NCBI GenBank assembly: GCA_018241185.1
Contig: JAFEEH010000259.1
Span: 1 to 35,062, forward strand
Direction of reading: 5' to 3'
From: Pseudomonadota bacterium
GTDB taxonomy: Bacteria; Pseudomonadota; Gammaproteobacteria; Burkholderiales; Burkholderiaceae_C
Length of the DNA stretch: 35,062 bases
The stretch's first letter is position 1. Every line of letters begins with the position of its first letter. This document shows positions 1-35,062 of this stretch, one piece after another. A program made the position numbers and the translations under genes. Below the pieces are notes generated by a model. The model was not told the DNA's origin. It worked only from the letters and a program-made list of their open reading frames with translations, and ran no database searches.

Positions 1-909
1 GACGGGATCAAGGACAGCGACGGCGGGGGAGGGGGCTGGCGCGTCAGCCGCGGCCGGGGCAGGACACGCGAGATCGCCGAGCGGTACGGCATCGGGCACG
101 TGAGCACCGACCTGGCCGACAGCCTGGCGCTGCCCGAGGTCGACGCCGTCATCCTGTGCACGCCGACGCAGATGCACGCGGCCCAGACCAAGGCCTGCCT
201 GGAAGCCGGCAAACACGTGCAGGTCGAGATCCCGCTGTGCGACGTGCTCAAGGAAGGCGAGGAGCTGCTGGCGCTGCAGAAGAAGACCGGCAAGGTCGCG
301 ATGGTCGGCCACACCCGCCGCTTCAACCCCAGCCACCAGTACGTGCACAAGAAGATCGCAGCTGGAGAATTCAACATCCAGCAGATGGACGTGCAGACCT
401 ACTTCTTCCGCCGCACGAACATGAACGCGCTCGGCCAGCCGCGCAGCTGGACCGACCACCTGCTGTGGCACCACGCCGCCCACACGGTGGACCTGTTCGC
501 CTACCAGGCTGGCAGCCCGATCGTGAAGGCCAACGCCATCCAGGGACCGATCCACAAGGACCTGGGCATCGCCATGGACATGAGCATCCAGCTGCAGGCC
601 GCCAACGGCGCCATCTGCACGCTGAGCCTCTCGTTCAACAACGACGGGCCGCTGGGCACCTTCTTCCGCTACATCGGCGACACCGCGACCTACATCGCGC
701 GCTACGACGACCTGGTGCAGACGCACAGCAAGGGCCCCGAGACGCCGGTGGACGTGAGCAAAGTGGACGTGTCGATGAACGGCATCGAACTGCAGGACCG
801 CGAGTTCTTCGCGGCCATCAAGGAAGGCCGCGAGCCCAACAGCAGCATCGCGCAGGTGCTGCCCTGCTACCAGGTGCTGCACCAGCTCGAGCAGCAGCTG
901 AACGCCTGA
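1..909 (+). CDS. ligC: LigC/PmdC-like 4-carboxy-2-hydroxymuconate-6-semialdehyde dehydrogenase, 5' truncated
   Basis: This is a Gfo/Idh/MocA-fold NAD(P)-dependent dehydrogenase. It closely resembles LigC of Sphingobium and PmdC of Comamonas, which oxidise 4-carboxy-2-hydroxymuconate-6-semialdehyde (the ring-cleavage product of protocatechuate 4,5-dioxygenase) to 2-pyrone-4,6-dicarboxylate. Visible family blocks are VDAVILCTPTQMHA, AGKHVQVEIPL, GHTRRFNPSHQ, SWTDHLLWHHAAHTVDLFAYQ, SLSFNNDGPLGTFFRY and NGIELQDREFF. The N-terminal nucleotide-binding glycines and start codon lie left of the window. Frame 1 is open from base 1, but the first ~24 codons read as Gly/Arg-rich sequence where the family has a beta strand, although the length is right. 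This looks like sequence error at a contig end. The family match is from memory; the function is well supported, the symbol less so (pmdC is equivalent). Confidence 0.88.
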   Translation, partial: DGIKDSDGGGGGWRVSRGRGRTREIAERYGIGHVSTDLADSLALPEVDAVILCTPTQMHAAQTKACLEAGKHVQVEIPLCDVLKEGEELLALQKKTGKVAMVGHTRRFNPSHQYVHKKIAAGEFNIQQMDVQTYFFRRTNMNALGQPRSWTDHLLWHHAAHTVDLFAYQAGSPIVKANAIQGPIHKDLGIAMDMSIQLQAANGAICTLSLSFNNDGPLGTFFRYIGDTATYIARYDDLVQTHSKGPETPVDVSKVDVSMNGIELQDREFFAAIKEGREPNSSIAQVLPCYQVLHQLEQQLNA

Positions 910-932
910 TCCTGTGCCCAGCGCCGCATCGC

Positions 933-962
933 TTGATCCGGCGCGAATAACCCGGGTAAAAT
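933..962 (+). promoter_or_regulatory. Candidate sigma70 promoter for the GIY-YIG operon
   Basis: TTGATC at 933-938 and TAAAAT at 957-962 are separated by 18 bases. They match the -35 (4 of 6) and -10 (5 of 6) consensus boxes. The predicted transcript would start near 969, leaving a leader of about 128 bases before the ATG at 1097. The assignment rests on sequence match only. Confidence 0.45.
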
Positions 963-964
963 TC

Positions 965-1092
965 GGGCAGGTGCTGAGGGGCGCCTACCCGCTCAAGAGG
1001 CACTCACCCTCCCGACCTTTCTTCCGTGGACAGACTGCGGTCTTCGTTCGAGCCCCATGCGGGACCGGCTCGCCGACGAACACCTGGAGTGC
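965..1092 (+). promoter_or_regulatory. Structured mRNA leader of unknown type
   Basis: The untranslated stretch contains several strong hairpins. GGG-C-AGGTGC (965-974) pairs with GCGCCT-A-CCC (981-990). AGAC/GTCT closes a TGCG loop at 1032-1043. A two-part stem pairs TTCGT and CGAGCC (1043-1054) with GGCTCG and ACGAA (1067-1080). GCACTC at 1000-1005 is perfectly complementary to GAGTGC at 1087-1092, which covers part of the ribosome binding site GGAG (1086-1089). That long-range pairing could hide the start of the next gene. I do not recognise a known riboswitch class here. Confidence 0.35.
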
Positions 1093-1096
1093 TGCC

Positions 1097-1477
1097 ATGT
1101 TCCCCATTCTTTCCGCCCAGGCGCGCCGAGCGCTTGCGCGCCAGTACAAGCAGGCCTTTCCGTGCATGGGCATCTACGCGGTGCGCTGCGACGCGGCAGG
1201 CCTGCTCCGCCTGGGCAGCAGCCGCCATGCAGACGGCACGCTCAACCGCCTGCGCTTCGAGCTCGTGCGCGGCGCCCACCGCGACCGGGCCTTGCAGCAG
1301 GCATGGCGCACGCACGGCGCGGAGGCCTTCCGCTTCGAGGTGATCGATCGCGTGAAGGAGCGGGACGATCCTGCCTTCGACTACGACGCCGAGCTGGCCT
1401 CGTTACTGGCACTGTTGCAGGCGGAATTGCTGCCCGCCACCGTCCCTGCGCCTTCGCAGGAAGGAAGTCCCGCATGA
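1097..1477 (+). CDS. GIY-YIG nuclease-family protein
   Basis: This is a 126-residue protein. Its core (residues ~16-100) matches the GIY-YIG fold: MGIYAVRC, then LRLGSS with R-rich spacing (NRLRFELVRGAHRD), and LQQAWRTHGAEAFRFEVID. The small GIY-YIG proteins of this type with an SS..NRHRFEL..G.HRN pattern are widespread; their targets are mostly unknown. The second signature is Leu-Arg-Leu-Gly rather than Tyr-Ile-Gly, so nuclease activity is uncertain. I chose ATG 1097 because TGGAG lies 7 bases upstream and the family similarity begins just after; the frame remains open further upstream (to 914) but encodes low-complexity leader sequence. The stop codon overlaps the next start (ATGA), so this is the first gene of a translationally coupled operon. 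Confidence 0.75.
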   Translation: MFPILSAQARRALARQYKQAFPCMGIYAVRCDAAGLLRLGSSRHADGTLNRLRFELVRGAHRDRALQQAWRTHGAEAFRFEVIDRVKERDDPAFDYDAELASLLALLQAELLPATVPAPSQEGSPA

Positions 1478-1929
1478 GCCGCCCGACCGACCCGCAGGCC
1501 TTGCACCTGGGCCTCGCGCTGGCCCGCAGCCATGCGCGCCAGCAGCAGCGGCTGGACGAGCACCTGGGCATGTGGCACGGCATCGGCCAGGCGGACTTCC
1601 TGCTGCTGGACGCGTTGTCACGATTTCCGCACGGCCGTCTCTCCACCTTGGCCTTGGCGAAGCAGCTTCACTGTCCGCCCTCGGCGCTCGTGCGCCAGCT
1701 GCTGCCACTGGAAAAGACCGGGCTGCTCGCCCGCGAGACCGGCGCCGTGCAGGGGCGGGCCGCTGGCCGGCAGCTGCATGCCGAAGCCTCGCAGACGGTC
1801 GGCGCGGTCTGTGGCAAGGCGTGGAGCGCGCTGCGCCTCGACGGCGACGCCTTCGACACCCTGCTGTCTCAGCTCGACGCCGTAGCGGCCGACACGGGCC
1901 ACGCGACACCGGCGGTCCACGCGCGATGA
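1474..1929 (+). CDS. Winged-helix, MarR-like putative regulator
   Basis: The protein has 151 residues. The central part (about residues 35-95) follows the MarR plan: GIGQADFLLLDALS, then a helix-turn-helix LSTLALAKQLHCPPSALVRQLLPLEKTGLLARE, and a wing segment. The flanking helices (LALARSHARQQQRLDEHLG and the C-terminal part) could form the dimer interface. The start ATG 1474 overlaps the previous stop, and its TGA (1927-1929) overlaps the next ATG (1926). The fold assignment is by pattern, without a conserved ligand site. A regulator of its own operon or a DNA-binding partner of the GIY-YIG protein are both possible. Confidence 0.6.
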   Translation: MSRPTDPQALHLGLALARSHARQQQRLDEHLGMWHGIGQADFLLLDALSRFPHGRLSTLALAKQLHCPPSALVRQLLPLEKTGLLARETGAVQGRAAGRQLHAEASQTVGAVCGKAWSALRLDGDAFDTLLSQLDAVAADTGHATPAVHAR

Positions 1930-2450
1930 GCGGCCCCGCACCCGCGGAAGAACTCAAGGTGCGCGCCCGCGTGCGGCTCAACCGCGCCCGCCGCGAGGGC
2001 CAAGCCGACACGCGCTCGCTGGGCGATCACCTGCAGGCGGTGGCACGCGAGCTCGGCTTCCTGCATTGGGATCACGCCCGTCGCGTGCTGGGCGGAATCG
2101 CCGCGGCGGACGAGGACATGGGCGACTTCTGGCATGTGCCCCGCACGGGGCTGCTGCTGCATGCATGGTTCGCCCGCCACGACGATGCGCGGCAGGTCTT
2201 CGCTTCGCGCCGCGGCGGCTTCCTGCTGCCGTACCGGCGCCAGTGCTTCATCGTGGACGCACCCTTCATCGAGGCGATGGGACTCGACGTGGCCGATGTG
2301 GCCTGGCAGGCCATCGACCGCGACCTGGTGGCCGGCTACGGCACGCCTTCCTGGCGGCACCTGGCCTGGCAGAGAGTCCGCGCACCGTTGCCGACCTTCC
2401 AACCCCGACTAAGCTCTGCCCATGCACACACGACGAATCGCGAACCTTGA
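1926..2450 (+). CDS. Hypothetical protein, third gene of the GIY-YIG operon
   Basis: This protein has 174 residues. I do not recognise its function. The N-terminal ~50 residues (ELKVRARVRLNR... VARELGFLHWDHARRVLGG) resemble a short helical module found at the start of some glyoxalase-superfamily and toxin-antitoxin-associated proteins, in which a Leu-rich helix is followed by a LGF..W..A pattern. The rest has a compact alpha/beta look (GFLLPYRRQCFIVDAPFIEAMGLD). There is no signal peptide or membrane segment. It overlaps the previous gene by 4 bases and runs 29 bases into the aldo/keto reductase gene, so the operon may have continued into that gene. Confidence 0.65.
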   Translation: MSGPAPAEELKVRARVRLNRARREGQADTRSLGDHLQAVARELGFLHWDHARRVLGGIAAADEDMGDFWHVPRTGLLLHAWFARHDDARQVFASRRGGFLLPYRRQCFIVDAPFIEAMGLDVADVAWQAIDRDLVAGYGTPSWRHLAWQRVRAPLPTFQPRLSSAHAHTTNREP

Positions 2451-3432
2451 GGTCTCGGCCATCGGGCTGGGCTGCATGAACCTGAGCCATGCCTACGGCA
2501 CCCCGCCCTCGCCCGAGCAGGGCGAGCGCGTGCTGCTGGCCGCGCTGGACGCCGGCGTCACCCTGTTCGACACGGCGGCGCTCTACGGCTTCGGCGCCAA
2601 CGAGGAACTGGTGGGCCGCGTGCTCGCGCCGCACCGCCAGAAGATCACCCTGTGCAGCAAGGGCGGCATGGCCGGCGTCAAGGGCGAGGACGGCGTGACG
2701 CGCCGCGTGATCGACGGCCGCCCCGCCACCTTGCGGCGCAACTGCGAGGACAGCCTGCGCCGCCTGCGCACCGACGTCATCGACCTCTACTACCTCCACC
2801 GCTGGGACAAGCAGGTGCCGATCGAGGACTCGGTGGGCGAGCTGTCGCGACTGGTCTAGTCCGGCAAGGTGCGCGCCATCGGCCTGTCGGAGGTCTCGGC
2901 CGCCACGCTGCGCAAGGCGCATGCGGTGCATCCCATCGCCGCAGTGCAGACCGAGTACTCGCTGTGGACGCGCAACCCCGAGATCGCGGTGCTGGCCGCA
3001 TGCCGCGAGCTCGGCGCCGCATTCGTCGCTTTCAGTCCGCTGGCCCGCGCGTTTCTCACCGGCCGCCTCACCGACGTGAGCGGCCTCGACGCGAAGGACA
3101 TCCGTCGCCCGATGCCGCGCTTCTCCGCCGAGCACTACCCACGCAACCTGGCCCTGCTACCCGCCTTCGAGGCCCTGGCCCGGGAGGCCGGCTGCACGCC
3201 CGCGCAGCTGGCGCTGGCCTGGCTGCTGGCACAGGGCGAGGACATCGTGCCCATCCCCGGCACCACCAGCCTCGAACACCTGCACGAGGACCTGGCCGCT
3301 GCCGACCTGAAGCTGCCTGCCGACGCGATCGCCCGCGCCGGTGAACTGATCAACCAGCGCACCGTGAGCGGCCCGCGCTACCCGGCACAGGCCACGCAGG
3401 AAGTCGACACCGAGGAGTTCGCCGCCGGCTGA
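2422..3432 (+). pseudogene. Aldo/keto reductase gene split by an in-frame amber codon
   Basis: Reading frame 1 encodes a 336-residue aldo/keto reductase interrupted by a single TAG at 2857-2859 (codon 146). Both halves are well conserved. The first half carries the NADPH-dependent catalytic tetrad Asp50 and Tyr55 (FDTAALYG), Lys80 (LCSKGG) and His126 (YYLHRWD). The second half continues [32 protein letters not shown] and the cofactor site VPIPGTTS. No frameshift is needed. Where the family usually has Glu or Gln before the GK turn, the codon here is TAG, one base from GAG or CAG. The 145-residue product would lack half the barrel, so the gene is probably inactive unless the amber codon is suppressed or is a sequencing error. 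Confidence 0.85.
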
Positions 3433-3446
3433 TCCGTCGCCCTCAA

Positions 3447-3479
3447 GAAAAATGCCTGCGGGCGTGAGCCGGCAGGCAT
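3447..3479 (-). terminator. Intrinsic terminator of the cytochrome c gene
   Basis: On the minus strand, ATGCCTGC (3479-3472) pairs with GCAGGCAT (3459-3452), with a GGC/GCC inner pair. It is followed by TTTTT from the A-run 3447-3451. It lies 44 bases past the cytochrome stop and also closes the gap to the convergent aldo/keto reductase gene. Confidence 0.75.
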
Positions 3480-3522
3480 CGGAGGCTTCGGATGCAGCGC
3501 ACGGGCGCTGCGCGACGGGCCC

Positions 3523-4206
3523 TTATTTGGCGTGGTGCAGGCGCGACTCGGGCACCGTCTTCAGCTCGCCCGGCAGGGTGCTGATGTAGCTGGCCAGCTC
3601 CTTCAGCTCGGCGTTGCTGAAGGGCTTGACCTGCGTGCTCATGACGGCGTTGGAGCGGCCGACCATCGGATGGCTGCCCGCCTTGTAGGCCTTGAGCGCG
3701 ACGAAGAGGTAGTCGGCGTACTGGCCGGCCAGCTTGGGCACGGTGCCGTCGTTGGGGGTGTTGAAGTTGGCGCCGTGGCACTTGGTGCAGTTGTTGTCGG
3801 CGTTGCGGGCGATGAGCGCCTGCACCTTCTCGCTCGGCTGCTTGGCCACGGCGGCCGGCGGTGCGTCGCCCTCGGCCAGGCCCAGCGTGCTGTAGTAGGC
3901 CGCGAGGTCGGCGATGTCCTGTTCGGTCAGCGTGTCGGCGATGGCACGCATGGTGGGATGCTTGCGGTCGCCGCCCTTGTATGCCGTGAGCGCGGCGGTG
4001 ATGTACGAGGCGCTCTGGCCCGCGATCTTGGGCACCTTGTGGATCTCGGGGAAGCTGGCCTGGTAGCCCACGATGCCGTGGCAGCCCACGCACATGGCAA
4101 CTTTCTTGCCGCCGTTCTCGGCGTTCGGCGTCACCTTCTGGGCCTGAACGGAAGCCGTCACGGAAGCGACAGCGAGGGCAAACATCGTGGTCAACAGCTT
4201 GTTCAT
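3523..4206 (-). CDS. Diheme cytochrome c, c4-like
   Basis: The 227-residue precursor has a Sec signal peptide (Lys3, a hydrophobic stretch at 7-20, cleavage likely after QA at about 22). It carries two c-type heme sites, CVGCH (39-43) and CTKCH (140-144), in two similar halves. Methionine ligands are likely near residue 86 (HPTMRAI) and in the MVGRSNAVM segment (181-189). This two-domain plan and the length fit periplasmic cytochrome c4, which passes electrons to terminal oxidases. The gene stands alone on the minus strand, divergent from moxR, with its own terminator. Confidence 0.88.
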   Translation of the reverse strand: MNKLLTTMFALAVASVTASVQAQKVTPNAENGGKKVAMCVGCHGIVGYQASFPEIHKVPKIAGQSASYITAALTAYKGGDRKHPTMRAIADTLTEQDIADLAAYYSTLGLAEGDAPPAAVAKQPSEKVQALIARNADNNCTKCHGANFNTPNDGTVPKLAGQYADYLFVALKAYKAGSHPMVGRSNAVMSTQVKPFSNAELKELASYISTLPGELKTVPESRLHHAK

Positions 4207-4355
4207 TTTGCGCGCACAATTCGTGGCAGATCGGGTCTCCGCACCAACGTTCGATTATATGGGTCGCGTTCCGGGCGGCCCTTCATGGCGTCATCCCGTT
4301 GGCGACTCCGCCGCCTCCGGGTGTGTCTTTTGTTCCACCCCCGCGCGCCTCTCAC

Positions 4356-5198
4356 ATGAAATTCAAGGGTTCCGACAACTACGTCGCCACGCAGGATCTG
4401 ATGCTGGCGGTGAACGCCTCCATCACCCTCAAGCGCCCGCTCCTGGTCAAGGGCGAGCCCGGCACCGGCAAGACCATGCTGGCCGAGGAAGTCTCGTCCG
4501 CCCTGGGGCTGCCGCTGCTGCAGTGGCACATCAAGTCGACCACCAAGGCGCAGCAGGGCCTGTACGAATACGACGCGGTGAGCCGCCTGCGCGATTCGCA
4601 GCTGGGCGATGAACGCGTCAAGGACATCCACAACTACATCGTCAAGGGCGTGCTGTGGCAGGCCTTTACCGCCGACGAGCCGGTGGCGCTGCTGATCGAC
4701 GAGATCGACAAGGCCGACATCGAATTCCCGAACGACCTGCTGCGCGAACTCGACCGCATGGAGTTCTACTGCTACGAGACGCGCGAACTGATCAAGGCCA
4801 AGCACCGCCCGGTGGTGTTCATCACCTCCAACAACGAGAAGGAGCTGCCCGACGCCTTCCTGCGCCGCTGCTTCTTCCACTACATCAAGTTCCCGGATGC
4901 ACAGACGATGAAGAGCATCGTGGATGTGCACTTCCCCGGCCTGAAGCAGGAACTGCTCACGGCCGCGATGAAGACCTTCTACGACGTGCGCAACCTGCCC
5001 GGCCTGAAGAAGAAGCCGTCCACCAGCGAACTGCTCGACTGGCTCAAGCTGCTGGTGGCCGAGGACATCCCTCTCGAAGCGCTGCAGAGCAAGGACGACA
5101 AGGTCGCCGTGCCGCCGCTCGTGGGCGCGCTGCTCAAGAACGAACAGGACGTGACCCTGTTCGAGAAGCTGGTCTTCATGCAGCGCAACAACCGCTGA
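4356..5198 (+). CDS. MoxR-family AAA+ ATPase
   Basis: The protein has 280 residues, with Walker A GEPGTGKT (33-40), Walker B LLIDEID (112-118), a sensor-like FITSNNEKELPDAFLRRC segment with the arginine pair, and a C-terminal lid. MoxR ATPases act with von Willebrand A-domain proteins as chaperone-like machines that insert cofactors or mature enzyme complexes. The VWA partner here is the gene at 6108, two genes downstream. I chose ATG 4356 because the family begins at MKFKGSDNY; an upstream in-frame start at 4299 would add a Pro-rich tail. Confidence 0.9.
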   Translation: MKFKGSDNYVATQDLMLAVNASITLKRPLLVKGEPGTGKTMLAEEVSSALGLPLLQWHIKSTTKAQQGLYEYDAVSRLRDSQLGDERVKDIHNYIVKGVLWQAFTADEPVALLIDEIDKADIEFPNDLLRELDRMEFYCYETRELIKAKHRPVVFITSNNEKELPDAFLRRCFFHYIKFPDAQTMKSIVDVHFPGLKQELLTAAMKTFYDVRNLPGLKKKPSTSELLDWLKLLVAEDIPLEALQSKDDKVAVPPLVGALLKNEQDVTLFEKLVFMQRNNR

Positions 5199-5205
5199 GG
5201 GCGAC

Positions 5206-5460
5206 GTGAGCAAGGACGACGCCGGCCAACATGGCAGCGGGCAGCTCCTGCTGCTTGGGGTCGCGCAGGCAGCCGGTTTCCTGGTCGGTGCGCTGCTGGG
5301 GCGATGGATCGGCCTGGCGCTCGGCTGGGACGCCCTGGCGCCGGAGGGCTACACCGGCCGCGCCATGGGTGGCATTGCCCTCGTCGGGCTCGGTGGCGGC
5401 GGCGGCGTGCAACTGGCGCGCCGCTGGTACCGCCGCAAATACGGCGACCCGCGCGTCTGA
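5206..5460 (+). CDS. Small membrane protein
   Basis: The 84-residue protein starts at GTG 5206, seven bases after moxR. Two hydrophobic segments (about 14-42 and 53-66) are Gly-rich, and a basic tail (ARRWYRRKYG) suggests a cytoplasmic C-terminus. I do not recognise a family. Its tight spacing between moxR and the acetyltransferase gene suggests co-transcription. GGGCGACGTG offers only a weak ribosome binding site, so coupling to moxR translation is likely. Confidence 0.6.
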   Translation: MSKDDAGQHGSGQLLLLGVAQAAGFLVGALLGRWIGLALGWDALAPEGYTGRAMGGIALVGLGGGGGVQLARRWYRRKYGDPRV

Positions 5461-5482
5461 GCGCGTCACGCCTCGCGTACCC

Positions 5483-6079
5483 ATGTCCTTTGTCGAACCC
5501 GTTACCCTGTCGGAGCGCGGCGTGCGCCTCGTGCCCCTGTCGCTCGACCACGAAGCCGGCCTGGCCGCTGCCGCGGCCGACGGCGAGCTGTGGAAGCTGC
5601 GCGTCACCTCGGTGCCCGAACCCGACCAGACGCGTGCGTACATCGAGACCGCGTTGAAGATGCGCGACGAAGGCCATCGCTTCGCCTTCGCCGTCACCGA
5701 CGAGGCGACGGGCGAGGTGCTGGGCACCACCAGCTACCACGACATCCTGCCCGCCGTGAAGCGCGTGGAGATCGGCTACACCTGGTACGCCAGGCGTTGC
5801 CAGCGCACCCACGTCAACACCACCTGCAAGCTGCTGATGCTGCAGCATGCCTTCGACACCCTCGGCTGCCACGTCGTGGGCTGGCGCACCGACAACTTCA
5901 ACTTCGCCTCGCAGGCCGCCATCGAGCGCCTGGGCGCGAAGAAGGACGGCGTCATCCGCGGCCACGCGCTGCGCCACGACGGCACCATCCGCGACACCGT
6001 GATGTACAGCCTGCGCTCGGGCGAGTGGCCCGAAGTGAAGGCGCAACTGCTCTACCTGCTCGACAAGCCACGCGGATGA
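5483..6079 (+). CDS. GNAT-family N-acetyltransferase
   Basis: The protein has 198 residues and is of the RimJ/RimL-like acetyltransferase type. It opens with VTLSERGVRLVPLSLDHEAGL, continues with a strand holding EIGYTWYARRCQRTHVNTTCKLLML where acetyl-CoA normally binds, and ends with VVGWRTDNFNFASQAAIERLGA and the typical DG.IRDTVMYSL. It would transfer acetyl groups from acetyl-CoA to an amine; the substrate is unknown. In the family the acetyl-CoA loop is usually Q/RG.G.A; here RCQRTHVN replaces it, as in other members of this subgroup. The gene lies between the MoxR and VWA genes. Confidence 0.82.
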   Translation: MSFVEPVTLSERGVRLVPLSLDHEAGLAAAAADGELWKLRVTSVPEPDQTRAYIETALKMRDEGHRFAFAVTDEATGEVLGTTSYHDILPAVKRVEIGYTWYARRCQRTHVNTTCKLLMLQHAFDTLGCHVVGWRTDNFNFASQAAIERLGAKKDGVIRGHALRHDGTIRDTVMYSLRSGEWPEVKAQLLYLLDKPRG

Positions 6080-6107
6080 GTTCCGCGCGGCAAGGAGGCT
6101 TCTTCCC

Positions 6108-7295
6108 ATGCTGATCGACTTCTTCTACACCCTGCGCTCGGCCAAGCTGCCGGTGTCGGTCAAGGAATACCTGATGCTGCTGGAGGCCCTGCAGGCCGAC
6201 GTGGTGGGGCCCAACTCCGAGGACGCCTTCGGGCTGGACGACTTCTACTACCTGAGCCGCACCGCGCTGGTGAAGGACGAGAAGCACTACGACAAGTTCG
6301 ACCGCGCCTTCTCCGCCTACTTCAAGGGCGTGGACATGCTCACCGACTTCACCAAGGAAGTGCCGCTCGACTGGCTGCGCAAGACGCTGGAGCGCGAATT
6401 CACGGCCGAGGAAAAAGCCAAGATCGAGAAGATGGGCTGGGACGAGCTCATGGAGACGCTGAAGAAGCGCTTCGAGGAGCAGAAGGAGCGCCACGAGGGC
6501 GGCAACAAGTGGATCGGCACCGGCGGCACCTCGCCCTTCGGCCACGGCGGCTACAACCCGCAGGGCATCCGCATCGGCGGCGCGGGCAAGAACAAGAGCG
6601 CAGTGAAAGTGTGGGAGCAGCGCGCCTACAAGGACTACGACGACAGCCAGGAACTGGGCACGCGCAACATCAAGATGGCGCTGCGGCGGCTGCGCAAGTT
6701 CGCGCGCGAAGGCCACGAGGACGAGCTGGACCTGGACGCGACCATCGAACGCACCGCCGCCAACGCCGGTTACCTCGACATCAAGATGCGGCCCGAGCGG
6801 CACAACAACGTCAAGGTGCTGCTCCTGATGGACGTGGGCGGCACGATGGACGAGCACGTACACCGCGTGGAAGAGCTTTTCTCGGCCGTGAAGACCGAGT
6901 TCAAGCACCTGGAGTTCTATTACTTCCACAACTGCGTCTACGACTTCATGTGGAAGAACAACCGGCGCCGCTTCTCCGAGAAATTCGCGACCTGGGACAT
7001 CATCCGCAAGTACAACAAGGACTACAAGCTCATCTTCGTCGGCGACGCGACCATGAGCCCCTACGAGATCCTGCAGCCCGGCGGCAGCGTCGAATACAAC
7101 AACGAGGAGCCGGGCGCCGAATGGCTGCAGCGCCTCACGCACGCCTTCCCGAAGTTCGCGTGGGTCAATCCCGAGCCGCAGGGCGTGTGGCAGTACCGGC
7201 AGAGCATCGCCGTGATGCAGCAGCTGATGTCGCACCGCATGTTCCCGCTCACCCTCAAGGGGCTGGAAGACGCCATGCGCCTGTTGTCCAAATGA
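6108..7295 (+). CDS. VWA-domain (CoxE-like) partner of MoxR
   Basis: The protein has 395 residues. The N-terminal ~130 residues are helical and charged, followed by a Gly-rich linker (GGNKWIGTGGTSPFGHGGYNP, 131-151). The VWA domain begins around 235, with a MIDAS-like site MDVGGTMDEH where Asp242 is kept but the usual DxSxS serines are Gly-Gly. Later metal-loop residues include VGDATMSP. Such proteins work with MoxR ATPases on target complexes. AAGGAGG lies 11 bases before ATG 6108. The cluster contains no obvious oxidoreductase client. Confidence 0.85.
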   Translation: MLIDFFYTLRSAKLPVSVKEYLMLLEALQADVVGPNSEDAFGLDDFYYLSRTALVKDEKHYDKFDRAFSAYFKGVDMLTDFTKEVPLDWLRKTLEREFTAEEKAKIEKMGWDELMETLKKRFEEQKERHEGGNKWIGTGGTSPFGHGGYNPQGIRIGGAGKNKSAVKVWEQRAYKDYDDSQELGTRNIKMALRRLRKFAREGHEDELDLDATIERTAANAGYLDIKMRPERHNNVKVLLLMDVGGTMDEHVHRVEELFSAVKTEFKHLEFYYFHNCVYDFMWKNNRRRFSEKFATWDIIRKYNKDYKLIFVGDATMSPYEILQPGGSVEYNNEEPGAEWLQRLTHAFPKFAWVNPEPQGVWQYRQSIAVMQQLMSHRMFPLTLKGLEDAMRLLSK

Positions 7296-7338
7296 CACGG
7301 GAAATTTGCAAATAGTCAGTGTTGGTCAGGTTTTTCTG

Positions 7339-7360
7339 GTGACATTCATGTAACACTGAA
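7339..7360 (+). promoter_or_regulatory. Possible PhoB-type direct repeat
   Basis: The AT-rich gap before the dioxygenase gene contains GTGACATTCAT followed directly by GTAACACTGAA, two 11-base units. This is the spacing and, in reverse orientation, close to the core (TGTCA) of Pho box half-sites. The match is short and could be chance. Confidence 0.25.
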
Positions 7361-7386
7361 GTCCTCATTGTTTCCGATGTGTTGCT

Positions 7387-8280
7387 GTGACTGCCCTCGC
7401 CGCACTGGCCCCCGAAAGCACGGCGCCTACGCCCTTGCGGGCCGATCCGGATGTCATCCGGATCCGTGGGCAGGAACTGCCGCTGGACGGCCTGGTCACC
7501 CCTGAATTTCTCGATCCCGCCTGGCAACTGGCCATGCACGAACGGCTGGTTCAGGCCAGCCCCTTCCCGCACCTCGTGCTCGACGACCTGTTCGACGCCC
7601 GGTTGCTGGCACTGGTGCGCGAGGAGTTCGACCACCCGTGCGTGCGCTGGCGCCACTTCAAGTCCGGCTACGAGACCTACCACCGCAGCGACACCCACTC
7701 GCCGCTGGGGCCTGCGACGCAGCTGTATTTCTCCGTGGTGCACTCCAGCTGGTTCACCCAGGCGCTGTCGCGCCTCACCGGCGTCGAGCACCTGGTGCTC
7801 GACCCGCACCAGTGGGGCGGCGGGCTGCACGAGAGCGGCGCGGGCGCCCACTTTTCCGTCCACCGCGATTTCAGCTACCACTGCGACACCGGCCTGCGCA
7901 ACCGGATGGTGATGATCACCTACCTGAACGCGCACTGGCAGGACAGCTGGGGCGGGCACCTGGAACTCTGGAACGACCAGCGGGACCGCTGCGAGAAGAA
8001 GGTGGCGCCGGAATTCGGCCGCACCATCGTGTTCCTGCACGGCCTGCACAGCTTCCACGGCCATCCGACGCCGATGACGCCTCCCCCGGGGGTCAAGCGT
8101 CGATCCGTGGCGGCCTACTACTACACGGGCGAGGGTCCTCGTCCAGCGAACGAGCCCGAGGAGGGCTCCGGCTTCTATCACTCGACCTGGAAAACCCGCG
8201 TGGTCGACGCCATGCGGGGCGTGAGCCCACCCGTGCTGTGGTCGCTCGCGCGCCGAGCGGTCCGCGGCCGGCCCCGATAG
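7387..8280 (+). CDS. Fe(II)/2-oxoglutarate-dependent dioxygenase (prolyl-hydroxylase-like)
   Basis: The protein has 297 residues. The iron facial triad is visible as His159 and Asp161 (FSVHRDFSYH) and His226 (HGHPTP), with Arg238/239 (VKRRSVAAYY) placed to bind 2-oxoglutarate. WGGHLELW and TIVFLHGLHSFHGHP are typical of the P4H/Tpa1-like branch. It would hydroxylate a protein side chain or small molecule, and the substrate cannot be told from sequence. The start is GTG 7387; no ATG fits upstream of the family region. The preceding gap is AT-rich and is a likely promoter region. The gene is separate from the tamA operon, 82 bases upstream of it. Confidence 0.85.
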   Translation: MTALAALAPESTAPTPLRADPDVIRIRGQELPLDGLVTPEFLDPAWQLAMHERLVQASPFPHLVLDDLFDARLLALVREEFDHPCVRWRHFKSGYETYHRSDTHSPLGPATQLYFSVVHSSWFTQALSRLTGVEHLVLDPHQWGGGLHESGAGAHFSVHRDFSYHCDTGLRNRMVMITYLNAHWQDSWGGHLELWNDQRDRCEKKVAPEFGRTIVFLHGLHSFHGHPTPMTPPPGVKRRSVAAYYYTGEGPRPANEPEEGSGFYHSTWKTRVVDAMRGVSPPVLWSLARRAVRGRPR

Positions 8281-8362
8281 CCCTATCTGGGCGCCTGTCC
8301 GACGCGAGAGGCGGCGCGTGGCAGCGAGAATCGCCGCCATGTTCAGGGAGGTGCTCTCTTCG

Positions 8363-10273
8363 ATGGCCGGACCGCTGGCCACCCGATGCACATGGCTGGG
8401 CGCGGTGGCGCTGGCCGTTGCGCTGAGCGGCTGCAGCCTGCTGCCGGGCCGCCACGGGCAGGCGCAGGACGACACGCCCTCGGCGCTCGCCACGGCCGAC
8501 GGCGGCGCCGCCGAAGGCAAGACGCGCACCGGCTTCACCGTCACCGTCGAGGGGCCGGACGAGGTGCGGGAACTGCTCGAAAAGCACCTGGAACTGCAGC
8601 GCTACCGCCAGCTCGACGACCTCGGCACCGCGGAACTGTCGCGCCTGATGGTGGCGGCCGAGGCGAATGCGCGCGAACTGCTGGGCACCCTGGGTTACTT
8701 CACGCCGCACCTGGTGCTCGAGTTGCGCGACACGCCCGCGGCGAAAACGCCCCACGACGTGCGCGTCCGCGTCGACCCCGGGCCGCGCACCCGGGTGGTG
8801 AAGACCCAGGTCGACTTCGCCGGTGCGATCGTCGGCGACGCTGCGGCCGGCAAGCAACGCGAGGCGATCCGCAGCGGCTGGGCCCTCGGACCAGGCCGCG
8901 ACTTCACCCAGCAAGGCTGGGACAACGCCAAGACCCTCGGCCTGCGCGCCCTCACGGCGAAGCGCTTTCCCACCGGCAGCGTGCAGACCAGCCGGGCCGA
9001 CATCGATGCCGACACCGCGACCGCCCGTCTGGCCGTTACCTACCAGTCCGGGCCGGCCTACCGCTTCGGCCCGCTGGTGGTGCGCGGTGCCGAACGCTAC
9101 GGCGTCGTCGGGCCCAGCCGCATCGCCCGCCTGCCCACCGGCGAGCCCTACGACCAGCAGAAGCTGCTCGACGCGCAGGAGCGCCTGGCCAGCAGCGGCT
9201 ACTACGACTCGGTTTTTCTTACCCTCGACACCAGCGCCGACAACCCGGACTTCGCGCCCGTGATCGCGCAGGTGCGCGAGGCGCAGATGCAGAAGGTCGT
9301 GCTGGGCGTGGGCTTCACCACCGACAGCGGGCCCCGCGTATCGGTCGACCACATCTACAACCAGATGCCGCTGCTGGGCTGGCGTGCGGTGTCGAAGCTC
9401 TCGATCGAGCGCGACACCAAGCTGCTCAACACCACCTGGACCGGGCTGCCCGGCGAGGATGGCTGGAAATGGGGCTCGCTGGCCCAGCTCAAGCGCGAGC
9501 AGTCGGGCACCTACGACGTGGACAGCGGCCGCCTGCGCTACGGCCGCAGCAAATCGGAAGGGCACATCGACCGCGCGTTGTTCCTGCAGTACGACTACGC
9601 GGTGCCCAGCGGCAGCGACCTGCCGGCCACGGTCGAGCCGGCGGCTTCCGCCATCAGCGCCAACTGGAACTGGACCGGCCGCTACTTCGACGACAACGCC
9701 AACCCGCGCCGCGGCTGGGGCCTGGCGCTCGAACTGGGCGCCGGCTACACCCTGAGCGGCCAGCGCCTGCCCTTCACCCGCGCCTACGGCCGCTGGATGA
9801 ACGTGATCCCGCTGGGCCGCGTGCCCGACGGAGACACCGCGGCGGCGGCGCGCCAGTCGCGGATCGCGCTGCGTGCCGAGCTGGGCGCCATCACGGCCAA
9901 GGAAGCGGCGCAGATCCCGTCAACCTTGCGCTTCCTCACTGGCGGTGACACGACGGTGCGCGGCTATGCCTACCAGCAGATCGGCACCGTGGACGCCAGC
10001 GGCGCCACCGTGGCCGGCCGCTACCTCGCCGTGGCCAGCGCCGAGTGGCAGAAGCCCATCGTCTGGAACGGGCAGCTCACGGCCTTCGAGAGCGCGGTCT
10101 TCGTCGACGCCGGCAATGTGGCCGACAAGGCCCGCGAACTCAGCAAGCCCAAGGTGGGCGTGGGCGCCGGCCTGCGCTGGCGCAGCCCGGTGGGGCCGCT
10201 CCAAGCCGACGTGGCCTATGGGGTCGACGTCAAGAAATTCCGGCTGCACTTGCGGCTGGGCGTCACGTTCTGA
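8363..10273 (+). CDS. tamA: TamA: outer-membrane translocation and assembly barrel
   Basis: The protein has 636 residues and is an Omp85-family outer-membrane protein that, with TamB, moves proteins or phospholipids to the outer membrane. POTRA-like segments cover about residues 50-290 (FTVTVEGPDEVRELLEKHL, YRFGPLVVRGAERYG, RLASSGYYDSVFLTL). A C-terminal 16-strand-type barrel follows, with FLTGGDTTVRGYAYQQIG as the conserved barrel motif and VGAGLRWRSPVGPLQADVAYG near the end. I chose ATG 8363, which has AGGGAGG upstream and gives a signal ending ALSGCSLL, a lipobox with Cys24. Starts at 8318 (GTG) and 8339 (ATG) are also in frame. Lipidation of a TamA is unusual. Confidence 0.9.
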   Translation: MAGPLATRCTWLGAVALAVALSGCSLLPGRHGQAQDDTPSALATADGGAAEGKTRTGFTVTVEGPDEVRELLEKHLELQRYRQLDDLGTAELSRLMVAAEANARELLGTLGYFTPHLVLELRDTPAAKTPHDVRVRVDPGPRTRVVKTQVDFAGAIVGDAAAGKQREAIRSGWALGPGRDFTQQGWDNAKTLGLRALTAKRFPTGSVQTSRADIDADTATARLAVTYQSGPAYRFGPLVVRGAERYGVVGPSRIARLPTGEPYDQQKLLDAQERLASSGYYDSVFLTLDTSADNPDFAPVIAQVREAQMQKVVLGVGFTTDSGPRVSVDHIYNQMPLLGWRAVSKLSIERDTKLLNTTWTGLPGEDGWKWGSLAQLKREQSGTYDVDSGRLRYGRSKSEGHIDRALFLQYDYAVPSGSDLPATVEPAASAISANWNWTGRYFDDNANPRRGWGLALELGAGYTLSGQRLPFTRAYGRWMNVIPLGRVPDGDTAAAARQSRIALRAELGAITAKEAAQIPSTLRFLTGGDTTVRGYAYQQIGTVDASGATVAGRYLAVASAEWQKPIVWNGQLTAFESAVFVDAGNVADKARELSKPKVGVGAGLRWRSPVGPLQADVAYGVDVKKFRLHLRLGVTF

Positions 10274-10346
10274 GGCGCGACGATGCCGGGATTTGCTCCT
10301 CTTTTGATAGCTGCTCGCGCAAGCGGGACGGGCGCTGGAGGCCAAT

Positions 10347-13300
10347 TTGGCTCATAAGCCAAGCGACGCGCCGAGCCAGGACGCCGCTGCGCCCGTGCGG
10401 CGCTCACGCACGCGCCGCACCCTGCGCGCGATCGGCTGGAGCCTCACGTCGCTGCTGGTGCTGGTGCTCGCCCTCGTCGCCGCCGGCTGGTGGTGGGCCG
10501 GCACCGACAGCTCGCTGGCCACCGCCCTCGCCCGCGCCGCGCGCTACCTGCCGGCCGGGCAGACGCTCGAATCGCGCGAGGTGACCGGCTCGCTGCGCCG
10601 CGGCGGCGCCATCGGCTACCTGCGCTGGGAGAGCCCCACGATGGCCGTCGAGGTGCAGGGCGCCCGCATCGGCTGGGCACTGCGGCCCCTGCTGCGCAAG
10701 CGTGTGCAGTTGGGCGAGGTGCACGCGGCGCGCATCGTCATCGAGCCGCGCGGACCGAAGGACGAAGAGAAGAAGCCGCTGGAGCCGCTTGCGCCCATCG
10801 TGCTGCCGGTGGAGATCGACCTGCCCTTCAGCGCCGACGAAGTGCTGTGGAAGGGTCCGCCCGAGGTGCGGGCGCAAGCGCTGGCGGGCCGCTACGTGTA
10901 CGAGGCGCAGCAGCACCGCCTGAAGCTCGACGGCGTGGACATTGCCGACGGCCACTACAGCGGCACGGTGCAACTGCAGGGCGCCGCGCCGATGGCGCTG
11001 CAACTCGCCCTGGAAGGCCGGGTGCAGGCGCCGCTGAACGACGAACGGCGCATCGCGCTGGACGCCCGCGCCACCGCCAGCGGCACGCTGGCCGGGCCGG
11101 ATGCACGCATCGCCATCGACGCCGCCCTCAGGCCGCAGGAGCAGCCCGACGCCGACCACCCGGTCGATGCGCAACTCAATGCGCGCATCGCGCCCTGGGC
11201 GCCGCAGCCCGTGGTCGACGCGCTGCTCAAGATGCGCAACCTCGATGTCGCCTGGCTCCTGCCCGACGCGCCGCGCACGCGGCTGAGCGGCGAGGTGGCG
11301 GTCGATCCCGACCCCGCCACCGGCGCGGCCGCCTGGAAGGCGCGCGCCGACGTCACCAACGCCGAGCCGGGCCCGTGGGATGAAGGACGGCTGCCGGTGG
11401 AGGCTGTGCAGGCGCAGGTCGGCTACGACGGCACCGTTTGGCGTGTGGCCGAGGCCAACGTGCAGGCTGGCCAGGGCCGCATCGAGGCCGAGGGCGAATG
11501 GGCGCCGGCACCGCAGCCGTGGCAGATCGAGGCCACCGTGCGCGGCGTGCACCCCGGACTGCTGCACACCGAGTTGGCCGGCGCGCCCATCAGCGGCCGC
11601 GCCAAGGCGACGCAGAAGGACGACGCCATCGCCTTCGACCTGGCGCTGCAGGCCGAGGGCGGCGCGCAGGCCAAGGCAAGCTCAGCCCCCAGGCCGCAAC
11701 ACGCTGCGGCCCCCCCCCGAGGGGGTGCAGAAAGCTCGGGAGCGGCCCAGCGCTTTCTGGAAGGCTTCAAGCTCGAACGTGCGGCGGCGCAAGGCCGGTG
11801 GGCCAAACAGGTGCTGGACCTGCGCACCCTGCGCATCGAGGCCGAGCGCGCCAGCGTGCAGGGCCAGCTGCAGCTGCGCGTGGCCGAGCAGGCCGGCAGC
11901 GGCGACCTGAAGGCCACGCTGCCCGGCGGCAGCGCCCAGGTCAAGGGCCAGATCGCGCCGACGCAGGGCGCCGGCGAGGTGCAGGCACGCATCGACGACG
12001 CCGCGGCGCTGCAGGCCTGGGTCGAGCGGCTGCCGGGGCTGGAGAAGGCCTTTGCCGGTGCCTCGGCCCGCGGCAGCGCACGGCTCGACGCGAGCTGGCA
12101 GGGCGGATGGCGCGCCATCCAGCAACGCCTGCAGGCCGTGAACACGCCGCCCGCGGACCGCGCCGCGGAACCCAGCCTGAAGGCCCGCCTGGAAGCGCCG
12201 CGCCTGGACCTGCGCCTGCCCGCCCCCAAGGCCGGCGAGCCCGCCCCTGCCGAGATCCAGCTGCGCGGGCTGCAGGCCACGCTGGACGGCAGCCTGGCGC
12301 GCGCCGCGCTCACCCTGCGCGGCGAGGCGCAGCAGGGCCCGCGCAAGCTCACGCTCGACACCCGCGCCAGCGGCGGGCTGGAGCGCGCCAACCAGTGGCG
12401 CCTCGCCCTGGCGTCGCTGCGCACCCAGCTGCAGGACACCACGCGCAGCGATGCGCCCTGGACGCTGGAACTGGCCCGCGAATTCAGCAGCACCGTGCGC
12501 GTGGGCAACGGCCAGCTCGACGTCGAGAGCACGGCCGGGGGCGCCACGCTGCGCGGCCCGGTGCCGGGCACGGTGCGCATCGACTGGGAGCCGGTGCGCC
12601 TGCGCCAGACCACCAGCGCCAGCGGCACGGCGCTGCGCCTGCAGTCCAAGGGGCGCATGCAGGGCCTGCCCATGGCCTGGAGCCGGGCATTCGGCGGCGA
12701 CACCAGCCTGCGCGAACTGGGCATCAGCGGCGACCTGGTCTTCGATGGCGACTGGGACATCGACGCTGGCGACCGGCTGCGCGCCCAGGCCCGCATCGCC
12801 CGCGCCAGCGGCGACCTGCGCGTGCAGGCCGGCGAAGCTGCGCTGGTGCGCCGCATCGAGAGCCGCGGCACGGGCACCAAAAGCGAGATCACGACCGACT
12901 CGGGCGACGATGCGCCCTCCACGCCGGCCGGACTGCGTCAGGCCGAACTGCGGCTCGATGCCGAAGGCGACGCGGTGCGTGCACGCCTGGCCTGGGACAG
13001 CGAGCGCGCCGGGCAGATCCAGGCCGAGGCCGGGACGCGCCTCGTGCAACAGGGCGGCGGCTGGCAATGGGCTGAAGATGCGCCCCTCAACGGCAGCGTG
13101 CGCGCCCGCCTGCCGCAGCTGGGCGTGTGGTCGATGCTCGCGCCGCCCGGCTGGCGCATCGCCGGCACGCTGAGCGCCGACGCCACGCTGGCCGGCACGC
13201 GCAACGACCCGCGCTGGAATGGCACGCTGGCGGCCGACAAGCTGGCGCTCAAGGCGGCCGTGGAGGGCCTGGATCTGCGCGACGGCCGGCTGCGGGCCCG

Positions 13301-14519
13301 CCTGGCGGGCAACCGGATGGTGCTGGAGGAATTCACGCTCAAGGGTGGCCCGGGCAGCAAGGTGCGGATCCCGGGACGCGCCGGCAACCTGAGCACCAGC
13401 GCGAGCGAAGCCGCAGCCGACGGCGGCACCCTGTCCTTCAAGGGCGAGGTGGGCTGGGGCCCGGCGAACCCGACGGGCGGCGGCTCGGGCCTGTCGATGG
13501 ACATGCGCGGCGAGGTCCGGCGCCTGCGGGCGCTGGTGCGCTCCGACCGGCAGGTCACCGTGTCGGGCGACCTGCAGGCCGGGCTGAACGCGGGCCAGTT
13601 GCGGGTGCGCGGCAAGGTGACCACCGACCGCGCCGTCATCATCCTGCCGGACGAGACCGCGCCGAGCCTGGGCAGCGACGTGGTCGTCCATTCGGCGGCC
13701 AAGGAGAGCGAGGAGCGCGCCGCGGCCGAGAAACAGGCGAAGGAACGCGCTGCCCAGGACGAAGCTGCAGCAGGCCGCGTCAACCAGCCGCTGCTGGCCA
13801 AGGCGCCGGACATCGAGATCGCATTCGACCTCGGCAAGGACTTCGCGGTGCAGGGCCGCGGCATCACCACGCGGCTGGAGGGTCAGCTCGACATCCGCAC
13901 CACACAGCTGAGCGCGCCGCCCCGCGTGACCGGCGAGGTGAAAACCGTGCAGGGCCAGTACCGCGCCTACGGCCAGGAACTCGATGTCGAAAGCGGGCTG
14001 GCGCGCTTCAATGGCCCCGTGGACAACCCTGCGCTCGACATCCTCGCCATACGCCCCAACATCAGCCAGCGCGCCGGGGTGCAGATCACGGGCACGGCCC
14101 AGTCGCCACGCGTCAGGCTGTATTCCGACCCGCCCTTGCCCGACGCGCAGGCGCTGGCCTGGGTCGTGCTCGGCCGCGCCTCGGCCTCCAGCGGCGGAGA
14201 GGCGATCCTGATGCAGCAGGCGGCGCTGGCCCTGTTGGGTGGCCTCGGCAAGGGCGGCAGCGGCGGTAGCCTGGCCAGCCGCTTCGGGCTCGACGAGATC
14301 GGTTTTAAGGGGCCGGGTTCGGGTGGCGAACTGAAGGAGTCGTCGGTGACGCTCGGCAAGCGGCTGTCGAAGGACTTCTACGTGACCTACGAGCGCAGCC
14401 TGGCCGGCACCCTGGGCACGCTGTACATCTTCTACGACCTGACGCGGCGCTTGACGCTTCGCGGACAAGCGGGTCGCACCAGCGGGGTCGACCTGATCTA
14501 CACGGTCCAGTACGACTGA
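10347..14519 (+). CDS. tamB: TamB: inner-membrane-anchored bridging protein
   Basis: The protein has 1390 residues. A basic N-terminus (RRSRTRRTLRAIGW) and one membrane helix (about 31-51) anchor it in the inner membrane. The long periplasmic body is built of repeated beta segments of the AsmA/VPS13-like groove type, ending in the conserved TamB domain (QGQYRAYGQELDVESGLARFNG, GRASASSGGEAILMQQAALALL, LGKRLSKDFYVTYERSL). It partners TamA, encoded 73 bases upstream. The start is TTG 10347 with CTGGAG six bases before it. Residues about 449-472 are encoded by an inserted repeat (see 11690-11760) containing a run of nine C residues, but the frame is kept. Confidence 0.92.
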   Translation: MAHKPSDAPSQDAAAPVRRSRTRRTLRAIGWSLTSLLVLVLALVAAGWWWAGTDSSLATALARAARYLPAGQTLESREVTGSLRRGGAIGYLRWESPTMAVEVQGARIGWALRPLLRKRVQLGEVHAARIVIEPRGPKDEEKKPLEPLAPIVLPVEIDLPFSADEVLWKGPPEVRAQALAGRYVYEAQQHRLKLDGVDIADGHYSGTVQLQGAAPMALQLALEGRVQAPLNDERRIALDARATASGTLAGPDARIAIDAALRPQEQPDADHPVDAQLNARIAPWAPQPVVDALLKMRNLDVAWLLPDAPRTRLSGEVAVDPDPATGAAAWKARADVTNAEPGPWDEGRLPVEAVQAQVGYDGTVWRVAEANVQAGQGRIEAEGEWAPAPQPWQIEATVRGVHPGLLHTELAGAPISGRAKATQKDDAIAFDLALQAEGGAQAKASSAPRPQHAAAPPRGGAESSGAAQRFLEGFKLERAAAQGRWAKQVLDLRTLRIEAERASVQGQLQLRVAEQAGSGDLKATLPGGSAQVKGQIAPTQGAGEVQARIDDAAALQAWVERLPGLEKAFAGASARGSARLDASWQGGWRAIQQRLQAVNTPPADRAAEPSLKARLEAPRLDLRLPAPKAGEPAPAEIQLRGLQATLDGSLARAALTLRGEAQQGPRKLTLDTRASGGLERANQWRLALASLRTQLQDTTRSDAPWTLELAREFSSTVRVGNGQLDVESTAGGATLRGPVPGTVRIDWEPVRLRQTTSASGTALRLQSKGRMQGLPMAWSRAFGGDTSLRELGISGDLVFDGDWDIDAGDRLRAQARIARASGDLRVQAGEAALVRRIESRGTGTKSEITTDSGDDAPSTPAGLRQAELRLDAEGDAVRARLAWDSERAGQIQAEAGTRLVQQGGGWQWAEDAPLNGSVRARLPQLGVWSMLAPPGWRIAGTLSADATLAGTRNDPRWNGTLAADKLALKAAVEGLDLRDGRLRARLAGNRMVLEEFTLKGGPGSKVRIPGRAGNLSTSASEAAADGGTLSFKGEVGWGPANPTGGGSGLSMDMRGEVRRLRALVRSDRQVTVSGDLQAGLNAGQLRVRGKVTTDRAVIILPDETAPSLGSDVVVHSAAKESEERAAAEKQAKERAAQDEAAAGRVNQPLLAKAPDIEIAFDLGKDFAVQGRGITTRLEGQLDIRTTQLSAPPRVTGEVKTVQGQYRAYGQELDVESGLARFNGPVDNPALDILAIRPNISQRAGVQITGTAQSPRVRLYSDPPLPDAQALAWVVLGRASASSGGEAILMQQAALALLGGLGKGGSGGSLASRFGLDEIGFKGPGSGGELKESSVTLGKRLSKDFYVTYERSLAGTLGTLYIFYDLTRRLTLRGQAGRTSGVDLIYTVQYD
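11690..11760 (+). repeat. REP/BIME-like hairpin element inserted in frame in tamB
   Basis: Three hairpins follow each other inside the coding sequence: GGCCGCA (11692-11698) with TGCGGCC (11705-11711); a nine-C run (11710-11718) with GGGGG (11721-11725); and CAGAAAGC (11728-11735) with GCTTTCTG (11752-11759). The first part resembles the GGCCGC...GCGGCCCCC-GAGGGGG repeats that are abundant between genes in Comamonadaceae (recalled, not searched). The encoded peptide is Ser/Ala/Pro/Arg-rich and unlike the beta-strand pattern on either side, which fits insertion of a multiple of three bases. Confidence 0.65.
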
Positions 14520-14534
14520 TGCGGGAATTGCCCC

Positions 14535-14783
14535 TCAGTGCACCAGCAGCGTGAGACCGGCCGCCAGGCTGAGCAGCCCGATCAATGCGAGAAGCACGGC
14601 GAGGTTCATGCGCTCGCTGAGTTCGTCGTGCAGGCGATGGGTTTGGGGCGCGGCGTGGGGCGTACGTGCCGCCAGCCGTCGGCTGCGCCTGCGCAGACGC
14701 TTCACCTCACGCTCGTGCCACACATAGCCTGCGCCACACGCCGCCGCCACGAGCAACAGCAGCACACCCATCCAGTTGACCAT
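14535..14783 (-). CDS. Small two-helix membrane protein
   Basis: The 82-residue protein starts at ATG 14783, preceded by GGAGGTCCG on the minus strand, an excellent ribosome binding site. A longer in-frame start at 14855 is less likely. Membrane helices lie at about 6-20 and 64-80, flanking a strongly basic stretch (EREVKRLRRRSRRLAAR). I do not recognise a family. It is convergent with tamB, whose stop lies 15 bases away. Confidence 0.6.
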   Translation of the reverse strand: MVNWMGVLLLLVAAACGAGYVWHEREVKRLRRRSRRLAARTPHAAPQTHRLHDELSERMNLAVLLALIGLLSLAAGLTLLVH

Positions 14784-14896
14784 CGGACCTCCAGCGTCCG
14801 ATTGTCGGAGGGTGCGGCGACACGACGCTGACGATCGCCCAAACGGCAGCGGCATCGGCCGCCATGCATCTCCTGGTGCGCGGAAATGGGATTGGC

Positions 14897-15211
14897 CTAG
14901 CGCTTTGCGCGGGTCGCGTTGCGCTTGCGGGTGGCGGCCGCCTTCTTCGCGGATGCGGAGCGCTCGGCGGCCGACCGTCCTGCGGAGGCCGCTCCGCCAC
15001 GCTCACCGCCCTTGCGCGACGGCGCATGGTTCTCGGCCTTGCCGCGGCCGGACCCGGACTTCTTTCCACCGCCCGTCTCGGCGTTCACGGTGGCCCAGGC
15101 ACGGCGCTCTGCTTCGGGCCCGGACACGCCCCGTTTCTCGTAACCCTGCTCGATGTGCTCGGCCTGTCGCTTCTGCTTGTCCGAGTAGGCGGACTTGTCT
15201 CCACGTGGCAT
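14897..15211 (-). CDS. Small basic protein of the 'plasmid stabilization protein'-like type
   Basis: The 104-residue protein starts at ATG 15211 with AAAGGAG upstream on the minus strand. The N-terminal half (PRGDKSAYSDKQKRQAEHIE, then GYEKRGVSGPEAERRAWATV) matches a common family of small bacterial proteins often labelled plasmid stabilization protein, with no proven role. The C-terminal half is a Lys/Arg/Ala-rich, histone-like tail (KKAAATRKRNATRAKR). It is probably a DNA- or RNA-associated protein. It is monocistronic. Confidence 0.65.
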   Translation of the reverse strand: MPRGDKSAYSDKQKRQAEHIEQGYEKRGVSGPEAERRAWATVNAETGGGKKSGSGRGKAENHAPSRKGGERGGAASAGRSAAERSASAKKAAATRKRNATRAKR

Positions 15212-15338
15212 GGCGGGCTCCTTTCGCTGAATCAAGAAAACCCCATGCTGCGAAGCCGCGCGCATCGTGCAGGTAGGCGGGGCCGGCCACCGGTTGTCGG
15301 CGGGCCCGCACGGCCGCGCTTTGGCCTGTTCGATTTAC

Positions 15339-15453
15339 TCAGCCGACGTTCAGGTGCCATCGGCACACTGGGATCTCGGCAGCCCGGCGTCTCTTCCGAC
15401 TCCTCCTCCCGTCTATCGGGCTGCTGTTGACCCGCTTCGGCGGGTTTTCTTTT
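15339..15453 (+). ncRNA. Candidate small RNA, copy A (anti-Shine-Dalgarno loop plus terminator)
   Basis: GCAGCCCG (15379-15386) pairs with CGGGCTGC (15417-15424), extended by a G-U and a C-G pair. It closes a 30-base CU-rich loop containing CTCCTCCTCCC (15400-15410), complementary to ribosome binding sites. Five bases later ACCCGC-TTCG-GCGGGT plus TTTCTTTT forms a terminator. A sister copy lies at 16010-16125. The boxes TCAGCC (15339) and CACA (15364) are placed equally in both copies, so I start the feature at TCAGCC; the true 5' end is not known. The gap 15212-15527 holds nothing else I can identify. Confidence 0.55.
15430..15453 (+). terminator. Terminator of small-RNA copy A
   Basis: The six-base-pair stem ACCCGC/GCGGGT (15430-15435 with 15440-15445) is closed by a TTCG tetraloop and followed by TTTCTTTT. 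There is no plus-strand protein gene upstream within 900 bases, so it most likely ends a non-coding transcript. Confidence 0.7.
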
Positions 15454-15527
15454 GGGCGAGCGTCGACCGTCGGGGGAAAGAAAGTGGCGGACGTACCGCC
15501 GCGGGCTGCTGCAGGCAGTGAATCCGC

Positions 15528-15845
15528 TCAGGCCAGTTGACCGAAGGACGACAGCCGCTGGCGCAGGCGGCCGCCCACGCTGTGCGCCCAGGGACCGACC
15601 GGCCGCTTGGCGACGTGGCACCAATGGCGCCATTGGCGGCGTACGCCCACCCATACGGCGCGCCGCGCATGGGCCTTGGATTGGCGCAACTCGGCCTGCC
15701 GGCGGCATTCGGCCGCGATGCGCAGGCCTTCCGCCACGCGTTCGGCCGCTTCGTCGCCCCACCCTTGGCGCAACCCGGCGATGCACGCCAGGTCGGCCGC
15801 GCTCAGGCGCGTGAGGAACAGCTGGAAGTCGCGATCGGTGGTCAT
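15528..15845 (-). CDS. Hypothetical protein between the two small-RNA copies
   Basis: The protein has 105 residues from ATG 15845. An in-frame start at 15881 exists but precedes atypical sequence. The N-terminal half is helical (DFQLFLTRLSAADLACIAGL, then GDEAAERVAEGLRIAAECRRQAELRQ); the C-terminal half is rich in Arg and Trp (RRAVWVGVRRQWRHWCHVAKR), suggesting nucleic-acid or membrane contact. I do not recognise a family. The ribosome binding site is weak. An inverted repeat (15885-15900) lies 40 bases upstream of its start. Confidence 0.5.
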   Translation of the reverse strand: MTTDRDFQLFLTRLSAADLACIAGLRQGWGDEAAERVAEGLRIAAECRRQAELRQSKAHARRAVWVGVRRQWRHWCHVAKRPVGPWAHSVGGRLRQRLSSFGQLA

Positions 15846-15884
15846 GGCGAGGTGCGGTTGGGGTGCCCGACGATAACGCACAAA

Positions 15885-15900
15885 TGAACACTTAGGTTCA
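15885..15900. promoter_or_regulatory. Inverted repeat, possible operator
   Basis: TGAAC (15885-15889) and GTTCA (15896-15900) form a perfect five-base inverted repeat with a six-base spacer. It lies upstream of the minus-strand gene at 15845 and overlaps the -35 box of a plus-strand promoter candidate. The regulator is unknown. Confidence 0.3.
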
Positions 15901-15925
15901 CAAAATTAAACCTTGGTAGTACTTT
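15897..15925 (+). promoter_or_regulatory. Candidate promoter reading toward small-RNA copy B
   Basis: TTCACA (15897-15902) and TACTTT (15920-15925) are 17 bases apart, in an AT-rich patch within GC-rich DNA. A transcript starting near 15932 and ending at the terminator at 16125 would be about 190 bases. The remainder of the gene-free stretch 15846-16235 shows no open frame that I trust. Confidence 0.35.
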
Positions 15926-16009
15926 TTCTCGATGCCACGAAGTTCTGTGCCAGGTGAGTTCCTGTTTCGCGAGCAGCCGCGCGGCGGCGCGCCGGAGGGG
16001 GCGCCCGCT

Positions 16010-16125
16010 TCAGCCTCGCTTAAGTCGACGCCGTCACAGTCCATTCCTGCAGCCCTTGTCTCTTCTCCTCCTCCCTCCTCGTATGAAGGGCTGCCTTCAA
16101 CCCGCTTCGGCGGGTTGTCTTTTTT
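16010..16125 (+). ncRNA. Candidate small RNA, copy B (anti-Shine-Dalgarno loop plus terminator)
   Basis: The architecture matches copy A. TCAGCC is at 16010, CACA 25 bases later, then GCAGCCCTT (16049-16057) pairs with AAGGGCTGC (16086-16094) around a 28-base loop containing TCTCCTCCTCCCTCCTC. A four-base spacer leads to AACCCGC-TTCG-GCGGGTT and a T-rich tail. Relative to copy A, the inner stem changes from CCCG/CGGG to CCCTT/AAGGG on both sides, so pairing is preserved while sequence differs. The loop words GTCTCTTC and TCCTCCTCCC are shared. Confidence 0.55.
16099..16125 (+). terminator. Terminator of small-RNA copy B
   Basis: AACCCGC (16099-16105), TTCG, GCGGGTT (16110-16116), then GTCTTTTTT. 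The hairpin is nearly identical to that at 15430 and to the minus-strand terminator at 21166. Confidence 0.75.
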
Positions 16126-16235
16126 CCAGCATGGGTTTTCGGGTTCGGCAAGGCCACCTTGGACAGTGTTGCAGTCCTACGAATCCCTGAGCGAAAGCGC
16201 CTGGCAGGCGCGCGGGACTCGGCCAGAATGGCTTC

Positions 16236-16619
16236 ATGCAACCCCGACCCGGCGGCACCGCCGACATCGATGCGAAGGCCATGCGCCTCAGGGACGTGGC
16301 CCGATGGCTGACCGACTGGAAGGACGCGCATCGCTGGAATTCCGGCTCCGCCAGTCTTCTGCGTCGTCTGCTGTGGGCGTATGCGGGCGCCGGTGCGGTC
16401 GCCCTGGCGCTTGTTCCCATCAGCGCGCATGGATGGATGGGCTCGCGCGCGGATGCGCTGGCGGCCTTGTACACGCTGGTGTTGGCACTCCCGTGGACGC
16501 CGCTGCTGCTCTTGGTTCCAGGGAATTCCGCGTGGGCAGGTGCGGCGCTTCTGGCATCGGCCATCGCCCTGAACCTGTGGGCCGGGATCACCGTGCTGCG
16601 CTGGATCGAGGACCGCTGA
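16236..16619 (+). CDS. Small integral membrane protein
   Basis: The protein has 127 residues. A soluble N-terminus (about 40 residues, with RLRDVARWLTDWKDAHRWN) precedes three hydrophobic stretches at about 45-63, 75-93 and 98-120. I do not recognise a family. An internal ATG at 16281 (MRLRDVARW) is an alternative start. It is the last host gene before the tRNA fragment and prophage. Confidence 0.55.
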   Translation: MQPRPGGTADIDAKAMRLRDVARWLTDWKDAHRWNSGSASLLRRLLWAYAGAGAVALALVPISAHGWMGSRADALAALYTLVLALPWTPLLLLVPGNSAWAGAALLASAIALNLWAGITVLRWIEDR

Positions 16620-16643
16620 CCGGGCGTGCCGTGCGGCCCGTGG

Positions 16644-16680
16644 TGGTGCCCCCGACAGGAATCGAACCCGTAACTGCCTA
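16644..16680 (-). other. tRNA 3' fragment, probable attL
   Basis: On the minus strand the sequence ends CGGGGGCACCA and is preceded by ACGGG-TTCGATT-CCTGT, a complete T-arm (5 base pairs with one G-U), so the acceptor 3' half, discriminator and CCA are all present. The 5' acceptor partner (GCCCCCG), D-arm and anticodon arm are not found beyond 16680. This is what remains at one end when a phage integrates into the 3' part of a tRNA gene. The tRNA identity (an arginine tRNA is possible) cannot be decided. Confidence 0.75.
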
Positions 16681-16760
16681 AATTCTGCGCAAATCGGCTG
16701 TATGGATCGACAGCCGCCTCCTAGGAAGAATGGGCCGAACGTTGCCGATTTCGGCCTGCT

Positions 16761-16781
16761 TGTCCCGGTTTATGTCCCGGT
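16761..16781. repeat. Short direct repeat near the prophage end
   Basis: TGTCCCGGT occurs twice, at 16761-16769 and 16773-16781, about 80 bases inside the attachment site. Repeats so placed are often arm-type integrase or excisionase sites, but the repeat overlaps the end of the gene at 16770 and could be incidental. Confidence 0.3.
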
Positions 16782-17480
16782 CTGAACCGCTCGCAATGGG
16801 GGTCCTGGCCGATCGACATAGTGGATCGCGATAGGGCATTGGGTGCTGAGCACCTGCACATGCTCCTCCGCCACATAACGCACGAGCGCCGCCATGGTGT
16901 CCAGCTTGTACACGTAGTCATGGTTGCTGGATGGCAGAACCTTGGTACATGCGAAGTGCCAGCCAAGGTGCGATCTCTCGCCCCGCCAAGCATCGTATGC
17001 CCAGGACTGCAACTGACGCACGCAATAGGCGCGAGGCCAGTAGCCGTCCTCGACTCGACCGCCTCGTCCTTCAATCCGAGCAAACAACGATCCCGATATC
17101 AGTACACCAGCGACCTTGTCGGGTTCCTCGCGGCACGCCCAGAGGTGCACCAGGGTGTCGAGAACGCCTTGCCTTAGCTGCGTGTAAGGATGAACCGGCC
17201 CGACTGTGCCCGGCAATCTCTCAAAGTGGTTCAGTAGCTCGCGGCGCCTAGCATCAACTTCGTGCTTGGGCCACCAAGTGAGCTTGGACTCCCGGCCCAC
17301 AGGGTTTGCGGAGTCGTAGACCTCGATCTCTGTGAATATGGGATGCGGATTCAGGCCGAAATCATCCAGGCGTTCCCGCCAGTGAAGCAGGACCCTCTTC
17401 CAATCCCAGCCGTCAGAAAACTTGGCTGCCTCAGCCTCGGCGCGGCGTTTCCAAGTGTCGACTGAACTGCGAAGCGTCAT
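16770..17480 (-). CDS. Hypothetical protein at the prophage left end
   Basis: The protein has 236 residues from ATG 17480; the open frame extends to 17552, but the upstream part has no ribosome binding site and a different character. It is soluble, with many Trp, Arg and His residues (WDWKRVLLHWRERLDDFG, LTWWPKHEVDARRRELLNHF, YWPRAYCVRQLQSWAYDAW). I do not recognise a family or motif. It sits next to the attachment site, where non-essential cargo genes are common, and follows the lipoprotein gene on the same strand. Confidence 0.6.
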   Translation of the reverse strand: MTLRSSVDTWKRRAEAEAAKFSDGWDWKRVLLHWRERLDDFGLNPHPIFTEIEVYDSANPVGRESKLTWWPKHEVDARRRELLNHFERLPGTVGPVHPYTQLRQGVLDTLVHLWACREEPDKVAGVLISGSLFARIEGRGGRVEDGYWPRAYCVRQLQSWAYDAWRGERSHLGWHFACTKVLPSSNHDYVYKLDTMAALVRYVAEEHVQVLSTQCPIAIHYVDRPGPPLRAVQTGT

Positions 17481-17548
17481 TGCAACAACATAGCCAGGGC
17501 TTGATGCCAGCGTCCAACAAAGCGGGCGCCCGGGTGAACTGGCAGCGG

Positions 17549-19294
17549 TCAATCAGTTGGAATCGCCACCGACATGCTCGCATCCTCGGACGCCAACACG
17601 TTGACTCCATTGACCCGCGTCGGTATGCCCCACGCAAACCATTGGGCGGGCCTCTGGGAGAGCGGGACGGTTGATGCCATCGAAGGCCACTGGACGCGCT
17701 GCACGGTTCGGCTCTGATAGAAGGTGCCATCCCCACCGGACGTTCTCACAACCCACAATGAGCGTGATGCCCCTGAGCCGGTCATCGTGAAGTCAAGCAC
17801 CACACCTTCGTTGGCGACAGCAGGGACCGTCATCGGTGTGACGGATGAGAACACGAAGTTCCCAGGGTTGAGCAGCACGTAGGTCGTCGCACCTTCCCAT
17901 TCATGTCCGCCAATGACGGCGTCCACAGTGCCGTTCTGGTCCACGTCGACCAACTCGATAGTGAAGTAGTTCTTGTAGCTGAGGCTGCCCGGGAAACGGT
18001 TTCCAGCCTCGCGCCTAAACGTCCCATCGCCTTGGTTGATGAGCGTAATGATGGGGGTGGGATCCATGTTGGAGACGACCACCACATCAATGAATCCGTC
18101 GCCATTCACATCGGCAGCAGAAGCCGAATGAAAGAAAGAAACGTCGGGGCCCGCATCTCGCGTCGCATAGGTCCCGTCTGGCTGGCTAAGCACCACCTTG
18201 TTCCGCTCCCCGGGGAAAGGAGGTGCGTCGAAGCCGTGACAGGCCACAAACAGGTCAGGCCGCCCATCCCGATTGAAGTCTGCAACCACGGCTTTGCGGG
18301 GGTGCACGCAGCCCGCAGCGTTGGGCAACAGTGTGGTGCTGCGCTTGAACGAGCCGTCGGCCTCCTTTGTCCAGAAGGCGAACGTTGCCGGCGACGCTGC
18401 CTCCGGCGTCGTCGGCGGCCAGTAGGTGATGGACGCCGTGAACATGTCCAAGCGACCAGATCCGCTGAAGTTTGCGAATGCGCGAATCGTTCCTACCCCC
18501 GAGACCGAAGCGGGCAAATTCTGGGGAGTCAGCCCCACTTCCTTGAAGTTCTGGTAGGAGGTGGCAAAGAGCTTTGGAGCCTCGGGGCTGAGCCATGCGT
18601 AGTAGGCGATACCCTCGTAAGAGTACTCGCGATACCTAGCAATCACCGAGTCCCGCTCACCTGCCGATAGCGTGTAGAAGTGGGTGCCCGTCTTTGTGTT
18701 GTAAAAACGGTAGACAGGAGAGCTCCCTGCCTCGCTAGTGGTCACCGCATACCAAGCCACGCCTTCATACGTGTAGACCTCGGGATACTTCGCTTGAACC
18801 TGGTCCCGTTCGTATTCACTGATTGTGAAGAAGTGGGTTCCAGTCCGGACGTTGTAGAAGCGGAAGACCGGTTGTGCACCGTCGTTGCCACCCACTTGCG
18901 CATAGAAACCAATGCCCTCGAACGCAAACTGCGGGTACTTGGCACGAACCTGATCGCGCTCGTACTCGCTGATAGTGAAGAAGTGCGCGCCCGTCTTGCC
19001 GTTGTAGAAGCGATAGATGGCGGCGCGCCCAGCGCCAGCGATCTTTTCAGGGAATGACTTGTCAGCAGGCCGGTCAAACAAAGAGGCGGGCACATCTCCG
19101 CCCATTGCGGGAGCGCTGGCTGCAGCGGCTGGCGCAGAGGCCATGCTTTCATCCGAGGAACCCGCCGATAGAGCCTTGGCAATGTTTCCCACTCCTCCGC
19201 CTTCACCACCCCCTCCGCACGCGGCCAGCAAAAGGGTGCACGAGAACGCAAAGAGTGCCGGACGAAGCCACTGAAGTCCGAAACATTCGCTCAT
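17549..19294 (-). CDS. Surface lipoprotein with three DUF5648-type repeats and FG-GAP/VCBS-like repeats
   Basis: The protein has 581 residues. The lipobox LLAAC (Cys26) is followed by a Gly/Ser/Ala-rich tether. Residues about 92-232 hold three ~47-residue repeats with the pattern [IVF].RFYN..TG.HF[FY]T.S..ER..V.A.Y....[YF]EG[IV].[WYF]YA (DUF5648-like). From about 250 on come integrin-type beta-propeller units with calcium-loop sequences DFNRDGRPDL, DVNGDGFIDV and DVDQNGTVDA. Such proteins are exposed on the outer membrane and bind ligands or surfaces. The start at ATG 19294 has AGGAG seven bases upstream. It is probably a lysogenic-conversion gene. Confidence 0.8.
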   Translation of the reverse strand: MSECFGLQWLRPALFAFSCTLLLAACGGGGEGGGVGNIAKALSAGSSDESMASAPAAAASAPAMGGDVPASLFDRPADKSFPEKIAGAGRAAIYRFYNGKTGAHFFTISEYERDQVRAKYPQFAFEGIGFYAQVGGNDGAQPVFRFYNVRTGTHFFTISEYERDQVQAKYPEVYTYEGVAWYAVTTSEAGSSPVYRFYNTKTGTHFYTLSAGERDSVIARYREYSYEGIAYYAWLSPEAPKLFATSYQNFKEVGLTPQNLPASVSGVGTIRAFANFSGSGRLDMFTASITYWPPTTPEAASPATFAFWTKEADGSFKRSTTLLPNAAGCVHPRKAVVADFNRDGRPDLFVACHGFDAPPFPGERNKVVLSQPDGTYATRDAGPDVSFFHSASAADVNGDGFIDVVVVSNMDPTPIITLINQGDGTFRREAGNRFPGSLSYKNYFTIELVDVDQNGTVDAVIGGHEWEGATTYVLLNPGNFVFSSVTPMTVPAVANEGVVLDFTMTGSGASRSLWVVRTSGGDGTFYQSRTVQRVQWPSMASTVPLSQRPAQWFAWGIPTRVNGVNVLASEDASMSVAIPTD

Positions 19295-19433
19295 CTGACT
19301 CTCCTCAAGTCAACGCTCATCGCCAATGCCCTGCCCTCACAAGGCTCAGCGGCAATGTACTGCAAGTCAGGAGAAAGTAAGCATTTTTTCACTCACATTG
19401 GTAGTAGATCGGCTTGCAGGCTATCGTGGCGAA

Positions 19434-19682
19434 TCAGCGCGGCCACGCCTCTAGGAGTGCCGCCCGGCGGTCCTGCTCGCACCAATAGGCGCCCATCCAC
19501 TGCACCGCCCACGCCGCCAGATCCTGAGCCGTAGCTTTCGCCTTCAAAGCATCAGGAACCAGGCACGGCATTGTCAGGAGAACAGGCGGGGGATCGACCT
19601 TGGCGGGCGCACTCCCTTGCATCGTTGAGCACGCGGATAGCCCCATCAGGTAGAACACAGGCAGCAAGCGGCGCAGTGGCAT
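19434..19682 (-). CDS. Rz1-like outer-membrane spanin lipoprotein
   Basis: The protein has 82 residues from ATG 19682. It has a short signal with lipobox GLSAC (Cys ~19), then a Pro-containing linker (KVDPPPVLL) and a helical C-terminus. The gene starts inside the Rz gene in another frame and continues 118 bases past its end, the usual nested Rz/Rz1 layout. Rz1 joins Rz across the periplasm and fuses the membranes in the last step of lysis. Confidence 0.75.
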   Translation of the reverse strand: MPLRRLLPVFYLMGLSACSTMQGSAPAKVDPPPVLLTMPCLVPDALKAKATAQDLAAWAVQWMGAYWCEQDRRAALLEAWPR

Positions 19683-19947
19683 CGCGGACCCTCTCGACGG
19701 TTTTGGTGATGTAGATGGTGCGGGCCGGCTCTCGCTGGGCCTGCGCCTGCTCGGCGGCCTGTGAACGGCTGCGGTTGGCCTGTCGCTGTGTCTCGGCCTG
19801 GTGCTCAGTGTTGAGCTTGTAGTCGGCCAGCTTCTCCCTCGCGCGCGCCCCACCCTGCCGCCACCCGAAGGCGAACACGGTAGCCAGCACGGCGCCGCCC
19901 AGCAGCAACCAGGCCCAGGAGGGGAAGAGCTTGAGCAGCCCGCTCAC
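19552..19947 (-). CDS. Rz-like inner-membrane spanin
   Basis: The protein has 131 residues starting at GTG 19947, which overlaps the endolysin stop (GTGA). The N-terminal membrane helix (SWAWLLLGGAVLATVFAFGW) is followed by a charged coiled coil (ARAREKLADYKLNTEHQAET, then QAEEQAQ-like repeats) and a globular end with two cysteine pairs. This is the standard i-spanin plan. It works with the Rz1 product nested downstream. Confidence 0.75.
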   Translation of the reverse strand: MSGLLKLFPSWAWLLLGGAVLATVFAFGWRQGGARAREKLADYKLNTEHQAETQRQANRSRSQAAEQAQAQREPARTIYITKTVERVRDATAPLAACVLPDGAIRVLNDARECARQGRSPACSPDNAVPGS

Positions 19948-20447
19948 GACGCCAGCCCAAGGAATCGCCGGCTGGCCAGGTGATAGCTGGGCCAAGTCTG
20001 CGCATGCGGCTTTCCAGGGCGCCAGGTGCGCACGTAGTAATTCCAAGCCGAGTCGACCGCCTTCACGTCCGGCAAGGGCTTGGGGTCGGTGAACAGCAGC
20101 AGGCGGGCCAGCCCGGCCGCGAGCACGTCGTCGTTCTCGATCGCGCGCCAGATGGCGTCGGCCTCGAACGGCACGCCGCGGGCCTCACACAGCATGCGGG
20201 CGAGGCTGGCCACGGCCGGATGCGTCATGACACCCTTCACGCCACCGCCGCGCTCGAATTGCCAGAACCCCATCGCCGGGCCCGTAGGCTGTGGCGGGCT
20301 GCCGACCATCTGCCGGCGGTACTGGAAGCGGCTTTCCTGCTGGCCGATGGTCAGGAGCATGACCCGGGCCTCATAGCTGTCCATGCGGGCAGGCAGAAGC
20401 GCCAGGGCGGGATTGATCCCCCGCTCTGTGATCTCGGTGAGAGTCAT
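19944..20447 (-). CDS. Phage endolysin, lytic-transglycosylase-like
   Basis: The protein has 167 residues without a signal peptide. LLTIGQQESRFQYRRQM with Glu38 fits the catalytic glutamate of the goose-lysozyme/soluble transglycosylase type, followed by GPAMGFWQFERGGGV, where these enzymes have an A.G..Q pattern. It would cut the peptidoglycan glycan strands after the holin opens the inner membrane. The start is ATG 20447, two bases short of the upstream membrane-protein stop. The C-terminal WNYYVRTWRPGKP is typical of phage members. Confidence 0.75.
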   Translation of the reverse strand: MTLTEITERGINPALALLPARMDSYEARVMLLTIGQQESRFQYRRQMVGSPPQPTGPAMGFWQFERGGGVKGVMTHPAVASLARMLCEARGVPFEADAIWRAIENDDVLAAGLARLLLFTDPKPLPDVKAVDSAWNYYVRTWRPGKPHAQTWPSYHLASRRFLGLAS

Positions 20448-20762
20448 TCAGACCTCCGGTGTGTCGCCCAATGGGGCGTGGTCAGTTGCCGTTTCCGGCG
20501 CGGTGTCGTGTCGCCAGGCGTGGCTGCTGAAGATCAGGCCGAGCAGGAGCGCGCCAGCGATGAGCAGCGAACCCCACTCTGGCCACTCACCCCACCAGGG
20601 TTGGAACCCAGCGCCCACTGCTCCAGCGATGTACCCGGCGTATTCGCTGCGCACCCGGTACAGGACCGGTACTTCCATGGCGTTCAGCCGGCACAGCGAG
20701 ATGAAGGCGATGGCCGCGCAAATCGCCAGGTTGGCGATGGCGAAGAGATACAGCGTGTTCAT
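20448..20762 (-). CDS. Small membrane protein of the lysis cassette (holin or antiholin candidate)
   Basis: The protein has 104 residues from ATG 20762, overlapping the upstream stop (ATGA). It has two membrane helices (about 4-22 and 64-82) and an acidic hydrophilic tail. No motif fixes it as holin or antiholin. Its place between a second membrane protein and the endolysin argues for a lysis role. Confidence 0.6.
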   Translation of the reverse strand: MNTLYLFAIANLAICAAIAFISLCRLNAMEVPVLYRVRSEYAGYIAGAVGAGFQPWWGEWPEWGSLLIAGALLLGLIFSSHAWRHDTAPETATDHAPLGDTPEV

Positions 20763-21151
20763 TGCGCACCGCCTTTCCCGCGCAGGAGATCCAGACTGCC
20801 AACAGCGAACCGTTGGAGCTTCCCGAGCGCCCACGGCCAGTCCATGAAGCCGATCAGCAGGGCGATGGGTGCCACGGTGACGCGGGGCAGCAGGTCCGGC
20901 CGGTAGGCGTTCACGATGGCGGCGCAGCTCGCGGTCAGCAGCACGGCCAGACCCACCTGCCGGAAGAAGAACCACACCGCCGAGGTGCGCGCGGTCTTCT
21001 CGCGGCGGGCCAGCGCGAAGCTCGCGCCGATCGAGGATGCGATCACGATGACCAAGTAGGGGCCGACGACGCCAGCCACCTCCCGGGAGAAGATCAGGGC
21101 CGCCAGGAAGACGAACAGGCCCACGATGTCGGTGATGGTTCTTTCGGGCAT
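20759..21151 (-). CDS. Putative phage holin
   Basis: The protein has 130 residues with three or four membrane segments (about 8-24, 28-47, 60-80, 92-105) and a basic C-terminus ending LLRGKGGAQ. The size, topology and place at the head of the lysis cassette fit a holin that permeabilises the inner membrane at a set time. The gene begins 15 bases after a terminator, so it needs read-through or its own promoter. Confidence 0.6.
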   Translation of the reverse strand: MPERTITDIVGLFVFLAALIFSREVAGVVGPYLVIVIASSIGASFALARREKTARTSAVWFFFRQVGLAVLLTASCAAIVNAYRPDLLPRVTVAPIALLIGFMDWPWALGKLQRFAVGSLDLLRGKGGAQ

Positions 21152-21165
21152 GGGACCTTTCAGGC

Positions 21166-21190
21166 AAAAGAAAACCCGCCGAAGCGGGTT
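21166..21190 (-). terminator. Terminator after the fucosyltransferase-like gene
   Basis: On the minus strand, AACCCGC (21190-21184), loop TTCG, GCGGGTT, then TTCTTTT. It separates the cargo gene at 21210 from the lysis genes and is the same hairpin as in the two small-RNA candidates. Confidence 0.8.
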
Positions 21191-21209
21191 GGATCTCGTT
21201 CAATAGACG

Positions 21210-22094
21210 TTACACACGCAACCATGTCTCTGGCACCCGATCTCGCGAATCGTCACCCGCAACCTCGTTCAGCCACCTCTTTGGGCCAACTACGGTCTTG
21301 CCTGCCCGAGGATTGAGCCACGCGCCCCACCAACTAAATGATGAATTCGCCGTAATGTGATGCTTGCACGTCGACTGAAGCTGAATGTCTCTGAAGGCCC
21401 GCTGCTCGCCATTCGCGGTCACATATTCGATGGGGACATCGAGTCGCAGGTTTTTCTTGGCCCATTCGATGTCATCCGAGAAGACGAAGACATGCGGATC
21501 CGGAACCCTTGTTTTCAGCAACGCAAGGGCCTGGTGGTAGTAATCAAGTGGCAGAACTCCGTGAACTCGATTGACGCAATCGTTCGACACGTAGTCACCA
21601 CGACGAATATGCAGTGATATCGAGTCAGTTTTCTCGGCCAGCGAGAACATCTCTTGGTTCTCAGGCTCGATGGGCAACGAAGGCGTCAACTCCTTGATAA
21701 GCCTCCTACGGATGTCCAAGAAGTACTTCTCGCTCTGCCAATACCCCTCGATGTGCAGTGGTGGCGGCAACTCCTTCAACTGACCATCGAAGTAGGGGCT
21801 GGACTCCACATAAAAGCGAGCCGGCCCGGCATTTCGGTTCCCAAACAACCGCCGCAATAGACCTGAGGGTTGCGGTGGTCCGAACTCCCTGAGTCGATCC
21901 AACTCCTCGCTGCCTGCAATCTGCGCATGAATGGGGTAGACGCTCAACTCATAGCGCCTCAACTCGTAGGTTTCAAAAAAGCTCAAGTCCAGCTTCAACT
22001 CTGCGCGATGCCGCAACGCAAGCGCGCGCCCAGTCGCATACTGGAAAAGCTGATTGCCAAGACCACCTAGCAACTTTACATAGATTGTGCTCAC
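21210..22094 (-). CDS. Family 11 glycosyltransferase, alpha-1,2-fucosyltransferase-like
   Basis: The protein has 294 residues. It opens YVKLLGGLGNQLFQYATGRA, the hallmark of GT11, and carries HIRRGDYV (162-169), the donor-binding motif of alpha-1,2-fucosyltransferases, plus a C-terminal FRDIQLQSTCKHHITANSSF block followed by SWWGAWLN. These enzymes transfer fucose from GDP-fucose to galactose in O-antigens or capsules. I chose GTG 22094 because similarity begins right there; an upstream start at 22151 adds 19 unrelated residues. Lower GC content than its neighbours and a position between tail fiber and lysis genes mark it as cargo, possibly altering the host's surface sugars after lysogeny. 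Confidence 0.85.
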   Translation of the reverse strand: MSTIYVKLLGGLGNQLFQYATGRALALRHRAELKLDLSFFETYELRRYELSVYPIHAQIAGSEELDRLREFGPPQPSGLLRRLFGNRNAGPARFYVESSPYFDGQLKELPPPLHIEGYWQSEKYFLDIRRRLIKELTPSLPIEPENQEMFSLAEKTDSISLHIRRGDYVSNDCVNRVHGVLPLDYYHQALALLKTRVPDPHVFVFSDDIEWAKKNLRLDVPIEYVTANGEQRAFRDIQLQSTCKHHITANSSFSWWGAWLNPRAGKTVVGPKRWLNEVAGDDSRDRVPETWLRV

Positions 22095-22289
22095 CCATCG
22101 ATTGTGACGGACGCGCCAGTCCCTCAGTGGCAGCGCCGGTCGACCGACCATCGTCCGGTTCGTTGCAAAGATGTGCGCACTCGCCCAAGATGCCCAACTC
22201 CGGCAGCTGCGCCAAGAGAGAAAGCATGCGCAGATGCGTTGTTCATAATCGAACTCGGTACGACCTGGTCATTTGATGAAGGTGCATCC

Positions 22290-23465
22290 ATGCAAGAGTC
22301 ATTTCTTCCGCCTGCTTTCGTCCCCAGCTTCTACAGAGACAACTCTGCAGAGCTTGTACACCTCTCTGATGAAGAGGCGCTGCGGCATTTTCAGGAAGAA
22401 GGTATCGCCAAGGGGTATGCGGGGAGCATTGGCTCGTCCCGGGAGAACCTGCTGGGATTCGCTCGCAACGAACACTCCATTCTTGAGATCGGACCGTTTC
22501 ATGCGCCCTCTGTTGTCGGGGACAACGTCCGCTATATGGACGTTCTGACCACAGACGAACTGCTCAATGCTGTGAGGAAGGCAGGCCATGACACCTCAAA
22601 TGTCCCCAACATCCACTATGTCGCCCCAAGCGGAGGATTCGACATGGTGGATAGACAGTTCTCAGCAGTCTTCAGTGGACACTGCATCGAACATCAGCCT
22701 GACCTGATCCGGCATTTCGAGGGCGTGTCAGGCATATTGGCCGAGGGCGGGCGCTACTACATAGCCTGTCCAGATAAGCGCTATTGCTTCGACCACTATG
22801 TGCCCGAGTCGGGCATCAGCGACATTCTTGCGGCCTACCATGCCCGGAGAAGGTTCCATCACCCTCGAAGCTTTATAGCGCAACGACTGCACGGTACGCA
22901 CAATGATGCGAATCGCCACTGGGCATCCGACCATGGCCAGCAAAGATATGAGACGTATGGAAACGTCAAGGCCGAGATCCTGGAGCATCTACCAGGTGAG
23001 GACAGGTATCACGACGTTCATGCGTGGCAGTTCACCCCAGCCTCCTTCTTCGCCATCATGACCTTCCTGTATGAGGCTGGCCTCACAGACTTAGCAGTCG
23101 AGCGCGTCTATCACACCCGATTCCGGACACAAGAGTTCACCGCGGTGCTCAGGAAAGGGTTGCACCCCACGGCTCAGGAGTCGGCGTTCATTCCTGAAGC
23201 ATCTTTGCACACGAGGCTCCAGAACATTGCCGCGGAAATCAGTTCACGGACGAATGGACTACAGGCTTCGCAGGCAAGATCGCAAGAGGAGATTGCGCGC
23301 CTGAAACTAGAGCTGGAGCAAATGAGAGACGTTCATGCGAGAACATCGATCGAGAATGAAAGCTTGAGACATCGTGTCTCTGGCCTCCTCTCTTCGCACT
23401 CTTGGCAGGTAACGCGCCCACTTAGAAAGATCTCGGAATATCTTCGCCCATCCGCGCGCGAGTAG
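22290..23465 (+). CDS. SAM-dependent methyltransferase with C-terminal coiled coil
   Basis: The protein has 391 residues. Methyltransferase motif I is ILEIGPFHAP (64-73), and an FSGHCIEHQPD segment (~128-138) fits the acidic/His region of the class I fold. The mid-part (YACPDKRYCFDHY-like, then WQFTPASFFAIM) is seen in methyltransferases of polysaccharide loci. Residues ~310-365 form a coiled coil (EEIARLKLELEQM), and the end SHSWQVTRPLRKISEYL is a motif recurrent in O-antigen and rhamnan enzymes. It is transcribed opposite to the phage late genes and divergently from the GT11 gene. ATG 22290 has GAAGG upstream; the frame is open from 22104 without a good start. Confidence 0.75.
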   Translation: MQESFLPPAFVPSFYRDNSAELVHLSDEEALRHFQEEGIAKGYAGSIGSSRENLLGFARNEHSILEIGPFHAPSVVGDNVRYMDVLTTDELLNAVRKAGHDTSNVPNIHYVAPSGGFDMVDRQFSAVFSGHCIEHQPDLIRHFEGVSGILAEGGRYYIACPDKRYCFDHYVPESGISDILAAYHARRRFHHPRSFIAQRLHGTHNDANRHWASDHGQQRYETYGNVKAEILEHLPGEDRYHDVHAWQFTPASFFAIMTFLYEAGLTDLAVERVYHTRFRTQEFTAVLRKGLHPTAQESAFIPEASLHTRLQNIAAEISSRTNGLQASQARSQEEIARLKLELEQMRDVHARTSIENESLRHRVSGLLSSHSWQVTRPLRKISEYLRPSARE

Positions 23466-23487
23466 TCCGTTCAACCTGGGCCTGTCC

Positions 23488-23916
23488 TCACTTGGAGGCA
23501 GCCAGCAGGAACAGTTGATCCAACTGATCTTCGTCCATGCCCAGCGCTGACGAGAGACTGCCTAGGAATGGCGAGTTGCGCTCTACGTTGGCCGCAAATT
23601 CCCATTCGATCTGCGCGGCCTCCTTGGAAGGCCTCGGCATCGCTGCGATGGCTGCATTCACCGCTGCAAGATGTCCAGCCTCCAAAAGCGCCAAACGAGC
23701 TTGGCGCATGGTGACCGAGCGCGGCGGAACAGGCACAAAAGGCGGCGGCACGTACTCGCGCGGCATGCCGTCCGGGGCAGCCTCGATCTGCTTGCCGAGC
23801 AGTTCCTCTCGAAGCGCTGCAGGGACTTCGCGCAGGTCAGCGGGTGCGTTCGGGTAGTCCACGCCGACCAGATACCAGCCAAGTGTTGACGGTGAGAATT
23901 TCCATTTCTGTGCCAT
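23488..23916 (-). CDS. Tail fiber assembly protein
   Basis: The protein has 142 residues. The N-terminus (KFSPSTLGWYLVGVDYPNAP, then DLREVPAALREELLGK) and the GMPREYVPPP linker resemble phage fiber-assembly chaperones of the gp38/Tfa type, where a short beta part precedes a helical domain. The C-terminus is helical. The gene begins two bases after the tail fiber stop, as usual for a chaperone of the fiber tip. It is the last late gene before the cargo genes. Confidence 0.65.
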   Translation of the reverse strand: MAQKWKFSPSTLGWYLVGVDYPNAPADLREVPAALREELLGKQIEAAPDGMPREYVPPPFVPVPPRSVTMRQARLALLEAGHLAAVNAAIAAMPRPSKEAAQIEWEFAANVERNSPFLGSLSSALGMDEDQLDQLFLLAASK

Positions 23917-23917
23917 A

Positions 23918-24532
23918 TCAGTTCCCCAGGGAAATCCAGTTGACCCGCACGCTCGCGCTCGCCGTGGAGACGGCGTTCGTCGAGTTGCAGACGTGCACGG
24001 CGAAGCCCGACGTTGTCGGCCAACCTGTCGTGTACATGGACAAGAGAGCGGCGCCGGACACAACGGCGCTGTCTCCCGACACCGCCACCGTGCCCCGCAC
24101 GGCGGTGGGATAAGTCAGCGGGAAGGTCACTGCGGCATTGCCCGAGCCATCGGTGATGACCACGGTTGAGCCCCACTGAACCACCAAGCCGCCCAGCCAC
24201 GAAGGGAACTTCACATAGGACGAGGCGCCGAAGCTCGAAGAGAAGCCCGCCGCGCTGGCAATCGTCGCCATCGCGGAGCGCACCCATGCGGTGGTGGCGA
24301 TGCGCGTGCTGTTGTCGGAGTTCGCCTGCGTCGTGGCGGTCGGATTTCCGGTCAGCGCCGCATCGTTGGCAGCAGGTACACCTAGAGCAGTGCGCGCTTC
24401 CGCTGCATTGCCCGTGGAGCCGAGCAGTCCCACGACGTATTCGTAGAACTTCGCGAATCCCACTCGCGCGACCGCGTTGGAGGGGTTCGGATAGGTGTCG
24501 CTGATCTCGGTCTTGAGTGGCGGTGCGGGCAT
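23918..24532 (-). CDS. Tail fiber protein
   Basis: The protein has 204 residues. The first ~90 residues contain the fiber-stalk words AARTALGVPAANDAALTGNPTA and NSTRIATTAWVRSA found in many prophage fibers. The distal part (KFPSWLGGLVVQWGSTVV, FPLTYPTAV) is the gp53-like tip domain, which carries receptor binding. It is short for a fiber and probably attaches to the gpJ-like protein encoded just upstream. It lies three bases after the gpJ-like stop. Confidence 0.8.
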   Translation of the reverse strand: MPAPPLKTEISDTYPNPSNAVARVGFAKFYEYVVGLLGSTGNAAEARTALGVPAANDAALTGNPTATTQANSDNSTRIATTAWVRSAMATIASAAGFSSSFGASSYVKFPSWLGGLVVQWGSTVVITDGSGNAAVTFPLTYPTAVRGTVAVSGDSAVVSGAALLSMYTTGWPTTSGFAVHVCNSTNAVSTASASVRVNWISLGN

Positions 24533-24534
24533 GG

Positions 24535-27500
24535 TCAGTAGCCTTTCAGGGTGATGTCAACGGTTGCCCCCGACACAGCAACGTGTGCGGAGTTGAAGGC
24601 GCGCACCTTCGGCGCGAGCGGATTGGTCTTGTCGATCTCGACCGTCACGGCGCCGCTGCCGTTGGCCTGCAGCGTGGCCTGGACGGTCTTGATGGCGGTG
24701 AAGCCCTTCGTGTAGGGGATGACGGTTCCAGCGGCGCTCACGGGCAAATCCGAGATCTCTTCCTCGATGTCGGGCGCATCGATGGTCATCACCAGTGACT
24801 GGAGGGTGCCCCGCTGCGCCCCTGCGCCCAGGCGAATGCGGAACTGGTATGCGTCGCGTGCGGCCACGATCTGCCCCGGCCATGGCTGCCAGGGACCGGC
24901 CGGCCCATAGAACGACTCGTCATCCGGCCCGTAGAACGGCTGGCCATCGTCCCCGTAGAAGGGGCCGAGCCCGGCCAGCCTGTAGTCGATGCGCAGGTCG
25001 ATCCCTTCGTACTCCGCCGCCACGGTCATGATGGAACCGGCGAGCGCCGACACCACCGAGATGGCGTCGGTGACGTAGACCAACTCGGCGTAGGCCTCAT
25101 CCTTGTAGAACGAGTCCGCGTCCGCCCGATAAAAGCTCTGGTCGTCCGAACCGTAGAAGGAGTCCAGGGCATTGGCCGAGGGCAGACCGCCCACCAGCGT
25201 CCAGCCACTCTGGTCGGCCGCATCGCCGGGCCAGCCCAACGCATGGAAATCCCACTGCTCCAGAATATTGGCGATCGGAGGGTCGCCGAGGTTCATCACC
25301 ACCACGGCCGCGTTCTTCGACACATTGCCGGTGGTGTCGATCGCCTTGCCCATGACAGTCACGACGCCGCCAGGGCGCGTCACCAGGTCATACGGGCTCT
25401 CAGTCAGCAGACCCTCGTGCAACGGCGCGGCCGAGTTCCAGTCGACGCTGCTGCCGTACTGGAAGCGGAATACGTAGCCGGCCAGGTCCGGCGGCCCATA
25501 GGGCATCTGCCACGACAGCACGCTACCGGAGATCGACAGGTTCAGCAGATCCGGCGGCGGCTCGCTCTTGCCGATGACTTGGTGATAGACGGTCTGGCTC
25601 CAGTCGCTGATGACCAAGGACGATTTGCAGCGGGCGCGAATGGCGATCCACACCAGATCACCCGGCCCCTGGAAGGCCGCGGAGGTGGCATCGCCGGGCG
25701 TGATGACCGACTGCCATGTGGTCGCATCTGTTGCCTTCCACTGGAACTCGATGGAGCCGCCGTTTTTGACCGCGGGGTCGGTCACTGCGGCGATGGACAC
25801 CTTTACGCCGTTGACGATCGTGCCGTCTGCTTGGACGATGAGCTGCGCCTCGCCGCTCTCCACTTGCGTGATGGTCGGCGGCTGGATGTTCCACGGCTGT
25901 GGCAGTTGGGTGTTTGACGCGTAGCCGGTGCGCACGATGGGCGCGCCGACCTGGTAGATCGCAGCGGAAGTCTCCTTGAACGTCAGCAGCAGCACGCCGT
26001 CGACGGTGAAGCGGCGCTCCTGGACATTGAACTCCTTGTTGACCCAGCCGTACCGGGCCAGGGTCAACGTGACGGAGTCGAACATCTCCAGCGGGTACGC
26101 CGTCATCTTGAACGGCAGCGTCACCGTGAGCGGGTCGCGGTCGTCGCGCAGCATGATGCCGGCGATGTGCATGGCCTGCCGCCAGTAGAAGACGGCCGGC
26201 ATGTTCACTTCCTGCGACAGCTCGGCACCGTCGGCGGCGATGAGTTCGCCGGCCTTGAACGGGGGGAGCGGCGTCTGAACGTAGTTGGCCGACTCGTCCC
26301 AGATCCGGGCCACGACGGTGTTGATCTTGTCATTGCGTGGTCGGTGCACGCTGATGTTGATGGCCTGCTGGCTGACCGAGCCATCATTGCTGCGCTGCAC
26401 GACTGCCAGATCGCGCTCGGTCAACGACATGACAGGCGCCTGCCATACGCCTGCGCGCACGTAGAACTCTCCCGCTGCATAGGCCCACGAGCCGCCCATG
26501 GCCTGCGCCAGGTCGTCGAAAGCGTCTCGCGCCGCCGCACCGAAGGGCAGCACGATGGACGACCGAAACATGGGAACTGCGCCGTCGCCATAGTCGACGC
26601 CTGTATCGCATGCGTTTGCCGCTGCACCGAGGCGGGCCAGTTCGCCGGCCGTCATGCTGGCCAGGGTGCGCTTGCCGAACTGCGGGTGCGTCAGGACATG
26701 CAGCATGTGCAGCGCCGGGTTGACGGTGAAACGGGTCACACCGTCGCGCGGGTCGTAGCAGCGAGCGCCGCGTACCGTCGCGGTGATGTTGGGCGGGCCA
26801 TTGGGGAAGGCGTTCTCGTCGAAGAGGAACTGCGCCGAGATGTAGGCAATGCCACGACCACGGTGCTGCGAGGTCCAGAAGCCGGGCGGGAAGGCGGCCT
26901 GCATCAGCGGGTCTGCCGCTTGGTCGGCGGTGCCCAGATACACCTTGACCGAGGCCACGCTGACCTCTGTGAAGTAGTCGAAGCTGACCGTGTAGACGAA
27001 GCGCGAGTCGTAGCTTTCGAGCGTGACAGTGTTGCCGACGATCGTCAGCGGGATCTCCGCCGCCGGGACCTGTTGCATCGCACCAGGAACCCGGGTGCTC
27101 GGAATGATGCCTGCCGCGCGGCTACAGAAGACGGTGCTTGGCACCACGCCGAGCGGCCTTGAATGATCGGTCTCGATGTCCGGGATCGGAAGGTCGAATA
27201 CCTGCGAAGTTGGCGTGTATGTGCCGTGGGTCCGAACCAGCTTGCCACCGTAGGGCCGCGTGGTGACCATACCGTTGCGGCTCTCGTCGTACTCGATCGG
27301 CTGCTCGTTGAACCAGATCTGTTCGATGCCGTCGATCTCGTGCGCGGCGATGGCCACGACCACGAAGAGCTGCGCGTTGAAGACGGCTCCGGTGGTGCCG
27401 CGAAAGACAATCGTCCCGCCCTTGCGCACGCGGCCGAGCACCAGCTCGCGCTGGGCGACCGAGGACGGCAGGTTGACCAGGCGGTCGACCTGGGAGGCGT

Positions 27501-27678
27501 CGTATTGAGCCTTGGCTGCCCGCTCGGCCTTGTTCTTCTGGTACTGCGACAGCGCCAGCGTGCCCACCAGAAGCACACCGGTGGCCCAAGCACCTGCATA
27601 CATGATCATCGAAGCGCCGAGCGCCCCGCCGACGACGGAGCCGATCGCGCTGAAGATCGGGATGAGTGCCTGGGGCAT
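24535..27678 (-). CDS. gpJ-like tail tip / host-specificity protein
   Basis: The protein has 1047 residues. It starts with two hydrophobic segments (about 8-46) as in lambda gpI/J-type proteins, followed by the J core (RELVLGRVRKGGTIVFRG, RGIAYISAQFLFDENAFPNGPP, LARLGAAANACDTGVDYGDG). Fibronectin-like beta domains and an aspartate-rich repeat region follow. It forms the central tail tip that contacts the receptor. Two clusters of eight-residue FYG repeats (about residues 835-860 and 900-925) are unusual. Its stop is followed directly by the fiber gene. Confidence 0.88.
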   Translation of the reverse strand: MPQALIPIFSAIGSVVGGALGASMIMYAGAWATGVLLVGTLALSQYQKNKAERAAKAQYDASQVDRLVNLPSSVAQRELVLGRVRKGGTIVFRGTTGAVFNAQLFVVVAIAAHEIDGIEQIWFNEQPIEYDESRNGMVTTRPYGGKLVRTHGTYTPTSQVFDLPIPDIETDHSRPLGVVPSTVFCSRAAGIIPSTRVPGAMQQVPAAEIPLTIVGNTVTLESYDSRFVYTVSFDYFTEVSVASVKVYLGTADQAADPLMQAAFPPGFWTSQHRGRGIAYISAQFLFDENAFPNGPPNITATVRGARCYDPRDGVTRFTVNPALHMLHVLTHPQFGKRTLASMTAGELARLGAAANACDTGVDYGDGAVPMFRSSIVLPFGAAARDAFDDLAQAMGGSWAYAAGEFYVRAGVWQAPVMSLTERDLAVVQRSNDGSVSQQAINISVHRPRNDKINTVVARIWDESANYVQTPLPPFKAGELIAADGAELSQEVNMPAVFYWRQAMHIAGIMLRDDRDPLTVTLPFKMTAYPLEMFDSVTLTLARYGWVNKEFNVQERRFTVDGVLLLTFKETSAAIYQVGAPIVRTGYASNTQLPQPWNIQPPTITQVESGEAQLIVQADGTIVNGVKVSIAAVTDPAVKNGGSIEFQWKATDATTWQSVITPGDATSAAFQGPGDLVWIAIRARCKSSLVISDWSQTVYHQVIGKSEPPPDLLNLSISGSVLSWQMPYGPPDLAGYVFRFQYGSSVDWNSAAPLHEGLLTESPYDLVTRPGGVVTVMGKAIDTTGNVSKNAAVVVMNLGDPPIANILEQWDFHALGWPGDAADQSGWTLVGGLPSANALDSFYGSDDQSFYRADADSFYKDEAYAELVYVTDAISVVSALAGSIMTVAAEYEGIDLRIDYRLAGLGPFYGDDGQPFYGPDDESFYGPAGPWQPWPGQIVAARDAYQFRIRLGAGAQRGTLQSLVMTIDAPDIEEEISDLPVSAAGTVIPYTKGFTAIKTVQATLQANGSGAVTVEIDKTNPLAPKVRAFNSAHVAVSGATVDITLKGY
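24902..25172 (-). repeat. Two clusters of octapeptide FYG repeats within the gpJ-like gene
   Basis: On the minus strand, the first cluster reads FYGSDDQS-FYRADADS-FYKDE and the second, ~65 residues later, FYGDDGQP-FYGPDDES-FYGPAG. The 24-base period and acidic content suggest tandem duplication and possible metal binding. Confidence 0.6.
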
Positions 27679-28074
27679 CTACACCTTCCATGCGGCTTTG
27701 GCCGCGTCCATGCCCAGCACAACCATCCCCAACTCGCCAGGCGCGAGCGCGGTGGTGCCGTTGCACAGGGCCAGCAGTTCGCGGCCCTCGTTGTCGATCA
27801 ACACCACGTCGCCCACCGAGGCGAACACCGGCGCCACCGGTTCACCCAGGGCGTCGGAAGCGATGCGCTCCAGGCCGCCGCGGGCCTCGATCAGGCGGGC
27901 CGCCTCGAGCGCCGATCCGTAGCCGCGCAGTTCGGCCGCGTGGTCGACGCCCGTCATGGCCTGCACGGCATCGGCGGCGAACAGGCAGCAATCGTTTGAT
28001 CCCCAGGCGAAGGGCACGCTGCGGCGCTCGGCGATGAAGGCCGACAGCGCGGCCTGCCAGTTCCTCGTGCGCAT
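27679..28074 (-). CDS. Tail-tip NlpC-like protein (DUF6950 type)
   Basis: The protein has 131 residues. The segment RSVPFAWGSNDCCLFAADAVQAMTG has the Cys placement of NlpC/P60-type papain-fold proteins, and the position before J matches lambda gpK. It may cut peptide cross-links during DNA injection or be only structural. The later His is not clear. It abuts gpJ with no gap. Confidence 0.7.
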   Translation of the reverse strand: MRTRNWQAALSAFIAERRSVPFAWGSNDCCLFAADAVQAMTGVDHAAELRGYGSALEAARLIEARGGLERIASDALGEPVAPVFASVGDVVLIDNEGRELLALCNGTTALAPGELGMVVLGMDAAKAAWKV

Positions 28075-28075
28075 G

Positions 28076-28657
28076 TCAGCCCTTGGCGATGAAGTAGTTG
28101 CGGTCCGGCCAAACCACCGGCACGTTGACCTGGCTCAGCAGGTACTCGAAGAACCGGTCGTCGGGGTACAAGGCCTTCTGGTCGGCGTCGCTGTACGTGA
28201 GCGGGCTGCCACGCAGCAGGTCGACGGCGCTACTTTCGGCAGTGGCCGCAATCGTGCAAGTCTCGCCGTCCTCTTCGATCGACATGGTGTCGAGCGTTCC
28301 GCGCCAGGCGATCGGCTCGTCGCACAGTTGCCCCGAGGAGGCGTCGAAGATGCCGTGCCGAATGGTGACTGGCGTGCCCTGCACCACCGCCGCGTCGTCG
28401 AGCGCGAGCGCGATGAACTCGCTGCGCACGCCCGACAGGGAGAATTGCAGGCCCTTGATCTCGCCAGGCGAGTCGTTCACCTCGCTGATCTGTCCGAACG
28501 CACCGGCGCCACGGTACAAGCCGCTGGGCGCCTGGATGTCGAAGTTCGCCGAGGTCAGCAGAATGGCGCCACCCGGGAAGTCCATGCGGACCAGCGCCGC
28601 CAAGCCGAGGACAGGCGCGGCGATCGCCGCCAGCGCGGAAGGGGCCAGGCTTCTCAC
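28076..28657 (-). CDS. Minor tail protein of the tail-tip module
   Basis: The protein has 193 residues, beta-rich, with a hydrophobic start (LAAIAAPVLGLAALVRMDFP). LTYSDADQKALYPDDRFFEYL near the C-terminus is common to tail-tip proteins in this slot (lambda L-like position). It overlaps the preceding gene by 4 bases and probably belongs to the hub that links tape measure and J. I do not know a named family for certain. Confidence 0.6.
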   Translation of the reverse strand: MRSLAPSALAAIAAPVLGLAALVRMDFPGGAILLTSANFDIQAPSGLYRGAGAFGQISEVNDSPGEIKGLQFSLSGVRSEFIALALDDAAVVQGTPVTIRHGIFDASSGQLCDEPIAWRGTLDTMSIEEDGETCTIAATAESSAVDLLRGSPLTYSDADQKALYPDDRFFEYLLSQVNVPVVWPDRNYFIAKG

Positions 28658-29244
28658 AGGTCAACCGCCTCGGCGAAATCGAGCGACACACCTTCGGCGT
28701 AGCCAGGGACGAACTGCACACCCACCGGCGTGAGCATGCGAAATGGCGCCGTAGGACGATCCCAGGTCACAACGGAGCCCTCGGGGATGAACTTTCGGGT
28801 ACGGTTCACCAATTTCGCGATCAGATGACCGCTCCCGTCTGCTACCGCATCCTCGCGAACTTGCAGCAAGAGGCCCTGAATGCCAACCATGTCGCCGGCG
28901 AGCAGCGTCTCACCAGCCGGGCAATAGACCATCACCTGGTCCGAGCCGACAGGTGTGACCTGGCAAGTGGAAGCGCCCCGCATCGTGCCTCTTGGCTCTG
29001 GGCGGCTGAAGTGGTGCAGGTAACAGACCTGGGTCTGTCCACGCATTGCGTTCAGGAACGCCTCGATCTGGGCCGCGTCGCCGAAGAGCCGGGGCGGCAG
29101 CGACAGCGACACCATCCAACGGTCCTGCAGCATGTCCAGCGTTTGCTCGCTGCCGCCGAAGGGCGAGGCGAACGTGCGCTGGTTGGTGTGCTGCCAGAGC
29201 GTGAAGGCGCTCGGGCGGAAGGCTGTCGGTAGTGCGATGGTCAT
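28654..29244 (-). CDS. Minor tail protein following the tape measure
   Basis: The protein has 196 residues. It begins LPTAFRPSAFTLWQHTNQRT and has a beta-sandwich look (GDMVGIQGLLLQVREDAV). The slot matches the lambda M-like or distal tail protein. Start ATG 29244 overlaps the tape-measure stop (ATGA), and its own stop overlaps the next gene. The function is inferred from position. Confidence 0.6.
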   Translation of the reverse strand: MTIALPTAFRPSAFTLWQHTNQRTFASPFGGSEQTLDMLQDRWMVSLSLPPRLFGDAAQIEAFLNAMRGQTQVCYLHHFSRPEPRGTMRGASTCQVTPVGSDQVMVYCPAGETLLAGDMVGIQGLLLQVREDAVADGSGHLIAKLVNRTRKFIPEGSVVTWDRPTAPFRMLTPVGVQFVPGYAEGVSLDFAEAVDL

Positions 29245-31382
29245 GCGAGAGCACCCCCGTAGCGGGTGCTGCGGTGAAGAGCAGCGGCCGACTGGCGCTG
29301 CGAGTTCTGGACGGAGTTGCGCACCTGGCTGCGTGTCGCCACGTCGCCCACGGTGAACTGCTGAATGACGGTCGGGCCACTGCCCCCGGCCAGGGCATGG
29401 TTGGGGATGATTCGGCCCGACGTGTTCGGCGTGAACCATTCGGGCCCGTTCTCACCCACGATGTAGCCCTTGCCGCTGCTGACCGGGCCGCCTGACGCCT
29501 TGAAGCCGCCGAACCACCCGCCAACAGCGGAGCCGACGGCGGAGAGCCAGCTTCCGACGCCGCCGCCACTGCTCGACCCACCAGAACCAGCCGAGCCGCT
29601 GAGCATCTGGGCGAGCGGACCTGTCACGTTCTGCCTCAGCCAAAGCTTGGCCACGTCCTGCGCCAGCCCGCTGAGCACGTCCGACAGCTTGCCGCCTTCG
29701 GTGATCGCCTTCTCGAACGCGCTTTCGAACGACGCCCCCAGCTGCTGAGCGAATTCGTCCGCCTTCTTCGCGTCGTCGGCCAGCTTCTCGGCCACACCCT
29801 TCTGGCCGATCAGGTCGGAGCGCTCCTTCAGGCTGGAAATCGTGGAGCGGATGGCGTCCAGCTCGCGCTGGTACGCGCCTTCGATCTCGCGCGCGGCGAG
29901 CAGTTGCTCCTTCTGAGCAATGGTCTCTGCAATGCGCGCCTGCTCCAGCCGCGCCTGTTCTTCGGCGTTCTTGCCGATCAGGCCAATCTGGTTCTTGAGC
30001 TCGCTGTTGCCCTCCACCAGCGATTGCGCGGATTGCTCCTGTTCCTCGGCCAGCTTGATCAACGCGGACTCGCGCTGCTTCGTGGCCTCGGCGGCGAGGT
30101 CGTCGTACTTGGCCAGCGCCTTGGCGTCGTCGATCTGGCGAGCACGGGTCAGGATCAGATCCTTCTCCATCGCCGTGACCTTGCCCAGCCGGCCCGACTG
30201 GATCTCGTCGAGCGCCGTCTCGTAAGCGGTGAGCTCCTTGGCCTTGTTGAGCTGCTTGCTCAGCGCGTCCAGGTAGCTCTCGGCCTTGGTCTTCTTGTCG
30301 CCACCACCGCCGCCGCCGCCCTTTGGCGCGACAGGCAGGTCGCCGATCGACCTGCGGGGTGCCTGCCGACGCGAAACCGCGTCGCCGTAGTCGCCCGTGT
30401 AGAGAGTCGCCACCTCATTGCGCTGGCGAATGCGGGAGACCTCCAGAAGCTTGGCGTTCTCGGCCAGGTCCGACTCCAGGGAACGAGTAGGGCGCCCGTT
30501 TCGCTGCGCGTACTCCATGTCCTTACGCAGGCGGTCCCGCTCGCGCATGAGGCCGTTGATGTCCGCACCGCTGTTGCTGGACAGCTTGCCCAGGCCCACC
30601 ATGTCCTTGGCCGCGTCCTTCACGATCGCGCCGAAGCCGCCGATGCTCGCGATCTCGCGCGCGTTCTGGAGGAACCGCGTCATAGCCGGCAGAAGGTCCG
30701 ACAGGAGTGCCCGGCCGGCATCCTTGGCGTTCTTCTCCAGAGCGAAGAGCTGCTTGTTGAAGTTCTCCGCGGCCTGGGTCTGTTCGGCCGTCACCTTGCC
30801 CACGAGCTCGGTCTGCTCGGCCAAGTCCTTCAGGAACGGGGCGGCTTCCTTGATGGACTTGCCGAACAGCTCCTGCACCACGCGGGCCTTCGACCCATCG
30901 TCTGCGAACACCGCGAGCGCCTGCGCTGTCTTGAGCAACGCGTCCGCCGGGTCCATCCTCTTCAACTCGGCCGCGTCCAAGCCAATGGCCTTCAGCGCCA
31001 TCGAGACGCCGTTCTTGCCGTCGGCCTCCTTCAGCCCGGCGTTGAACTTGACCATGGCGCCCGTGACGATATCCATGGACGCACCGGTGCGGCCGGCAAC
31101 ATCCTCCAGGGCGCTGATCTTCTCGATGGTCGACCCCGTGGCGTCGGCCACGTCGTTCAGGGCGTCCAGTCCGTCGATCAGGCTCTTGCCCCAAGCCGCG
31201 ATGCCCACAGCCGCCGCGGACACGGCCAGGCCCAGCTTCGTGCCGATGGACGAGCCGATCTCGCTCAGCTTGGCGTCGATCTCCTTGGCGCGCTTCTCGG
31301 CCGTCTTGGCAGCGCGCGCCATGTCGGTCTCGAAGCTGCCCGTTCGGGCCAGCAGGTCGACGACGATCGATCCGATGCTCAT
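29241..31382 (-). CDS. Tail tape measure protein
   Basis: The protein has 713 residues. The N-terminus IVVDLLARTGSFETDMARA, then a long helical body with coiled coils (EEQARLEQARIAETIAQKEQ), a hydrophobic segment (~48-65), and a Gly-rich C-terminus with KASGGPVSSGKGYIVGENGPE, which is a tape-measure signature. The length sets the tail length: at about 0.15 nm per residue (a general relation), near 105 nm. It directly follows the G/T chaperone genes. Confidence 0.9.
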   Translation of the reverse strand: MSIGSIVVDLLARTGSFETDMARAAKTAEKRAKEIDAKLSEIGSSIGTKLGLAVSAAAVGIAAWGKSLIDGLDALNDVADATGSTIEKISALEDVAGRTGASMDIVTGAMVKFNAGLKEADGKNGVSMALKAIGLDAAELKRMDPADALLKTAQALAVFADDGSKARVVQELFGKSIKEAAPFLKDLAEQTELVGKVTAEQTQAAENFNKQLFALEKNAKDAGRALLSDLLPAMTRFLQNAREIASIGGFGAIVKDAAKDMVGLGKLSSNSGADINGLMRERDRLRKDMEYAQRNGRPTRSLESDLAENAKLLEVSRIRQRNEVATLYTGDYGDAVSRRQAPRRSIGDLPVAPKGGGGGGGDKKTKAESYLDALSKQLNKAKELTAYETALDEIQSGRLGKVTAMEKDLILTRARQIDDAKALAKYDDLAAEATKQRESALIKLAEEQEQSAQSLVEGNSELKNQIGLIGKNAEEQARLEQARIAETIAQKEQLLAAREIEGAYQRELDAIRSTISSLKERSDLIGQKGVAEKLADDAKKADEFAQQLGASFESAFEKAITEGGKLSDVLSGLAQDVAKLWLRQNVTGPLAQMLSGSAGSGGSSSGGGVGSWLSAVGSAVGGWFGGFKASGGPVSSGKGYIVGENGPEWFTPNTSGRIIPNHALAGGSGPTVIQQFTVGDVATRSQVRNSVQNSQRQSAAALHRSTRYGGALA

Positions 31383-31386
31383 GGGT

Positions 31387-31743
31387 TCATCCTCTGGGCT
31401 TGAGGCCTGCCGCCGCGTATAGGTCGCGGTCGGCGGACGTGTGCCCGTTCTCGTCGTAGGCGGGCGGCGGCTGCAGCCATTCCAGGCGCGCCATTAGGTC
31501 GCCGCCACCCAGGCTGCCGGCGATGAGCGCGGCGGGCCGGTGGTAGCGGTGGAGGTCATCGAAGGGCCAGGACCGATAGAACTCGATCCACTGCTGGAAC
31601 TCGGCCTGGCTCATGCATGCCTGCCACTCGGCGATCGTGCGACCACCGAGCGCGAGCGCCAGGACGTGCCAGAACCAGTCTTCAGTCCTGGCCTTCAGCC
31701 TTTTTTTCGTTCGCCCCGCCGTTGATGTCGAGCACGGCGTCAA
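31387..31743 (-). CDS. T-type extension of the tail assembly chaperone (frameshift product)
   Basis: The open frame lacks a credible own start (TTG 31743 lies inside the G frame with no ribosome binding site). The conserved part starts right after the A7 slip site: KARTEDWFWHVLALALGGRTI, then SQAEFQQWIEFYRSWPFDD. This is the gpT-like domain expected only as a G-T fusion made by programmed frameshifting. The fusion would be about 209 residues. It ends five bases before tape measure. Confidence 0.7.
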   Translation of the reverse strand: MTPCSTSTAGRTKKRLKARTEDWFWHVLALALGGRTIAEWQACMSQAEFQQWIEFYRSWPFDDLHRYHRPAALIAGSLGGGDLMARLEWLQPPPAYDENGHTSADRDLYAAAGLKPRG

Positions 31744-32017
31744 AGAGGCGCGAGGCGATGGCAGGCTTCAGCCGGGCCGCCTGCTCCAGCGTCAGCACCG
31801 GCCGGCCGTCGGGCTCGCACATGCTGGCGACGATGAGGATCTCGGCGCTGGCTGCGCGCACCGCGTCGTCTTCGGAGTTGCGGGCGATGATCCACTTGCG
31901 GAAGACCTGCGCGGGCACCTCCTTGAAGTGCAGGGTGCGCTTCGTGCCGTCCGCCAGCTCGATCTCGCGCTCATGGATGGTGTCACCCACCATCAGGGCG
32001 CTGTAGTCGCCGCTCAC
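31682..32017 (-). CDS. G-type tail assembly chaperone
   Basis: The protein has 111 residues from GTG 32017, which overlaps the tail-tube stop (GTGA). VPAQVFRKWIIARNSEDD, then a helical C-terminus ending EKKAEGQD, fits tail assembly chaperones located between tail tube and tape measure. Near the end the frame reads GAA AAA AAG, the slippery site for the G-T product. Confidence 0.7.
   Translation of the reverse strand: MSGDYSALMVGDTIHEREIELADGTKRTLHFKEVPAQVFRKWIIARNSEDDAVRAASAEILIVASMCEPDGRPVLTLEQAARLKPAIASRLFDAVLDINGGANEKKAEGQD
31701..31707 (-). other. A7 slippery site for programmed frameshifting (-2)
   Basis: The minus strand reads GAA-AAA-AAG at the end of G. A -1 slip leads at once to GGC TGA and is useless. 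A -2 slip lets both lysine tRNAs re-pair on AAA-AAA and continues AGG CTG AAG GCC into the T frame. A +1 shift reaches the same frame. Phage Mu is the known precedent for -2. Confidence 0.6.
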
Positions 32018-32484
32018 GTCGTCAGCAGATCGAAGGCCACCGGACCGCTGCGCTGGATGGTGACCGAGCCCTTCCAGATGTCGTTGCCCTGGATGTCGAT
32101 GTTGATGTCGGCCACGTAGCCCTGGAAGATGGCCGAGACGCGATCGACGACGGGCTGCATCTCCGAATCGACGGCTGTGGGCGCGGTGACGCCACCCGAG
32201 CTGTAGATGCCCCACGAAACCGTCGCGCCGGATGCCTTCAGTGCCAGCAGGTCCTCATGTGCGACTTCGCCCTTGTGGACATTGAAGCTGACAGTGACCT
32301 GGCCCGGGTTGCCCAGGCCCCCGATGAAGGTTCGGTCCTGCGTGTTGTCCAGGCAGGACGTGTCGACCTGGTCGCGCGCTCCGCCCAGACCGGTGATGCC
32401 GGTGGCGCAGACCACACGTTTTACGGCCGTCGGCCCCGATGCCCAGTACAAGTCGGTGCCTTGCGTCTTGATCACAGTACCCAT
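32014..32484 (-). CDS. Major tail tube protein
   Basis: The protein has 156 residues, beta-rich (GTVIKTQGTDLYWASGPTA, then TFIGGLGNPGQVTVSFNVH, and SAIFQGYVADINIDIQGND). The size and pattern suit siphophage tail tube subunits. TGAGGAG lies nine bases before ATG 32484, a strong ribosome binding site fitting a protein needed in many copies. A terminator stands just upstream. Confidence 0.8.
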   Translation of the reverse strand: MGTVIKTQGTDLYWASGPTAVKRVVCATGITGLGGARDQVDTSCLDNTQDRTFIGGLGNPGQVTVSFNVHKGEVAHEDLLALKASGATVSWGIYSSGGVTAPTAVDSEMQPVVDRVSAIFQGYVADINIDIQGNDIWKGSVTIQRSGPVAFDLLTT

Positions 32485-32498
32485 GGTGGGCTCCTCAC

Positions 32499-32524
32499 GA
32501 AGAAAAGCCCGCTCTCGGCGGGCT
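32499..32524 (-). terminator. Terminator or attenuator upstream of the tail tube gene
   Basis: On the minus strand, AGCCCGC (32524-32518), a five-base loop, GCGGGCT (32512-32506), then TTTCTTC. It stands within the late gene series, 15 bases before the tail tube ATG, so either antitermination or a separate tail promoter is implied. Confidence 0.6.
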
Positions 32525-32546
32525 GGTTGCAGAAACTTTGCGGCCG

Positions 32547-32900
32547 TCAGCGGGCCAGGATGAAATCGAAGGCCATGCCGATGCGGTATCGGCGCGTCTC
32601 GAAATTGCGCTCATCGGCGATGTAGGCCACCAGATGGGCGGCGGGCTCGATGGCAGCACGGACCGCGCTGGCGAGGACCTCGATCGTGTCGTCGGCGTCC
32701 GCCCAGCAGTCCACCTGAAGCCGGAACACATCGGCCGCAGCGCCGTCGAAGGCGTTCTCGGCGAAGCCACCCGGAGCCGTCCAGGTGACGTAGGGGCGCA
32801 CCACCCCCTGTGGTGCAGACCCGTGGCGATAGGCGCGATCACCGATCAGCGCCTGCACCGTGGGCGACCCCATGAGCAGCGGATAGACGGGCGGGAGCAT
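32547..32900 (-). CDS. Tail completion protein (DUF3168-like)
   Basis: The protein has 117 residues. YPLLMGSPTVQALIGDRAYR at the start, then PYVTWTAPGG and the strand FRLQVDCWADADDTIEVLAS are the DUF3168 pattern (HK97 gp10/lambda U neighbours). It caps the tail end that meets the head. It overlaps the upstream gene by one base. Confidence 0.8.
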   Translation of the reverse strand: MLPPVYPLLMGSPTVQALIGDRAYRHGSAPQGVVRPYVTWTAPGGFAENAFDGAAADVFRLQVDCWADADDTIEVLASAVRAAIEPAAHLVAYIADERNFETRRYRIGMAFDFILAR

Positions 32901-33403
32901 CAGCGTCCCTTCGACGCCTTGCGGATGGCAAGCTTCACGCCGCGCCCGAGCTGGTCGACCACCTCCTTGAGGGCGCGCTCCCGGCTGGTCATGTAGGCCG
33001 GCGTCGCCCAGGGTTCCGCCGGCTGGTCTTCAGTGCCGAGCTCCAGCCAGCGGCCCGTGGCGACTGCGGTGACCGGCTTGCCCTTGTTGAGTCGGCCGTC
33101 AGGGTACGTGCGGCTGCGCGCGATCAGAACGCGGTAGCGCTCGCTGGCCAGGCTGCGGCGCGGATTCGGATCACGCCGGACGACGATCGCCTGCTCAAGC
33201 ACTCGCGTGGAGACGTAGCCGTGCGACTGGGTGTCGGTCACCACTTGACGGATGTTCGCCTGCATGGCTTTCTGAACAACGACTCCACCTTTGCGCAGAG
33301 CCGACTTCACAGGGCCACCGCGCTTGCTCACGATCTCGGGCGGCAGGCTCTTGAGCGTGTCGAGCACGTCATCCAGGCCGTGGAGCGTCTTGGTGTCAGC
33401 CAT
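32900..33403 (-). CDS. HK97 gp10-family head-tail joining/tail protein
   Basis: The protein has 167 residues. GLDDVLDTLKSLPPEIVSKR, then ALRKGGVVVQKAMQANI and the ending WLELGTEDQPAEPWATPAY are typical of this family, where the last motif (W.E.GT....P..P) is the family signature. It helps join head and tail. It overlaps the upstream gene by 8 bases. Confidence 0.82.
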   Translation of the reverse strand: MADTKTLHGLDDVLDTLKSLPPEIVSKRGGPVKSALRKGGVVVQKAMQANIRQVVTDTQSHGYVSTRVLEQAIVVRRDPNPRRSLASERYRVLIARSRTYPDGRLNKGKPVTAVATGRWLELGTEDQPAEPWATPAYMTSRERALKEVVDQLGRGVKLAIRKASKGR

Positions 33404-33614
33404 TCAGACCTCGGTGGTCGTCCGGTCGCTGCGGGTCATCGTCGTCCGGCTCCGGCAGTTCGACAGGGAAGAACTCGCAGGCCACCACCACGGGCTCGCC
33501 AGCGGTGAAGGTGACCGACATGCTGCGGGTGCGCTCGGGCACGCCAAGCTCGGTACGCAGAAGGTCGCACAGCTCTTGTCCGCGCCCGGAATTGGTCATC
33601 AGCAGCTTGGCCAT
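33396..33614 (-). CDS. Small phage protein, unknown
   Basis: The protein has 72 residues from ATG 33614, two bases after the previous stop. The beta-like core (SMSVTFTAGEPVVVACEFFP) precedes an acidic, Pro-rich tail (ELPEPDDDDPQRPDD). I do not recognise a family. It is encoded tightly between head-closure and gp10-like genes, so it is probably a minor joining component. Confidence 0.6.
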   Translation of the reverse strand: MAKLLMTNSGRGQELCDLLRTELGVPERTRSMSVTFTAGEPVVVACEFFPVELPEPDDDDPQRPDDHRGLNG

Positions 33615-33616
33615 TG

Positions 33617-33958
33617 CTAGGTTCCTTCTCGAATCCCACGCTCCGCGAGGAGAGTGAGGTGGCGCCGCAGCGTTGGGTCTGCGATCACCTCGGTGATGTT
33701 GTACGCATACCCCTCATGGCGGATGCGCATGGCGGCGGTGACGGTCAGGGCCGGGTCATACCGGACGAGGAAGCGGACGCGAGTGCCAGCCATCTCTGTG
33801 TCAGCGGCCAGGATCTCTCGCCCGCTCAGCGGCACGATGGCGGCTGGCAGGTTCTCCGCCACCGACACCCAGTTCTCGGAGACCGCGCCATTCAGGGGGT
33901 CCCTGGTCGAGGCCGGCCGGTCGATCGCAATGCGGTGCCGCAGCTTGTTCGCCAGCAT
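33617..33958 (-). CDS. Head closure protein (SPP1 gp16-like)
   Basis: The protein has 113 residues. LRHRIAIDRPASTRDPLNGA at the start, a WVSV strand, then GREILAADTEMAGTRVRFLV and YAYNITEVIADPTLRRHLTL are the standard pattern of head-tail adaptors of this family. The start overlaps the upstream stop (ATGA). Confidence 0.82.
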   Translation of the reverse strand: MLANKLRHRIAIDRPASTRDPLNGAVSENWVSVAENLPAAIVPLSGREILAADTEMAGTRVRFLVRYDPALTVTAAMRIRHEGYAYNITEVIADPTLRRHLTLLAERGIREGT

Positions 33959-34308
33959 CAGATACCCATCCGTACCCGATACGGGAAGAGCTTCACTTCC
34001 GCCGCACGCCGGAGTGCTGCAGCATCTGCGGGCGTCACGTCGTCGGCCTGTGCCTTGACCAACATGGCAACGCAGGGAAGAACCTCCGGCGCGACGTTCT
34101 CAGCCGTGGCGACTACCTCCGGTATCGGATCGCCATTCGCATCGAACAAGGGTGGGTAGTCCTGCGGCAGCGTCGGCAGTTGCTTGCGGTTCAGGAAGCG
34201 GCACAGCTCCGACTCCGCAGCGTCGATCAGGCTCTGGAGCATCACGTCGTCGCTGTTGTGGGTGTACCGCAGCAGGGCCTTCACCGCCGAAAGTTGAATC
34301 ACGCTCAT
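33958..34308 (-). CDS. Head-tail connector protein (gp6-like)
   Basis: The protein has 116 residues. SAVKALLRYTHNSDDVMLQSLIDAAESEL, with C.FLNR following, matches the gp6/gp15 connector family that sits under the portal. It begins at ATG 34308, overlapping the upstream stop. The last part (AEVKLFPYR) is typical for the family. Confidence 0.8.
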   Translation of the reverse strand: MSVIQLSAVKALLRYTHNSDDVMLQSLIDAAESELCRFLNRKQLPTLPQDYPPLFDANGDPIPEVVATAENVAPEVLPCVAMLVKAQADDVTPADAAALRRAAEVKLFPYRVRMGI

Positions 34309-34939
34309 TGCAGCGCCTCGTCCAGCGTCGTCCGCTTGAACATGTCCAGGGCCGAGACCCTGGACGCATTGACGACCTCCACCCCCGCCAGGCGCACCGA
34401 GATCGTCCGGAACTGGGCCGGCCAATGCGCCGCGCCGTGGGCATCGCCCAACCCTCGGGGGTGGCTCCCATGCCAGTGGGTCTTTCCGCCCGTGTGCTGG
34501 CAGTCGTACCCCAGCATCACGATCCGCCGGGCACCCCAATACGCAGCCAGCACCAGCGCCATCGCGCCGCTGTTGGTACGGTCACGGGGAACCCAGTTCA
34601 CCACACGCTCGCCACCCGGCACCTTCTGCGGCGAGACCAGCAGACCGGCAAAGACCTGCCGTGCCTCGCCCAGGTGCTTGTCCCACCATGCCCGGTCCAG
34701 GGCGTAGAGCACGTCGGCCCACGGACATGCACGGAAGGTGGTGTTGGTCACGAAGACGCCGCGTCCTTGCGCCTGCGACCGCCACGCCCGGACTGTTTCG
34801 CAGTCGTCCCGAGTGAGGCTGGGGCCGCTGGCGATGCAGACGACTTCTCGCCAGCGGCCGTAGAAGGGTTGTCGGCGGTGGCTGCCACCAGCACGACCAG
34901 CCCGCGTCGGCGCAACGCATCGGCGTGCTGCGGGGAGAC
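34305..34939 (-). pseudogene. Phage head-region protein with sugar-transferase/DUF115-like fold, 5' end lost to IS
   Basis: About 210 codons are open up to the IS junction. VVCIASGPSLTRDD, then VFVTNTTFRACPWADVLYALDRAWWDKH and IVMLGYDCQHTGGKTHWHG are found in phage proteins located near head genes; the GPSL motif resembles the nucleotide site of the DUF115/sialyltransferase-like fold. No in-frame ATG, GTG or TTG occurs in the phage part before the conserved region, so the start codon is beyond the insertion. The IS end supplies a chance GTG at 34967 in frame (MGQFWMEI...), which may still allow expression. Confidence 0.6.
34748..34939 (-). pseudogene. C-terminal fragment of an upstream phage gene cut by the IS
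   Basis: In a second minus frame, overlapping the gene above, the stretch after the IS junction reads VSPQHADALRRRGLVVLVAA and ends in a Lys/Arg/Ser-rich tail with stop at 34748. This looks like the end of a small head protein whose gene overlapped the next. Which of the two overlapping frames is real near 34750-34939 is not certain. Confidence 0.3.
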
Positions 34940-34944
34940 TGTTG

Positions 34945-34967
34945 ATTTCCATCCAGAACTGACCCAC
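34945..34967 (+). repeat. IS21 terminal repeat, copy 1
   Basis: ATTTCCATCCA followed by GAA and CTGACCCAC; it begins five bases inside the IS end. Probably a transposase binding site. Confidence 0.75.
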
Positions 34968-34978
34968 TTGGCCCGGTA

Positions 34979-35001
34979 ATTTCCATCCAAATCTGACCCA
35001 C
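34979..35001 (+). repeat. IS21 terminal repeat, copy 2
   Basis: ATTTCCATCCA followed by AAT and CTGACCCAC, 34 bases after copy 1 (about three helical turns). Confidence 0.75.
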
Positions 35002-35045
35002 GTAAGAACCCTAACCTGCTGCTTTTGGTGGCAGGAGCAATAGGA

Positions 35046-35062
35046 GTGATTGACGTGGCGAC
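35046..35062 (+). CDS. istA: IstA transposase, first codons only
   Basis: GTG ATT GAC GTG GCG gives M-I-D-V-A, the start of IstA proteins of one IS21 subgroup (recalled). AGGAG at 35033-35037 lies eight bases upstream. The window ends after six codons. Confidence 0.55.

Follow-up and report, generated by a model that had tools for sequence, protein, structure and literature searches.

The window, by which we mean the whole stretch of 35,062 nucleotides that was analysed, carries two small RNA (sRNA) units with a predicted length of about 76 nt each. Each unit combines a hairpin, whose loop is CU-rich, with a UUCG terminator. Comparison across relatives supports the original prediction that they are apparently standalone sRNAs of conserved structure whose loop is anti-Shine-Dalgarno-like; judged from sequence, the gene boundaries, the structure, the invariance of the loops, the promoter geometry and the separate maintenance of the two copies all stand. 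We consider it probable that they are sibling trans-acting sRNAs, activated by a response regulator, that would block ribosome-binding sites as the negative arm of a two-component regulon.

Both units lie on the + strand, sRNA 1 at 15378..15453 and sRNA 2 at 16048..16125. In sRNA 1, the stem arms GCAGCCCG (15379-15386) and CGGGCTGC (15417-15424) enclose a 30-nt CU-rich, anti-Shine-Dalgarno-like loop (GTCTCTTC ... CTCCTCCTCCC, 15387..15416); in sRNA 2, the arms GCAGCCCTT (16049-16057) and AAGGGCTGC (16086-16094) enclose a 28-nt CU-rich loop (GTCTCTTCTCCTCCTCCCTCCTCGTATG, 16058..16085), whose CCTCC motifs are predicted to be unpaired. GTCTCTTC and TCCTCCTCCC are common to both loops. On re-reading, the coordinates, stems and CU-rich loops originally proposed for the two copies were correct, and so was the terminator, which had been placed four to five bases after the stem: a CCCGC-TTCG-GCGGG hairpin with a T-run (15429-15446 and 16098-16117) follows after measured spacers of 4 nt in the first copy and 3 nt in the second. 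Of the five terminator-like sites listed in 14500-16800, those of the two sRNAs have the highest G-C content in their stems among sites with T-runs. Another hairpin of the window, at 21166-21208 on the - strand, is a plain terminator and not a family member. The sRNA 2 loop ends in an ATG (16083-16085) that the aligned genomes keep; the sRNA 1 hairpin has no ATG.

The predicted fold of sRNA 2 (16049-16128) has 9 bp in its stem and leaves the 28-nt loop open, with a z of -6.1 against shuffles. That of sRNA 1 (15379-15456) is an 8-bp stem whose 30-nt loop is partly able to pair internally, with a z of -2.3; its hairpin alone (15370-15430) reaches a z of -0.9, 40 of 200 shuffles being equally good. 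When the upstream region of sRNA 1 is included (15339-15456), the predicted fold lacks the stem; the added region lies 5' of the transcription start, which we would place near 15376-15378.

Conservation was counted in the window plus four distinct relatives, G007 being dropped as near-identical to G006. All loop positions are invariant (30/30 in sRNA 1 and 28/28 in sRNA 2), as are 23/24 and 22/25 positions, respectively, of the linker and terminator, and 25/33 positions of the stretch with the upstream box and the -10-like hexamer in each copy (15338-15370 for sRNA 1). In the same five-sequence comparison the coding gene between the copies is 82% identical, so that the RNA is better kept than its protein-coding neighbour; the flanks are 63% (5') and 43% (3') identical for sRNA 1 and 69% (3') for sRNA 2. 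Within the genus, the sRNA loops are invariant even in those parts that are not anti-SD-like.

A compensatory change of the inner stem between the two copies had also been predicted. Pair 8 is indeed a clean double change (G-C versus U-A), and pair 9 is G-U in one copy versus U-A in the other; the main compensatory evidence for the stem comes from relatives rather than from the two copies in the window. The first 13 rows, from the genus, gave two pairs with paired changes, which is not beyond shuffles (177/500 as high). With 17 sequences from several genera in a structure-blind alignment, 5 of the 15 pairs were double-changed (1/500 shuffles as high), and the covariation score was 0.145 versus 0.097 (0/500). 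Aligning 28 members to the model left 26 distinct rows, in an alignment that leans towards the structure and with shuffles that ignore relatedness; there, 9/15 pairs change on both sides, including 7/8 in the stem of the loop, three of the nine resting on the single row L082. The count excludes the terminator at 21166-21208 (-), which, when kept in as a row, inflated it to 10/15 and 8/8 in the stem. The 26 rows hold 22 double-change cells compared with 5.5 in shuffles (0/500 as high) and 17 further pair types compared with 13.7 (6/500), and sliding the structure by 1-3 columns leaves at most three double-changed pairs. At the sequence level, relatives at other loci thus keep the stem by paired changes; homologs without such changes, named beforehand as a finding that would count against the prediction, are not what the relatives present.

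The distribution of the family was determined with a covariance model of the RNA (R1) and a model of promoter plus RNA (R2), both searched over whole genomes. R1 found clear members in 13 of 15 same-genus genomes, including our own, and none in G002; all genome counts of the family are lower bounds, and shared ancestry inflates some of the agreements. The syntenic sRNA pair is present in six of these genomes, our own among them; in six others, a variant whose loop is CTTGATTCCCCC-like sits at a different locus, and G003 has one member, with the stem GCAGCTC/GAGCTGC. In addition, the six genomes with the CTTGATTCCCCC variant each carry a third type of match, whose terminator is different; this type was read in five of them. 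The best R1 match in G014 (L057, 29.8 bits) is a hairpin of GCCAGCCC/GGGCTGGC whose loop contains CTCCTCC, and by eye there is no box in the 60 nt 5' of it; it is doubtful and was left out. Weak R1 matches occur in 93/250 family genomes at E<=0.01, but most of the loci that we read are UUCG terminators without the CU hairpin, so that this is not a member count.

In our own 5.3-Mb genome, only two places score high with R2: the two sRNA copies reach 96 and 98 bits, both having been among the sequences that built the model, and the next best match reaches 22 bits. Among 399 family genomes, R2 gave 14 at E<=1e-4 and 13 after the removal of G036, whose match (L126) proved on reading to be a bare terminator. 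The number is a lower bound; strict filters lose members, and L082, found by R1, is absent from the R2 list. The covariance-model search of relatives that had been proposed as a check has thus yielded members, in 13/15 genomes of the genus and at least 13/399 of the family. Scanning named genomes with a DNA pattern gave 13 stretches, of which one (L109, Paenibacillus) was judged a chance match, and added Variovorax paradoxus ISL-79, Variovorax sp. YR216 (two copies) and Variovorax sp. WS11. Across 300 genomes of the order, R2 matched seven at E<=1e-3, including our own, the other six at no more than 38.7 bits, and found no clear member outside the family. Candidates of the order rejected on reading were L160 and L161, double hairpins with a CU loop in which the box is absent, and L162, with GTAAG-N6-GTAAG-N10-TATGCT before a different hairpin. 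L163-L165 were judged by eye to be non-members.

The order of the genomic block is a TamB homologue, two small genes on the - strand, sRNA 1, a gene for a 117-aa protein (15528..15881, - strand), sRNA 2 and a 127-aa gene on the + strand. This block is syntenic in five same-genus genomes (G001, G006, G007, G008 and G010), each with both sRNA copies and with 80-88% amino-acid identity of the 117-aa protein, which bears out the description of two copies around a conserved gene read from the other strand. The 117-aa protein has no match in Pfam, NCBIfam or PHROG at the thresholds used. As this gene is read towards sRNA 1 and keeps its synteny in six genomes, the sRNAs might exert antisense control over it; we regard this as hardly credible, given that sRNA 1 stops 75 nt short of the gene and that no match to the 117-aa protein was found at the six loci of the genus where the CTTGATTCCCCC-like variant lies. 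It is very improbable, too, that the units are cis elements, such as attenuators or terminators of adjacent messages. One placement would suit such a role, with sRNA 2 lying 110 nt upstream of the + strand gene that starts at 16236, but the nearest upstream + gene, the TamB homologue, ends at 14519, and two opposite-strand genes separate it from sRNA 1, so the copies are not mere terminators of upstream + genes, another finding that had been named beforehand as counting against the prediction. The family is, moreover, present at unrelated loci, and the next downstream gene, according to a heuristic home-made gene caller, runs opposite to the sRNA in 9 of 18 cases at 17 places (sRNA 1 and eight other members that were read), which makes a leader or cis role unlikely.

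Two conserved boxes had been noticed upstream of each copy. The conservation stands, but the elements number three, namely a pair of half-sites spaced by 11 bp and a -10-like hexamer. The response-regulator-like character of the repeat had been missed. The predicted response-regulator box of sRNA 1, ACTCAG-N5-GTTCAG (15337..15353, + strand, period 11), is a loose match to a PmrA site and is followed after 10 nt by the -10-like hexamer CACACT (15364..15369, + strand); for sRNA 2, the predicted PmrA-type box is CTTCAG-N5-CTTAAG (16008..16024, + strand, period 11), followed after 10 nt by CACAGT (16035..16040, + strand). In 18 member promoters, picked for fitting the box-plus-hexamer pattern, 11 bp lie from one half-site to the next, the second is separated by 10 nt from a hexamer nAnAnT, and the stem begins 7-8 nt after the hexamer (11 in L082). 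The strict form is found in 27 of 35 rows, one of them with 9 nt, many rows being near-copies. The eight misses comprise five CTTGATTCCCCC-like variants, in which CCAG-N6-CCCAG stands at a spacing of 9 nt, G338, where TTAAG-N6-CTAAG precedes a different hexamer, and G227b and G135, in which no such repeat was seen. The geometry of box-N10-(-10)-N7/8-stem recurs in Xenophilus, Variovorax, Pseudorhodoferax and further genera.

The best-kept wording of the box, in Variovorax and relatives, is CTTAAG or TTTAAG, N5, CCTAAG, which resembles published PmrA sites in its letters: as given in the available part of the source, TTTAAG-N5-TTTAAG in Acinetobacter, YTTAAK repeats in Salmonella, and CTTAAT and CCTAAG in Klebsiella (PMC10927774). 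Compared with the Salmonella repeat YTTAAK-N5-YTTAAK, as that part of the source has it, the sRNA 2 box agrees at 11/12 positions and fits these sites well; the sRNA 1 box agrees at 7/12, and its spacing and conservation fit while its wording does so incompletely. A promoter-only model (R3) gives 15.7 bits (E 0.14) for sRNA 1 and 20.8 bits (E 0.003) for sRNA 2. No sigma-70 consensus promoter was found in 14500-16800, which is expected if an activator replaces the -35 function. PhoP, an activator of the two-component class, is described in the accessible part of one report as recognizing hexamer repeats five nucleotides apart that may overlap the -35 (PMC3335776).

As for the regulator, a Trans_reg_C domain occurs at 25 loci of our own genome. 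Seven period-11 repeats, some of them off promoters, occur in 79.9 kb of these OmpR-type regulator loci, versus 2 in 88.6 kb and a single one in 61.2 kb of control same-genus loci. The best candidate would be the operon at G000:C249 (9295-9972), with a PmrA/QseB-like regulator and a QseC/PmrB-like kinase; the regulator scores 239 bits against the PmrA equivalog (cut-off 330) and 216 against QseB, both below the cut-off. CTAAG-N6-CTAAG lies upstream of the operon in 6/6 orthologues (>=96% identity) and in 0/11 less similar homologues. The six genomes with the orthologue are exactly those with the syntenic sRNA pair; since they may be one clade, this match weighs little and may reflect only common descent. 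In G003 and G005, the sRNA is present but no homologue of the candidate regulator was found at E<=1e-70. A second regulator, L199, with TTAAG-N6-TTAAG directly 5' of its start, is also a candidate.

Similar boxes precede other genes in the genus, as far as sequence matches can tell. R3, run on five genomes, returned 31 sites at E<=3, of which 10 are sRNA promoters (six of these being training sequences). Five sites, one per genome, are 5' of a 114-aa ORF of no known Pfam family; five more, again one per genome, are 3' of a patatin-like gene, with an acetoacetate decarboxylase gene (adc, PF06314) next in 4/5 cases, the domain having been tested on one and the others assigned by sequence, and in G006 the sequence beyond the box differs. 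Another four lie between an RNA-helicase-like gene and an MFS gene, and the remaining seven are unassigned. We take the patatin, helicase and MFS genes, and a 3-hydroxybutyrate dehydrogenase-like gene after adc, to be such from recognition of their sequences. One may tentatively picture a circuit of the Comamonadaceae in which a PmrA/QseB-like regulator would turn on metabolic genes (adc and the gene for the 114-aa protein) and two ribosome-mimicking sRNAs that silence certain mRNAs at their Shine-Dalgarno sequences, a lineage-specific arrangement convergent with RF02278, CcsR and LhrC and unrelated to them by descent.

The loops point to the step at which the sRNAs would act. CCUCC is the core of the 16S tail, and CCTCC is held by 30 of 35 members, with a predicted unpaired probability of 0.73-1.0, and is absent in five. 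In 11 loops, C+U makes up 72-88% and the predicted duplex with a consensus SD has an energy of -9.9 to -11.7 kcal/mol. These energies are slightly better than those of composition-matched shuffles, 10/11 lying below the shuffled mean and none being individually striking; the loop wording is therefore no proof by itself of an anti-SD role, which rests on composition, accessibility and analogy.

From these elements we infer transcription of the sRNAs, the identity of their regulator, pairing with ribosome-binding sites and repression as the outcome. Each sRNA would be transcribed from its own promoter, which lacks a sigma-70 consensus and has a PmrA/QseB-like repeat upstream of its -10; because of this response-regulator repeat, activation of the partner sensor kinase should raise transcription. 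The RNA would begin at the foot of the hairpin, hold the long CU-rich loop open and end in the UUCG terminator. The loop would then pair with the ribosome-binding sites of target mRNAs (GGAGG, GAAGAGAC-like) and block initiation, so that the sRNAs would give a two-component regulon a negative arm that acts after transcription. In another reading, the long CU loop, being single-stranded, would titrate an RNA-binding protein, a sponge function that we find unlikely: several copies under one regulator recall Csr-type sponges, and the loop letters are invariant in the genus beyond the anti-SD-like parts, but neither loop has a GGA motif, other genera alter the loop wording while keeping the CU composition, and we are aware of no translational repressor of these bacteria that is specific for CU.

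If the main reading is true, the Comamonadaceae, including Variovorax, would gain a defined family of sRNAs whose promoter code can be read, a two-component system would be linked to translation control, and short RNAs would perhaps have converged once more, independently, on an anti-Shine-Dalgarno loop. Two natural siblings with different frozen loops would also make the choice of targets by a generic loop directly testable. We rate the logic as known, and the family and the promoter link as new; among open-licence papers, we found nothing on this sRNA family or on such RNAs in Comamonadaceae.

Within the window, Rfam gives nothing at the gathering threshold. The sub-threshold matches to GlsR17, sX12, rsmX and Xoo8 were taken as chance, and those to RF02278 and anti-hemB as analogues and not as family membership. 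The RF02278 RNAs (ncS03, ncS05, ncS27 and ncS62, and Bordetella S17) are, according to the portions of the literature available, likewise Burkholderiales RNAs with two hairpins and CU-rich unpaired stretches; the same portions describe them as 57-92 nt long in B. cenocepacia, with several copies per genome and with CU stretches complementary to ribosome-binding sites. The available text of one study reports that 55-80% of their predicted interactions in Burkholderia fall around start codons, and that overexpression of ncS27 slows growth, with the reverse complement of its CU region having the opposite effect (PMC5688073). Deletion of Bordetella S17 raised 91 genes, 70 of them with matches to its single-stranded regions, as stated in the part of that report at hand (PMC11722255). 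Toxicity or slowed growth on overexpression is, in these partial sources, known for RF02278 members only.

Common descent with RF02278, with shared targets, would account for the equal size class, the two hairpins, the CU-rich unpaired stretches and the weak alignment of sRNA 2 (18.6 bits). We hold it to be distinctly unlikely, for that score is far below the gathering score of 50 and sRNA 1 is not listed at all. The RF02278 layout, a 5' single-stranded UGUCUCCUCC and then a CCACC/GGUGG hairpin, is found in neither copy. In RF02278 the first CU stretch is 5' of the CCACC/GGTGG hairpin, whereas the present family has the CU in one loop of about 23-32 nt, which GCAGCCC/GGGCTGC closes in the window, and a PmrA-like repeat upstream. 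RF02278 is over its cut-off in 92/250 genomes of the order and in 14/15 same-genus genomes, at loci apart from the sRNA pair. Of 40 RF02278 loci, 34 have a readable upstream region; two of these have a loose period-11 repeat within 120 nt, and none has the repeat plus a -10 at the spacing of the sRNA family. Given the separate loci and the missing box, the present family is an addition and not the same RNA. Anti-hemB (RF02837; ncS04), from Burkholderia, shares the CU-rich loop and the terminator, but sRNA 2 reaches 16.7 bits compared with a gathering score of 49.5, and the anti-hemB model has an extra hairpin.

Kinship with the CcsR, or cuckoo, RNAs had been suggested; these are also several homologous short RNAs, and their loops carry a CCUCC-type motif. 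CcsR is described, in the available part of the source, as co-transcribed with a DUF1127 gene from an RpoHI/RpoHII promoter and processed by RNase E from a ccaF1-CcsR precursor (PMC10253847). The suggestion is not supported here: 0/6 neighbouring proteins scanned in the window match DUF1127, and each sRNA has its own conserved promoter-like region and terminator. This upstream region, a direct repeat with a -10-like hexamer, looks unlike RpoH sites.

For control logic, LhrC of Listeria offers a comparison by function. We know of no sequence shared with LhrC, and it is not matched among the Rfam scan results for the window. It belongs to another phylum and has three redundant UCCC sites, unlike the sRNAs described here; like them in our proposal, it is a set of CU-rich sRNAs under two-component control. 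LhrC1-5 of Listeria monocytogenes, CU-rich and present in several copies, bind a target at its SD region and depend on the two-component system LisRK, as the accessible part of the report states (PMC4132741). The double-hairpin RNAs of RF02278 and, for the logic of control, LhrC are thus closer counterparts of the two sRNAs than CcsR is.

The PmrA-like direct repeat of period 11 that marks the region upstream of the family sRNAs, usually 10 nt before a -10-like hexamer, was also observed at other sites. In five of the five genomes searched, a 114-aa ORF lies downstream of the same kind of repeat and a -10 (L218, at G000:C264:3312-3345 in the window's own genome, and loci L216, L228, L233, and L234); it has no Pfam match and may belong to one regulon with the sRNAs. 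A perfectly conserved CTTAAGCCTGGCCTAAGTC site (L229, at G000:C159:8036-8060, and loci L223, L227, and L230) is flanked by helicase-like and MFS-like genes. In the genomes that were read it points in the direction opposite to both genes, and it may mark another regulated transcript.

Some family sRNAs adjoin genes of note: one with a fasciclin domain at L082 (Pfam), one at L067 that, from its appearance, we take to be of the same type, and a divergent DUF4331 gene at L111. Control may be shared at these loci.

Outside the bacterial family of the window, the CU-loop double hairpins L160 (G630) and L161 (G547) have unrelated stems and lack the box, and L162 (G437) carries a GTAAG-N6-GTAAG-N10-TATGCT repeat followed by a different hairpin and a UUCG terminator. 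The GCCAGCCC/GGGCTGGC hairpin of L057 (G014:C6:70402-70462), with CTCCTCC inside its loop, directly follows the stop of a reading frame and has no box; it is a doubtful relative.

Within the window, an ATG (16083-16085, forward strand) forms the end of the invariant loop of sRNA 2, and the hairpin of sRNA 1 has none. About 3.3 kb from sRNA 2, positions 19434-20447 (reverse strand) are a predicted prophage lysis region, in which overlapping Rz-like spanin genes with weak PHROG matches adjoin a phage protein (phrog_3108, 5.6e-45). A UUCG terminator at 21166-21208 (reverse strand), weakly matching the RNA model, is preceded by no CU hairpin.

Separate copies of the RF02278-type toxic sRNA, the double-hairpin family of betaproteobacteria in Rfam, are located in the window's own genome (L180, G000:C108:79907-79967; its score of 44.4 bits falls short of the 50-bit cut-off) and in a genome of the same genus (L167, G001:C4:496790-496852).
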